Positions 1-45,203 of a stretch of 45,203 nucleotides of DNA are shown here, piece after piece; the stretch's first letter is position 1, and every line of letters starts with the position of its first letter. Position numbers and translations under genes: made by a program. The notes beneath the pieces were generated by a model. It was given only the letters and a program-made list of their open reading frames with translations, searched no databases and was not told the origin of the DNA. Source of the stretch: Candidatus Gastranaerophilales bacterium (GTDB taxonomy: Bacteria; Cyanobacteriota; Vampirovibrionia; Gastranaerophilales; Gastranaerophilaceae); contig CALVBO010000011.1 of NCBI GenBank assembly GCA_944325835.1, positions 1-45,203 of the forward strand, in the 5' to 3' direction.

Positions 1-4
1 AAAA

Positions 5-346
5 ATGGAAGCTAAAGCAAGACAAACAAATATAAAAATGACAGCAAGAAAACTTCGCAGAGTAATCAACGAAGTAAGAGGAAAAGCTGTTAAAGAAGCT
101 CAAGATATGCTACGTTTTATGCCTTACTTTGCAGCAAGAGTGGTTGAAAAGAATTTGAAAGCTGCTGTTGCAAACGCTAAAGAAAAATATGGTGTAACTC
201 CGGATGCGTTGAAAATTTCTGAAATTTTTGCAGACGAAAGCGTTACATACAAAAGAGCAAGAACAAGAGCGCAAGGTCGTATGTATTCAAGACTAAAACG
301 CACTTCACACCTTACACTTGTCGTAAGTGACGGTGCAACAAAGTAA
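5..346 (+). CDS. rplV: 50S ribosomal protein L22
   Basis: Large-subunit protein that binds 23S rRNA; its extended hairpin lines the peptide exit tunnel. The 113 residues start MEAKARQ and keep the family signature near the C-terminus ([17 protein letters not shown]), where the beta-hairpin loop lies; the length is normal. It is the first gene visible and rpsC follows after 31 bases, the standard S10 operon order. The start is only 5 bases into the window, so its ribosome binding site cannot be seen. Confidence 0.97.
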
Positions 347-377
347 TTATTGTGTAGGAAAAATAAAGGTAATAAAA

Positions 378-1118
378 ATGGGACAAAAAACACATCCAAC
401 CGGATTTAGAGTAGGAATAATTCAACCTTGGGTAAGCACCTGGTTTGCTAAAATAAGAGATTACGGTGCATTTGTTGCAGAAGATGCAAAAATCAGAAAA
501 TTCGTTAAGAAAAAACTTTATGCAGCAGGCGTGTCTAAAATTCTTATCGCAAGAAAAGCTCAAAATATCACGGTAACTGTTGTAACAGCAAAACCTGGTA
601 TTGTAGTAGGCCGCGGCGGACAAGGTATTGAAGAATTGAAACAGGCAGTTTCTAAATATATCGGAAAATCTGTTGTTATTAACGTAGTTGAAGTTGCTAG
701 AATTGATGCGGATGCACAGCTGGTTGCAGAAGCTATCGCTCAACAATTGGAAAAACGTGTAGCATTCAGAAGAGCAATGAAACAAGCAATGCAAAGAACA
801 ATGAGATCAGGCGTTCAAGGTATCAAAGTTATGGTATCCGGACGTTTGGGCGGCGCTGAAATTGCTCGTTCAGAATGGGCTAAAGAAGGCAGAATTCCTC
901 TTCAAACACTCAGAGCTGACGTAGATTACGGCTTTACCGAAGCAGATACCATCATGGGTAAAATCGGTGTTAAAGTTTGGATCTTCAAAGGCAACCTTAT
1001 GCCTGGTGAAAAAGCTGATATGAACATTAAATCTAAATCAGGTAAAGAAAATAACAATGCTGAAAGAGGACAAAGACGTCCGAGAAGAAATCACAAAGCA
1101 GTAGAATCTGCTGAGTAA
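378..1118 (+). CDS. rpsC: 30S ribosomal protein S3
   Basis: Small-subunit protein of the mRNA entry site. The 246 residues begin [11 protein letters not shown], the family's usual N-terminus. An upstream in-frame ATG at 327 overlaps rplV and has no ribosome site, whereas AAAGGT precedes the ATG at 378. A KH domain with the [10 protein letters not shown] loop lies around residues 75-85 and the C-terminal S3 domain ([14 protein letters not shown]) around 150. The tail is basic and low-complexity ([11 protein letters not shown]). It lies in the S10 operon between rplV and rplP. Confidence 0.97.
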
Positions 1119-1203
1119 TAAAGGGTTAAATTTCTTAATAAAAAGGAATTAAACCGCAAAAAAATAAATTACAGGTATTAAAATAAATAACAGGAGCAAA
1201 TAA

Positions 1204-1617
1204 ATGTTACAGCCTAAAAAAACAAAATACCGCAAAATGATGAAAGGCAGAATGAAAGGTACCGAAACAAGAGGTACACAATTCGAATTCGGCAGATATG
1301 CTCTAAAAGCACTTGAACCGGGTTGGATTACAAGCCGTCAGATCGAGGCAGCACGTCGTGCAATGACTCGTGAAATCAAACGTGGTGGTAATGTATGGAT
1401 TAAAATATTCCCGGATAAACCGATTACCGCGAAACCGGCTGAAACCCGTATGGGTTCCGGTAAAGGTAATTTGGAATACTGGGTAGCAGTAGTAAAACCA
1501 AACAGATTACTTTTTGAACTGGATTATTTTGATAGAAGTGTTGCCGTTCATGCACTTGAATTAGCAGCACAAAAGTTGCCTATTAAAGTAAAAGTTGTTG
1601 AAAAAGAACAAGCATAA
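1204..1617 (+). CDS. rplP: 50S ribosomal protein L16
   Basis: L16 sits by the peptidyl-transferase and A-site tRNA region of the 50S subunit. The 137 residues start [11 protein letters not shown] and contain the family motifs [19 protein letters not shown] and RMGSGKG. CAGGAGC lies eight bases before the ATG. The gap after rpsC (85 bases) is A/T-rich and shows no terminator, so the gene is read as part of the same transcript. Confidence 0.97.
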
Positions 1618-1631
1618 GGAAACAATAGATT

Positions 1632-1844
1632 ATGAAATTAAACGAAATGAGAGAAAAGTCGATTGAAGAATTGCAAAATGCTATTGTTGATTGGAAAAAA
1701 GATTTGTTCAACTACAAACTTCAATTAGCAACTCATAAATTGGAAAATACAGCATTAATTGCAAAAACCAAAAGACTAATTGCACAAGCAAAAACAGTTA
1801 TTAATGAAAAAGCTTCAAAAGAAGCGGAGGTAACAAATGCCTAA
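1632..1844 (+). CDS. rpmC: 50S ribosomal protein L29
   Basis: Small alpha-helical large-subunit protein near the tunnel exit, part of the docking site for nascent-chain factors. The 70 residues form two predicted helices ([23 protein letters not shown] and a lysine-rich second helix); normal length. An AAGGAAA ribosome site precedes the ATG. Its 3' end overlaps the start of rpsQ by 8 bases, implying translational coupling. Confidence 0.95.
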
Positions 1845-2082
1845 AAAAGAAAGACAAGGTGTGGTAATCAGTAATAAAATGGATAAGACCGTAGTTGTAA
1901 AAGTAGCAAGCTACGATCCGCACCCGAAATACAAAAAGATTATCGAATCCAATAAAAATTATAAAGCTCACGATGAAAATAATGTCTGCAACGAAGGCGA
2001 TATCGTTAGAATTGTTGAAACAAGACCGATTTCAAGCGGTAAATGCTGGAAAGTGGCAGAAGTAGTCGAAAAAGCACGTTAA
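1837..2082 (+). CDS. rpsQ: 30S ribosomal protein S17
   Basis: Primary 16S rRNA-binding OB-fold protein of the small subunit. The 81 residues carry the typical opening [18 protein letters not shown] and the later [13 protein letters not shown]. The ribosome site (GGAGG, about 1825-1829) lies inside the end of rpmC, and the genes overlap by 8 bases. It is followed by a 145-base gap with a dispersed palindrome before rplN. Confidence 0.96.
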
Positions 2083-2116
2083 TTCTTAACGAGCAATGCG
2101 AGTTTAGAAGAAACGT

Positions 2117-2137
2117 GTCCTGAACTCGTTTCAGGAC
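2117..2137. repeat. Dispersed palindrome (single half-unit)
   Basis: GTCCTGAA-CTCGT-TTCAGGAC is a perfect 8-bp inverted repeat in the rpsQ-rplN gap. Its core (CTGAACTCGTTTCAG) matches the units of the longer composite repeats at 7338, 18793 and 33885, so it looks like a solo half of that family. It sits inside an operon and has no T-tract, so termination is not indicated. Confidence 0.7.
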
Positions 2138-2227
2138 CTGACCAACAAGATGTTTGGTTTTGGGTAACATTATTCAAATAATGCGATGCCAAAAGAGTAA
2201 AATTCTTTAAAATAAAGGAAATAAACA

Positions 2228-2596
2228 ATGATACAACAAGAAACAAGACTAGAAGTAGCAGATAATACAGGTGCAAAAGAACTCCTTTGTATCAGAGTAC
2301 TTGGCAGTTCTAATAAGAAGTTCGGCTATGTAGGCGATGAAATCGTTGCTACAGTTAAGGACGCAACACCTAATCTGGCTGTTAAAAAAGGTGAAGTTGT
2401 TAAAGCTGTTATCGTAAGAACAAAACACGATATCAAACGTAACGACGGATCAGTTATCAGATTTGACGATAACGCAGCCGTAATTATTAACAAAGATGGT
2501 AACCCACGCGGAACCCGTGTTTTCGGACCGGTAGCACGTGAACTCAGAGACAAGGGCTATATGAAAATAGTTTCTCTTGCTCCTGAGGTTATATAA
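2228..2596 (+). CDS. rplN: 50S ribosomal protein L14
   Basis: Beta-barrel 23S rRNA-binding protein at the subunit interface. The 122 residues begin [26 protein letters not shown], the family signature, and end [19 protein letters not shown] as usual. AAAGGAA precedes the ATG. First gene of the spc-type part of the cluster, with rplX following 16 bases later. Confidence 0.97.
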
Positions 2597-2612
2597 TTAG
2601 GAGATTCTTAAA

Positions 2613-2951
2613 ATGACAGATAAGACTAAAAAAAGCGTGCATGTAAAAAGCGGTGACAGAGTTATCGTTACAGCAGGCAAAGATAAAGGAAAAATCGGTA
2701 ACGTAAAAAAAGTTAACCCTAAAGAAGGTAAAGTTATCGTCGAAGGGGCTAACATGGTTACAAAAGCTCAAAAGCCGCAGCCAATGGCTGGAATTCAGGG
2801 CGGGTTGATTAAACTTGAAGCTCCGCTTGATTCTTCAAAAGTTATGGTTGTATGTCCGGCTTGCGAAAAACCGACAAGGATCAAACACAGCATAGTTGAC
2901 GGTAAAAAAGTCCGTGTTTGTAAAAAATGTGGTGAACAGTTGGATGCTTAA
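2613..2951 (+). CDS. rplX: 50S ribosomal protein L24 with zinc-ribbon-like tail
   Basis: Assembly-initiating 23S rRNA-binding protein. The KOW motif (KSGDRVIVTAGKDKGKIGNVKKVNPKEGKVIVEG) occupies about residues 10-45. The C-terminal part carries CPAC and CKKC pairs spaced by about 23 residues, a form with a potential zinc site seen in many bacterial L24 proteins. 112 residues, normal. An AGGAG ribosome site lies before the ATG, and rplE follows. Confidence 0.96.
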   Translation: MTDKTKKSVHVKSGDRVIVTAGKDKGKIGNVKKVNPKEGKVIVEGANMVTKAQKPQPMAGIQGGLIKLEAPLDSSKVMVVCPACEKPTRIKHSIVDGKKVRVCKKCGEQLDA

Positions 2952-3041
2952 TATTACTTACAAATTCTTTACTTTCAAGTTTTAAGGTATAGAATATTGT
3001 ATGTAGATATGAAACATCTGCAATTTAAAGGAAAAACAAAA

Positions 3042-3596
3042 ATGACAGTTACTAAAAGCTTAAAAACAAAATATCAAGAAGAAGTAAAAAAAGCATTGAT
3101 GGAAAAGTTCGGGTACAAAAACGAACACCAGATCCCTGCACTTCACAAAATTGTGTTGAACATGGGTGTTGGTGAAGCTTCTCACAACTCAAAAATTGCA
3201 GAAGCAATCGAAGCTCAGTTGACCAAAATTGCAGGTCAAAAAGCTGTTATTACCAAAGCTAAAAAATCAATTGCATCTTATAAATTAAGAGAAGGTATGC
3301 CGGTCGGAGCAATGGTTACATTGCGCGGTGAAAGAATGTATGATTTCTTGCAAAAGTTAATCTGCGTTGTTCTTCCTCGTATTCGTGACTTCCGTGGTAT
3401 CAGCGCTAAAAGTTTCGATGGTCGTGGAAACTATACTTTAGGCCTTAAAGAGCAAGCTCTTTTCCCTGAAATCACCTATGAAGAAGTTGATCTGGTAAAA
3501 GGTATGAACGTATCAATTATCACAACAGCTCATACAGATGATGAAGCAAGAGAACTCTTAAGACTCTTAGGAATGCCGTTCAAAGGTCTTAAGTAG
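3042..3596 (+). CDS. rplE: 50S ribosomal protein L5
   Basis: 5S rRNA-binding protein of the central protuberance. The 184 residues start [27 protein letters not shown]; the motif [11 protein letters not shown] and the C-terminal [14 protein letters not shown] are typical. An in-frame TTG at 2997 would add 15 residues, but AAAGGAAAA (from 3027) sits at the right distance before the ATG at 3042 and the shorter protein matches the family start. Confidence 0.95.
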
Positions 3597-3654
3597 GCAA
3601 GGTTCCTCCGCGAAACGGAGGTTTGCGCAACAATAAAGAAAAAAGGAGAAATTC

Positions 3655-3861
3655 ATGGCTAAAAAAGCGATGATTATAAAAGAACAAAAAAGAGAAAGCC
3701 TTGCTGCTCAAGGTAAATATCCGCGTGTAAGACTTCACAACAGATGCTCAATCTGCGGACGTCCGCACGGGTTCCACAGAGATTTTGGTCTTTGCAGAAT
3801 CTGCCTTAGAAAAATGGCTCACCAAGGCTTACTCCCTGGCGTTACTAAAGCTAGCTGGTAA
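3655..3861 (+). CDS. rpsN: 30S ribosomal protein S14, zinc-binding type
   Basis: Small-subunit head protein. This is the zinc (C+) form: CSIC and CRIC pairs (about residues 31-34 and 47-50) frame the zinc knuckle, and the C-terminus LPGVTKASW is canonical. At 68 residues it is a little longer than the usual 61, with extra sequence at the N-terminal side. AAAGGAG precedes the ATG. A short hairpin (CCTCCG/CGGAGG, 3605-3621) lies between rplE and this gene. A terminator follows at once, so this is the last gene of the first ribosomal transcript. Confidence 0.95.
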
Positions 3862-3884
3862 TCCGGGTAATAATTTTAATCATG

Positions 3885-3910
3885 AAAGACCGGTTGTACC
3901 GGTCTTTTTT
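3885..3910 (+). terminator. Rho-independent terminator after rpsN
   Basis: The 10-bp arms AAAGACCGGT and ACCGGTCTTT, with a 3-base loop, run into a T tract ending at 3910. It lies 24 bases after the rpsN stop and just upstream of the dtxR promoter, so it ends the ribosomal transcript where other bacteria continue into rpsH. Confidence 0.9.
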
Positions 3911-3915
3911 AGTGC

Positions 3916-3944
3916 TTGACAAAAAGTTAGGCTTGCCTTACAAT
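3916..3944 (+). promoter_or_regulatory. Sigma-70 promoter of the dtxR-like gene
   Basis: TTGACA (3916-3921), a 17-base spacer and TACAAT (3939-3944): a near-consensus promoter. Its spacer, -10 box and likely start site are covered by the 3926-3964 palindrome, the geometry expected for repression by an operator-bound dimer. Confidence 0.88.
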
Positions 3945-3964
3945 AAATGTAAGGTTAGCCTAAC
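3926..3964. promoter_or_regulatory. DtxR/IdeR-type operator
   Basis: Two 17-base arms (GTTAGGCTTGCCTTACA at 3926-3942 and TGTAAGGTTAGCCTAAC at 3948-3964) pair with two mismatches across a 5-base spacer. The right arm contains AGGTTAGCCTAAC, which matches the core of the known DtxR/IdeR iron-box consensus TTAGGTTAGCCTAACCTAA. It overlaps the promoter of the adjacent DtxR-family gene, so negative autoregulation by metal-loaded protein is the simple reading. Confidence 0.82.
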
Positions 3965-4068
3965 AGCATGAACGGGCTGAGGACACACTCCGGTGTCGGT
4001 TCGTGAGGGCGCACCGGGCAGAGCGGGGGCCCGTTAAACGCGAGTTGGGCAAAATACGGAGAAAAGTC
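3965..4068 (+). other. GC-rich 5' leader of the dtxR-like gene
   Basis: About 100 bases of leader, much richer in GC than its surroundings. AACGGGC near 3970 can pair with GCCCGTT near 4029, closing a structured segment with internal GC-rich stems, and a ribosome site (CGGAG, about 4057-4061) lies seven bases before the ATG. I do not recognise a known riboswitch. It shares short strings (CCGGTGTC, GGGCA, GAGC) with the 8033-8267 gap. Confidence 0.4.
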
Positions 4069-4500
4069 ATGGAAAAATTAAGCGCAAGCTTAGAAGATTA
4101 CATAGAGGTTATTTATAATTCGATAAAATATAACGAATCAGTGAAAGCTGTTGATATTGCCAGGGCGTTACATGTTAGCAGAGCGTCTGTGACAGAGGCT
4201 TTGAACAGGCTATCAGATAAGGGGTTAATAAATTATGGTCGTTATCAGACTATTACGATTACTGACATGGGGGTAAAAATAGCGAGGGATGTGGTTAACC
4301 GCCATTCTTCGCTATCCTCTTTTTTTGAGAATGTTCTCGGGGCTGCCCCTTCCGATGCGGAGGAAAATGCCTGCAGGATTGAACATATTATTTCTGCAGA
4401 GCTGCTTGACAGGGTTGAAGCTTATCTGAAATTTGCACAGGACAACCCCAAACTTGTTGAGAATTTTAAGGAGTATTACTTGGAGTATATTAATAAATGA
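4069..4500 (+). CDS. DtxR/MntR-family metal-dependent repressor
   Basis: The 143 residues comprise an N-terminal winged helix (SVKAVDIARALHVSRASVTEALNRLSDKGLI, about 24-54) and the metal-binding dimerisation domain, without the C-terminal SH3 domain of long DtxR proteins, so it is MntR-sized. Ligand candidates fall at DtxR numbering: H79, C102, E105, H106. The residue at DtxR Met10 is Asp10, as in MntR. Cys102 suggests an iron-type sensor, Asp10 a manganese-type one. The ATG at 4069 is chosen for its GGAG site; a longer in-frame start at 4003 would run through the structured leader. The stop overlaps the next start (ATGA), and the promoter lies under a DtxR-type operator. Confidence 0.88.
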   Translation: MEKLSASLEDYIEVIYNSIKYNESVKAVDIARALHVSRASVTEALNRLSDKGLINYGRYQTITITDMGVKIARDVVNRHSSLSSFFENVLGAAPSDAEENACRIEHIISAELLDRVEAYLKFAQDNPKLVENFKEYYLEYINK

Positions 4501-5510
4501 GCTCTTCTTTGAAGATTGTAGGAAAGTATTTAGACCAGCCGATATTAGTAGAAAAGTTAAGAAAAGCCGTTCCGATAGGGCTATCTGCATGTGCCGCGGT
4601 GTATACACTTGATAAAACCGTACAGGCCCCGACGTCTGAAAAGAAAAAAAAGGCTTTTATCAGAAACGGCTTGATTTTGGGTGCGACGATTGCCTCTGCG
4701 CTTGCGGCGCCGCGGATTGCAACTGCCATTACCGGCAAAAAAGCGGTTACTCCATTTAAGGAGCTGGTGAGGGAGAATACAAAACTTATAGATGAATTTG
4801 TTCGTAAAAACCAGACAGGAAATGAAGTCGGCAGAATTTTGCAAAAGGCAAAGAGTAAAGTTTTGGCGCCCAAGGAAATTTTGACGTTAACGGGAGAGTT
4901 GAAAGGTAAAGATTCTAAGGAGTTTTTGGATAAGCTTATCCCTCCGCCGGAGAATGTCAGCTCAAAAGATATTTTTTCTGAAATAGGCTGGCTTTCGATT
5001 GTCGGGGCAATACCGGTTGTGGGCGGTGTAATCGGCGGTATAGCTGCGGATAAGGCTACAGGTGCGAACTGGCGTAAGCGGCTTCCTGATAAGATTAAAG
5101 AGGGCTCATATCAGTATCTTGCGAATATTTTTCTCTGTAACGTCGGAGCCGGTGCAGCTCTTGGAATTTTAGAGAAAAATAATATTCAATCACGAATGGC
5201 ACGCGGTCTGGGTATGATTGCCGGAATTATTTTGACCGGTGTAATCGGAGGCAGCAAGATTGCAAATTATATCGGCGATAAGTTTATAAATCCTGTTTTA
5301 TGCAACGAGCGTTATCCTAAAGGGAAAAAACACAAGCATCATGATGAAAGGACGCCGGAGCTTATTGATATCGGGCTTCATACTGATGATATCGCAACGG
5401 TTTCGCTGTTGTCGGGTTTAAAATGGATAGAGCCGGCGCTGCCGATTTTATATACGGTTTCCGGTTATCGCGCGGGAATTGGTTACCGAAATCACCGGGA
5501 TAAAGCTTAA
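4497..5510 (+). CDS. Putative multi-pass membrane protein co-translated with the DtxR-like gene
   Basis: No family recognised. The 337 residues contain about five or six hydrophobic, Gly/Ala-rich stretches (near residues 25-37, 58-80, 163-185, 207-225, 235-262 and 306-325), consistent with a membrane protein lacking a classic signal peptide. A charged, His-rich loop (KGKKHKHHDER) lies near residue 277 and could bind metal. It overlaps the metal regulator by 4 bases, so expression should follow metal status; a role in metal handling is inferred only from context. Ends convergently with the XRE gene 3 bases later. Confidence 0.75.
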   Translation: MSSSLKIVGKYLDQPILVEKLRKAVPIGLSACAAVYTLDKTVQAPTSEKKKKAFIRNGLILGATIASALAAPRIATAITGKKAVTPFKELVRENTKLIDEFVRKNQTGNEVGRILQKAKSKVLAPKEILTLTGELKGKDSKEFLDKLIPPPENVSSKDIFSEIGWLSIVGAIPVVGGVIGGIAADKATGANWRKRLPDKIKEGSYQYLANIFLCNVGAGAALGILEKNNIQSRMARGLGMIAGIILTGVIGGSKIANYIGDKFINPVLCNERYPKGKKHKHHDERTPELIDIGLHTDDIATVSLLSGLKWIEPALPILYTVSGYRAGIGYRNHRDKA

Positions 5511-5512
5511 AG

Positions 5513-5839
5513 TTATTCTTTTAGCAAGCTTCTGGTTATATTGTAGACAATTTCTAATTTTTGCGGATTTTGAGCGATTTTTGTTATATTTTTGTTTATT
5601 TCTTCAAGAAGCTCTTCTTGCGATTTAAGATGATTAAGCGCAAAGAGTTCCTCGCTGGTAGTGTTTAAGATTTTGAGAAGTTTATCAATGGTTTCGGAGG
5701 TTACAAAGTTCTCTCCGCGTTCAATTGCGCTCAGTGCGCGTTGTGAAATATCTACGGCTTCAGCCAGTTGTTCCTGAGTAAGTCCGCGGTTCTGCCGCAT
5801 TCGTTTGATTTTTTCGCCAAATTCTTCTTTTATACCCAC
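5513..5839 (-). CDS. XRE-family helix-turn-helix regulator
   Basis: The 108-residue protein has a Cro/C1-type HTH at about residues 7-62 (IKRMRQNRGLTQEQLAEAVDISQRALSAIERGE) followed by a predicted amphipathic helical C-terminal segment (SQEELLEEINKNITKIAQN), probably for dimerisation. No metal or ligand domain is present. It is transcribed toward the membrane protein and away from the 6038 gene; a regulated target cannot be named. Confidence 0.85.
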   Translation of the reverse strand: MGIKEEFGEKIKRMRQNRGLTQEQLAEAVDISQRALSAIERGENFVTSETIDKLLKILNTTSEELFALNHLKSQEELLEEINKNITKIAQNPQKLEIVYNITRSLLKE

Positions 5840-6037
5840 TTTTTATACCTTTTGGTTCGTAAATCATCCTTTAATATGTATCTAAAAGTATTTTATATGA
5901 AGTTTTGTGAAGCTGGAATGTAGCTTAAATACTATATCTTGAATAATTACAATTATAAATTGTAAAATTGGCGCAATTTAGAAGTAGAAATTTTGTTTAT
6001 ATAGGAGTACAGATTAAACACGAAAGGAGTTTGAATT

Positions 6038-6700
6038 ATGGTGCAGGGTGTAAATTCTAAAGTAATGGCGGAAGTTTTGTTTGCAGCAGAGGGCACGAGT
6101 AAACGTGATGTAAAAAAGGCTGTTGATGATGAGCTGCAAAAGGCTATTTCCGAGGGCAGGGTTTCAAAAAGTGAGGCGCGTGCAATCAAGGCACGAATTC
6201 GCAAAAACGGATTTGATGCGGCGATTGCCCGTCAGAATACGGTTGAGGAAAACGTTGAAGCGTATAAAAACGGAGATAAGATGAGCATTGGTACAAATGC
6301 TGCCCTGATTCTGGATTCAAAGAATTTGGATATAGATAACGTGGTTGGACTTGCCAGAACTCATGGCGGAGAGGATTTTAAGCTGAGTGAAAGACAACAA
6401 AAGGCTTTTATGGAAGAATTGAATAATCAAATTGAAAACACTGGCGGGAAACCATTATCCAAAAAGGCGGTACGAAAACTGCTCAACGGAATAGGGTTTT
6501 ATGCACCGACCAGAGTAGAAAGTTTTGCCGACGGGATTGCCAGAGCCACAGATATGTTTGGAATGCAAGGCTCTTTCGGGGATGCCAAAAATCCGATAGC
6601 ATCAGAACTTGAAGGCCGTAGGGTTTCGCATACTGAGGCAGAATTAGAACTATTACGGGAAAATTATGCCCCTGATTTTAAAGAAATCGGTAAAGGTTAA
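6038..6700 (+). CDS. Hypothetical protein, helical
   Basis: The 220 residues are charged and helix-prone, without signal peptide, membrane segment or a motif I can name. Lys/Arg-Glu-rich stretches (KRDVKKAVDDELQKAISEG, SKSEARAIKARIRK) occupy the first 65 residues, and a second helical block follows around 110-150. A strong AAAGGAG site lies nine bases before the ATG and the coding frame is clean, so it is a real gene. It ends at a perfect 14-bp hairpin just before the rpsH leader. Confidence 0.75.
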   Translation: MVQGVNSKVMAEVLFAAEGTSKRDVKKAVDDELQKAISEGRVSKSEARAIKARIRKNGFDAAIARQNTVEENVEAYKNGDKMSIGTNAALILDSKNLDIDNVVGLARTHGGEDFKLSERQQKAFMEELNNQIENTGGKPLSKKAVRKLLNGIGFYAPTRVESFADGIARATDMFGMQGSFGDAKNPIASELEGRRVSHTEAELELLRENYAPDFKEIGKG

Positions 6701-6705
6701 TTTTG

Positions 6706-6737
6706 TGTTGCGGGCCGGCATTCGCCGGCCCGCAACA
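6706..6737 (+). terminator. Perfect 14-bp hairpin, terminator-like
   Basis: TGTTGCGGGCCGGC (6706-6719) and its exact complement at 6724-6737 flank an ATTC loop. It follows the 6038 gene stop by five bases. Only a weak T-rich tail (AATTTGTT) follows, so termination is likely but not certain. The GGCCGGC core recalls other CCGGC/GCCGG hairpins scattered through the window. Confidence 0.6.
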
Positions 6738-6740
6738 ATT

Positions 6741-6916
6741 TGTTACCAAAAACTTGATTTCTTATTGTTTTGGTGGTATTTTAATCCTGTCAGACTACTG
6801 AAAGACGCTGGGTACAATATTTTGATTTTGTAATACAGCAACAATTAATTCAGCAAGTGACGGGTACTCGGAAACTGCACGGATTGCCGTGTAAGTCCTA
6901 ATATAAGGAATAAAAA
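6741..6916 (+). promoter_or_regulatory. rpsH leader with candidate promoter
   Basis: This region supplies expression to rpsH-rplF-rplR, which are cut off from the upstream ribosomal transcript. A -10-like TACAAT is at 6813-6818, with no good -35 at 17 bases. Downstream, CACGGATTGCCGTG (about 6878-6891) forms a small hairpin before the AAGGA ribosome site. It could hold S8 autoregulation, but no S8-binding helix can be assigned by eye. Confidence 0.4.
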
Positions 6917-7312
6917 ATGAATACAGATCCAATAGCAGATATGCTAACAAGAATCAGAAACGCTAGTATGGTTTCTCTTGCAGAAGTTAAAATGCCTTCT
7001 TCAAAATTAAAAGTTGAATTGGCTAAATTGTTGAAATCAGAAGGTTTTATCACTGATTATGCAGTTGTAGAAGAAGGTAAATTCAAAGTTTTAACAATCA
7101 CTTTGAAATACGACGCTAAAAACAAACCGGTTATTTCAAAATTACAAAGAGTTTCAAAACCGGGTCTTAGAAGCTACAGCAAAGCTCAAAATATCCCTCA
7201 GGTATTGGGTGGTTTGGGCGTTGCAATTATTTCAACAAGCAAAGGCTTGATGACTGACAGAAAAGCCCGCAAAGAAAATATCGGCGGCGAAGTTCTGTGC
7301 TATGTATATTAG
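6917..7312 (+). CDS. rpsH: 30S ribosomal protein S8
   Basis: Central-domain 16S rRNA-binding protein and, in other bacteria, translational repressor of the spc operon. The 131 residues begin [16 protein letters not shown] and end with the signature [26 protein letters not shown]. It is separated from rpsN, its usual neighbour, by 3 kb and from rplF by a composite repeat. Confidence 0.97.
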
Positions 7313-7337
7313 TATAAGCTAAGCATCGTAATTTTTC

Positions 7338-7418
7338 TGTCATGCTGAACTTGTTTCAGCATCTATCCGGTGTTAAGTTTTATCGTTGGACAGATCCCGA
7401 AACGAGTTCGGGATGACA
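7338..7418. repeat. Composite dispersed repeat (81 bp) between rpsH and rplF
   Basis: Two hairpin units in opposite orientation: TGTCATGCTGAACTTGTTTC...AGCAT at the left and ATCCCGAAACGAGTTCGGGATGACA at the right, so the element starts TGTCAT and ends ATGACA. The same architecture occurs at 18793-18879 and 33885-33972. In this copy it is non-coding, inside the ribosomal protein operon, and lacks a T tract, so read-through is expected. Confidence 0.85.
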
Positions 7419-7492
7419 AATAAGTTTTAATACAGGTGTAATTGGTAGAAAAGCCTGTATCGTAGAAGAAGTTATACCAAAAGGAGAAAATT

Positions 7493-8032
7493 ATGTCACG
7501 TATTGGTAAATTACCTATAGAAATTCCATCAGGTGTGGAAGTTAAAGTTGAAGGCCATACAGTTACTGCAAAAGGCCCAAAAGGTACTGAATCAGTTACA
7601 GTACGTCCTGAAATCAACGTAAAAGTTGAAGATAATCACGTAATCGTTACAAGAGTGGATGATTCCCGTGAAGCACGCTCTTTACACGGTTTGTCAAGAA
7701 CCTTAATCGCAAACGCAATTAAAGGCGTAAGCGTTGGTTTTGAAAAGAAACTTGAAATCGTTGGTGTTGGCTACCGTGCTAACATGGAAGGTTCTAACTT
7801 AAACATGGCTTTAGGTTACTCACACCCTGTTATAGTTGTTCCTCCTGCAGGAATTACTATTGCAGTTGAAGCAAACACAAAGATTTCCGTAAAAGGCTCA
7901 AATAAACAGCTTGTAGGCGATGTAGCTGCTGAAATTCGTGGAAAACGTCCGCCTGAAGTTTACAAAGGAAAAGGCGTTAAATACGAAGGCGAATACATCA
8001 GACGTAAAGCCGGTAAAGCTGGTAAGAAATAG
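7493..8032 (+). CDS. rplF: 50S ribosomal protein L6
   Basis: 23S rRNA-binding protein at the base of the L7/L12 stalk. The 179 residues begin [15 protein letters not shown], include the duplicated L6 fold, and end with [27 protein letters not shown], the typical signature. AAAGGAG site before the ATG. Neighbours rpsH and rplR keep spc order, but both gaps (180 and 235 bases) are unusually long for this operon and contain repeats. Confidence 0.97.
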
Positions 8033-8267
8033 TGCGTAAGCCAGGCGGAGTGCCGGTGTCACCGTGCGAGAGCACGGGGAGCAGGGCACGAAGCAATTGA
8101 TAGCCGCCGTTGCGAGCGGAAACTTTAGTGAAGCGAGCGGACAAATTTTACAAAAGCAACGCTTTTAGGAAAATTTGACAGGCGGAAATATATTGTAAAA
8201 TAAAGCAGCCCGTATAGACCCTTTGAGTCAGCTTGCTTAAAGAAGGTCTGGGCAGAAAGAAGGAAAA
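8033..8267 (+). other. GC-rich structured gap between rplF and rplR
   Basis: No gene seen. The first 110 bases are GC-rich, with a CCGTGC-GAGA-GCACGG hairpin (about 8061-8076) and two copies of GCGAGCGGA (about 8115 and 8137). Then AAAAGC-AAC-GCTTTT sits between AAATTT/AAATTT flanks. The last 70 bases return to A/T-rich sequence with AAGGA before rplR. It looks like inserted repeat material in the spc operon rather than a promoter. Confidence 0.5.
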
Positions 8268-8636
8268 ATGATTAAACAAGAAAACAGAAAAGCAAAAGTT
8301 CAAAAAAGACACAGAACAATCAGAAATAAAATCTCCGGAACCGCAGAATTTCCGAGATTAGCAGTATACAGAAGCACAAAACACATCTATGCTCAATTGA
8401 TTGATGATGAAAACCATGTAACACTGGCATCAGCATCTTCAAATGACAAAGATTTGAAAGAAAAATTGCCTAACGGCGGCAACATTGATGCGGCGAAAGT
8501 AGTTGGCGAAGCAATTGCTAAGAAAGCTAAAAAAGCCGGCATTGAATGTGTTGTCTTTGATAGAGGCGGTTTCTTGTACCACGGTCGTGTAGCGGCTCTG
8601 GCAGATGCAGCAAGAGAAGCCGGACTTTGCTTCTAG
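8268..8636 (+). CDS. rplR: 50S ribosomal protein L18
   Basis: 5S rRNA-binding protein of the central protuberance. The 122 residues contain [31 protein letters not shown] and the C-terminal [26 protein letters not shown], both diagnostic. A strong terminator follows, so the usual downstream genes rpsE, rpmD, rplO and secY are not linked here. Confidence 0.97.
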
Positions 8637-8650
8637 TTTGGAACTAAACG

Positions 8651-8689
8651 AAAAAAGACGGACTTTTTATTAAGTCCGTCTTTTTTTTT
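8651..8689 (+). terminator. Strong rho-independent terminator after rplR
   Basis: AAAAAAGACGGACTT and AAGTCCGTCTTTTTT pair over 15 bp around a 6-base loop and run into nine T. The A-rich left side makes it usable in both directions, which suits the minus-strand gene ending at 8694. Confidence 0.93.
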
Positions 8690-8693
8690 GAAT

Positions 8694-9140
8694 TTATTTA
8701 ACCAGTCCGAGCAGGCATCTGAATTTATTTAATGCCGGCAGTATTGTTTTTCTGATGACAAAATTAGTAAATTTTTTAGATTTTTTTGAAGGATACAGAC
8801 GGTCGAAATTTTCGTTTAGAGCTTTCTTTGCGTTGAGAACCATAGGATGCTGCGGGAAATTTATTTCTTTCATTGCAGCATAGTGATTTTGTTTTAAATT
8901 TGACTTGTATGTATCCGGTAGGATCATCATATTAAGTTGGGCAATCTGGTTTATATTTTTGCGTTCTATTGCGGCTTCATAAAGTGTTGCACGCGGATTG
9001 TCAATCCCGTTTCTATAATATGCAGCCAGTGTTGCCCTGCCTATAGCTGTTTCTCCCTGCATAAAATGATTATATGCATCATATATATTAGGCTGCGGAA
9101 CTTTTATATCCGCAGGAGGTGTAATTTTTATAGATATCAT
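8694..9140 (-). CDS. Hypothetical protein
   Basis: The 148 residues start with a Pro-rich segment (KITPPADIKVPQPNIYDAY) and continue as predicted helices with Ala/Tyr-rich segments (HFMQGETAIGRATLAAYYRNGIDNPRATLYEAAI) that resemble a short Sel1/TPR-like helical pair, though I cannot assign a family. The C-terminus is basic. An AAGGAA site lies nine bases before the ATG. It lies 15 bases behind the secreted protein gene and probably shares its transcript. Confidence 0.65.
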   Translation of the reverse strand: MISIKITPPADIKVPQPNIYDAYNHFMQGETAIGRATLAAYYRNGIDNPRATLYEAAIERKNINQIAQLNMMILPDTYKSNLKQNHYAAMKEINFPQHPMVLNAKKALNENFDRLYPSKKSKKFTNFVIRKTILPALNKFRCLLGLVK

Positions 9141-9155
9141 AAGTTTATTCCTTTT

Positions 9156-10004
9156 TTAGTCATATATATATAAATCTTCAGTAAGTTTGATTTCGTACAT
9201 TGTATTTGGCGGAAGTGATATTCTGCCGCCTTTAGCAGCGAGTGCGGTGAGCGGAGATAGAACTATTCCGCCGAGATAACCGACGGTTCCGCCGATAAAC
9301 GTGAATGGTGATAGGATTACTGTCAGACCGTCGTTTGCGAATTCGGATGTTTTTTTCATTGCTTTTCTGAAAAATCTGTGGCTCTTTTGAATGTTTCTTC
9401 CGATACTGACGATGTACGTACGTTTGCCTTTGATGTTGTTAAAGAAGATTTTCTTGCCGTTAGCTTTTGTAATTTTGCCTTCCGTGTATTTATTGGCGCC
9501 GTTAACTACAATGCTTTCGATTTCAATTTTTATTAGTCCGCCGTTGCCGGAATATTGCGGCTGGTGGGCATCTGTAATCCGTCCGTAGAGAGTTGAACCT
9601 GCGGGAATTGTGATGTAGCGCTTTGTGACGGGTTTTGTTGTGGTAAAACCAATTCTGTTTCCGGCGTTTGCGCTGTCAGACGCCCAGTTTTTGGATATGG
9701 TGCGGAATTTTGTACCGCGGCGAATTTTTATTGATGTAAATTCATCTCTTTTATACGTTGGAGCCGGTTTCGCAGTTTGGACGGGTGCGGGATTTTGTGT
9801 TGTTGCTGTAGTTGTACCGGTGTTTGGTTCCAGTCCCTGCGGAAGTTTCGGGAGTGTTTCTTCCAGCCTGTCCGCATTATAAGCTTTGTTTATTTCAGTA
9901 TCTACAGAAGTATCAAGTTCAATACAAAAACCTTGGGACTGTATCAGTAACAATCCCAAGAGAATTTGTAAAATATAAATTATGATTTTTTTGTTGTTTA
10001 TCAT
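9156..10004 (-). CDS. Putative secreted protein with signal peptide
   Basis: The 282 residues open with a clear signal peptide (NNKKIIIYILQILLGLLLIQSQGFC, cleavage near residue 27; no good lipobox). A Thr/Pro/Ala-rich linker follows (about 55-85), then a beta-rich region (SIKIRRGTKFRTIS; ITIPAGSTLYGRITDAHQPQYSG; GGLIKIEIESIVVNG) and a Gly-rich hydrophobic segment (TFIGGTVGYLGGIVLSPLTAL). This suggests a periplasmic or envelope protein, but no named family is assigned. Its start overlaps the flavoprotein stop by 4 bases (ATGA). Confidence 0.75.
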   Translation of the reverse strand: MINNKKIIIYILQILLGLLLIQSQGFCIELDTSVDTEINKAYNADRLEETLPKLPQGLEPNTGTTTATTQNPAPVQTAKPAPTYKRDEFTSIKIRRGTKFRTISKNWASDSANAGNRIGFTTTKPVTKRYITIPAGSTLYGRITDAHQPQYSGNGGLIKIEIESIVVNGANKYTEGKITKANGKKIFFNNIKGKRTYIVSIGRNIQKSHRFFRKAMKKTSEFANDGLTVILSPFTFIGGTVGYLGGIVLSPLTALAAKGGRISLPPNTMYEIKLTEDLYIYD

Positions 10005-11374
10005 TTGCTTAATAATTCATTGATAGCTTTTGCAGCTTTTTTGCCGGCTCCCATAGCGTTAATCGCATTGGAAGCGCCAACCGGAGCAACGTCACCGCCT
10101 GCATAAACGTGATCCAGAGAGGTTGCACGAGTTTCAGGGTCAACGGTAATGTAGCCTTTTCTGTCTGTAATAATAGCCAGTCCTTCTGCTTCTGCGGATT
10201 TTTGTATAATCGGGTTCGGGCCGGTACCGAGTGCCACAATTACGGTATCAAGGTCGAGAGTTTCCGTTTTCCCTGTCGGAACAGGAGAACGTCTGCCGCT
10301 TTCATCCGGTTCGCCGAGTTCCATAACTTCAAGTTCAACGCCTTTAACATATCCGTCCTGACCGAGAATTTCTTTCGGCGCAAGCAGGAATTTAAATACG
10401 ATGCCTTCTTCTTTTGCGTGGCGGATTTCTTCCAGGCGTGCAGGTAATTCTTTTTCAGTACGTCTGTAGATGATGTAAACCTGTTCAAACCCGACGCGGA
10501 CAGCGGTTCTTGCCGCGTCCATTGCAACGTTTCCGCCGCCGAACACTGCTGCAATTTTGCCGACTCTCAAAGGCGTTGTGCTGTCGCCCTGACCTGCACC
10601 CATAAGGTTAACACGGGTTAGAAACTCATTTGCTGAATAAACGCCGTTAAGGTTTTCTCCCGGAACATGCATCATTTTCGGAAGCCCTGCGCCGGAGCAG
10701 ATAAATACAGCGTCAAATCCGTCTTCTTTCAATTGTTTAAGTGTAATCGATTTACCTACAACAACATTAGTGTGGAATTCAACGCCCATAGCTTTAAGGT
10801 TTTCGATTTCTCTATCCAGAACAACGCGTGGGAGTCTGAACGGAGGAATTCCGTATCTTAAGACGCCGCCGAGTTTGTGGAGTGCTTCAAAAACCACAAC
10901 TTCATGACCGGCTTTTCTAAGATCAGCCGCAGCTGTTATACCTGCGCAGCCGGAACCTACAATTGCAACCTTTTTGCCGCTAGGTTTAATTTCCGGCATT
11001 TCAGCTTTAGTGTTATCGCCGACATATCTTTCCAGTGCGCCGATAGAAACCGGTTCCCCCTTGATTCCGAGAATACAGTTGCCTTCGCATTGTCTTTCCT
11101 GCGGGCAAACACGTCCGCAGACAGACGGCAGCATACTTGTTTCACGGATAATTTCGCCAGCTTTCTCCAGATTATCTTCTTTTATAGCTTTTATAAATTC
11201 AGGAATTTGAATGTTAACAGGGCAGCCCTGAACGCATTTCGGATTTTTGCAGTGCAAACATCTTGAAGCTTCAAGTTTTGCCTGTTCCGCTGTCAAGTTA
11301 CTTTCAACAGGTTTGAAATTAGAGCGTCTTTCAATCTTGTCCTGCTCCTGAACTCTTTGTCTTTCTATTGCCAT
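10001..11374 (-). CDS. NfnL/GltA-type NADPH oxidoreductase (glutamate synthase small-subunit family)
   Basis: FAD- and NAD(P)-binding iron-sulfur protein, about 457 residues. The N-terminus has two cysteine clusters for [4Fe-4S] centres (CLHCKNPKCVQGCP and CGRVCPQERQCEGNC). An FAD Rossmann motif (VAIVGSGCAGITAAADLRKAGHEV) follows near 137 and a second dinucleotide motif (VAVFGGGNVAMDAARTA) near 280; the C-terminus YAGGDVAPVGASNAINAMGAGKKAA is typical. It fits the homotetrameric GltA / NfnB (NfnL, SudA) group. No NfnA/FNR-like partner or glutamate synthase large subunit is adjacent. Start: the second of two ATGs is chosen because GGGAG lies six bases before it. Confidence 0.88.
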   Translation of the reverse strand: MAIERQRVQEQDKIERRSNFKPVESNLTAEQAKLEASRCLHCKNPKCVQGCPVNIQIPEFIKAIKEDNLEKAGEIIRETSMLPSVCGRVCPQERQCEGNCILGIKGEPVSIGALERYVGDNTKAEMPEIKPSGKKVAIVGSGCAGITAAADLRKAGHEVVVFEALHKLGGVLRYGIPPFRLPRVVLDREIENLKAMGVEFHTNVVVGKSITLKQLKEDGFDAVFICSGAGLPKMMHVPGENLNGVYSANEFLTRVNLMGAGQGDSTTPLRVGKIAAVFGGGNVAMDAARTAVRVGFEQVYIIYRRTEKELPARLEEIRHAKEEGIVFKFLLAPKEILGQDGYVKGVELEVMELGEPDESGRRSPVPTGKTETLDLDTVIVALGTGPNPIIQKSAEAEGLAIITDRKGYITVDPETRATSLDHVYAGGDVAPVGASNAINAMGAGKKAAKAINELLSK

Positions 11375-11384
11375 ACACATCTCC

Positions 11385-11410
11385 CTTGTTATTCATAATT
11401 CGATAACAAG
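11385..11410. promoter_or_regulatory. Perfect inverted repeat upstream of the flavoprotein gene
   Basis: CTTGTTAT (11385-11392) and ATAACAAG (11403-11410) are exact complements around a 10-base spacer, starting about 11 bases before the gene start on the minus strand. The symmetric layout fits a dimeric repressor site near the promoter or start site. No T tract follows on the minus strand. The cognate regulator is unknown. Confidence 0.55.
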
Positions 11411-11444
11411 AGTTTACATCAAACAAGGCGTCAGTGCAAGAAAA

Positions 11445-12203
11445 TTATTTTTGCGGATGAGATTGAACGTAGCCTTCAATTAACTTATTGCTGTGTACAG
11501 CAGGTTTGTTTTGTTCCGGCGCTTTGTCGTCAACAGTTGAAACAACATCAAGTTTTTTCTCTGTATCAAATTCATTTTTTGTTTCAGGGTTAACAATTTT
11601 CTTTTCTTCCTTATCTTTCATCATCCATTTTTTAGCGGAATCAGCAAGAGGGGTTGATAAGAACGGTACAATCATACGTTTTGCAACGATTGTTGAGAGT
11701 GCCAGACCTGTAATTTGAGTGAATGCACTTGTAATGGTACCTTTATATTTTTCAAATGCAGGGTGGAACTCATCACCGCCGATACCTTTAAATTCTTTTG
11801 TTTTTGAAAGTACGGACTGATAACCTTTTGCGGCGCTTCTGTTGAAGTATTTGCCGAGAGTTTTTGCAAATAATTTATTTTGGAATTTTGTAAATCCGAT
11901 TGTCATTGCAATCTGTGTAGAAATCATCAAAAGACCATTTGTTAAATCCAGTGCCGCAACGAAAGGACGTTTATCTTCCGGAATACTTTCGTTATGTAAA
12001 CTTTGGTAAGTATAAAGAACGCATCCGATACCGTCTTTTGCAACGACAGAACCAACACCGACTGCGGTAATAATATTATCATCGTTTAACTGGTATTTTC
12101 TGCCTAATGTGTTTTTGACGAATTTGGTATTACCAATCCAGTTTGCCGGTTTGTAGAGGAGGTTTTCCTTCAATGATGTACCGATTTTGCCGATATTAGC
12201 CAT
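11445..12203 (-). CDS. Hypothetical membrane-associated protein (paired gene 2)
   Basis: The 252 residues hold moderately hydrophobic Gly/Ala segments (DDNIITAVGVGSVVAKDGIGCVLYTY; ALDLTNGLLMISTQIAMTIGF; ITSAFTQITGLALSTIVAKRMIVPFL) and end in a charged, disordered tail (KDKEEKKIVNPETKNEFDTEKK). No family recognised. Its start overlaps the end of the 12196 gene by 8 bases behind an AAAGGAGG site, so the two are translationally coupled and may form one complex. Confidence 0.7.
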   Translation of the reverse strand: MANIGKIGTSLKENLLYKPANWIGNTKFVKNTLGRKYQLNDDNIITAVGVGSVVAKDGIGCVLYTYQSLHNESIPEDKRPFVAALDLTNGLLMISTQIAMTIGFTKFQNKLFAKTLGKYFNRSAAKGYQSVLSKTKEFKGIGGDEFHPAFEKYKGTITSAFTQITGLALSTIVAKRMIVPFLSTPLADSAKKWMMKDKEEKKIVNPETKNEFDTEKKLDVVSTVDDKAPEQNKPAVHSNKLIEGYVQSHPQK

Positions 12204-13656
12204 TGTTTACCTCCTTTCCTTTGATCGGAGCCTGTTTGATAAGTTCGTCACAAGCCTTTGCTTTTGCTTTTTTACCCTTAGAAAGGTTAGGGAAGAACGT
12301 ATCCATAAAGATTGGATAAACAATGTTGAGTAATTCGCAGGAGAATGGCGCTGCAATCAAACCTACGATTACACCGAGGATTTGTTTATTACACTTAATG
12401 CTTCCTTTAATTTGTTGTTTGAACATATCCGCAACACGTTGTGCAAAGATAACGCCTTTTTTAGCAAGACGTTCATTATGTTTTGCTTCGGCTTCAAATA
12501 ATTTTTCAATTTCTTTTACAGATTTGCCGTTTTTGATTTCTTGTTGTATCCGTTGGTAGAATTCAATATTTTTATCAATAGCAGCAATTCTGTCAGCCAT
12601 TTCTTGTTTAACAGCAGCTTCAACAGCGGCTTTATCCTTCATTTTGTCAGGAGCGTAGGCTGTTGCAGTATCTCTGACTTTCTGAATTTTTTCACGCATT
12701 GCGTCAATGAAGGCCGGTTGATCTTCTGCCGGAATTCTGCCTCTTGCAAGTCCGAGAACTTCCTCTGTTATTAATTGTAATTCTTTCAGATCTTTTGAAC
12801 CTTTGAAGGTTTTAAGTTTTTCTTTTAAAGCTGCTTTTACTTTGTTTAAATCTGAGCCTTCTAACAGGGTTTCCATTTCGGATACATATTCTAAGGTCTT
12901 TTTGTTATTTGTTCTGTAGAACTCTCTACGTCTGACTCTGTAAACGGTTTTTTCTTCTTGTAAACGTTTCTTTTCGTGCTGTTCGCTTTCGATTAAGTGA
13001 TCAACCGCGCCATTTACGGCGTTTTTGAAGATTGCACCATCAACATTAAAGAGTCCGTCTTTTTTATATTTTGAAATTTCAATTGTATTTTTATATCTGA
13101 TATCGTTTAGAAGTTTTTCTTTTTGTCTTGTAACGATTGATTTTACTTCGTTATCTATTTGTGTTTTGTTGTATTCAGGGTGTTGTTTTTTTATTTCTTT
13201 TGCGAGATATTTTTCGTCCTGGAATGCTGTTCTGTTGTATTCATCGCTTAGAACACCACTGTTAACCATAGATTCTACAGCTTTATCGAGAGGTTTAACA
13301 GTCAGGTAAACGTTAGTCAAAACGCTTAACACGGCTGAAATAGGCTGCCTCCAGGCTGCATAAGTTCTGGTATCTTCATCGGATGATGATAACGGGTTAA
13401 ATTTAATGAATATCGGTGCGATTAAACCTGTACCGATAGCGTTAATCATTGTGTTTTGAACTTCACCCAGACCGCTTGAGAGTTTCTTTGCTGTTTGAAC
13501 GCTTTTAGGCATATAGCTGTCAATTTTTTTTGCGATTGCGGCTGAAGAGAATTGAGTCGCGCCGAATGCAATTTGATTATTGCGTTCTTTTTTGCCGTTC
13601 TGGTTGTATATTGGGGTATTGCCCAAGTTTGTGGCGTCTTTAAATTCTACTTTCAT
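12196..13656 (-). CDS. Hypothetical protein with coiled-coil centre and membrane ends (paired gene 1)
   Basis: The 486 residues start with a short Asn/Gln-rich region ending in NQIAFGA, then moderately hydrophobic segments (AIGTGLIAPIFIKF; ISAVLSVLTNVYLTV). A long charged helical middle follows (about 130-400, many KE/EK repeats, likely coiled coil), and then a hydrophobic segment near the end (ILGVIVGLIAAPFSCELLNIVYPIFM). Not recognised. It is the first of two overlapping genes. The layout suggests a membrane-anchored structural or scaffold protein, but that is only inferred. Confidence 0.7.
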   Translation of the reverse strand: MKVEFKDATNLGNTPIYNQNGKKERNNQIAFGATQFSSAAIAKKIDSYMPKSVQTAKKLSSGLGEVQNTMINAIGTGLIAPIFIKFNPLSSSDEDTRTYAAWRQPISAVLSVLTNVYLTVKPLDKAVESMVNSGVLSDEYNRTAFQDEKYLAKEIKKQHPEYNKTQIDNEVKSIVTRQKEKLLNDIRYKNTIEISKYKKDGLFNVDGAIFKNAVNGAVDHLIESEQHEKKRLQEEKTVYRVRRREFYRTNNKKTLEYVSEMETLLEGSDLNKVKAALKEKLKTFKGSKDLKELQLITEEVLGLARGRIPAEDQPAFIDAMREKIQKVRDTATAYAPDKMKDKAAVEAAVKQEMADRIAAIDKNIEFYQRIQQEIKNGKSVKEIEKLFEAEAKHNERLAKKGVIFAQRVADMFKQQIKGSIKCNKQILGVIVGLIAAPFSCELLNIVYPIFMDTFFPNLSKGKKAKAKACDELIKQAPIKGKEVNNG

Positions 13657-13834
13657 TTATTACACACTTCCCGAAGAAACCTTCTCCATATATATAGACG
13701 TCCAAAAATTATAAAAATTGCTCTAAGAAAGCTAATTGTTAATAAATGTAAAGAACTCTATGTGCAGAAAATACGAAAAAAGTCTTCTCCCTACCTAATA
13801 TAGCACTAAAATATTTTTAATCAAGAGGGGATAT

Positions 13835-14578
13835 CTATTTTATATTATAAAGTATAATAGCGCAGGATATACTAAGGTTTAAAGACTCTACAGACGGGTT
13901 CATTTCGATTTTTACAGAGGTCGTTGAATATTCTGTCAGTTCCTGTGACAGGCCGTCGGCTTCAGAGCCAAACATTATTAGCATGCGTTTTTGCGGTTTA
14001 AAGTTTTGCAAAAGATTTTTTGAGCGCGGAAGGGTTGCAATGCGTTCAAAGCCGTCAAAGTATTTTTGCAACTCTTCAACTGTTTCCATGTTAAATACGG
14101 GAATTTTGCATAAATTCCCGACGGATGCGCGAACGCATTTGGGGCTGTAAATGTCTGTACAGCTGCCGTAGAGAATTATTGCATCAACATCGAATGCTGC
14201 CGCGCATCTGAGGATTGTTCCAAGGTTGCCGACATCTTTTATTCCTTCTAAAAGTATAACTTTTCGGGCATGTTTTAGGATTTCTTTATCGAAATTTTTC
14301 CGGCATGCCACAGCTACCGCTTCGGGTGCGGTGTCTGTAGTCGAAATCTTTTTTAAGACAGCTTCGTTTGTTTCAATTAGTTTGTCTTTTGCAAATTCGT
14401 AACGCTGTACTTTTTCTTTAAGTACAAAGATTTTTTCAATATCCAAACCTATCCGGTACGCTTCTTCAATCGCCTTAAACCCTTCAAGTAAAAATTTCCC
14501 TGTAATATCACGGTATTTTTTTTGCTGGATTTTTGCGGTTTCTTTTACGAGGTCGTTATTAGTGCTTGTAATTTCCAT
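13835..14578 (-). CDS. SpoU/TrmH-family RNA 2'-O-methyltransferase
   Basis: SPOUT-fold methyltransferase for tRNA or rRNA 2'-O-ribose. The 247 residues show an N-terminal substrate-binding domain (TGKFLLEGFKAIEEA) and the three SpoU motifs: NLGTILRCAAAF near 120, LIMFGSEADGLS near 197, and SVESLNLSISCAIILY at the C-terminus. It resembles the RlmB/TsnR group; the exact target cannot be told. Last gene of the minus-strand operon, its ATG overlapping the aminopeptidase stop (TAATG). Confidence 0.9.
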   Translation of the reverse strand: MEITSTNNDLVKETAKIQQKKYRDITGKFLLEGFKAIEEAYRIGLDIEKIFVLKEKVQRYEFAKDKLIETNEAVLKKISTTDTAPEAVAVACRKNFDKEILKHARKVILLEGIKDVGNLGTILRCAAAFDVDAIILYGSCTDIYSPKCVRASVGNLCKIPVFNMETVEELQKYFDGFERIATLPRSKNLLQNFKPQKRMLIMFGSEADGLSQELTEYSTTSVKIEMNPSVESLNLSISCAIILYNIK

Positions 14579-16119
14579 TAGATAACCTCAAACTCTGAAA
14601 GCCAGATTTTTTCCTGTTCGCTGAGCAGGCTGTAGTCAATAAGTTTTTCTTCAAACGGCATGCCCGAAAAGCTTTGGATTTTTCCGTTATCAAGATAGCA
14701 GGAGTTTTCAAGTCTTACCCCGAAATGTTCTGCGTTGTATAGCCCCGGCTCGATTGTAAAGCACATGTTATTTTGGATTTTAGATTTGCCTAATTCTCCC
14801 GGACTGAGTGAAGGCGGGTTCTCATGGACATTTATTCCCAGACCATGCCCCAGGCCGTGATTGAATACAAAGCCTTCAATAAGATTTGTTTGAATAAAAA
14901 ATCTTGCGGCAGCGTCTATATCGTAGCCCGTTTCAAAATTCTGGCAGTTGTAGCAAGTTAAAAATGTTCTCAAAACCGTTGTATAAACCTGTTTTTGAAG
15001 ATCTGTCGGCGTGCCTTTTACAAAAACCCTTGTAATATCTGTTGCAAGACCCTCTTCAAAATAAGCGCCGCAGTCGACAAGTATAAGACTTCCATCTTTG
15101 ACGATTTCTTCCCTTGAAGATTTTGAATAATGCGCGAGTGCGGAATTTTTGTCTTTTGCAACAATAGGCTTGAAGCTTAGACCTTTTGCACCCTGTTTAT
15201 AAAATTCTTCTTCAAGTTTTTGCGCAATGTCAAATTCGCTTAATCCGTCATTATTTTCAATGAAATTTCGCAGTGCTAAAAGAGCGTTATCCGTACGTTC
15301 AAATGCGCTTTTTAAATGGTCAATTTCAGCTTCGGCCTTGACAGAGCGCATAAGCCGGATAGGGTTTGCCTTCATTTCCGCGGCTTTATCTTTAATTAAA
15401 TTGTAGTCAAAGGCGTTGATTGTGACTTTATCAACGAAAATTTTGCCCTGAAATTTTTGGATTTCGTCATAAAAATCAGCGAATGCTTCCGGCAGAAAAA
15501 GTTTGACTGAATGAGGATAGATTATCGCTTTGCCGTAGATTTTTGAAGAATAAGGTATTGAATAGCTGCGTTTGTTAAACAGATATGAAACATCTTCCGC
15601 ATTTGTTATCAAAAGCGCTTCATCCTCATTCATAACGCTTTGGATGCCTTCAACTTTTTCATCCGGCGGAGTACCCGGCGCCGATTCAATTTCTAATTGA
15701 TGTGTAAACCCGTCAGGTGTAAAACAATCTTGTTCAAGCAGTTTTACAGTGAAGTATTTTTTGAAAAGTTCAAGCTGAGCCTGCGAAACTTTTTTCGCAA
15801 AAATTCCGACGGTTTTATTTTTACCTGTAATAAGAGCCAGCCTGTCAATAAATTTTTGTCCCTGAAGCAGTTTTACAACAGAAACGCGCTTTCTGTCGAC
15901 CTCAAGGTCAGCCTGAATGTGGTATCTTCCGTCAACAAAAAGGAAAATCGTTTCCGGTGTCAGCAGCGCTTCGCCGGTAGAGCCGCTGAAACCGGTTATT
16001 TTGTAGCGGGAATTCTCTTCCAGCGTATTATACTCTACTAAAAATTCGTTTGTAGAGTTAACCAGAAGATAATCAACGCCATATTGTTCAAGGATTTGTT
16101 TATTGTTAATTTCAATCAT
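14578..16119 (-). CDS. Xaa-Pro aminopeptidase (M24B, aminopeptidase P)
   Basis: Metallopeptidase releasing N-terminal residues before proline. The 513 residues look like the three-domain form: a creatinase-like N-domain (YKITGFSGSTGEALL; DGRYHIQADLEV), a second such domain (about 150-270), and the catalytic M24 domain (from about 280). Metal ligands are visible as the two Asp in LVDCGAYFEEGLATDITRVF, His in HGLGHGLGINVHENPP, and Glu in FTIEPGLY and GVRLENS. Sits between parvulin and the methyltransferase, with TAATG overlaps at both ends. Confidence 0.92.
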   Translation of the reverse strand: MIEINNKQILEQYGVDYLLVNSTNEFLVEYNTLEENSRYKITGFSGSTGEALLTPETIFLFVDGRYHIQADLEVDRKRVSVVKLLQGQKFIDRLALITGKNKTVGIFAKKVSQAQLELFKKYFTVKLLEQDCFTPDGFTHQLEIESAPGTPPDEKVEGIQSVMNEDEALLITNAEDVSYLFNKRSYSIPYSSKIYGKAIIYPHSVKLFLPEAFADFYDEIQKFQGKIFVDKVTINAFDYNLIKDKAAEMKANPIRLMRSVKAEAEIDHLKSAFERTDNALLALRNFIENNDGLSEFDIAQKLEEEFYKQGAKGLSFKPIVAKDKNSALAHYSKSSREEIVKDGSLILVDCGAYFEEGLATDITRVFVKGTPTDLQKQVYTTVLRTFLTCYNCQNFETGYDIDAAARFFIQTNLIEGFVFNHGLGHGLGINVHENPPSLSPGELGKSKIQNNMCFTIEPGLYNAEHFGVRLENSCYLDNGKIQSFSGMPFEEKLIDYSLLSEQEKIWLSEFEVI

Positions 16120-16400
16120 TATGCTTTGTCTGTTACAAGAATTAAGTGCCAGCCGAATTGAGTTTGAACGGGATCAGAAACTTTGCCTGTTTCAAGAGCG
16201 AAAGCAGCATCTTCAAACGGCTTAACCATCATGCCGCGTCCGAAGAAACCTAAATCCCCGCCGTTAACGCCGGAAGGGCAAAGTGAGTGTTCTGACGCCA
16301 TTGCTGCAAAATCCTCAGGGGACGTAATTTTAGCTTTTAAATCGTTTGCTTCCTGTTCGGTTTCAACAAGTATGTGACTTGCTCTAACTTTATTTGCCAT
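16119..16400 (-). CDS. Parvulin-type peptidyl-prolyl isomerase
   Basis: The 93 residues are a single rotamase domain: [21 protein letters not shown], the [29 protein letters not shown] core and [12 protein letters not shown]. It is a stand-alone cytosolic parvulin, as in PpiC, with no signal peptide. The start at 16400 follows AGGAG at five to six bases; the frame stays open upstream to 16517 without a better start. First gene of the operon with aminopeptidase P (TAATG overlap). Confidence 0.93.
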
Positions 16401-16422
16401 AATTTCTCCTATCTTTTCTATA

Positions 16423-16451
16423 AATTTACCACAAAAAAGTAATTGAGGCAA
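16423..16451 (-). promoter_or_regulatory. Promoter of the parvulin-aminopeptidase-methyltransferase operon
   Basis: On the minus strand TTGCCT (16446-16451), a 17-base spacer and TAAATT (16423-16428) lie 22 bases before the parvulin ATG, with AGGAG in the short leader. Box quality is moderate but spacing is ideal. Confidence 0.6.
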
Positions 16452-16801
16452 ATAACGCAAATTCTTGTGTTGTACACACCGGCTTTTTAGATGCAATAAA
16501 AAAGACTGCCCTGGCACAGTCTAAAGAAGTTTATATAATAGTTTGTACATGTTTTCTAATAGGAATGGAGCCGATAAAGGAACCTGAATCAAAAATTAAA
16601 ACATCTTCTCTCGAAATCCGATATATTACTCAGGTATTTATGACTCCATGTATATATATAATACAAATTTTTTCAGGAGCTTTCATCCGTCGCGAGAGTG
16701 GTTTTTAGGCTGTTGCTTAATTGTTTTAAATTAATTCCAAAGGATTAGTTGAAATTTATTTTTTTTGTAGTAAGATAAAAGCTGTCAAAAGAATACTAAA
16801 T
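16452..16801. other. Gap without a supported gene
   Basis: A/T-rich, 350 bases. It contains a small imperfect hairpin (AGACTG...CAGTCT, about 16502-16523) and a possible tRNA-side promoter (TTGAAA near 16748 with AAGATA-like sequence 17 bases on). A 47-codon open frame at 16565-16708 has no properly spaced ribosome site and no recognisable product. I see nothing else. Confidence 0.5.
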
Positions 16802-16901
16802 GCGGACGTAGCTCAGTTGCCCCAGCGAGGCAGAGAGTTAAACCGTAAAAGGGTTCAAGGTGATAGGGCCGAGCGTTCTCATAATGCACTCTACCAACTG
16901 A
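16802..16901. pseudogene. Rearranged tRNA remnant
   Basis: GCGGACGTAGCTCAGTTG (16802-16819) is identical to the first 18 bases of the tRNA-Gly gene 127 bases downstream but then diverges. Read on the minus strand, 16901-16873 begins TCAGTTGGTAGAGTGC, another tRNA D-arm, so two tRNA 5' fragments face each other across about 55 bases. The segment cannot fold into a complete cloverleaf as far as I can see. It is best read as debris of tRNA duplication and inversion. Confidence 0.55.
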
Positions 16902-16928
16902 ACCAATGGTAAAAACTAAATATTATGT

Positions 16929-17001
16929 GCGGACGTAGCTCAGTTGGTAGAGTATCTGCCTTCCAAGCAGACTGTCGCGAGTTCGAGTCTCGTCGTCCGC
17001 T
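16929..17001 (+). tRNA. tRNA-Gly (anticodon UCC)
   Basis: A complete 73-base cloverleaf: acceptor GCGGACG/CGTCCGC, D arm GCTC-AGTTGGTA-GAGT, anticodon arm TCTGC-CTTCCAA-GCAGA, T arm GCGAG-TTCGAGT-CTCGT. The anticodon TCC reads glycine. The discriminator is U and CCA is not encoded. A terminator follows at 17011. Confidence 0.96.
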
Positions 17002-17010
17002 AATTAAAAC

Positions 17011-17036
17011 CCGATGGAGATTTGCCATCGGTTTTT
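17011..17036 (+). terminator. Terminator after tRNA-Gly
   Basis: CCGATGG (17011-17017) pairs with CCATCGG (17025-17031) and runs into TTTTT; four A precede the left arm. It starts ten bases after the tRNA 3' end, so it also defines the end of the precursor. Confidence 0.85.
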
Positions 17037-17073
17037 AATTAATGTTATGGTGAACGCTGATTAAGGAGAGAAT

Positions 17074-17913
17074 ATGGAAGAAATTCTAATGACCGAGGAG
17101 TTTTCAAAAGTATTAAACAGTATTCCGTGGAAATCTATTTGTGAAATAGCCGTCAATCTTCTAGTTTTGATAATTTTATCAAAAATTATTGATCGGATTG
17201 TTGCGCGGAGTGCGGATAATTTGCTTAAAGCCGACAAGGTTCAGCTCGCAAAGATACTCCCGATGCTTGCCAGAATCTTGAAGATAATTATATTCTTTCT
17301 TGCCATTGCGGCGTTCTTCCAAAGTCACGGTTATTCAGTGAACTCTTTCCTTGCAGGTTTCGGAATTACCGGTTTGGCTGTCGGCTTTGCGGCAAAGGAA
17401 GCGATTTCTGATATTTTTGGGTCATTGTCTGTTGTTGCGGATAAGGTTTTCAGAATCGGCGATTACATAAGTGTCGGAACCGAAGAAGGAACGGTTGAAG
17501 ATATAAATTTCCGCTCTACACGACTCCGCAAGCTTGACGATACAATTATTGCTATTCCGAACAGAACGGTTGCTTCCTCCTCGATTACGAACTACTCACT
17601 TATCAGAAACCGTATGGTTGATGAAACTTTCGGGGTTGTTTACGGAACTTCAAACGAAAAACTTAACGAAGCGATTGAAATTATCCGCAACATTGCAATG
17701 AACGATGAAAATGTTCTGAACGGGTTTCAGGTATTTGTGCAAACTCTTAACAGCAGCTCTATTGACATAAGATTAATTGCCTACTTGAAAACCGGAAACC
17801 TTGCGGACGCGCGTAATATGAAAAGTGCGTTGCTGCTGAAAATTGTTGAAAAATTCCGTGAAGCAGGTATTGATTTTGCGTTCCCGTCAACTTCCGTTTA
17901 TATGGAAAATTAA
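17074..17913 (+). CDS. MscS-family small-conductance mechanosensitive channel
   Basis: Tension-gated channel that releases solutes on osmotic downshock. The 279 residues match core MscS size: two helices (about 20-44 and 62-83), the pore helix TM3 with alternating Gly/Ala (SFLAGFGITGLAVGFAAKEAISDIFG, about 90-115), then the beta domain (FRIGDYISVGTEEGTVEDINFRSTRLR) and the alpha/beta C-domain. AAGGAGAG precedes the ATG at 17074. rlmH follows two bases after the stop, so they are likely co-transcribed. Confidence 0.93.
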   Translation: MEEILMTEEFSKVLNSIPWKSICEIAVNLLVLIILSKIIDRIVARSADNLLKADKVQLAKILPMLARILKIIIFFLAIAAFFQSHGYSVNSFLAGFGITGLAVGFAAKEAISDIFGSLSVVADKVFRIGDYISVGTEEGTVEDINFRSTRLRKLDDTIIAIPNRTVASSSITNYSLIRNRMVDETFGVVYGTSNEKLNEAIEIIRNIAMNDENVLNGFQVFVQTLNSSSIDIRLIAYLKTGNLADARNMKSALLLKIVEKFREAGIDFAFPSTSVYMEN

Positions 17914-17915
17914 GC

Positions 17916-18386
17916 ATGAATATAAAAATTATAGCGTTGGGCAAAATCAAAGAGAAATTTTTGAAAGAGGGCGTTGATGAATTTTTAAAACGCCTGACGC
18001 CCTATTCTTCCGTTGAAATTGTTGAATTGACGCCGGTTGAGATTAGAGATGAAAACTTAACTGAAAAGGCTCTGGATGAAGAGGGTGAAAAAATTTTGTC
18101 ATTGATAAAAGCTTCATCATTTGTCATTACGCTGGAAATCGGCGGAAAAATGTTTTCCTCGGAAGAGTTTGCCGGAAAAATCGCCGGACTTATCAATGAA
18201 GGGGTTTCGGAATTGGTTTTTGTAATAGGTTCATCCTGCGGGCTTTCCGGAAAGGTTTCCGCGCGTGCTGATTTGAGGATGAGTATGTCTAAGATGACGT
18301 TTTTGCACCAGTTTGCGCGTTTGATACTGGTGGAGCAGATATACCGCGCATTCAAAATTATGAAAAACGAGAAATATCATAAGTAA
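17916..18386 (+). CDS. rlmH: 23S rRNA pseudouridine-1915 N3-methyltransferase RlmH
   Basis: SPOUT methyltransferase acting on helix 69 of assembled 70S ribosomes. The 156 residues are full length. They contain the knot motifs LVFVIGSSCGLS and the C-terminal LRMSMSKMTFLHQFARLILVEQIYRAFKIMKNEKYHK, which is diagnostic. The usual FVIGGAxG is here FVIGSSCG. The promoter of pilin copy 1 begins four bases after the stop codon. Confidence 0.95.
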   Translation: MNIKIIALGKIKEKFLKEGVDEFLKRLTPYSSVEIVELTPVEIRDENLTEKALDEEGEKILSLIKASSFVITLEIGGKMFSSEEFAGKIAGLINEGVSELVFVIGSSCGLSGKVSARADLRMSMSKMTFLHQFARLILVEQIYRAFKIMKNEKYHK

Positions 18387-18389
18387 GTC

Positions 18390-18418
18390 TTGACGAAACG
18401 TAGAACATGGTACATAAT
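18390..18418 (+). promoter_or_regulatory. Promoter of pilin-like gene copy 1
   Basis: TTGACG (18390-18395), a 17-base spacer, CATAAT (18413-18418). Copies 3 (29148) and 4 (33736) have the same -10, CATAAT, at the same spacing, and all four share TTGAC(G/T). It begins immediately after rlmH. Confidence 0.85.
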
Positions 18419-18690
18419 AAAAGAGGCAATAAGTCAATAAGAGAATAAGGCAAAGAGTCGTTATTGTCGAAAGGACGAGAAAAGTTAATAAGTTAATAGG
18501 TTAAAAAGTTAATAAGGAATATGACCGAATGTAAGAGAAATAAACCCGGATAAAATTTCATAATCCTAATTAACTAATTAACAAGCTAAAGTAGGTTGGG
18601 CTTGCCAGCCCAACACAAAACAAAGAAAGGACCGGCGGTCAAGCCGGTATTATAATAAGCCAAAGGCGAGAAGCCAGAAAGGATAGAGAA
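18419..18690 (+). other. Long 5' leader of pilin-like copy 1
   Basis: About 270 bases between promoter and start, against 25-85 in the other copies. It holds repeated GTTAATA-type strings (about 18485-18520), a GTTGGGCT-TGCC-AGCCCAAC hairpin (18595-18614) and an ACCGGC...GCCGGT hairpin (18631-18648), then AGAAAGGATAGA before the ATG, a ribosome-site context shared by the other copies. No gene seen. Confidence 0.5.
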
Positions 18691-20106
18691 ATGAAAAAAC
18701 AGAGAAGTGTAAAGATTATGACGGGGGGGGGGGGGCCGGCTGAGCCGGTTCTACAATTGGAACCGCGCGGTTGGACCACGAGAAAACCATATTGTCATGC
18801 TGAACTTGATTCAGCATCTATCCAGCATTGCGTGCTATCGGTAACGTTGGCCAGATTCCGAAACAAGTTCGGAATGACAGTAAAGAATATTTCGTCATTG
18901 CGAGCCGACGAATGTCGGCGTGGCAATCCGCCGGCGGTCGAGCCGGTTCCTAGTTGGTTGGTCGTTAAAAAGTCATGTTCAACCTCTCATGGACGTGCCT
19001 CAGGCACCTGGATCACCACGTCGCCTTCGGCTCCTCGTGATGACCGAGGTGTGTTGGCGCGTGCTGGTTTCACCATGGCAGCCCGGCTGAGCCGCTCGAC
19101 TGAGTCGAGAGCCATAAAGGGGTTATGGGCTTGCGGACAACGAATAGCCTTTACCATGGCCGAAATATTACTTTCCCTGACGATAATCGGCGTGGTGGCA
19201 GCGATAACGCTTCCGTCACTTACAGGAAATATTAATGAGCGTACGTGGAACACTCAGCGTAAAGCCTTGTATGCCAGAATGAGTCAGGCAATCGCGCTTA
19301 TGCCGGCGTTGAACGGCTATGGTACATTGACCGAAGGCGACAGTTCGACTTCCGCTGAGGATACAGCCGCAGAAACCTTTGTCACAGCAGGTTTAGCAAA
19401 GGTTCTTAAAATCAATAATATCTGTGATAGCGAACACTTAGAAGATTGCGGTATCGCAGATAATATCGTCACGTTGAAAGGTAATACTCTTTCTAATTTT
19501 ACTACAAGTTATAATACTCTTGTTGACTTTAATAGTATGTTTGCCGGCTCGTATTCTATCAGCGGGGTTACATATACATACTCGCAACTTAATACAAAAG
19601 CAGCGGCTTTTGAAACTCAAAATGGTGAGAGTATAGTTGTTTACTATAATCCAAATTGCGTCGGGGATATGGGTGAAACCGAAAGATATTTTATCCAACC
19701 GAAAATGTGTGCGAATTTTGTGTACGATTTGAATGCTTCTAAAGGCCCAAATACTGTGGGTAAGGATATTGGTTTCCTGACGGTTATGTATCCTTCTGAT
19801 TCGGTTGTTGTAGCACCGGTACCTCTTGTTTCTGCGTATGGTTATAATTTAAAATATGAAGAGGCCTCTCAAAAGTGCCGTGCTCTTGACAGTGAAAGCC
19901 GGCTGCCAAACAGAGAAGAAATTGTTGCCATGTTTGTTAACAGAAATTTGCTCTACGGCACAGAACGCACCGGAACATACTGGACTACCAGCAGTTTTGT
20001 ATCTAATTCAGGTATTTTAATGTGGGGATTGAATTTCAACATAGGACATCTATTCCCGTGCGGTAAGAATGCTACGAGCAACTATTACTGGTGCATAAAA
20101 CGTTAA
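18691..20106 (+). CDS. Type IV prepilin-like protein, copy 1 (in frame through G13, phase ON)
   Basis: 471 residues. A basic start (MKKQRSVKIMT) runs through the G13 tract (GGGG) into an unusually long leader of about 140 residues, partly encoded by palindromic repeats. Then comes the class III prepilin motif A|FTMAEILLSLTIIGVVAAITLP, with Glu at +5 after the likely cleavage point. Ala replaces the usual Gly at -1. The conserved block to about residue 210 is shared with the other copies. The C-terminal part carries MCANFVYDLN and KGPNTVGKDIGF motifs, then CRALDSESRLPNREE...YWTTSS...CIKR, a pattern like DUF1566/Lcl C-type-lectin-fold domains. Probably a surface pilin or adhesin; its function is inferred. 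Confidence 0.8.
   Translation: MKKQRSVKIMTGGGGPAEPVLQLEPRGWTTRKPYCHAELDSASIQHCVLSVTLARFRNKFGMTVKNISSLRADECRRGNPPAVEPVPSWLVVKKSCSTSHGRASGTWITTSPSAPRDDRGVLARAGFTMAARLSRSTESRAIKGLWACGQRIAFTMAEILLSLTIIGVVAAITLPSLTGNINERTWNTQRKALYARMSQAIALMPALNGYGTLTEGDSSTSAEDTAAETFVTAGLAKVLKINNICDSEHLEDCGIADNIVTLKGNTLSNFTTSYNTLVDFNSMFAGSYSISGVTYTYSQLNTKAAAFETQNGESIVVYYNPNCVGDMGETERYFIQPKMCANFVYDLNASKGPNTVGKDIGFLTVMYPSDSVVVAPVPLVSAYGYNLKYEEASQKCRALDSESRLPNREEIVAMFVNRNLLYGTERTGTYWTTSSFVSNSGILMWGLNFNIGHLFPCGKNATSNYYWCIKR
18723..18735 (+). repeat. Poly-G tract, 13 G (copy 1)
   Basis: Thirteen G starting at the third base of codon 11 (ACG). At this length the frame is continuous from the ATG at 18691 to the pilin domain. 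A change of one or two G would bring in stop codons and silence the gene. Confidence 0.9.
18793..18879. repeat. Composite dispersed repeat inside pilin copy 1 leader
   Basis: Begins TGTCATGCTGAACTTGATTC and ends CAAGTTCGGAATGACA: two inverted hairpin units as at 7338 and 33885. Here it is read in frame as protein (CHAELDSASIQHCVLSVTLARFRNKFGMT). Ending in a coding segment upstream of the pilin cleavage site, it would be removed with the leader. Confidence 0.85.
18894..18929. repeat. Second dispersed repeat (GTCATTGCGAG...GTGGCAATCC)
   Basis: GTCATTGCGAG and CGTGGCAATCC ends flank a short CCGAC/GTCGG hairpin. The same ends occur at 33980-34014, also about 10-20 bases after the composite repeat. 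Translated in frame as SSLRADECRRGNPP. Confidence 0.8.
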
Positions 20107-20124
20107 CATTCCTTAAAAGTCTGC

Positions 20125-20153
20125 TTGACAAGAAATTTTATCTTTGCAATAAT
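20125..20153 (+). promoter_or_regulatory. Promoter of rplU-rpmA
   Basis: TTGACA (20125-20130), a 17-base spacer and AATAAT (20148-20153). The 130-base leader that follows holds GGGGCAACTCGTGCC and CGGAA-ACT-TTCCG hairpins before an AAAGGA site, possibly for ribosomal protein feedback. It starts 18 bases after the stop of pilin copy 1. Confidence 0.8.
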
Positions 20154-20284
20154 CATAATAGTGTATTAGGGGCAACTCGTGCCTAAAAATTCTAAATGCC
20201 GAAATAGTTTATTAATCGGAAACTTCCGGTTATGGCTCAAGACACAAAAGAATTACGAGACCCAAAGCGAAAGGAAATATAAAT

Positions 20285-20635
20285 ATGTACGCAATAGTAG
20301 AAACCGGCGGAAAACAATATCAAGTTGAAGAAGGTCGTTATTTAGACGTTGAATTGCTTGATGGCGAAAAAGATTCAAAAGTAGTTTTTGATAAAGTCGT
20401 AATGGTAGTTAACGGCAAAAAATCTAAAGTAGGTCAGCCTTATGTTACAGGTGCCTGCGCTGAAGGTACTATCATGCTTCACGACAGAGCTAAGAAAATT
20501 ATCGTATTTAAACAAAGACCTAAAAAAGGTTATAGAAAAAAACAAGGCCACAGACAAGGCTTTACAAGAGTTATGATTAACAAAATCAGAACTTCTGCTC
20601 AAAAGAAAGCTGATGAAGCAGCATCAGAAGAATAA
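20285..20635 (+). CDS. rplU: 50S ribosomal protein L21
   Basis: Large-subunit protein binding 23S rRNA. The 116 residues begin MYAIVETGGKQYQVEEGRYLDVE and include KIIVFKQRPKKGYRKKQGHRQGFTRV, the family signature. The C-terminal tail is extended and charged (KKADEAASEE). It lies in the standard pair with rpmA, 32 bases apart. Confidence 0.97.
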   Translation: MYAIVETGGKQYQVEEGRYLDVELLDGEKDSKVVFDKVVMVVNGKKSKVGQPYVTGACAEGTIMLHDRAKKIIVFKQRPKKGYRKKQGHRQGFTRVMINKIRTSAQKKADEAASEE

Positions 20636-20667
20636 TAATTAACTGAAATAAAATAGGAGATATAACA

Positions 20668-20925
20668 ATGGCACATAAGAAAGGTATGGGATCCACCCGT
20701 AACGGCCGCGACTCCGAAGCGAAACGTTTAGGCGTTAAAAAATTCGGCGGCGAAACTGTTAAAGCCGGAAATATTATTGTCCGCCAGAGAGGAACTAAAT
20801 TCCACCCTGGTAACAACGTCGGCATTGGCAGTGATGATACTTTATTTGCTTTGATTGACGGCACAGTCAAATTTGAAGCATATAGACGTGATAGAAGACA
20901 AGTTAGCGTTTATGCAGCTGGCTAG
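20668..20925 (+). CDS. rpmA: 50S ribosomal protein L27
   Basis: L27 reaches into the peptidyl-transferase centre with its N-terminus. The 85 residues begin [28 protein letters not shown]. There is no Firmicutes-type N-terminal extension requiring protease removal. AGGAGA site before the ATG; a terminator follows. Confidence 0.97.
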
Positions 20926-20956
20926 TTTATTTGAAGTTTTAAATTAGTAATTGTAG

Positions 20957-20985
20957 AGAGCGCCCCACCATAAGCGCTCTTTTTT
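20957..20985 (+). terminator. Terminator after rpmA
   Basis: AGAGCGC (20957-20963) pairs with GCGCTCT (20974-20980), followed by T tract to 20985. A further GC-rich inverted segment (CCGGCCATGTG...CACATGG...GGCCGG, about 20995-21033) follows before gmk. Confidence 0.88.
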
Positions 20986-21087
20986 ACGGCCTGCCGGCCA
21001 TGTGGTCAATGCACACATGGGCAAGGCCGGCCGGTGTAGAAAAATGCCTCAAGTGGCGTCGAAATTAGGGAATAAGGAAAAATATTT

Positions 21088-21786
21088 ATGCAGATAAACT
21101 CAATAGGTAGAGATTTGGATTGTAGAAGAAAAGGTCTGAATTCTAACAATGCCCGAAATGTTGAATTCGGTACAATTATGAAGAATAATCTTACGAAACT
21201 CCTTGATGTAGGAGAAAACGGGATTAAAGATAAATTTGTTTGTGTGGTGTCAGGGCCGTCAGGCGTCGGTAAAGACAGTATTTTGAACGGTTTTGATAAA
21301 AAATACGGGTTTTTCTCGCGTGTTGTTACCTGCACAACCAGAAAACCAAGACCGGGAGAAGTCGACGGCGTTAGCTATCATTTTCTTAAACCGGAAGAGT
21401 TTAAAAAAGGGATTGAAAATGATGAATTCTTAGAATACGTAAATGTTTATGCAGATAAATTTTACGGAACCAGAAAAAAAGATGTTGATGATGCTTTGGC
21501 AACAGGCAAAAATGTTGTTATGGCGCTAGATGTTGACGGCGCAATGATGGTTAAGAAAAAACGTCCGGAATCACTGTTACTTTTCTTTGAACCGCCGTCA
21601 ATGACAGAACTGGCTTCCCGTCTTGTAAAACGCGGTACCGAAACTCTTGACGCGATTAAAGAGCGTTTGGATAAAGCCAGTTATGAATTAGGCTTTAAAG
21701 ATAAGTACGATGTCATCATTAGAAATGATAATTTATCAGAATCTGTTGAAGAAATGGCAGAAGTGTTCCACGCGAAAAAAAAGTAA
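21088..21786 (+). CDS. gmk: Guanylate kinase
   Basis: Phosphorylates GMP to GDP with ATP. The P-loop SGPSGVGKDS lies near residue 55, with TCTTRKPRPGEVDGVSYHF and the GMP-binding/lid region ALDVDGAMMVKK following. At 232 residues it is about 30 longer than most, because of an N-terminal extension (MQINSIGRDLDCRRK...). AAGGAAAAA precedes this ATG, while the internal ATG at 21178 has no ribosome site, so the long form is preferred. Confidence 0.93.
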   Translation: MQINSIGRDLDCRRKGLNSNNARNVEFGTIMKNNLTKLLDVGENGIKDKFVCVVSGPSGVGKDSILNGFDKKYGFFSRVVTCTTRKPRPGEVDGVSYHFLKPEEFKKGIENDEFLEYVNVYADKFYGTRKKDVDDALATGKNVVMALDVDGAMMVKKKRPESLLLFFEPPSMTELASRLVKRGTETLDAIKERLDKASYELGFKDKYDVIIRNDNLSESVEEMAEVFHAKKK

Positions 21787-21800
21787 TTTTATAAATTTTG

Positions 21801-21809
21801 TGCTACAAT
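21801..21809 (+). promoter_or_regulatory. Extended -10 box directly before smpB
   Basis: TGC-TACAAT (21801-21809) is an extended -10 element whose last base lies 7 nt before the smpB ATG. No ribosome site lies between. Transcription would therefore start at or next to the ATG, giving a leaderless mRNA. No clear -35 is visible. Confidence 0.6.
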
Positions 21810-21816
21810 TCTTTTT

Positions 21817-22266
21817 ATGGAAAGAAAGATTGTAACAACAAACAGAAAAGCATTCCACGATTATATTGTTTTTGAAAAATACGTGGCCGGAATTGTGCTA
21901 TCCGGAACCGAGATTAAGTCTATCAGACAAAATCTGGTAAACTTGAAAGATAGCTTTTGCAGTTTTGTTGATAATGAATTATTCCTTTATAAATGTCATA
22001 TTTCGCCCTATGAACACGGAAACCGTTATAATCACGAGCCGGAAAGACTCAGAAAATTATTGCTGACTAAAAAGGAATTATTAAAAATTTCGCAAAAAGT
22101 GAAAAAAGAAGGTTATACGATTGTACCTCTGGAGATGTTTTTTATTCAGGGGCTTGCAAAACTGGAAATTGCTCTGGTTAAAGGGAAAAAATTATACGAT
22201 AAGCGCGAGGATTTAACGAAAAAGGATCAAAAGCGCGAAATGGAGCGGGCGGGTAAAATTCGCTAA
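21817..22266 (+). CDS. smpB: SsrA-binding protein SmpB
   Basis: Partner of tmRNA in rescue of stalled ribosomes. The 149 residues are full length: TTNRKAFHDYIVFEKYVAGIVLSGTEIKSIR at the N-terminus, HISPYEHGNRYNHEPERLRKLLL in the middle, and the C-terminal tail KGKKLYDKREDLTKKDQKRE that mimics mRNA decoding. No Shine-Dalgarno is present; a -10 box sits just upstream. The ssrA gene itself is not in the window. Confidence 0.96.
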   Translation: MERKIVTTNRKAFHDYIVFEKYVAGIVLSGTEIKSIRQNLVNLKDSFCSFVDNELFLYKCHISPYEHGNRYNHEPERLRKLLLTKKELLKISQKVKKEGYTIVPLEMFFIQGLAKLEIALVKGKKLYDKREDLTKKDQKREMERAGKIR

Positions 22267-22284
22267 AAATAAAGGAGCCTTGTT

Positions 22285-23166
22285 ATGCGGGTTGTTTTAG
22301 TCGGAAAAGGTCAGATGTTATGCGCACTTATTGAAGGATGCAGGGCATGCCGCGGTGTCGAAATCGCCGGAGTTTTCCGCTATGAAAACCTTATTATGCC
22401 CGAATGGCGTTTGAGGCTTTCGGATTTTTTTAAACCTTCCGTTGAAAACACGCTTATAAAAAAATATAAGTTGAAGGATTTGCGCTTCTCCTCTGTTAAT
22501 TCTAAAGAATTCCGTCAGTTTTTGCTGGAGAATAATATTGATTTAATGCTTGTCGGAACATGGCGTGAAAAGATTAAACGTGAAATCTTTGAGGTGCCGA
22601 AACTTGCATCAGTTAACGTTCATCCCTCACTTTTGCCAAAATACCGGGGGCCAAATCCTTATTTGCAGGTCATAAAAAATCGGGAAAATTTTTCGGGATT
22701 TACGTTTCATCTGATTGATGAAAAATTTGATAACGGTGCAATTCTTTATCAAAAAAGGATTGATATTTTGCCCTACTATACATCAAAAGAACTGCGTGAC
22801 AGAACCGTTTTTGAGGTAAGAGAGGCGCTGCCGGAATTCCTTGTTGCGCTTGATAAAGGTGAAATTATACCGGTGGAGCAAAGTGAGGCGTTAGCGACTT
22901 ATTTTCCGAACATTGAGGAAGATGAAATGATGCTTGATTTTGAGCGTGAAAGTGCCGTTGAGATTATGGCCAGGGTTAAGGCGCTATATCCGTGGCTTCC
23001 GTGTTACGTGACAATCGGCAAGGAGTTTTACATTCCAAATCCTTATGAAATGGAGATTATAAAGGAGTGCCCGAAGGGGATAAGATTGGAAGGTGATACG
23101 ATTACAGCAGGTTGTCGCTGCGGCTATGGGCTTGTAATGCGTAAGGTTAAAAAGTATCGGTCTTGA
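22285..23166 (+). CDS. Formyltransferase-family protein (Fmt-like)
   Basis: The 293 residues combine a formyl-transferase N-domain with an Fmt_C-like domain (ATYFPNIEEDEMMLDFERESAVEIMARVKAL). Catalytic features are visible: Asn and His in SVNVHPSLLPKYRGPNPY and the Asp in HLIDEKFDNGAILY. Typical Fmt has SLLPRWRGAAP; the different loop (SLLPKYRGPNPY) suggests either a divergent methionyl-tRNA formyltransferase or a paralogue with another acceptor, as in sugar formyltransferases. AAAGGAG precedes the ATG. The promoter of pilin copy 2 overlaps its stop codon. Confidence 0.82.
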   Translation: MRVVLVGKGQMLCALIEGCRACRGVEIAGVFRYENLIMPEWRLRLSDFFKPSVENTLIKKYKLKDLRFSSVNSKEFRQFLLENNIDLMLVGTWREKIKREIFEVPKLASVNVHPSLLPKYRGPNPYLQVIKNRENFSGFTFHLIDEKFDNGAILYQKRIDILPYYTSKELRDRTVFEVREALPEFLVALDKGEIIPVEQSEALATYFPNIEEDEMMLDFERESAVEIMARVKALYPWLPCYVTIGKEFYIPNPYEMEIIKECPKGIRLEGDTITAGCRCGYGLVMRKVKKYRS

Positions 23167-23191
23167 CTAACGTTAAAACATGGTTTAAACT
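23163..23191 (+). promoter_or_regulatory. Promoter of pilin-like gene copy 2
   Basis: TTGACT (23163-23168) overlaps the formyltransferase stop; a 17-base spacer is followed by TAAACT (23186-23191). It is the weakest -10 of the four copies. The start codon is only 25 bases further on. Confidence 0.7.
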
Positions 23192-23216
23192 ATATTCAGA
23201 AAGAAAGGATAGAAAA

Positions 23217-24261
23217 ATGAAAGAAATTAAAAGTGTAAACATTTTATCAGGGGGGGGGGGGGAGCCCCTTAACAGTTAAATCAAGCGAACCCGCAAGCGC
23301 ACCAGGCAAAAGTGGAAACTGCTCCGCCTGCGGTTTTACAATGGCAGAAATCCTATTATCGCTCACGATAATAGGCGTAGTAGCGGCTATAACGTTGCCG
23401 AGCTTGACGGGAAACATTAACGAGCGCACCTGGAACACGCAAAGAAAAGCACTTTATGCCCGCTTTAGTCAGGCAATTGCCCTGATGCCGGCACTTAATG
23501 GTTATTCCGGTACTGAAACTTTTGTAACTGAAGGTCTGGCAAAAGTTCTTAAAATTAACAATATTTGTGATTCGGAGCATTTGAAGGATTGCGGTATTGC
23601 TTCCAAATGGACAGACTTTAGCGGTTCTAATATTTCATCTATTCCTAATACTTTGTATACTTTAAACAGTGCTTTTGATTATTCCAGTACTTTTGTAGAT
23701 GCTGCCGGTAATTCATATTCACACTCAGTTAAGGTTCCGGACACAGATGCTGCAGCTTTTGAAACAGTAAACGGTGAAAGTATTATTGTATATTATAATC
23801 CTCAATGTACATCTGATCTTTCAATTCAACTGGGTGGAACGACTAATTATGTACAAAAATCAATGTGTGCAAATTTTATCTATGATTTAAACGGCAATAA
23901 AGGACCAAATACTATTGGTAAAGATATTGGTTTTATTACTGCGATGTATCCTTCTGATTCAAATGTTGTTGCCGTTTCGCCATTGGGTAGTCTGTCTGAT
24001 GTAACAGGCAACCATAGTGCGGCAAGTGGTCTATGTCGGATACAATATGGTGATAGCAGTAGAGCTCCGAATTATGATGAAGGGGCTTCTATATTTATTA
24101 ATAAAAAATTTATTGGTATCAAAAATTCAAATACAATCTGGACGACGACAACTTGCGCGCCGAATAAGGCCTGGCGAATAAACATTTTGATAGGGTACCG
24201 TAACTGCTTTGAAACGGGTGATGAGCGTATGCAGTTCTACTGTATTCGGCGATCTGACTAA
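23217..24261 (+). CDS. Type IV prepilin-like protein, copy 2 (out of frame at G13, phase OFF)
   Basis: With 13 G the ATG at 23217 (after GAAAGGATAG) is read as MKEIKSVNILSGGGGEPLNS and stops at 23277-23279. With 12 (or 15) G the frame would run on, giving about 347 residues. The leader then reads SPLTVKSSEPASAPGKSGNCSACG and the mature part begins G|FTMAEILLSLTIIGVVAAITLP, with the proper Gly at -1. This is the shortest leader, without dispersed repeats. The internal ATG at 23341 has no ribosome site. The C-terminal block has NGESIIVYYNPQC, KGPNTIGKDIGF and a final WTTTTC...CIRR lectin-like motif. Its stop overlaps the priA stop by 3 bases. Confidence 0.78.
23250..23262 (+). repeat. Poly-G tract, 13 G (copy 2)
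   Basis: Begins right after codon TCA. At 13 G the leader frame and the pilin frame differ by one base; deletion of one G or gain of two restores them. No stop lies in the pilin frame between the tract and the pilin domain. Confidence 0.9.
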
Positions 24262-26489
24262 AGTATATCCAGCGGGTCGACGTCTACGGCCATTCTGATA
24301 TCGCGCGGCATTGTGATTTTACCGATAAAACTTGAAATAAAACCGTGGCCTTTTTCTCCGAGCTTATTTTTTATGAGTATCTGGAACCGGTAAAGTCCGT
24401 TTATCCGCTCGATTACGCAAGGTGTCGGGCCTAGAACTTCGAGCCGTTCGCTTACACCGAATTTATCAATCATTGTGGCTAACCTGAGGACAATTTCCTG
24501 TGCGGATTTCTCTGCGCGGAAATTGTTTTCGCTGCTCAAAATTATTCTTATAATCTGGCTGAATGGCGGGTAGTCAAATTCTTCGCGGGCAACGATTTCC
24601 GTGTCGTAAAATTCTTTGTAATTTTGTGATTTAGCGCTGGCAAGTGCGTAGTAATCCGGATTGTAGGTCTGGAAAATAACGCTTCCTGAGAACTCTCCTC
24701 TTCCCGCGCGGCCGGCGACCTGCGTTAAAAGCTGAAATCCGCGCTCTGACGCTCTGAAATCCGGAAGGTTAAAACTTGCATCCGCCGAAATTACGCCCAC
24801 AAGCGTTACATTCGGGTTGTCAAGCCCTTTTGCTATCATTTGCGTTCCGACCAGAATATCAATTTCGCCGCGTTGAAATTTTTCTAAAAGTCTTACATGT
24901 TCGCCTTTGCGGGTCAAAATATCGCTGTCAATACGTTCTACATTGTGTTCAGGGTAAAGTTCTTTGATGTATTGTTCGATTTTTTGTGTTCCGACCCCGC
25001 TGTTTTTGAACGCGTCCGAGCCGCAAGACGGGCAGAAATCCGGAAAATATTCCGTATGATTGCAATAGTGGCACTTGAGAAGCTGGTCTTTTGCATGCCA
25101 TATCATTGGAATTGCGCAGTGCGGGCATTCTATTACATGACCGCACGCCTGACACTGGGTATAAGTTGAAAAGCCTCGGCGATTGATGAGTAAAATTACC
25201 TGCTGGCCTTTTTCAAGGGTTTCTGTAATCGCTGTTTGAAGCGGTTTTGAAATCAAATTTTTGTATGCGGCTTTGCCATGGTTTTGCATGTTGATAACGG
25301 ATACGGGCGGAACTTTTGCGTTATTATACCGTTTCAAAAGTTCAAAAAGGTTTCCGCTGTTAATCGCGCGGTAATAGCTTGAAATATCGGGTGTTGCAGA
25401 ACCTAAAATCATCGGGCATTGATGAAATTCCTGTAATTTTTGCGCAACCACTTTTGCATCGTATCGCGGTGCGGGGCTGGTTTGTTTGTATGCGCTTTCG
25501 TGCTCCTCGTCAATTATTATCAGTCCGATATTTTTAAGCGGAGCAAAAACCGCAGAGCGGGCTCCCGCCAGAATTCTGATTTCATTACGGTAAAGTTTTT
25601 GCCAGACGTCATAACGTTCGCCGTCAGAAATACTGCTGTGCCAGATTGCGACGTATTCTGTGCCGAATTTTTTTGCAAGCCGCTTTGTAAGCTGTGAGGC
25701 AAGCGCGATTTCAGGCGCAAGAAAGAGTACATTTTTGCCTGATTTTATGCAATCATCAATGAGTTTAAAATAAACTTCCGTCTTGCCGCTTGCGGTGACA
25801 CCGTGTAAAAGTACGGTATCGGTTGGAGATTGGGCAAATTTTTTCTTAATCCCTTCGTAAACAGTATTTTGTTCCGGAGAAAGTTCAAAAAGCGCCTCGC
25901 GTTCGGTTATTTGCAGAATGTCAAGCGGGTTACGGTAAAGCTCCTCATTAGTAATTTTTACGCAGCCGAGTTCCTCCAGCTTTTTGATTGTTGCGCGTGT
26001 TGTTTTTGCTTCTTTTTCAAAGACAATAAGGTTGCGTTTCCCGCCGGTCTGAAGCTTTTCCAGAATTTCAATCTGCCTTTTGGTCGCACCGTCAAATTTT
26101 ACAAACTCAATGTACTGTTCGGTTTTTGCGGCTTTTTCAATTAACTTTAGCGGAATCGCCGCGTTTATGACAGTGATTAAGTCAGTACAATAATAATTTG
26201 CGACCCATTCAAGAAGTTTCAGGTAGTCAATAGTAAAAAGGGGATTTTCCTCCAGAATTCTGCTCACCTTTTTTGCTTTAATTTCAGGTGGCAGGTAGTC
26301 GGAAAATCCCACACAAAAAGCGTTAACAAGTCCTTGCCGGCCAAACGGAACAAGAATTACCTGTCCGATTTGGATTTTGCCCTGCATTTCATCAGGAATA
26401 AGGTAACTGTATGTCTTTACCCCCAATCCTTTGATATTTACTAATGCTAAGGCATATTTTGACAATTCTAACTCCAATGTGTTCAACAC
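24258..26489 (-). CDS. priA: Primosomal protein N' (PriA helicase)
   Basis: 3'-to-5' helicase that reloads the replisome at abandoned forks. The 743 residues contain an N-terminal 3'-DNA-binding domain, Walker A (LHGVTASGKTEVY, about 225-240), the DEEH box (LIIIDEEHESAYKQ), the eight-Cys zinc region (CQACGHVIECPHC ... CHYCNHTEYFPDFCPSCG) inserted between helicase halves, and the motif GTQMIAKGLDNPNVTLVGV. Full length. It is convergent with pilin copy 2. Confidence 0.95.
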   Translation of the reverse strand: MLNTLELELSKYALALVNIKGLGVKTYSYLIPDEMQGKIQIGQVILVPFGRQGLVNAFCVGFSDYLPPEIKAKKVSRILEENPLFTIDYLKLLEWVANYYCTDLITVINAAIPLKLIEKAAKTEQYIEFVKFDGATKRQIEILEKLQTGGKRNLIVFEKEAKTTRATIKKLEELGCVKITNEELYRNPLDILQITEREALFELSPEQNTVYEGIKKKFAQSPTDTVLLHGVTASGKTEVYFKLIDDCIKSGKNVLFLAPEIALASQLTKRLAKKFGTEYVAIWHSSISDGERYDVWQKLYRNEIRILAGARSAVFAPLKNIGLIIIDEEHESAYKQTSPAPRYDAKVVAQKLQEFHQCPMILGSATPDISSYYRAINSGNLFELLKRYNNAKVPPVSVINMQNHGKAAYKNLISKPLQTAITETLEKGQQVILLINRRGFSTYTQCQACGHVIECPHCAIPMIWHAKDQLLKCHYCNHTEYFPDFCPSCGSDAFKNSGVGTQKIEQYIKELYPEHNVERIDSDILTRKGEHVRLLEKFQRGEIDILVGTQMIAKGLDNPNVTLVGVISADASFNLPDFRASERGFQLLTQVAGRAGRGEFSGSVIFQTYNPDYYALASAKSQNYKEFYDTEIVAREEFDYPPFSQIIRIILSSENNFRAEKSAQEIVLRLATMIDKFGVSERLEVLGPTPCVIERINGLYRFQILIKNKLGEKGHGFISSFIGKITMPRDIRMAVDVDPLDIL

Positions 26490-26525
26490 GACTTTTTATT
26501 GACCAGCCAAATATAAGGGGGCGAC

Positions 26526-26762
26526 TTAGTCACCCTCGGACATGAATTCTTTTTTAGCTTCTTCAATAGCTTCTGACAACAAATCTAATTGTTCAGGTGT
26601 GAAAGTTACGCCTTTTTTTGTCGGAAGCCAGGTCGCGCCGCCGTCTGTTGTGTAGTGGATGCGAAGGTTAAAGTAACTTCTTCCCTTGTATTCGCTGATT
26701 GATATCTGTAATTGTTCTGTATCTGTTCTTGGAATTGTAGCTAAAATTTTTGCATCTGCCAT
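26526..26762 (-). CDS. PC4/p15-like ssDNA-binding protein
   Basis: The 78-residue protein is almost only a PC4 domain: ISEYKGRSYFNLRIHYTTDGGATWLPTKKGVTFTPEQLDLLSEAIEEA. Bacterial PC4-like proteins bind single-stranded DNA and are linked to transcription or genome stability. AGGAGAG site before the ATG. Its neighbour priA, 36 bases downstream, may be co-transcribed, linking two ssDNA-related functions. Confidence 0.85.
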   Translation of the reverse strand: MADAKILATIPRTDTEQLQISISEYKGRSYFNLRIHYTTDGGATWLPTKKGVTFTPEQLDLLSEAIEEAKKEFMSEGD

Positions 26763-26891
26763 GATTTTCTCTCCTTATTTTACTAATCCTTTTTATCTTA
26801 TCACAAAAATACTTTATTTAGAGGTTGATTTTTTTACCGGCATCATTAAATAATAAATCAAGCAATGTAGTAAGGTAGAAACGAGGTAGTT

Positions 26892-27434
26892 ATGACTTCA
26901 TTATCAGGAATATATGCGGGGCTTAACAGCACTTATGCTTATCTGGCTTCACAATATAAAGACGGCTTAACGCTTGAAAATATTGCAGAGGCACGTACTA
27001 ATACAGATAATTTGATGAATTTAAATCAAACATTTGCATCTTATTTGCAAACAAATTTTTCGGCATTGGATTCTGACGGTGACGGAATACTTTCTGCGGA
27101 AGAAACAACGAATAGTATCAGTCAGATGTCTGCAAGCGGTTTGACAAAGGCACAGTTGATACAGTTGTATTCATCAGGGGCTTCAGGAATTTCCAGCGCT
27201 GATTATTCTTATATCATAGAAAATTTTGAATCAATGGATACAAACGGCGACGGCAGAATTACGGATTCTGAAATTGCAGCGTTCAAGTTAAGTGCAGCAA
27301 AAATGGAAAAGGAAGATGAAATGAACCATAAAGCTGCAACAAATATGTCTGTTTTCTACGGAGATGATTCATCTTCAAGCTCCGGAAGCTACAGTATTTT
27401 AAGCTATAAATACAAAAATAATTCAAATTCATAA
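26892..27434 (+). CDS. EF-hand calcium-binding protein
   Basis: The 180 residues contain two canonical EF loops: DSDGDGILSAEE (about residue 59) and DTNGDGRITDSE (about 116), with acidic residues at calcium positions 1, 3, 5 and 12. There is no signal peptide and no dockerin partner motif. The N-terminus (SLSGIYAGLNSTYAYLASQYKDG) is Ser/Tyr-rich and the C-terminus ends in a Ser-rich low-complexity tail (DDSSSSSGSYS). Role unknown; calcium sensing or buffering is inferred. A weak promoter (TTGATT 26825, TAAATA about 16 bases on) lies upstream, and a terminator follows. Confidence 0.8.
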   Translation: MTSLSGIYAGLNSTYAYLASQYKDGLTLENIAEARTNTDNLMNLNQTFASYLQTNFSALDSDGDGILSAEETTNSISQMSASGLTKAQLIQLYSSGASGISSADYSYIIENFESMDTNGDGRITDSEIAAFKLSAAKMEKEDEMNHKAATNMSVFYGDDSSSSSGSYSILSYKYKNNSNS

Positions 27435-27482
27435 CATCACTTATTTTAGTAACACACAACAAACTTAAAAAAGGGAATTGAG

Positions 27483-27503
27483 AGGCGCCGGAGGCGCCTT
27501 TTT
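27483..27503 (+). terminator. Terminator after the EF-hand gene
   Basis: AGGCGCC (27483-27489) and GGCGCCT (27493-27499) flank a 3-base loop and enter a T run to 27503. It also separates the plus-strand gene from the convergent metallophosphatase. Confidence 0.85.
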
Positions 27504-27509
27504 GTTGTA

Positions 27510-29072
27510 TTAGTCTGCAATTTGAATTCTGCCGTCGTCTGCAATTTTTATCGGTGTATTGTGTTTTTTCACGCAGTTGATTACGCAGCCTGTGATGTCA
27601 TAATCGCAGATTTTTTCAGCTTCATTAAATTTATTGAGCATTGTGTAGTTGTCGTTACCCTGTGCGTGGAAATCGTTGATTACTGTTTTATAAAGTTTAT
27701 CTTGCCGCGGGTTATTGATGTCGATAGGAGTTTTTGTCCCGTTTTTATCAATATAAGCCATTGAAAGCAGGTCGCCGTCTTTGTTTATTCTGTATTCCAG
27801 ACCTGAAACCTCCATTATTCCGGGTTTATTATCTTTGTTTTGCAGGGAAGTTGAGGCGAATTTAATTGCGTCAACGATTTCTTTTTCCGTGTAGTTGACA
27901 ACAACGGCTTTGTTTTTGAACGGCAGAATTTCATTTAGCGTTCTTGTATCAAGCGTGCCTTCATCAAAGAAACCGCGGATTTCAGGTGACGGCATTATTG
28001 CAATCTCCGCGTCACAGTCCTCTTTCATACAGTCAAGTATAAAGTTTGCGTGTCCGGTTGGCTCTGTGAGAACTTTTTTCGGCGGTTTTTCAGCGCTTTC
28101 AATGTAGCCGATTTTTTCCGGTTTCCCGAGGATAGTTTCAAAAATGTATCTCATCGGCGCGTTGCGGCGGAAGTAGTCGGTGTAGGAAATATTATTCTGA
28201 GCCTTTTTGATTATACCTTTCTCATCAAATTCAATATTCAAAATGCCGAAGTGTGTTCCGTCGCGTCCGCCCTGAGTTATGATGACCGGTTCGTTTGATT
28301 TTGAGTAGAAGAGGTTTTTGCCTTCTTTGATATCTCTCAATAAATCGTGAGAGTGACCGCCCAGAATAATATCAATGCCGTCAGTTGCGCGTGCGAGGAG
28401 AATATCTCCTTCATAACCTACGTGTGACAGGAGAATGATTTTGTCAACGCCTTGCTTTTTAAGTTCGTCCGCATCGCGCTGCACCTGCTTGATTGTTTCG
28501 TCAAGTGAGTGGACGCGCAGGTTTTCGGTAAGCGTTCCCTGCCGCAGACGGGAGATTAAATCTACCGGAGAAGTTCCGATAATTCCGTATTTGTGCCCGT
28601 TAATCTCTTCAATTGTGTAGTTTTGAAGTTTATTTTGAACTTTTTCGCTGTTGTTTATGTAAACATTATTTGCCAGAAGTTTATATTGAATTTGTTCTAA
28701 GAGGTTAAGGAGTTTGCCGGATTTTTTCCAGGCAAGGTCAAATTCGTGGTTGCCCATAGCGGTTGCTTGAATTCCGATTGCGTTTTGGAATTTAACGGCG
28801 ACCTCGTTAATTTTTTCATCGTGTCCAAGCTGAATATCGCCTGATGAAAGTTTCAATCTGTCAACATCAGGCTGCGTTTTTTGAAACGAATCAAAAGTGT
28901 TGGAAACGCTTGCGAGCCGTTCCATATTTATAGATTTTCCGTGAATATCGTTAAGGTAAAAAATACTGGCTTTAACACGTTTTTCAGGTTGTGCTGCTCC
29001 CGTGCGCGAATCCTTTTTGGGATTGCGGTTAGCCGGAGTATTAACGCTATTCAATATTGGATTGATTGACAC
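27510..29072 (-). CDS. 5'-nucleotidase / cyclic-nucleotide phosphodiesterase family metallophosphatase
   Basis: Two-domain enzyme of the UshA/YfkN type, acting on nucleotides. Calcineurin-like motifs are all present: YLNDIHGK, SSGDIQLG, MGNHEFD, LLSHVGYEGD and GGHSHD, followed by the 5'-nucleotidase C-domain (TLNEILPFKNKAVVVNYTEKEIVDAI). Relatives are usually exported, but no signal peptide is seen here; the first 50 residues are a polar extension. A GTG start at 29072 is chosen because AAAGGG lies nine bases before it; the frame also allows TTG at 29105 with no ribosome site. Confidence 0.85.
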   Translation of the reverse strand: MSINPILNSVNTPANRNPKKDSRTGAAQPEKRVKASIFYLNDIHGKSINMERLASVSNTFDSFQKTQPDVDRLKLSSGDIQLGHDEKINEVAVKFQNAIGIQATAMGNHEFDLAWKKSGKLLNLLEQIQYKLLANNVYINNSEKVQNKLQNYTIEEINGHKYGIIGTSPVDLISRLRQGTLTENLRVHSLDETIKQVQRDADELKKQGVDKIILLSHVGYEGDILLARATDGIDIILGGHSHDLLRDIKEGKNLFYSKSNEPVIITQGGRDGTHFGILNIEFDEKGIIKKAQNNISYTDYFRRNAPMRYIFETILGKPEKIGYIESAEKPPKKVLTEPTGHANFILDCMKEDCDAEIAIMPSPEIRGFFDEGTLDTRTLNEILPFKNKAVVVNYTEKEIVDAIKFASTSLQNKDNKPGIMEVSGLEYRINKDGDLLSMAYIDKNGTKTPIDINNPRQDKLYKTVINDFHAQGNDNYTMLNKFNEAEKICDYDITGCVINCVKKHNTPIKIADDGRIQIAD

Positions 29073-29147
29073 TTTTGTAATCCCTTTAGCCTTAAAAACC
29101 GTCAAGAAATTTTTTGCCAGTAAGTAAAGAAATTGTTACAATCAAGC

Positions 29148-29176
29148 TTGACGAAAGAGAAAAAATAGTACATAAT
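29148..29176 (+). promoter_or_regulatory. Promoter of pilin-like gene copy 3
   Basis: TTGACG (29148-29153), a 17-base spacer, CATAAT (29171-29176), the same boxes as copy 1. The following GGCAATAAGTC is also shared with the copy 1 leader. It starts upstream of the divergent metallophosphatase gene. Confidence 0.85.
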
Positions 29177-29260
29177 GAAAAAGGCAATAAGTCGTAATGG
29201 CGGAATGGACGAAAAAAAGAATAGTCCTATTGCCTTATGATAAAAAGAAAGGATAGAAAG

Positions 29261-30431
29261 ATGAAGAAACGAAAAGTATTGAGTTATGCAGGGGGGGGGG
29301 GGGAGCCCTGAGCCGGTGCCATATTTGGTTCCGCGCGACCGAACCACGAGAAATCTGAGAGAGAAGGCTGAGCCGGCCGCCGAGCGGCATCCACAAAGCA
29401 ACCCGAGTGGAAAATTAACGAAAGAAGTTTTGGTTCCGAGCAATTGGAGCACGAAAAATCTGATGGAGGATGCGCGAGCGTTGGCGTTTACCATGGCGGA
29501 AATATTGTTATCTCTCACGATAATCGGAGTGGTGGCAGCGATAACGCTTCCGTCACTCACGGGAAACATAAATGAACGCACGTGGAACACACAGAGAAAA
29601 GCGCTTTATGCCCGTTTTAGTCAGGCAATCGCCCTGATGCCGGCTTTAAACGGATATGGAACCCTGACCGAAGATGAAAGCGGCAGCGTTACAGAGGATA
29701 CCGCCGCTGAAACTTTTGTTACCGCAGGTTTATCGAAAGTTCTCAAAATTAATAATATTTGTGATAATGATCATTTATATGATTGCGGGTTTAGCAGTTC
29801 CATAACTACATTAAAAGCCGAGAAAATTTCTCTTCCAAAATCTTTTGGCGATTTAAATCCTGAGATGCTGACAGGGATTTCAGCTTTTTCTTATTCTATG
29901 ACGGATGTCAAGGCTGCTGCATTTGAAACTGCAAATGGTGAATCAGTTTTGACATTTTATAATCCAAATTGCAAAATGGATTTTAACGGAACTATGGATG
30001 GTTCGGGCGGAACTTATTGGTTTGCGCAGCCGAATGTTTGTGTTAACTTTGTATATGATTTGAACGGTTCTAAAGGCCCAAATACTGTCGGTAAAGATAT
30101 CGGGGTCATTGGTGCGATTTATCCGTCTGATACTGTTGTCGTAGCCCCGTATCCAAATTTACAATATGCATCTTCTGCCAGTATAGATCATTATAATGCT
30201 TTAAAAGTATGTACAAAACAGGATTTGGAGTATCGCCTGCCAAATGTCGAGGAGGCTATAGCGATGTTTGTTAATAAAAATCTGTTTGAATTAAGTATGG
30301 GGGATGAAGCTTTTTGGACATCAACAATTACATCTTCTGAGTATGCAATTGCAATGGCTTCGCGTTCGGGTAGAAAAATTAGATACTCCAGAAGTCTGGT
30401 TTCTCCTGGGGTGATATGTGTTAAACGTTAG
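29261..30431 (+). CDS. Type IV prepilin-like protein, copy 3 (out of frame at G13, phase OFF)
   Basis: The ATG at 29261 (after GAAAGGATAG) reads MKKRKVLSYAGGGGEP and stops at TGA 29309. With 12 or 15 G it would continue through an approximately 60-residue leader to A|FTMAEILLSLTIIGVVAAITLP, about 389 residues in all. An ATG at 29286 is already in the pilin frame but has no ribosome site. The leader has two related GGTTCCG...CCACGA strings that also occur in copy 1. The C-terminal block has NGESVLTFYNPNC, KGPNTVGKDIGV and RLPNVEEAIAMFVN...FWTSTITSS...CVKR, the DUF1566-like pattern. Confidence 0.78.
29291..29303 (+). repeat. Poly-G tract, 13 G (copy 3)
   Basis: Directly after codon GCA of the leader. 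As at copies 2 and 4, 13 G puts the pilin frame one base out of register. Confidence 0.9.
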
Positions 30432-30436
30432 ATGTA

Positions 30437-30464
30437 GGGCGGGGCTTTTTTAAAATCCCCGCCC
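30437..30464 (+). terminator. Hairpin terminator after pilin copy 3
   Basis: GGGCGGGG (30437-30444) pairs with CCCCGCCC (30457-30464) around a T-rich loop; TTGTCTTTATT follows. It starts six bases after the pilin stop. Confidence 0.75.
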
Positions 30465-30528
30465 TTGTCTTTATTCTGTGTTTAGGTTATCATTTTATTA
30501 AATATTAGCAAACACAGGAGAAAGATTT

Positions 30529-31281
30529 ATGTCAGGACATTCCAAATGGTCTACGATTAAACATAAAAAAGCAAAAGTTGATTCGCAGCGTGCGGTTGTA
30601 TTTCAGAGATATTCAAGGGAGTTAATCGTTGCGGCGCGTCTGGGCGGGGCTGATCCTGCCGGAAACTTCCGTTTAAGAACTGCCATTGAAAAAGCAAAAG
30701 CCGCAGGACTCCCGAATGATAATATTAAACGCGCTATTGAAAAAGGGGCCGGTGCCGGCTCAAGCGAAAATTATGAAGAACTCGTTTATGAAGGCTACGC
30801 GCCGGGCGGTGTCGCTGTCGTTGTCGAAACAATGACCGATAACAGAAACAGAACCGCGGGCGATATCAGAAGCTATTTTACAAAATACAACGGAAACCTC
30901 GGTACAACAGGCGCTGTCAGTTGGATGTTTGATCAAAGAGGACAATTGATTTTTGACAAAAACAGTGTTGATTATGACAAACTTTTTGAAGCCGCAATTA
31001 ACCTCGATGCTGAAGATATTGTTGATGAAGATGATACTTATACGGTTTTGACAACTGTTGAAAATTTCCAGAAAGTTGTTGAAGGATTAGAAGCCGAAGG
31101 CTTTAAACCGCAAACCGCAGAATTTACGCGTATTCCGCAAAATACGGTTCCGGTTACGGATGAGAAAACCGCACAGCAGATTATGAAGCTTCTTGATAAA
31201 CTTGAAGAGCACGATGATGTGCAGAATGTTTATATGAATTTTGATATTCCTGATGAAATTATGGAGAAATTGGACGTTTAA
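30529..31281 (+). CDS. yebC: YebC/PmpR-family protein
   Basis: A widely conserved three-domain protein, described as a DNA-binding transcription regulator and, in recent work, as a translation factor helping proline-rich synthesis. The 250 residues begin MSGHSKWSTIKHKKAKVDSQRAVVFQRYSREL, with YEGYAPGGVAVVVETMTDNRNRTAGDIRSYFTK near 90-120; all are diagnostic. AGGAGAAAG site. It is followed two bases later by the diguanylate cyclase. Confidence 0.95.
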   Translation: MSGHSKWSTIKHKKAKVDSQRAVVFQRYSRELIVAARLGGADPAGNFRLRTAIEKAKAAGLPNDNIKRAIEKGAGAGSSENYEELVYEGYAPGGVAVVVETMTDNRNRTAGDIRSYFTKYNGNLGTTGAVSWMFDQRGQLIFDKNSVDYDKLFEAAINLDAEDIVDEDDTYTVLTTVENFQKVVEGLEAEGFKPQTAEFTRIPQNTVPVTDEKTAQQIMKLLDKLEEHDDVQNVYMNFDIPDEIMEKLDV

Positions 31282-31283
31282 TC

Positions 31284-32657
31284 ATGATTCAAAAAATTTC
31301 GGAATTATCCAAAATTTTGAACAGTTCCTACAGCGCAAAAAGTATCCTGAATTCTCTGCATGATTTTTTTGCAGACTATTTCGGAGTAAAGAAAACGGAA
31401 CTTTACACATGGGACGGTACGACCTCGCAGCTTCGGGATTTTTCCAGAAACTGGCTTTATATTGACGACATTTTTGAAAAAAAGGTCGTCGGACAGTATT
31501 ACAAAATTTATGCAGATATCAAAGAGAAAAATTCCTATGAAATTGTCGAGGACAAGCTTTATTTCCCGCTGAAAAAACAGTCGAAATTTATTGGAATGCT
31601 TGAGTTTACGCAAACCGAACAGGCGGATGAACTTTTAAAATTCCTTGAGGTCGCGGCTGATGTTATTTCTTTAAAAGTTCAAAATATTATTCTCAATGAG
31701 AAAATGCAGAAAAATATCAACTTCCACGATTCGATGAAAAATATTGCAAAGATTATTGAAACGCAATACGAACTTAACTATATTGTTCCGCTTATCGGTG
31801 AAATGTTTGATAAATTTGTTTCAAATCATCTGATTTATATTTTTCTGCGTAAAGAGGACGAGCAGGAGTTTTCGCTTGTTTGGCCGGGGGCTTGTAACGA
31901 TGAAAAAATCTACGGGCTTATAAGCATTTTGACAAGTGATTCCGAATGTATCCTGACTGCGGACAAGAAAACGGGTGTTTTCCCGCTGATTAGCGAGGGT
32001 AAACTTTTCGGCTGCATTGTTACAAAAAGTATGGAAGGCAAGCTTAACGATAAAGAAGTTGATTATATTGAACAGCTTACCAATCAGGTCGCAACAACAA
32101 TCAACCGCGCAAATGTTTATGCCGAAATCCTCAAACACGCAACGCTTGACGCACTGACGGGTTTTTATAACAAACGTCAGCTTGAAGAACGCTTAAAACA
32201 GGAGGTTTCAAGCTCACGCCGCCAGCACCTGCCGCTTTCTGTGATTATGACGGATATCGACTTCTTCAAAGGTGTTAATGATACCTACGGGCATGCGGTC
32301 GGGGATTTGGTGCTGAAAACCGTGTCAGATGTTATTCGTTCGCAGCTTCGTGAATACGACGTAGCAGGGCGTTACGGCGGTGAAGAGTTTACGATACTTC
32401 TGCCGAGTGCCGGTATTAAAGACGCGTGTATGGTTGCGGAACGTCTTAGAAAAGCCGTTGAAAAACGTATGATTGACATCTCAAAACTCACACCCGAACA
32501 TAAAAATATTAATGTTACAATCAGCCTTGGCGTTTACCAGATGCAGGACGGCGACGAAATTTCTGATTTGATAATCAAGGCCGACAGAGCTCTTTATGAA
32601 GCAAAATCCGGCGGCAGAAATAAAGTCGTTTCCGCAGGCGATATGGAGAATTTGTAA
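31284..32657 (+). CDS. Diguanylate cyclase with N-terminal sensory region
   Basis: Makes c-di-GMP from two GTP. The 457-residue protein has about 280 residues of GAF-like sensory sequence, then a full GGDEF domain: DALTGFYNKRQLEERL, DIDFFKGVNDTYGHAVGD, active site RYGGEEF and ISLGV. The RxxD inhibitory site (REYD) lies five residues before GGEEF, so product inhibition is likely. No membrane segment is seen. It sits in an operon with yebC, tsaE and tsaB; adjacency to pilin copies 3 and 4 is notable because c-di-GMP often controls pili. Confidence 0.92.
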   Translation: MIQKISELSKILNSSYSAKSILNSLHDFFADYFGVKKTELYTWDGTTSQLRDFSRNWLYIDDIFEKKVVGQYYKIYADIKEKNSYEIVEDKLYFPLKKQSKFIGMLEFTQTEQADELLKFLEVAADVISLKVQNIILNEKMQKNINFHDSMKNIAKIIETQYELNYIVPLIGEMFDKFVSNHLIYIFLRKEDEQEFSLVWPGACNDEKIYGLISILTSDSECILTADKKTGVFPLISEGKLFGCIVTKSMEGKLNDKEVDYIEQLTNQVATTINRANVYAEILKHATLDALTGFYNKRQLEERLKQEVSSSRRQHLPLSVIMTDIDFFKGVNDTYGHAVGDLVLKTVSDVIRSQLREYDVAGRYGGEEFTILLPSAGIKDACMVAERLRKAVEKRMIDISKLTPEHKNINVTISLGVYQMQDGDEISDLIIKADRALYEAKSGGRNKVVSAGDMENL

Positions 32658-33125
32658 ATGAAGTATTCAAGAGTTTGTAATAGTTTGGAAGATACAAAGA
32701 AACTCGCGCAGGATTTTGCGGGGCTTATTGAGAATGGCTGTTTCGTAAATCTTTACGGTGAAATCGGCGCCGGCAAAACAGCTTTCGTTAAACTCGTTGC
32801 CGAGGCTCTCGGCGTGACGGAAAAGGTTACAAGTCCGAGTTTTGTAATTCTCAACGAATATCACAGCGCTAAGCTTCCGGTTTATCACTTTGACCTTTAC
32901 CGCCTTGAAAACGAAGGCGTTAAAACAATTGCGGATGAACTCAGAGAATATTCAGAAGGTAAAAATATCACCTTTGTTGAATGGGCAGAATTTTCTCAAA
33001 ACGAAATTCCGTTTAATCACCTGAAAATTAATGTCACCTATAATGACGATGATGCAAGAATTTACGAGTTTGAACCTAGCGGAAAGGGTTTTGACTATAT
33101 TATAGAAGGGCTGGAAAAATGTTAG
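32658..33125 (+). CDS. tsaE: tRNA threonylcarbamoyladenosine biosynthesis ATPase TsaE
   Basis: ATPase that works with TsaB and TsaD to make t6A on ANN-decoding tRNAs. The 155 residues show the P-loop YGEIGAGKTAF (about 33-43), TSPSFVILNEYH and the Walker B-like FVEWAEF, all typical. The ATG directly abuts the preceding stop. It overlaps tsaB by 7 bases, consistent with stoichiometric synthesis. Confidence 0.95.
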   Translation: MKYSRVCNSLEDTKKLAQDFAGLIENGCFVNLYGEIGAGKTAFVKLVAEALGVTEKVTSPSFVILNEYHSAKLPVYHFDLYRLENEGVKTIADELREYSEGKNITFVEWAEFSQNEIPFNHLKINVTYNDDDARIYEFEPSGKGFDYIIEGLEKC

Positions 33126-33733
33126 TTTTAGCGTTTGATACTTGTTTGGATAAGATGTATGTAACTTTGGTTCGTGATGGCGTTACTCTTAAAACTGTTG
33201 CGGCTCCTTACGAGGGAATGCAAACCCGTTCACCAAGACTGCTTGAAACTATCAAGGATGTGCTTCTTGAGAACGGTCTGACCTTTGCCGATTTAGACCT
33301 GATTGCGACAAGTGTCGGCCCTGGAGGGTTTACCGCAATCAGAACATGTATGACAGTTGCACGTGTTATGGCACAGGAACTCGGCAAAAAACTTATTGGC
33401 GTTACGTCTTTTGAAGTTCTTGAAAATCTTCCGATTAACTACGAAGGTAAAAAGAAATTAATCGCACTGGATGCGCGCCGCGAAAGTGCCTATGTCGCGA
33501 TTGATGATGAAATTAAGGGGATTGTTCCGCTTAATGAAATTAATACTGACGGTTATTTTGTTGTGACTGATGATAAATTGCAGCCGATTATAGGCGGAGT
33601 TTCATATCAGAAATTAGATTTGTCATTGGGCGAAATCATTGCAAAAATAGCAGTAGAAAAGGCTAAGACGGAAGATGGTGATTGGGGAAAACTTACACCA
33701 TTGTATCTCGCCGCTCCTGCTAACGCAAAATAG
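33119..33733 (+). CDS. tsaB: tRNA threonylcarbamoyladenosine biosynthesis protein TsaB
   Basis: ASKHA-fold scaffold of the t6A complex. The 204 residues begin MLVLAFDTCLDKMYVTL and hold ATSVGPGGFTAIRTCMTVARVMAQELGKKLIGVTSFEVL. The C-terminal half is shorter and variable, as usual for TsaB. TsaD is elsewhere. The promoter of pilin copy 4 begins three bases after the stop codon. Confidence 0.94.
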   Translation: MLVLAFDTCLDKMYVTLVRDGVTLKTVAAPYEGMQTRSPRLLETIKDVLLENGLTFADLDLIATSVGPGGFTAIRTCMTVARVMAQELGKKLIGVTSFEVLENLPINYEGKKKLIALDARRESAYVAIDDEIKGIVPLNEINTDGYFVVTDDKLQPIIGGVSYQKLDLSLGEIIAKIAVEKAKTEDGDWGKLTPLYLAAPANAK

Positions 33734-33735
33734 GC

Positions 33736-33764
33736 TTGACTATTTTTAAAATATACTGCATAAT
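33736..33764 (+). promoter_or_regulatory. Promoter of pilin-like gene copy 4
   Basis: TTGACT (33736-33741), a 17-base spacer, CATAAT (33759-33764), immediately after tsaB. The leader is short (about 35 bases) with AAGAAAGGATGGA before the ATG. Confidence 0.85.
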
Positions 33765-33799
33765 TAACTATGTAACGATTAAGAAAGGATGGAATTGAA

Positions 33800-35228
33800 A
33801 TGAAACAAAGGAGAGTATTAATTTTTACAGGGGGGGGGGGGGCCTCTCTTAACAGGCACTATTGAACAGTCGAAAGCCATTAATTGTCATTCCGAACTTG
33901 TTTCGGAATCTGTCCCACAATACGAGCAGATATCCCACATTGGCCAGACCCTGAAACGAGTTCAGGGTGACAATATTTCGTCATTGCGAGCGGTAGCAGA
34001 CCGCGTGGCAATCCAGTCAACGTTGGTACTGCGCCTCGCGTTTTCTTGTTCGACTCGCGGAAAACGTGCCTACGTGCTTTCAGCACTCCGCACTCCGCTC
34101 GCTCACGCAAACGCCACCGCTCGCGCTTGCGCGAAAGAGCGCGCCGGCAAAGCCGGTCTTATAACGTTACGACAAAACCTACCAACGTATCGGGGAAGTG
34201 CCTCAGGCACGCCGCGTCGCGCGCTCGACTCTACACAAGGCAAGCCTTGTTCCGTGGCTCTGCTCGGCTTGGCCTTTACCATGGCGGAGATACTATTATC
34301 TCTCACGATAATCGGTGTTGTTGCAGCGATAACGTTACCAAGTTTAACTGGCAACATAAACGAGAGAACTTGGAATACTCAACGAAAGGCACTTTATGCG
34401 AGATTTTCTCAAGCAATAGCACTAATGCCTGCTTTGAATGGTTATGGAACATTAACAGAAGATAGTTCTTCAGGAGCTTCTGATGCTGTCGATACTGCGG
34501 CTGAAACTTTTGTAACAGATGGACTCTCAAAAGTTTTAAAGATAAATAATATATGTGATAGTGAGCATTTAGAAGATTGCGGAATTGTAGATAAGTTCAC
34601 AAATTTTGCAGGAAGTGTAGTAGAATCTTTTCCAAAAACATTAAAGGAGTTAAACATTTTATTTACTGAGGACATCTCTACTCCGGCCGTTCCTGGTGTT
34701 ATATTTAAAAATCCTCAGGCAAATATAAATACCAAAGTCGCAGCCTTTGAAACTGCAAATGGAGAGTCTGTTGCCGTTTTCTATAATCCTCAGTGTCAGC
34801 CTGCTATGTCTGAAAATTCAGCTTACTATGTTATGCCTAAAATGTGTGCAAATTTTATTTATGACTTAAATGGGAACAAAGGGCCGAATACCGTAGGCAA
34901 AGATATTGGGTTTATGAGTATTCTATATCCGACAGATTCTTTTGTCGTTGCACCGGTAGTTTTAAGCAGAAGCTCTAATGTTATGGATAAGGATGCTGCC
35001 GTTTCTTATTGTCGCAATCTGGATTCGGAAAGTCGTTTGCCTACAACTTATGAATTGATGTCTATGGTATACAATAATATTTTATTTGGAGATTTTATTG
35101 ATGGAAGCGTTTGGTCAAGTTCAGTGCTTTCTTCGGAAAAAGCTTGGCGACAAAGTTTTAAAACGGGTCAGGCTTCGCCTGCAATAATTAACGAACAATA
35201 TTTTGTGTTTTGTGTTAAAAGAAACTAA
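33800..35228 (+). CDS. Type IV prepilin-like protein, copy 4 (out of frame at G13, phase OFF)
   Basis: The ATG at 33800 reads MKQRRVLIFTGGGG and then A, ending at TGA 33863. The pilin frame is open from the G tract to 35228, so 12 or 15 G would give about 475 residues. The leader of some 150 residues is made partly of dispersed repeats read in frame (CHSELVSESVPQ; SSLRAVADRVAIQ) and GC-rich Arg/Ala sequence. The mature start is A|FTMAEILLSLTIIGVVAAITLP. The C-terminal part has FYNPQC, MCANFIYDLNGNKGPNTVGKDIGF and CRNLDSESRLPTTYEL...VWSSSVLSSEKAW...CVKR, the clearest DUF1566/Lcl match of the four. Confidence 0.78.
33830..33842 (+). repeat. Poly-G tract, 13 G (copy 4)
   Basis: Follows codon ACA of the leader. 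The register is as in copies 2 and 3: one base out of the pilin frame. Confidence 0.9.
33885..33972. repeat. Composite dispersed repeat inside pilin copy 4 leader
   Basis: Starts TGTCATTCCGAACTTGTTTC and ends GAAACGAGTTCAGGGTGACA: the same two-unit inverted design as 7338 and 18793, but with different bases in the hairpin arms (CCGAA/TTCGG; CCTGAA/TTCAGG) that keep pairing. It is open in the pilin frame. Confidence 0.85.
33980..34014. repeat. Second dispersed repeat in copy 4 leader
   Basis: GTCATTGCGAG...GCGTGGCAATCC, partner of 18894-18929; the inner hairpin differs (GCGGT/ACCGC) but still pairs. Both copies follow a composite repeat at nearly the same distance. Confidence 0.8.
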
Positions 35229-35266
35229 TACAAAGATGATTTAAAGATCATTCAAATTCTTAAATT

Positions 35267-35298
35267 AAAAGGCGGGTGTTGAAAACACCCGCCTTTTT
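35267..35298 (+). terminator. Terminator after pilin copy 4
   Basis: AAAAGGCGGGTGTT (35267-35280) and AACACCCGCCTTTT pair over 14 bp with a 3-base loop and end in a T tract to 35298. The A-rich left arm makes it bidirectional, also serving eno on the minus strand. Confidence 0.92.
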
Positions 35299-35327
35299 GC
35301 ATTGTTTGTATCTGTTAAATCAGTTAA

Positions 35328-36704
<1,377 letters not shown>

Positions 36705-36756
36705 TTAGATTGCAATAGTTTTCAGCTATTTTTAACAAAATATTTATAATTGAGAA

Positions 36757-36776
36757 AGCGGGTTTTATGACCCGCT
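36757..36776. terminator. Hairpin between eno and the decarboxylase gene
   Basis: AGCGGGT (36757-36763) pairs with ACCCGCT (36770-36776); AGTTTTT follows on the plus strand, and only CTTTCTC on the minus strand, where the decarboxylase ends at 36831. The decarboxylase stop itself lies in a CCGGC-TTA-GCCGG hairpin. Direction of action is unclear. Confidence 0.4.
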
Positions 36777-36830
36777 AGTTTTTAAATTTGTCTTATAAAT
36801 TTTTACCAATGACTAAAATATAGAGCCGGC

Positions 36831-38282
36831 TTAGCCGGTAATGACTTCAATGCATTCATAATCGGTGAGGTACGGAAGATGTTTTTCCGTAATAAGTTCA
36901 CCCGGAAGAAGTATTGCAATACCCGGTGGGCATTCCGCGATTACTTCCGCACAAATTCTGCCGATTGCCTGTGCTTTTGGCAGAGTTTCTTTTTCTGCAT
37001 AATAAGCTTCACGCAGGCTCATCTTAATCTGCGGTGTCAGCATTGGCATGTGTTTTTTATTCTCCAGATAATAAATATCTGAATAGTGCGATTTATCAAT
37101 TTTGTTTAAGCATTTTACAAGATATTCGATGTCAGAACGTTTGTTGCCTATGTTGGAAAGTATCAGCAAGCCGTTATCAGAAGCGCTTTCCACTTCAATA
37201 TTGAAGTCGATTTCCAGAATGCTTTCGAGCCTTTTGCCGGAAAGTCCGTCAGCTTTTATAAAGACTTTGGTTACATCTGTTTTATATCCGAAATCAGGGC
37301 GAAGATGATGAATGTGTTCCATTTTATCAATTTCTTTGCGCAGATATTTCGCATTTGCCACAGCGCGTGCAAGTGCTTTTTTCCCGCGTGTTGATTCAAG
37401 ATTTGCTCTTGCGGCATCAAGGCTTGCAAGTAAAATCATTGACGGGCTGGTTGTGTGTAAAAGTTTTAACGCTTTTTCCACATCATCCGCGTTAATCAAA
37501 GAATTTTTTGCAATGTGCAGCATTGAGCTCTGGCTCATACTTCCGCCGGTTTTGTGAAGCGAATGAACAACCGCATCCGCGCCGAGTTTGAGTGCTGAGG
37601 TCGGAAGATGTTCATTGAAGTTCCACAGACATGCGTGCGCCTCATCAACGATTAGAGGAACGTTATATTTTTTGCATATTGCAGAAATTGATTTTATGTC
37701 GGAAACAACGCCTTCATAAGTAGGGTTAGTAATCCAAACCATTGAAACATCACTGTGTGATTTGAGGGCATCTTCAATTGTTTCGGGGGTAATATTTCCC
37801 CAGATACCCCAATCGGTAAATTGTTTCGGATTGACCCAGATAGGTTCCGCACCGGAAATAATCATCCCCGTCAAGGCTGAACGGTGGCAGTTTCTGTTGA
37901 TGATAACCTTTTGACCTTTTTTAGTCAGAGCCATTGCAATCGCAAGGTTTCCGGCAGTAGAGCCGTTAAGCAGAAAAAAAGTTTTCTCTGCTCCGAAAGC
38001 TTTAGCCGCAAGTTCCTGAGCTTCTTTAATAGGGCCGGTTGCAGGGTGAAGGGTTCCCAGATTATCAAATTCATCGGTTGTGTCGATATTTAACGCACGA
38101 CTTCCGATAAGACGCTTAAACTCAGGCAGAGCGCCTGCGCCTTTTGTGTGCCCCGGAATATGAAACTGGTATGTAGGATTAATATAAGCCTGCTGCAGCG
38201 CTTCAACTATCGGGGCTTTTACTTTATTATATTTCTTTTGTATATTTCCGGTAAATCTTTTTTGCTTTGTTACGTTCGTCAT
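36831..38282 (-). CDS. Orn/Lys/Arg decarboxylase family protein (PLP, fold type I)
   Basis: Amino acid decarboxylase of the Bacillus SpeA / cyanobacterial type, likely making cadaverine or agmatine. The 483 residues include YQFHIPGHTKGAG and DEFDNLGTLHPATGPIKEAQELAA near the N-terminus, FFLLNGSTAGNLA, the PLP-phosphate and aspartate region PLIVDEAHACLWNFN, and the lysine site SLHKTGGSMSQSSMLH. The C-terminal domain is complete (CPPGIAILLPGELITEKHL). Substrate choice among Arg, Lys and Orn cannot be told. It has no linked polyamine genes. Confidence 0.9.
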   Translation of the reverse strand: MTNVTKQKRFTGNIQKKYNKVKAPIVEALQQAYINPTYQFHIPGHTKGAGALPEFKRLIGSRALNIDTTDEFDNLGTLHPATGPIKEAQELAAKAFGAEKTFFLLNGSTAGNLAIAMALTKKGQKVIINRNCHRSALTGMIISGAEPIWVNPKQFTDWGIWGNITPETIEDALKSHSDVSMVWITNPTYEGVVSDIKSISAICKKYNVPLIVDEAHACLWNFNEHLPTSALKLGADAVVHSLHKTGGSMSQSSMLHIAKNSLINADDVEKALKLLHTTSPSMILLASLDAARANLESTRGKKALARAVANAKYLRKEIDKMEHIHHLRPDFGYKTDVTKVFIKADGLSGKRLESILEIDFNIEVESASDNGLLILSNIGNKRSDIEYLVKCLNKIDKSHYSDIYYLENKKHMPMLTPQIKMSLREAYYAEKETLPKAQAIGRICAEVIAECPPGIAILLPGELITEKHLPYLTDYECIEVITG

Positions 38283-38373
38283 AATGTTAATTTTACACTA
38301 ATTATTTATTTTTTCAAGATATTTTGTAATTTTATTAAGTATAAAAGTATTTTATTTTTGCTATTAAATATTT

Positions 38374-38399
38374 CAGACCGGTTAAATATAGCCGGTCTG
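38374..38399. terminator. Hairpin downstream of the 53-residue gene
   Basis: CAGACCGG (38374-38381) and CCGGTCTG (38392-38399) pair across a 10-base A/T loop. On the minus strand it follows the small gene by seven bases with a weak A/T tail; on the plus strand AGTTTTTTA follows. It may work in either direction. Confidence 0.55.
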
Positions 38400-38405
38400 A
38401 GTTTT

Positions 38406-38567
38406 TTATATATCAAATTCACATCCGATTGCGGCAGTTGAGGAATGTACCTTCCACCGGTCAAAAATGTTTCTTTGGCGGCATTTTTTCAGTAATGCTC
38501 TTTTGAGTGCAGCAAGACGACGTTTGTCAGAGAGTAACTCTCTGCATTGGGCAAATGTATTTTTCAT
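38406..38567 (-). CDS. Small basic protein, 53 residues
   Basis: Reads MKNTFAQCRELLSDKRRLAAL, then a Lys/Arg/Cys-rich helix (KRALLKKCRQRNIFDRW), and ends AAIGCEFDI. An AAGGAG site lies six bases before this ATG (a second ATG immediately upstream is closer to it). A hairpin follows the stop. No family recognised. The strong ribosome site and flanking terminator argue for a real gene; a basic nucleic-acid-binding or regulatory role would be a guess. Confidence 0.6.
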   Translation of the reverse strand: MKNTFAQCRELLSDKRRLAALKRALLKKCRQRNIFDRWKVHSSTAAIGCEFDI

Positions 38568-38631
38568 CATATTCTCCTTAAATTTGTTGTTCTAATATAA
38601 CATCTTTTTCCCAATTTTGCAAGCGAAATTT

Positions 38632-39135
38632 TTAAAATCTTCTATTCAGGTCCTTAGGCTGCCCGAAACCAAGAACATCTTTGAATAGTGATACTGCACC
38701 GTAAATGCCTAACAGCCAGCCGCCGGTCTTGACAACGGGTTTTTTGCCTGCAATTACCGTCATTAATCCCAGTCCCAGCGGGATTACGTTAGAAATCAGG
38801 GAGGTTCCGACGCCCTTAAAATATCCGATTGTGGAATTTATAAAACTTCTCCAGTTCTCTTCCATTTCCAGATGAAGAACTCCCGTTTTCAATTTTGAAT
38901 TTATAGCGCTGGGGTTAGAAAGATACATTGAGTTGGTCGCTGCTTTTATGCAGGCTTCTGCATCACGGGTTTGGGAATAGCAGTCTGATTGAAGCAGGCC
39001 TAAAATATGTGCGTCATAACCTATCATACCCAAAGCACCTACTGCCACGGTTTTTGCGAGATATTTACCGTAGTTGTTTTTTACTTTGGATACGGAATTG
39101 TTACATCCGTTTTTTAGTTTTGACAAGATTTTCAT
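38632..39135 (-). CDS. Hypothetical membrane protein
   Basis: The 167 residues show three likely membrane segments: AKTVAVGALGMIGYDAHILGLL (about 27-48), TSLISNVIPLGLGLMTVIAG (about 110-130) and TGGWLLGIYGAVSLFKDVLGF (about 137-157). A polar loop with two Cys (DCYSQTRDAEACIKAA) lies after the first. No family recognised. It follows the Pro/Gln-rich HEAT-like gene by 13 bases, so they form an operon and may act together at the envelope. Confidence 0.7.
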   Translation of the reverse strand: MKILSKLKNGCNNSVSKVKNNYGKYLAKTVAVGALGMIGYDAHILGLLQSDCYSQTRDAEACIKAATNSMYLSNPSAINSKLKTGVLHLEMEENWRSFINSTIGYFKGVGTSLISNVIPLGLGLMTVIAGKKPVVKTGGWLLGIYGAVSLFKDVLGFGQPKDLNRRF

Positions 39136-39148
39136 CGGTTATGTCATC

Positions 39149-40048
39149 CTATTTTTTATCTGACGTTGTTTTGTCTGCTTTTTTGTCATTTTTTACTTCA
39201 AATTCTTTTTCAACGGTTTGTCCTGCCATTTTCAGGAGGATATCTGATGCCATCAGGGAATCCTGACCGTAGCCGGAGCTTGAATTTTGCATATTAGTTA
39301 AGAGCTGGACTGTCAGGTTATCGCCGGTTGCCATTCTGGATTGAAGGGCTGCCATTGCAAGAAATCTGACTTTTGAATAAGGGTCTTGAAGCATTTTATT
39401 GATTAATGCGTTGAGGGCTTTGTCGTCTTTTCGGCTTTCGTCCTCTTCAAGACGTGCAATTACTTCTTTTGCACCCATATAACGCAATTCTTTATCCTGA
39501 CTGTTCAGATAATTTTCAAGATTTTTTATGTAATCATCTGTCAGCTGAACAATTTTGCGTTTTTCTGTTTTCTTTGAGTTATCAATATTGTTCGTTGTAT
39601 TATTTGTTGTATTTGTTATGTTTTTTGTTGTATCTTCAGCGGGTTTTGCAAGCTGCTGTGTATAATAATTTGCCGGATAGCTTTGCGGTTGGGCACCTGT
39701 CTGATAAGAAGGCGCATTTACGTTATAAACCGGAGCCATTCCGCCCGGAGGCGTTACTGACGGGTTAAAAATCTGAATATTAACTCCTGAATAGTTCGGA
39801 ACCTGAACGGATTGTTGCTGCGGAGCTATGTTATAATTTGCCGGAGCTTGAGGATAAATCTGCTGGCATGCAGGTGCCGGTGTTGGCGAAACTGCCGGCG
39901 GAGTTGCATAATTTTGCTGCACGGCTGCTTGAGGCTGTACTGCCTGATGCGGCGCGGGCTGTGCTGCCGGCTGCTGAACCGCGGGTTTATTATATGTTGA
40001 TGTTACCGCTTGCGGTATCGGGGTTTGTCCTACTACTGAATTTTGCAT
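39149..40048 (-). CDS. Pro/Gln-rich protein with HEAT-like C-terminal domain
   Basis: The 299 residues split in two. Residues 1-150 are Pro/Gln/Ala/Tyr-rich and disordered (VQQPAAQPAPHQAVQPQAAV; an Asn/Thr stretch ITNTTNNTTNNIDNSKK follows near 150). About 175-270 form alpha-helical repeats like HEAT/ARM (LENYLNSQDKELRYMGAKEV ... LNALINKMLQDPYSKVRFLAMAAL). The C-terminus is Lys/Asp-rich. The ATG at 40048 is used with GAAGG ten bases before; the frame is open further upstream without a site. Probably a scaffold; function unknown. It is divergent from the YkgJ gene. Confidence 0.75.
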   Translation of the reverse strand: MQNSVVGQTPIPQAVTSTYNKPAVQQPAAQPAPHQAVQPQAAVQQNYATPPAVSPTPAPACQQIYPQAPANYNIAPQQQSVQVPNYSGVNIQIFNPSVTPPGGMAPVYNVNAPSYQTGAQPQSYPANYYTQQLAKPAEDTTKNITNTTNNTTNNIDNSKKTEKRKIVQLTDDYIKNLENYLNSQDKELRYMGAKEVIARLEEDESRKDDKALNALINKMLQDPYSKVRFLAMAALQSRMATGDNLTVQLLTNMQNSSSGYGQDSLMASDILLKMAGQTVEKEFEVKNDKKADKTTSDKK

Positions 40049-40124
40049 AAAATTATAACCTTCTAAGAATATAAAGTTTTTGCCGCTAAGATTATTGCTA
40101 AATATTAAAGAAATGTAACGATTT

Positions 40125-40151
40125 TTGAAACTGAAAATTATAAAGTATAAT
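40125..40151 (+). promoter_or_regulatory. Promoter with -10 box 7 nt before the YkgJ-like ATG
   Basis: TATAAT (40146-40151) ends 7 nt before the ATG at 40159, with TTGAAA (40125-40130) upstream at a short 15-base spacing. There is no ribosome site between, so a leaderless mRNA is expected, as for smpB and pheA. Confidence 0.6.
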
Positions 40152-40158
40152 ATTGAAT

Positions 40159-40713
40159 ATGTCTGATATTCTGGGCGAAAAAAATATATGTAAAAAATGC
40201 GGAAAGTGTTGTCGTTTAATTTACTCGTTAAAATCGTATGAAGAATTGTATGAAGAGTCAAAGAACGGTGACAGTGTGGCTGTGAATTTTTTAAAACTTT
40301 TTGTACCCTATGTTTCCAAAAAAGATGCGCTGGATATTGATACGGCAGCCGTGAGTGCAATCTGTGAATATAACAAAAGAATGTATGGCGCAGATACTCA
40401 TTTTTATTATTGCCGCCATATTGACGAAAATAATCTTTGTAAAGTTTATGAAAGACGTCCGAAATTTTGCCGGCAGTATCCGAAAAATGAGTTTATAATT
40501 TTGCCTCAGGATTGTTCGTATGAAGGATATTCTTTTATGGCGCGGGAAAAAGTTAAAGCAAAAGTGCGCAAAGCTAAAGAAGAGCTTCTTGATATTAAAA
40601 TAATGCGTATGAAAGCTGAGGATAAAGGTACAATTGAGCGCCTTAACAAAATGGAAACCCGATGCCTGCAATATATTGAAAAATATAAACCTTTTGGCTC
40701 TGAGGACTGGTAA
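40159..40713 (+). CDS. YkgJ-family cysteine cluster protein
   Basis: The 184 residues hold the CxxCxxCC cluster (CKKCGKCCRL, about residues 11-18) and later Cys residues (YYCRHIDENNLCKVYERRPKFCRQYP), the pattern of the YkgJ/Fe-S-or-zinc cluster family (UPF0153). Biochemical role is not established for the family. The ATG at 40159 is preferred over an in-frame TTG six bases upstream because a -10 box lies just before. It ends back-to-back with the phosphohexomutase gene. Confidence 0.85.
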   Translation: MSDILGEKNICKKCGKCCRLIYSLKSYEELYEESKNGDSVAVNFLKLFVPYVSKKDALDIDTAAVSAICEYNKRMYGADTHFYYCRHIDENNLCKVYERRPKFCRQYPKNEFIILPQDCSYEGYSFMAREKVKAKVRKAKEELLDIKIMRMKAEDKGTIERLNKMETRCLQYIEKYKPFGSEDW

Positions 40714-42099
40714 CTAAATCTCTGCCATTTCCTTTTGAAGGTAAGCCATTTTTTCTTGTGTTGTTGTTTCAAAATATATTCTAAGCAGCGGTTCTGTTCC
40801 GCTCGGGCGGACTAAAATCCAGCTTTCGTCGTCCTCAAAGAAGAGTTTCACTCCGTCTGTAAGATCTGTTTTTGAAACTTTTAAATCCCCGAGAGCCGTT
40901 AGTGCCTTGACTTTTTGTAAAAACGGTTTTACTTCATCAAAGTTTTCAAGATGTTTATCAATTCTGTCGTTAACAAATTCTTTTCCTACAAGTTTTTTGA
41001 GGTCTTGTTGAAGCTGTGTGAGGGGTTTGTTTTCATAAGCCATGGCTTCCAGTACAAGAAGGTTTGCGAGGATGCCGTCTTTTTCCGGAATATGGTTTTG
41101 AATACTTAATCCTCCGCTTTCTTCACCTGCAATAATCGGGTTGAATTTTCTCATTGCTTCGCCTACATGTTTAAAACCAACAGCGGTTTCAATGAGTTCA
41201 ACGCCGAGTTTTTCTGCCAGAATATTCAGCATAAGACTTGCGCCGACTGTTTTTACAAGCGCACCTTTATAATTTTTATGTTTTTTCAGGTGAAGTAGTA
41301 AAATTCCGATAATCTCGTTTGGCGTTACGTATTCGCCGTTTTCATTTATGACGCCGAATCTGTCGCCGTCCCCGTCATTTGCGAACCCGACAGCTCCGTG
41401 TGCCGATTTAACTTTTTCAATCAATTCCTTTAGATATTTTGGTTTTGGTTCCGGCATGCCGCCGCCAAAATTTACATCATAGTGGAGGTGGAGGGATTCG
41501 AATTCTATCCCGTGCATTTGCAAAATTTTATCAAAATAGCCGATAGTTGCGGAATAAAGCCCGTCAAAAATAATTTTTGGGGAATTCGTTTTGATTTTGT
41601 CAAAATCAACCAGTGTTTCAAGATGCTTAAAATACGGGTGTGAAAAGTCAACGGTTTTAAGGGTGCCGTTCAGGCTGAACGGTTCAAAATTTTTGCCGAG
41701 ATTTGACATTATTTTATCTGTAATATCGCTTGTAGCAGGGCCGGCGTAGTCAGGGATGAACTTTAACCCCAGATATTCCGGCGGATTATGCGAGGCTGTG
41801 AACATTAAGGCGCAGGCGTTAAGCTCTTTTGCCTGAAAAGCCAGAACCGGTGTCGGGATTATGCGTTCGCTCAATAACACCTGATAACCCAGAGATTTTA
41901 AAAATTCTGCTGCCCGTTTTGCAAAGAAATCAGCTTCGCGGCGCGGGTCATAGCCGATAATAATCTTTTTTTCTGCGCCGAAATCTTCAAAAATATATTT
42001 TGCAATCGCCTGAACCGCGGTTTTGACATTTTCTTCCGTAAAATCTTTATCCGTAATCGCGCGCCAGCCGTCTGTGCCAAATTTAATCACATTTTTCAT
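40714..42099 (-). CDS. Phosphoglucomutase / phosphomannomutase family protein
   Basis: Alpha-D-phosphohexomutase, interconverting sugar 1- and 6-phosphates for cell-envelope sugars or glycogen. The 461 residues show all four loops: KFGTDGWRAI, phosphoserine loop FTASHNPPEYLGLK, metal loop NDGDGDRFGVI, sugar loop GEESGGLSI, and phosphate loop VRPSGTEPLLRIYFE. The loop TASHNPPEY and length fit the PGM/PMM branch rather than GlmM. The ATG at 42099 follows GAGGG; upstream in-frame sequence lacks a site and would overlap the pheA promoter. Confidence 0.9.
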   Translation of the reverse strand: MKNVIKFGTDGWRAITDKDFTEENVKTAVQAIAKYIFEDFGAEKKIIIGYDPRREADFFAKRAAEFLKSLGYQVLLSERIIPTPVLAFQAKELNACALMFTASHNPPEYLGLKFIPDYAGPATSDITDKIMSNLGKNFEPFSLNGTLKTVDFSHPYFKHLETLVDFDKIKTNSPKIIFDGLYSATIGYFDKILQMHGIEFESLHLHYDVNFGGGMPEPKPKYLKELIEKVKSAHGAVGFANDGDGDRFGVINENGEYVTPNEIIGILLLHLKKHKNYKGALVKTVGASLMLNILAEKLGVELIETAVGFKHVGEAMRKFNPIIAGEESGGLSIQNHIPEKDGILANLLVLEAMAYENKPLTQLQQDLKKLVGKEFVNDRIDKHLENFDEVKPFLQKVKALTALGDLKVSKTDLTDGVKLFFEDDESWILVRPSGTEPLLRIYFETTTQEKMAYLQKEMAEI

Positions 42100-42100
42100 C

Positions 42101-42129
42101 TTGCCCTCTTTTTTGATTTCTATTATAAT
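42101..42129 (+). promoter_or_regulatory. Promoter of pheA
   Basis: TTGCCC (42101-42106), a 17-base spacer, TATAAT (42124-42129), with the pheA ATG starting six bases later. It lies in the 36-base gap between divergent genes. The absence of a leader suggests leaderless translation. Confidence 0.72.
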
Positions 42130-42135
42130 ACAAAT

Positions 42136-43014
42136 ATGAAATCGGGTTTTAATTTTGATAATATCGAAAATATAGCATATCTCGGGCCGAGCGGTTCTTA
42201 TACAGAAATGGCGGCGGATTATTTTGTGGATAAATACAATTTGCGGGGGCGTCCGGCGGAACATAAGACAATCCGTCAGGTTATGGAATTTGTTGATTCA
42301 ACGCCGAATACTCTCGGGGTTTTGCCGGTCGAAAATTCTATTGAGGGCGCTGTCAGAGAAACTCTTGATAATTTAATCAAATTACAAAACCCGAATATCA
42401 AAATTCTTTCGGAAGTGATAATGCCGATTGAGCATTGTTTGTTAGCGCGTACAACGGAGTTTTACAGCATAACCGGCGGAATAATATCGCATCCGCAGGC
42501 GCTTGCGCAGTGCCAGAATTTTATCCACACGGAAATGCCTTACCGTATTGAAACTATAGAGGCTTCCAGTACGGCGGAGGCCGCAAGAAGTCTGTCTAAT
42601 TATAACCTTACTTATGCGGCAATCGGAAGTAAGAAACTGGCGAGCATATACCGGCTGAATATTCTGAGAGAAAATATTAATGATGATAAATCAAATAGTA
42701 CGCGCTTTATTCTGATAGGCGATTGTGATGCGCCTTTTGCAAGGGGGATGCAGTCCTCTCTGGCGTTTTCAACGGAAAACAAGCCGGGGGCGCTGCTGGA
42801 TGTTCTCGAGATTTTCCGGAATAATAATATAAATCTTTCATATATTTCGTCGCGTCCCTCCAAGCATAAATTTGGCGAATATATTTTTATTGTAAGTTTT
42901 GACGGGCACACAAACAGCAATCAAATCCTCAGAACTGTGGAGGAAATGCGTCAAAAGACAACATTTTTCAGATTTTTAGGGTCCTATTATATAGATACCG
43001 TGGCAAATGTGTAG
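42136..43014 (+). CDS. pheA: Prephenate dehydratase
   Basis: Converts prephenate to phenylpyruvate in phenylalanine synthesis. The 292 residues comprise the periplasmic-binding-like PDT domain (IAYLGPSGSYTEMAA, GVLPVENSIEGAVRETLD, ISHPQALAQCQNF, and the catalytic Thr in STRFILIG) and a C-terminal ACT domain (ENKPGALLDVLEIFRNNNINLSYISSRPSK) for phenylalanine feedback. There is no chorismate mutase domain. The -10 box lies 6 nt before the ATG. Confidence 0.95.
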   Translation: MKSGFNFDNIENIAYLGPSGSYTEMAADYFVDKYNLRGRPAEHKTIRQVMEFVDSTPNTLGVLPVENSIEGAVRETLDNLIKLQNPNIKILSEVIMPIEHCLLARTTEFYSITGGIISHPQALAQCQNFIHTEMPYRIETIEASSTAEAARSLSNYNLTYAAIGSKKLASIYRLNILRENINDDKSNSTRFILIGDCDAPFARGMQSSLAFSTENKPGALLDVLEIFRNNNINLSYISSRPSKHKFGEYIFIVSFDGHTNSNQILRTVEEMRQKTTFFRFLGSYYIDTVANV

Positions 43015-43025
43015 GCATTTTTATG

Positions 43026-43084
43026 TCCCCAAATTTGGGGACGCAGATTTGGCTACGCAAATTTGTGTAGCCAATTTTGGGGAA
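43026..43084. repeat. Nested palindromes after pheA
   Basis: CCCCAAATTTGGGG (43027-43040), then TGGCTACGCAAATTTGTGTAGCCA (a hairpin at 43050-43073, written here as two arms TGGCTAC and GTAGCCA), then TTTTGGGGA, which can pair back to TCCCCAAA. Two competing folds are possible. It may terminate pheA or be a small insertion; no T tract follows. Confidence 0.6.
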
Positions 43085-43113
43085 TTGCTAACAGTCAAAA
43101 AGTCTGCTATATT
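43085..43113 (+). promoter_or_regulatory. Promoter of the tail-fibre-like gene
   Basis: TTGCTA (43085-43090), a 17-base spacer, TATATT (43108-43113), about 48 bases before the start codon at 43161. Confidence 0.6.
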
Positions 43114-43160
43114 AATTTAGTGTGCATTTTGGTTTCGTTAAATTAGTCAGAAAGGTTTTT

Positions 43161-44456
43161 ATGGCTAATTCTTTAATACCTTATTCCTTTGTCCCCGGTA
43201 CAAAAGCTATGGCAAGTGAAGTTAATGCAAACTTTATAGCACTTGCGCAGGCGGTTGAGGACGGAAAAACATTTACCAGTGAATCTATAGAAGATTTTCA
43301 CTCCGAAATGGAAGAGTGTCTTGATGAATCCCTCGGCGGAAAACTTGAAACGGATTTATCTAACTGTAATAATATAACAAATTGTATTCTGTCTATACCG
43401 CAGCGTATAAAATTAGAACTGAATAACGGGACTTTAACTCTGAAAGCCGGTTCTGTTGTGATAGTGCCTGACGGGCTTGATACGGACGGCCTTACTCCGA
43501 AATATGAATATGTTACGATTGAGAATGATGTTACATATACTGAAACAACTACAACAAATGTTTGTATGCTCTATTATTCTCCTGAAAGTAATACTTTGTT
43601 CAGAAGAGGGCAGAATACATCAACGACTTCTGTTGCAGCAGGGTTTAACGGTATAAATTATAACCCGTCGAAGAATATTGTAACAAATTACGATAATGGT
43701 ACTGTGGACACTGTTAATATTTCGTTTCCGCTTGCTATAACTTCAACAACTGCCAATATAGGGATTACCTCAATAGATACTCTGTTTAACGGTGTCGGGT
43801 ATATTGGTTCTACAATCTGGGTTGATAAAGATGTAAAAGTTCTGGCACCGGATTACAGAAATTCGGATGGCACTCTTAAAAATATAGAGTATACGGTGCC
43901 AAAACTGAAAACAGAAACGTTTACAACTGAAGTGACTGCTCCTATTGCGACGCAGTATATTAATACAAACGGATATTTTGCGGCTTCAGTTTATATGAGC
44001 TATGATGAAGTACAAAATATCTATATTTATAAGCATCCTTATGGTACAACATATCATCAATCATCAGTCGCACTGGCGGAATTGACAATTACAAATGGTG
44101 TAATTTCAAATTTTGTTCCAAAACGGGTTTTAAGAATTCCGGATGTTCAGGAGCTTGAAAAATATAAAATCACAGCATCCAAGACGGGTTCCGGATATAT
44201 GAAATTCCCTAACGGGATGATTATTCAGTGGGGAGAACTTACTGAAAAAGTTTCTACAACTGCAATTACAGTGACCCTGCCGGTTCCTTTTACAACTAAT
44301 ACTTACAGAGTTTTTACCCAGATGTTTTCAAATACCAATTTTAGGGATTTCGCGAACAGTGCCTCTGTTAATGGCGGGCTTAAAACGACTTCTTTCAAAC
44401 TGTTCGCGGGACATGCGGAACTTCAAAGTTATTTTTGGTTTGCAATAGGCTGGTAG
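43161..44456 (+). CDS. Phage tail-fibre-like protein
   Basis: The 431 residues begin MANSLIPYSFVPGTKAMASEVNANFIALAQAVEDG; the F.PGT.A.A..VNANF..L motif is typical of phage tail fibre or tail-spike N-termini. A long Thr/Asn/Tyr-rich beta region follows. The C-terminal 100 residues (YMKFPNGMIIQWGELTEK...FTTNTYRVFTQMFS...FWFAIGW) look like the receptor-binding tail-fibre domain with the W-G and IGW ends. The start at 43161 has AGAAAGG upstream; the frame is open to 43122. No other head or tail genes are seen, so this is a remnant or a domesticated fibre. Confidence 0.75.
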   Translation: MANSLIPYSFVPGTKAMASEVNANFIALAQAVEDGKTFTSESIEDFHSEMEECLDESLGGKLETDLSNCNNITNCILSIPQRIKLELNNGTLTLKAGSVVIVPDGLDTDGLTPKYEYVTIENDVTYTETTTTNVCMLYYSPESNTLFRRGQNTSTTSVAAGFNGINYNPSKNIVTNYDNGTVDTVNISFPLAITSTTANIGITSIDTLFNGVGYIGSTIWVDKDVKVLAPDYRNSDGTLKNIEYTVPKLKTETFTTEVTAPIATQYINTNGYFAASVYMSYDEVQNIYIYKHPYGTTYHQSSVALAELTITNGVISNFVPKRVLRIPDVQELEKYKITASKTGSGYMKFPNGMIIQWGELTEKVSTTAITVTLPVPFTTNTYRVFTQMFSNTNFRDFANSASVNGGLKTTSFKLFAGHAELQSYFWFAIGW

Positions 44457-44481
44457 TATTAAATAAATGGAGAATGTTATT

Positions 44482-44808
44482 ATGGAAGAATTTAATATAG
44501 GACAAATATTTGAAGGTGAGTATCCGCCGGAAGCTGCGGATTGGTGTAACAACCGCGGGGATTGCTTTATTGATGAAATAGAATCCGTTAATTATGTACG
44601 TCGTTTTCAAATTAAAGTCGTCCCCGTGCCTGATACGGAGGAACTTAAACAACTTGAAATCAGTGAAATTAAGGCTGAACTTGATGAACTTGATTTAAAG
44701 AGTATCCGGGCACTGCGTGCAGGCGAAACAGATTATATAGAACTATACGAGGCGCAGGCACAGGAGCTGAGGGCACGGCTTGCGGAACTGGGGGAAACAG
44801 TAGAATAA
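44482..44808 (+). CDS. Phage tail-associated small protein
   Basis: The 108 residues read EEFNIGQIFEGEYPPEAADWCNNRGDCFIDEI, the sort of YPPEAA-W-N sequence seen in small proteins encoded directly after tail fibres. A coiled-coil C-terminal half follows (LKQLEISEIKAELDELDLKSIRALRAGE ... YEAQAQELRARLAELG). The ATG at 44482 has GGAG nine bases upstream; an earlier in-frame ATG (44467) has none. It probably acts in fibre assembly or attachment; that role is inferred from position. Confidence 0.65.
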   Translation: MEEFNIGQIFEGEYPPEAADWCNNRGDCFIDEIESVNYVRRFQIKVVPVPDTEELKQLEISEIKAELDELDLKSIRALRAGETDYIELYEAQAQELRARLAELGETVE

Positions 44809-44810
44809 TT

Positions 44811-44886
44811 GTCCGAGAAAGACTCGCGATAAGGAACGTGGCGTGAATGAGTTGCGTGCAACTCCCGCTCACGCAAGCGAGTCTTT
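44811..44886 (+). repeat. Three-stem hairpin repeat, copy A
   Basis: Outer stem AAAGACTCGC (44818-44827) with GCGAGTCTTT (44877-44886); middle stem GCGTGA/TCACGC; inner stem GAGTTGC-GT-GCAACTC. It begins three bases after the tail gene stop, so could also act as its terminator. Confidence 0.75.
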
Positions 44887-45128
44887 TGAGTGGCGTATTA
44901 GACAGCACTCTGCCGAGAAAAACAGTCCAGTGAACTGTTTTTCGAGAGGGAACGCTAACGGCTCGCGGTTCAGCGCGAGCGAGCTGAGGCATTCCAAGGC
45001 AAAACCGCGTTTTTGCCTGAATGCCGTTAAGCGCGAGTCGAGCAAGAAGCGAGGCGGTGCGGCGGAGAACTGCTTTATTTTCTTAGGAAAATCGCGCTTT
45101 TGGTTAATTCCGGAGGCGCGGTTATTTT

Positions 45129-45203
45129 GTCCGAGAAAGTTTCGCGATAAGGAACGTGGCGTGAATGAGTTGCGTAGCAACTCCCGCTCACGCAAGCGAA
45201 ACT
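45129..45203 (+). repeat. Three-stem hairpin repeat, copy B (cut by the window end)
   Basis: Same sequence as copy A apart from a few bases. The outer stem is AAAGTTTCGC (45136-45145) with GCGAAACT (45196-45203). Two base pairs differ from copy A and both are compensated. The inner stem loop is GTA rather than GT. Confidence 0.72.

Follow-up and report, generated by a model that had tools for sequence, protein, structure and literature searches.

The Candidatus Gastranaerophilus genome analyzed here (G000; 1.95 Mb, 44 contigs, 99% complete) carries roughly 60–75 scattered copies of a putative pilin-adhesin gene with a poly-G tract, and we consider it probable that these dispersed, separately promoted genes are switched independently by their tracts. 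Slippage of the G tract in the DNA would join or separate the start codon and the pilin frame, and since each tract would set the frame of its own copy, every copy would turn on and off independently; at any time, most copies would be out of frame and a minority in frame together. The product would be a type IV pilin with a hypervariable tip of Lcl-like C-type-lectin fold. Recombination would add a second layer of variation, in which loci swap leaders, cassettes, and variable domains and entire units are acquired or lost. As the tract lengths are consensus calls of MAG assemblies, reversible switching within one population is putative; such switching may confer an advantage.

The window, by which we mean the whole stretch of 45,203 nucleotides that was analyzed, contains 4 runs of at least 7 G, each 13 long (Table 1), and 20 matches to a G9 pattern compared to 0.07 expected from shuffles. 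Each tract lies 30–33 bases 3' of an ATG, and the number of G sets the frame of the copy. An earlier note on this DNA had described a 471-codon reading frame from ATG 18691 at 13 G, and this frame is indeed open to 20106. It crosses a 138-codon leader with dispersed repeats between tract and pilin, and the 471 codons therefore correspond to a 153-residue leader plus a 318-residue mature pilin; a leader of such length is unusual for prepilins and counts against the switch reading. The requirement of 12 or 15 G for copies 2–4 likewise holds from ATG 23217, 29261, and 33800, with 9 G as a further in-frame count for copies 2 and 3. Thus, as the note had it, tracts of equal length stand in differing registers, copy 1 being in frame and copies 2–4 one base too long (+1) from their conserved starts. 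When the conserved starts are used, no other member than copy 1 is in frame at 13 G; this does not extend to a second ATG of copy 3 at 29286 (ATGCAGGGG), from which a 381-codon ORF is open at 13 G and which no ribosome-binding site precedes at a suitable spacing. The set of 4 copies is itself an effect of the window, the genome having 95 tracts of at least 9 G (55 + 40) and 98 matches to the pilin N-terminus, and the in-frame fraction of the window (1/4) is near the genome-wide value.

Table 1. Elements of the 4 tract-bearing pilin copies, in window coordinates.
Feature	Position	Strand	Remark
Copy 1 promoter-like TTGACG-N17-CATAAT	18390..18418	+	read in sequence; motif before nearly all copies
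Copy 1 ribosome-binding site AAGGAT	18679..18684	+	conserved in cassette
Copy 1 start cassette MKKQRSVKIM(T)	18691..18722	+	
Copy 1 G13 tract, in frame (13 = needed register)	18723..18735	+	
Copy 1 leader, 138 codons, open, dispersed repeats	18736..19149	+	
Copy 1 mature pilin; C-terminal Lcl-like C-type-lectin fold, residues about 210–318	19150..20103	+	fold predicted
Copy 2 promoter-like TTGACT-N17-TAAACT	23163..23191	+	read in sequence
Copy 2 start cassette MKEIKSVNILS	23217..23249	+	
Copy 2 G13 tract, out of frame (+1)	23250..23262	+	
Copy 2 leader, 24 codons	23263..23334	+	
Copy 2 mature pilin	23335..24258	+	
Copy 3 promoter-like TTGACG-N17-CATAAT	29148..29176	+	read in sequence
Copy 3 start cassette MKKRKVLSYA; holds second ATG 29286	29261..29290	+	
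Copy 3 G13 tract, out of frame (+1) from ATG 29261	29291..29303	+	
Copy 3 leader, 61 codons	29304..29486	+	
Copy 3 mature pilin	29487..30428	+	
Copy 4 promoter-like TTGACT-N17-CATAAT	33736..33764	+	motif scan upstream of copies
Copy 4 start cassette MKQRRVLIFT	33800..33829	+	
Copy 4 G13 tract, out of frame (+1)	33830..33842	+	
Copy 4 leader, 144 codons	33843..34274	+	
Copy 4 mature pilin	34275..35225	+	

A tract lies at most 900 bp upstream of 62 of the 98 N-terminal matches, some others being split by contig ends, and 62 of the 95 genome tracts, 12–14 G in length, precede this one family. Many contigs (e.g., C17, C27, C32, C33, and C35) break off a few hundred bases or less from a tract or from the start of a pilin; since the family breaks the assembly in this way, its size is a lower bound. 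The units share a common order, with start codons and promoters inferred from sequence: a promoter-like TTGACN-N17-CATAAT, AAGGAT, an ATG with about ten codons, the G tract, a leader, and an almost invariant mature start, FTMAEILLSLTIIGVVAAITLPSL directly after A or G. TTGAC was found upstream of 46 of 48 copies (9.3 expected), in front of in-frame and out-of-frame copies alike. At least 17 more copies lack the tract, 6 of them with a leader of at most 10 residues, and it is these short leaders (MNHA, MKQA, MKNLA), preceding the same start (e.g., MNHA/FTMAEIL), that identify where the mature protein begins.

Leaders in this genome are longer (median 73 codons) than in congeners, where the part after the tract often comprises 5 codons, as in MNKKNVLPHA-GGGG-RLLTA/FTMAE. 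Repeats are dispersed among them, GAACTTGNTTC occurring in 26 and TCATTGCGA in 12 of 52 leaders; in the window, these palindrome-like repeats lie in frame inside the leaders of copies 1 and 4 and are also found at 7347–7399. They may resemble the in-frame palindromic elements of Rickettsia. Of the 58 leaders with at least 20 codons, the pilin frame is open in 56, where shuffles predict 5.1, and neither other frame is open in any. Furthermore, out-of-frame copies are full length in 39 of 41 cases and, over mature codons 1–42, show a pS of 0.75 and a pN of 0.001. Because of the open pilin-frame leaders and this selection, which is purifying and extreme, the out-of-frame copies are apparently in use rather than dead, and tract-dependent translation would be the simplest reading. 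Initiation 3' of the tract was rejected as a candidate, as the only ATG of the short-leader copies encodes M3 of FTMAE and its use would lose the cleavage site.

Registers were scored for 51 copies of the FTMAEIL family in this genome: 9, including copy 1, are in frame, against 37 at +1 and 5 with two bases too many (+2). The earlier note had likened the window to a snapshot of a repertoire expressed one antigen at a time, with copy 1 as the sole expressed antigen and 3 silent copies. Within the window, this would agree with a conserved start in frame in copy 1 only; genome-wide, it is most improbable, as 9 scorable copies are in frame together, at least 17 copies are tract-free, each copy has a separate promoter, and about half of the scorable copies are in frame in a congener (G003). 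With so many in-frame and tract-free copies, one-at-a-time expression is unsupported and independent switching fits better. What the present data bear out is the broader proposal of a surface-antigen family with a poly-G frame switch, in line with the open pilin-frame leaders, the selection, the length differences at equivalent loci, and the adhesin-like pilin.

Across nine genomes (n = 215), 50 copies are in frame, 144 are +1, and 21 are +2, with +1 being commonest in cassette A (98/163), cassette B (25/29), G018 (15/17), and G009 (5/5). The excess is seen again in each of the large cassette classes, which include unrelated cassettes, and in three genera; an exception are the A-type cassettes of G003, of which 14/27 or 17/29 are in frame under two start rules. 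The registers are thus non-random, and simple random slippage does not predict the excess, which suggests either contraction-biased slippage with selection against the ON state or a programmed frameshift. Under the latter, the DNA would be held at +1, and most copies would yield pilin at a low level because one G is lost in transcription or because ribosomes shift by +1 on GGG codons, the in-frame copies being over-expressed exceptions. Besides the recurrence of +1, such a mechanism is favored by the strong purifying selection on out-of-frame copies, by the closure of the pilin frame just 5' of the tract in many copies, and by different start-to-tract distances, tract lengths, and offsets that sum to the same remainder. 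However, part of this constancy is trivial, since a substitution at the tract edge keeps the sum unchanged, and some of the apparent compensations are single substitutions of this kind. Moreover, in-frame copies outnumber either other register in G003, loci that are equivalent between genomes can be in frame in one and out of frame in the other, and equally long tracts are in frame in single-copy genes. Within an out-of-frame interval, contraction bias would by itself produce an excess of +1 over +2; a toy model combining it with selection against ON gives this order, leaving the persistence of tracts at 12–14 unaccounted for. Weighing these points, we regard a programmed frameshift as unlikely. 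It is similarly unlikely that, as a conserved trait, several genera of this gut lineage keep dozens of pilin-adhesin genes per genome at exactly +1, showing their tips at a low level through slippage in the transcript or on the ribosome, with DNA slippage to full expression as a second tier. Independent switching by tract slippage is the reading that we retain.

The registers would be meaningless if homopolymer lengths had been miscalled, a concern that is raised by the use of MAG assemblies, by the many contigs ending at tracts, and by a relative (G004) with NN inside its tracts. However, single-copy tract genes of the same assembly, which include three SGNH/AlgX-like genes, an AAA ATPase, and others, are mostly in frame (6/8 compared to 9/51 pilins; Fisher p 0.002, where paralogs and the two compared genomes are non-independent samples and p-values therefore indicative only), which argues against homopolymer overcalling. 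The leaders are, moreover, open in the pilin frame only, and tracts recur in 6 of the 7 genomes of the genus examined as well as in other genera. An assembly artifact is thus very unlikely.

Tracts also occur outside the pilin family. Three tandem SGNH/AlgX-like membrane genes (L064:525-6802; G000 C5:120506-128311) are each cut by a G13–G14 tract, two being in frame and one out, and likely represent a phase-variable surface-modification locus. Tracts of G11–G14 lie inside genes for a Gp53-like tail-fiber domain protein, a LuxR-type regulator, an AAA ATPase, and a DUF2963 protein (L068, L069, L073, and L080). In another genus (G025), G14–G20 tracts follow a conserved CACTTTC context (L412–L439), some of which precede a distinct pilin-like gene. 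As a cause of slippage, a loss of mismatch repair was rejected, since MutS_V matches are present in the genome. Directly 3' of the gene with the best MutS_V match, a tract-bearing pilin starts (G000 C18:26209-26916; L091, L310).

Among six congeners, five have 72–117 tracts of at least 11 G and one (G005) has none; in the rest of the family, the number lies between 0 and 57, and in other families of the order it is 0–2. G005 encodes 15 pilin relatives and offers a natural tract-free comparison. The G003 contigs (JAMPIJ010000001.1 and other JAMPIJ contigs; L142, L177) were deposited as 'Fusobacterium sp. isolate NALB_7963_5'. This genome is probably mislabeled: it encodes the pilin family, and a genome search places it in the genus of the window.

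For change at equivalent loci, tract positions were matched by upstream flank (n = 42) between this genome and the relative G002, which is the same genome as MAG CALUQY and G059, with identical tract positions. Tract lengths are unequal at 23 of the 42 positions, though not all of these differences can be ascribed to slippage, since many accompany exchanged cassettes. At one locus (L061), 14 and 13 G are found between unchanged flanks, with 98% identity of the mature protein; at another (L062), 14 G out of frame compare to 13 G in frame, at 94%. Other matched loci keep their flanks and differ in cassette, leader, or mature domain. Copy 1 is missing from G002 and G004, where rlmH and rplU stand near each other, and compared to G002 it forms an extra unit bracketed by flanks that are 97.5% and 99.3% identical; G001 has another tract-bearing pilin upstream of rplU. 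At the site of copy 4, G004 carries a different pilin (50% identity) with a 12-G tract in frame, and at the site of copy 3 an 83% identical pilin with 13 G, out of frame, and a 5-codon leader, although G004 tract lengths are not relied on because of the NN inside its tracts.

Comparison of 74 mature sequences revealed nearly invariant positions 1–45, while roughly the last 75 residues are most variable, with YRLPN, YWSSS, and VxCVKR as conserved motifs among them. Members have the prepilin motif (G/A before F1, E5, and a hydrophobic helix), all 74 give weak matches to GspG/ComGE models, and the genome contains one PF01478 prepilin peptidase match above cut-off. The prepilin model TIGR02532, which is curated, reaches 12.4 bits on copy 1 compared to a cut-off of 16.3. 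For Lcl_C (PF07603), matches with an E of up to 1 were obtained in 58 of the 74 members, the best at 2.2e-9; copy 1 is without such a match, and a Pfam search with the whole of copy 1 returned nothing at E 0.01. The AlphaFold model of copy 1 (pLDDT 90, pTM 0.86) consists of a long N-terminal helix (3–49) and a C-terminal domain, for which Legionella Lcl (8q4e) is the top solved match (Z 11.0, 1.8 A over 91 residues); C-type lectins and intimin rank next. The mature protein is thus, as modeled, a type IV pilin with a hypervariable C-terminal Lcl-like domain, which would be assembled into pili and is probably an adhesin for host or microbial glycans. Lcl of Legionella pneumophila binds sulphated glycosaminoglycans (PMC11162425); it shares the predicted fold of the pilin C-terminus, but is a trimeric, collagen-like secreted protein and not a pilin. 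Glycan binding by the pilins is putative. No pilin relatives were found on viral contigs, which gives no link to phages.

Several known systems resemble parts of this arrangement. The opa genes of Neisseria gonorrhoeae form a dispersed adhesin family in which a leader-region repeat sets the frame and members switch independently, with several on (PMC3745409). In both families, every copy has its own simple repeat where the leader is encoded; however, the repeat is CTCTT in opa and a homopolymeric G tract here, about 11 opa copies compare to about 60–75 pilins, and the outer-membrane barrel of opa is non-homologous to the pilin with its lectin-like tip. In Campylobacter, intragenic poly-G tracts are the main source of switching, with a median of 20 tracts per C. 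jejuni genome and 81 putative switching repeats in one strain (PMC6321876). The putative use of such tracts is shared with the pilin family, whereas Campylobacter tracts affect many unrelated genes and peak at 9–10 G. The vlhA genes of Mycoplasma gallisepticum, like the pilin genes, form a large family of surface-protein paralogs, each of which is accompanied by a simple repeat (PMC6258824); the vlhA repeat is GAA in the promoter region, in contrast to a switch in the reading frame. Unlike a vlhA-like system, in which a single member is expressible at once, many pilin copies are in frame together and tract-free copies come in addition.

For Gastranaerophilales or Melainabacteria, a search of the open-access literature found no paper on phase variation or on phase-variable genes, and one paper that pairs this group with pili refers to general type IV pilus genes only. 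According to a 2025 review, genomes with many phase-variable loci are known mainly from pathogens, possibly owing to database bias (PMC11868660). If independent switching is true, the family described here would provide a commensal counter-example to this pathogen-centered picture and would rank among the largest repertoires that simple-repeat switching has been seen to provide within one gene family. The +1 register common to several genera poses a directly testable question on how the tracts are maintained. Widespread, uncultured, non-photosynthetic relatives of cyanobacteria in the gut would then carry a repertoire for switching lectin-tipped pili.
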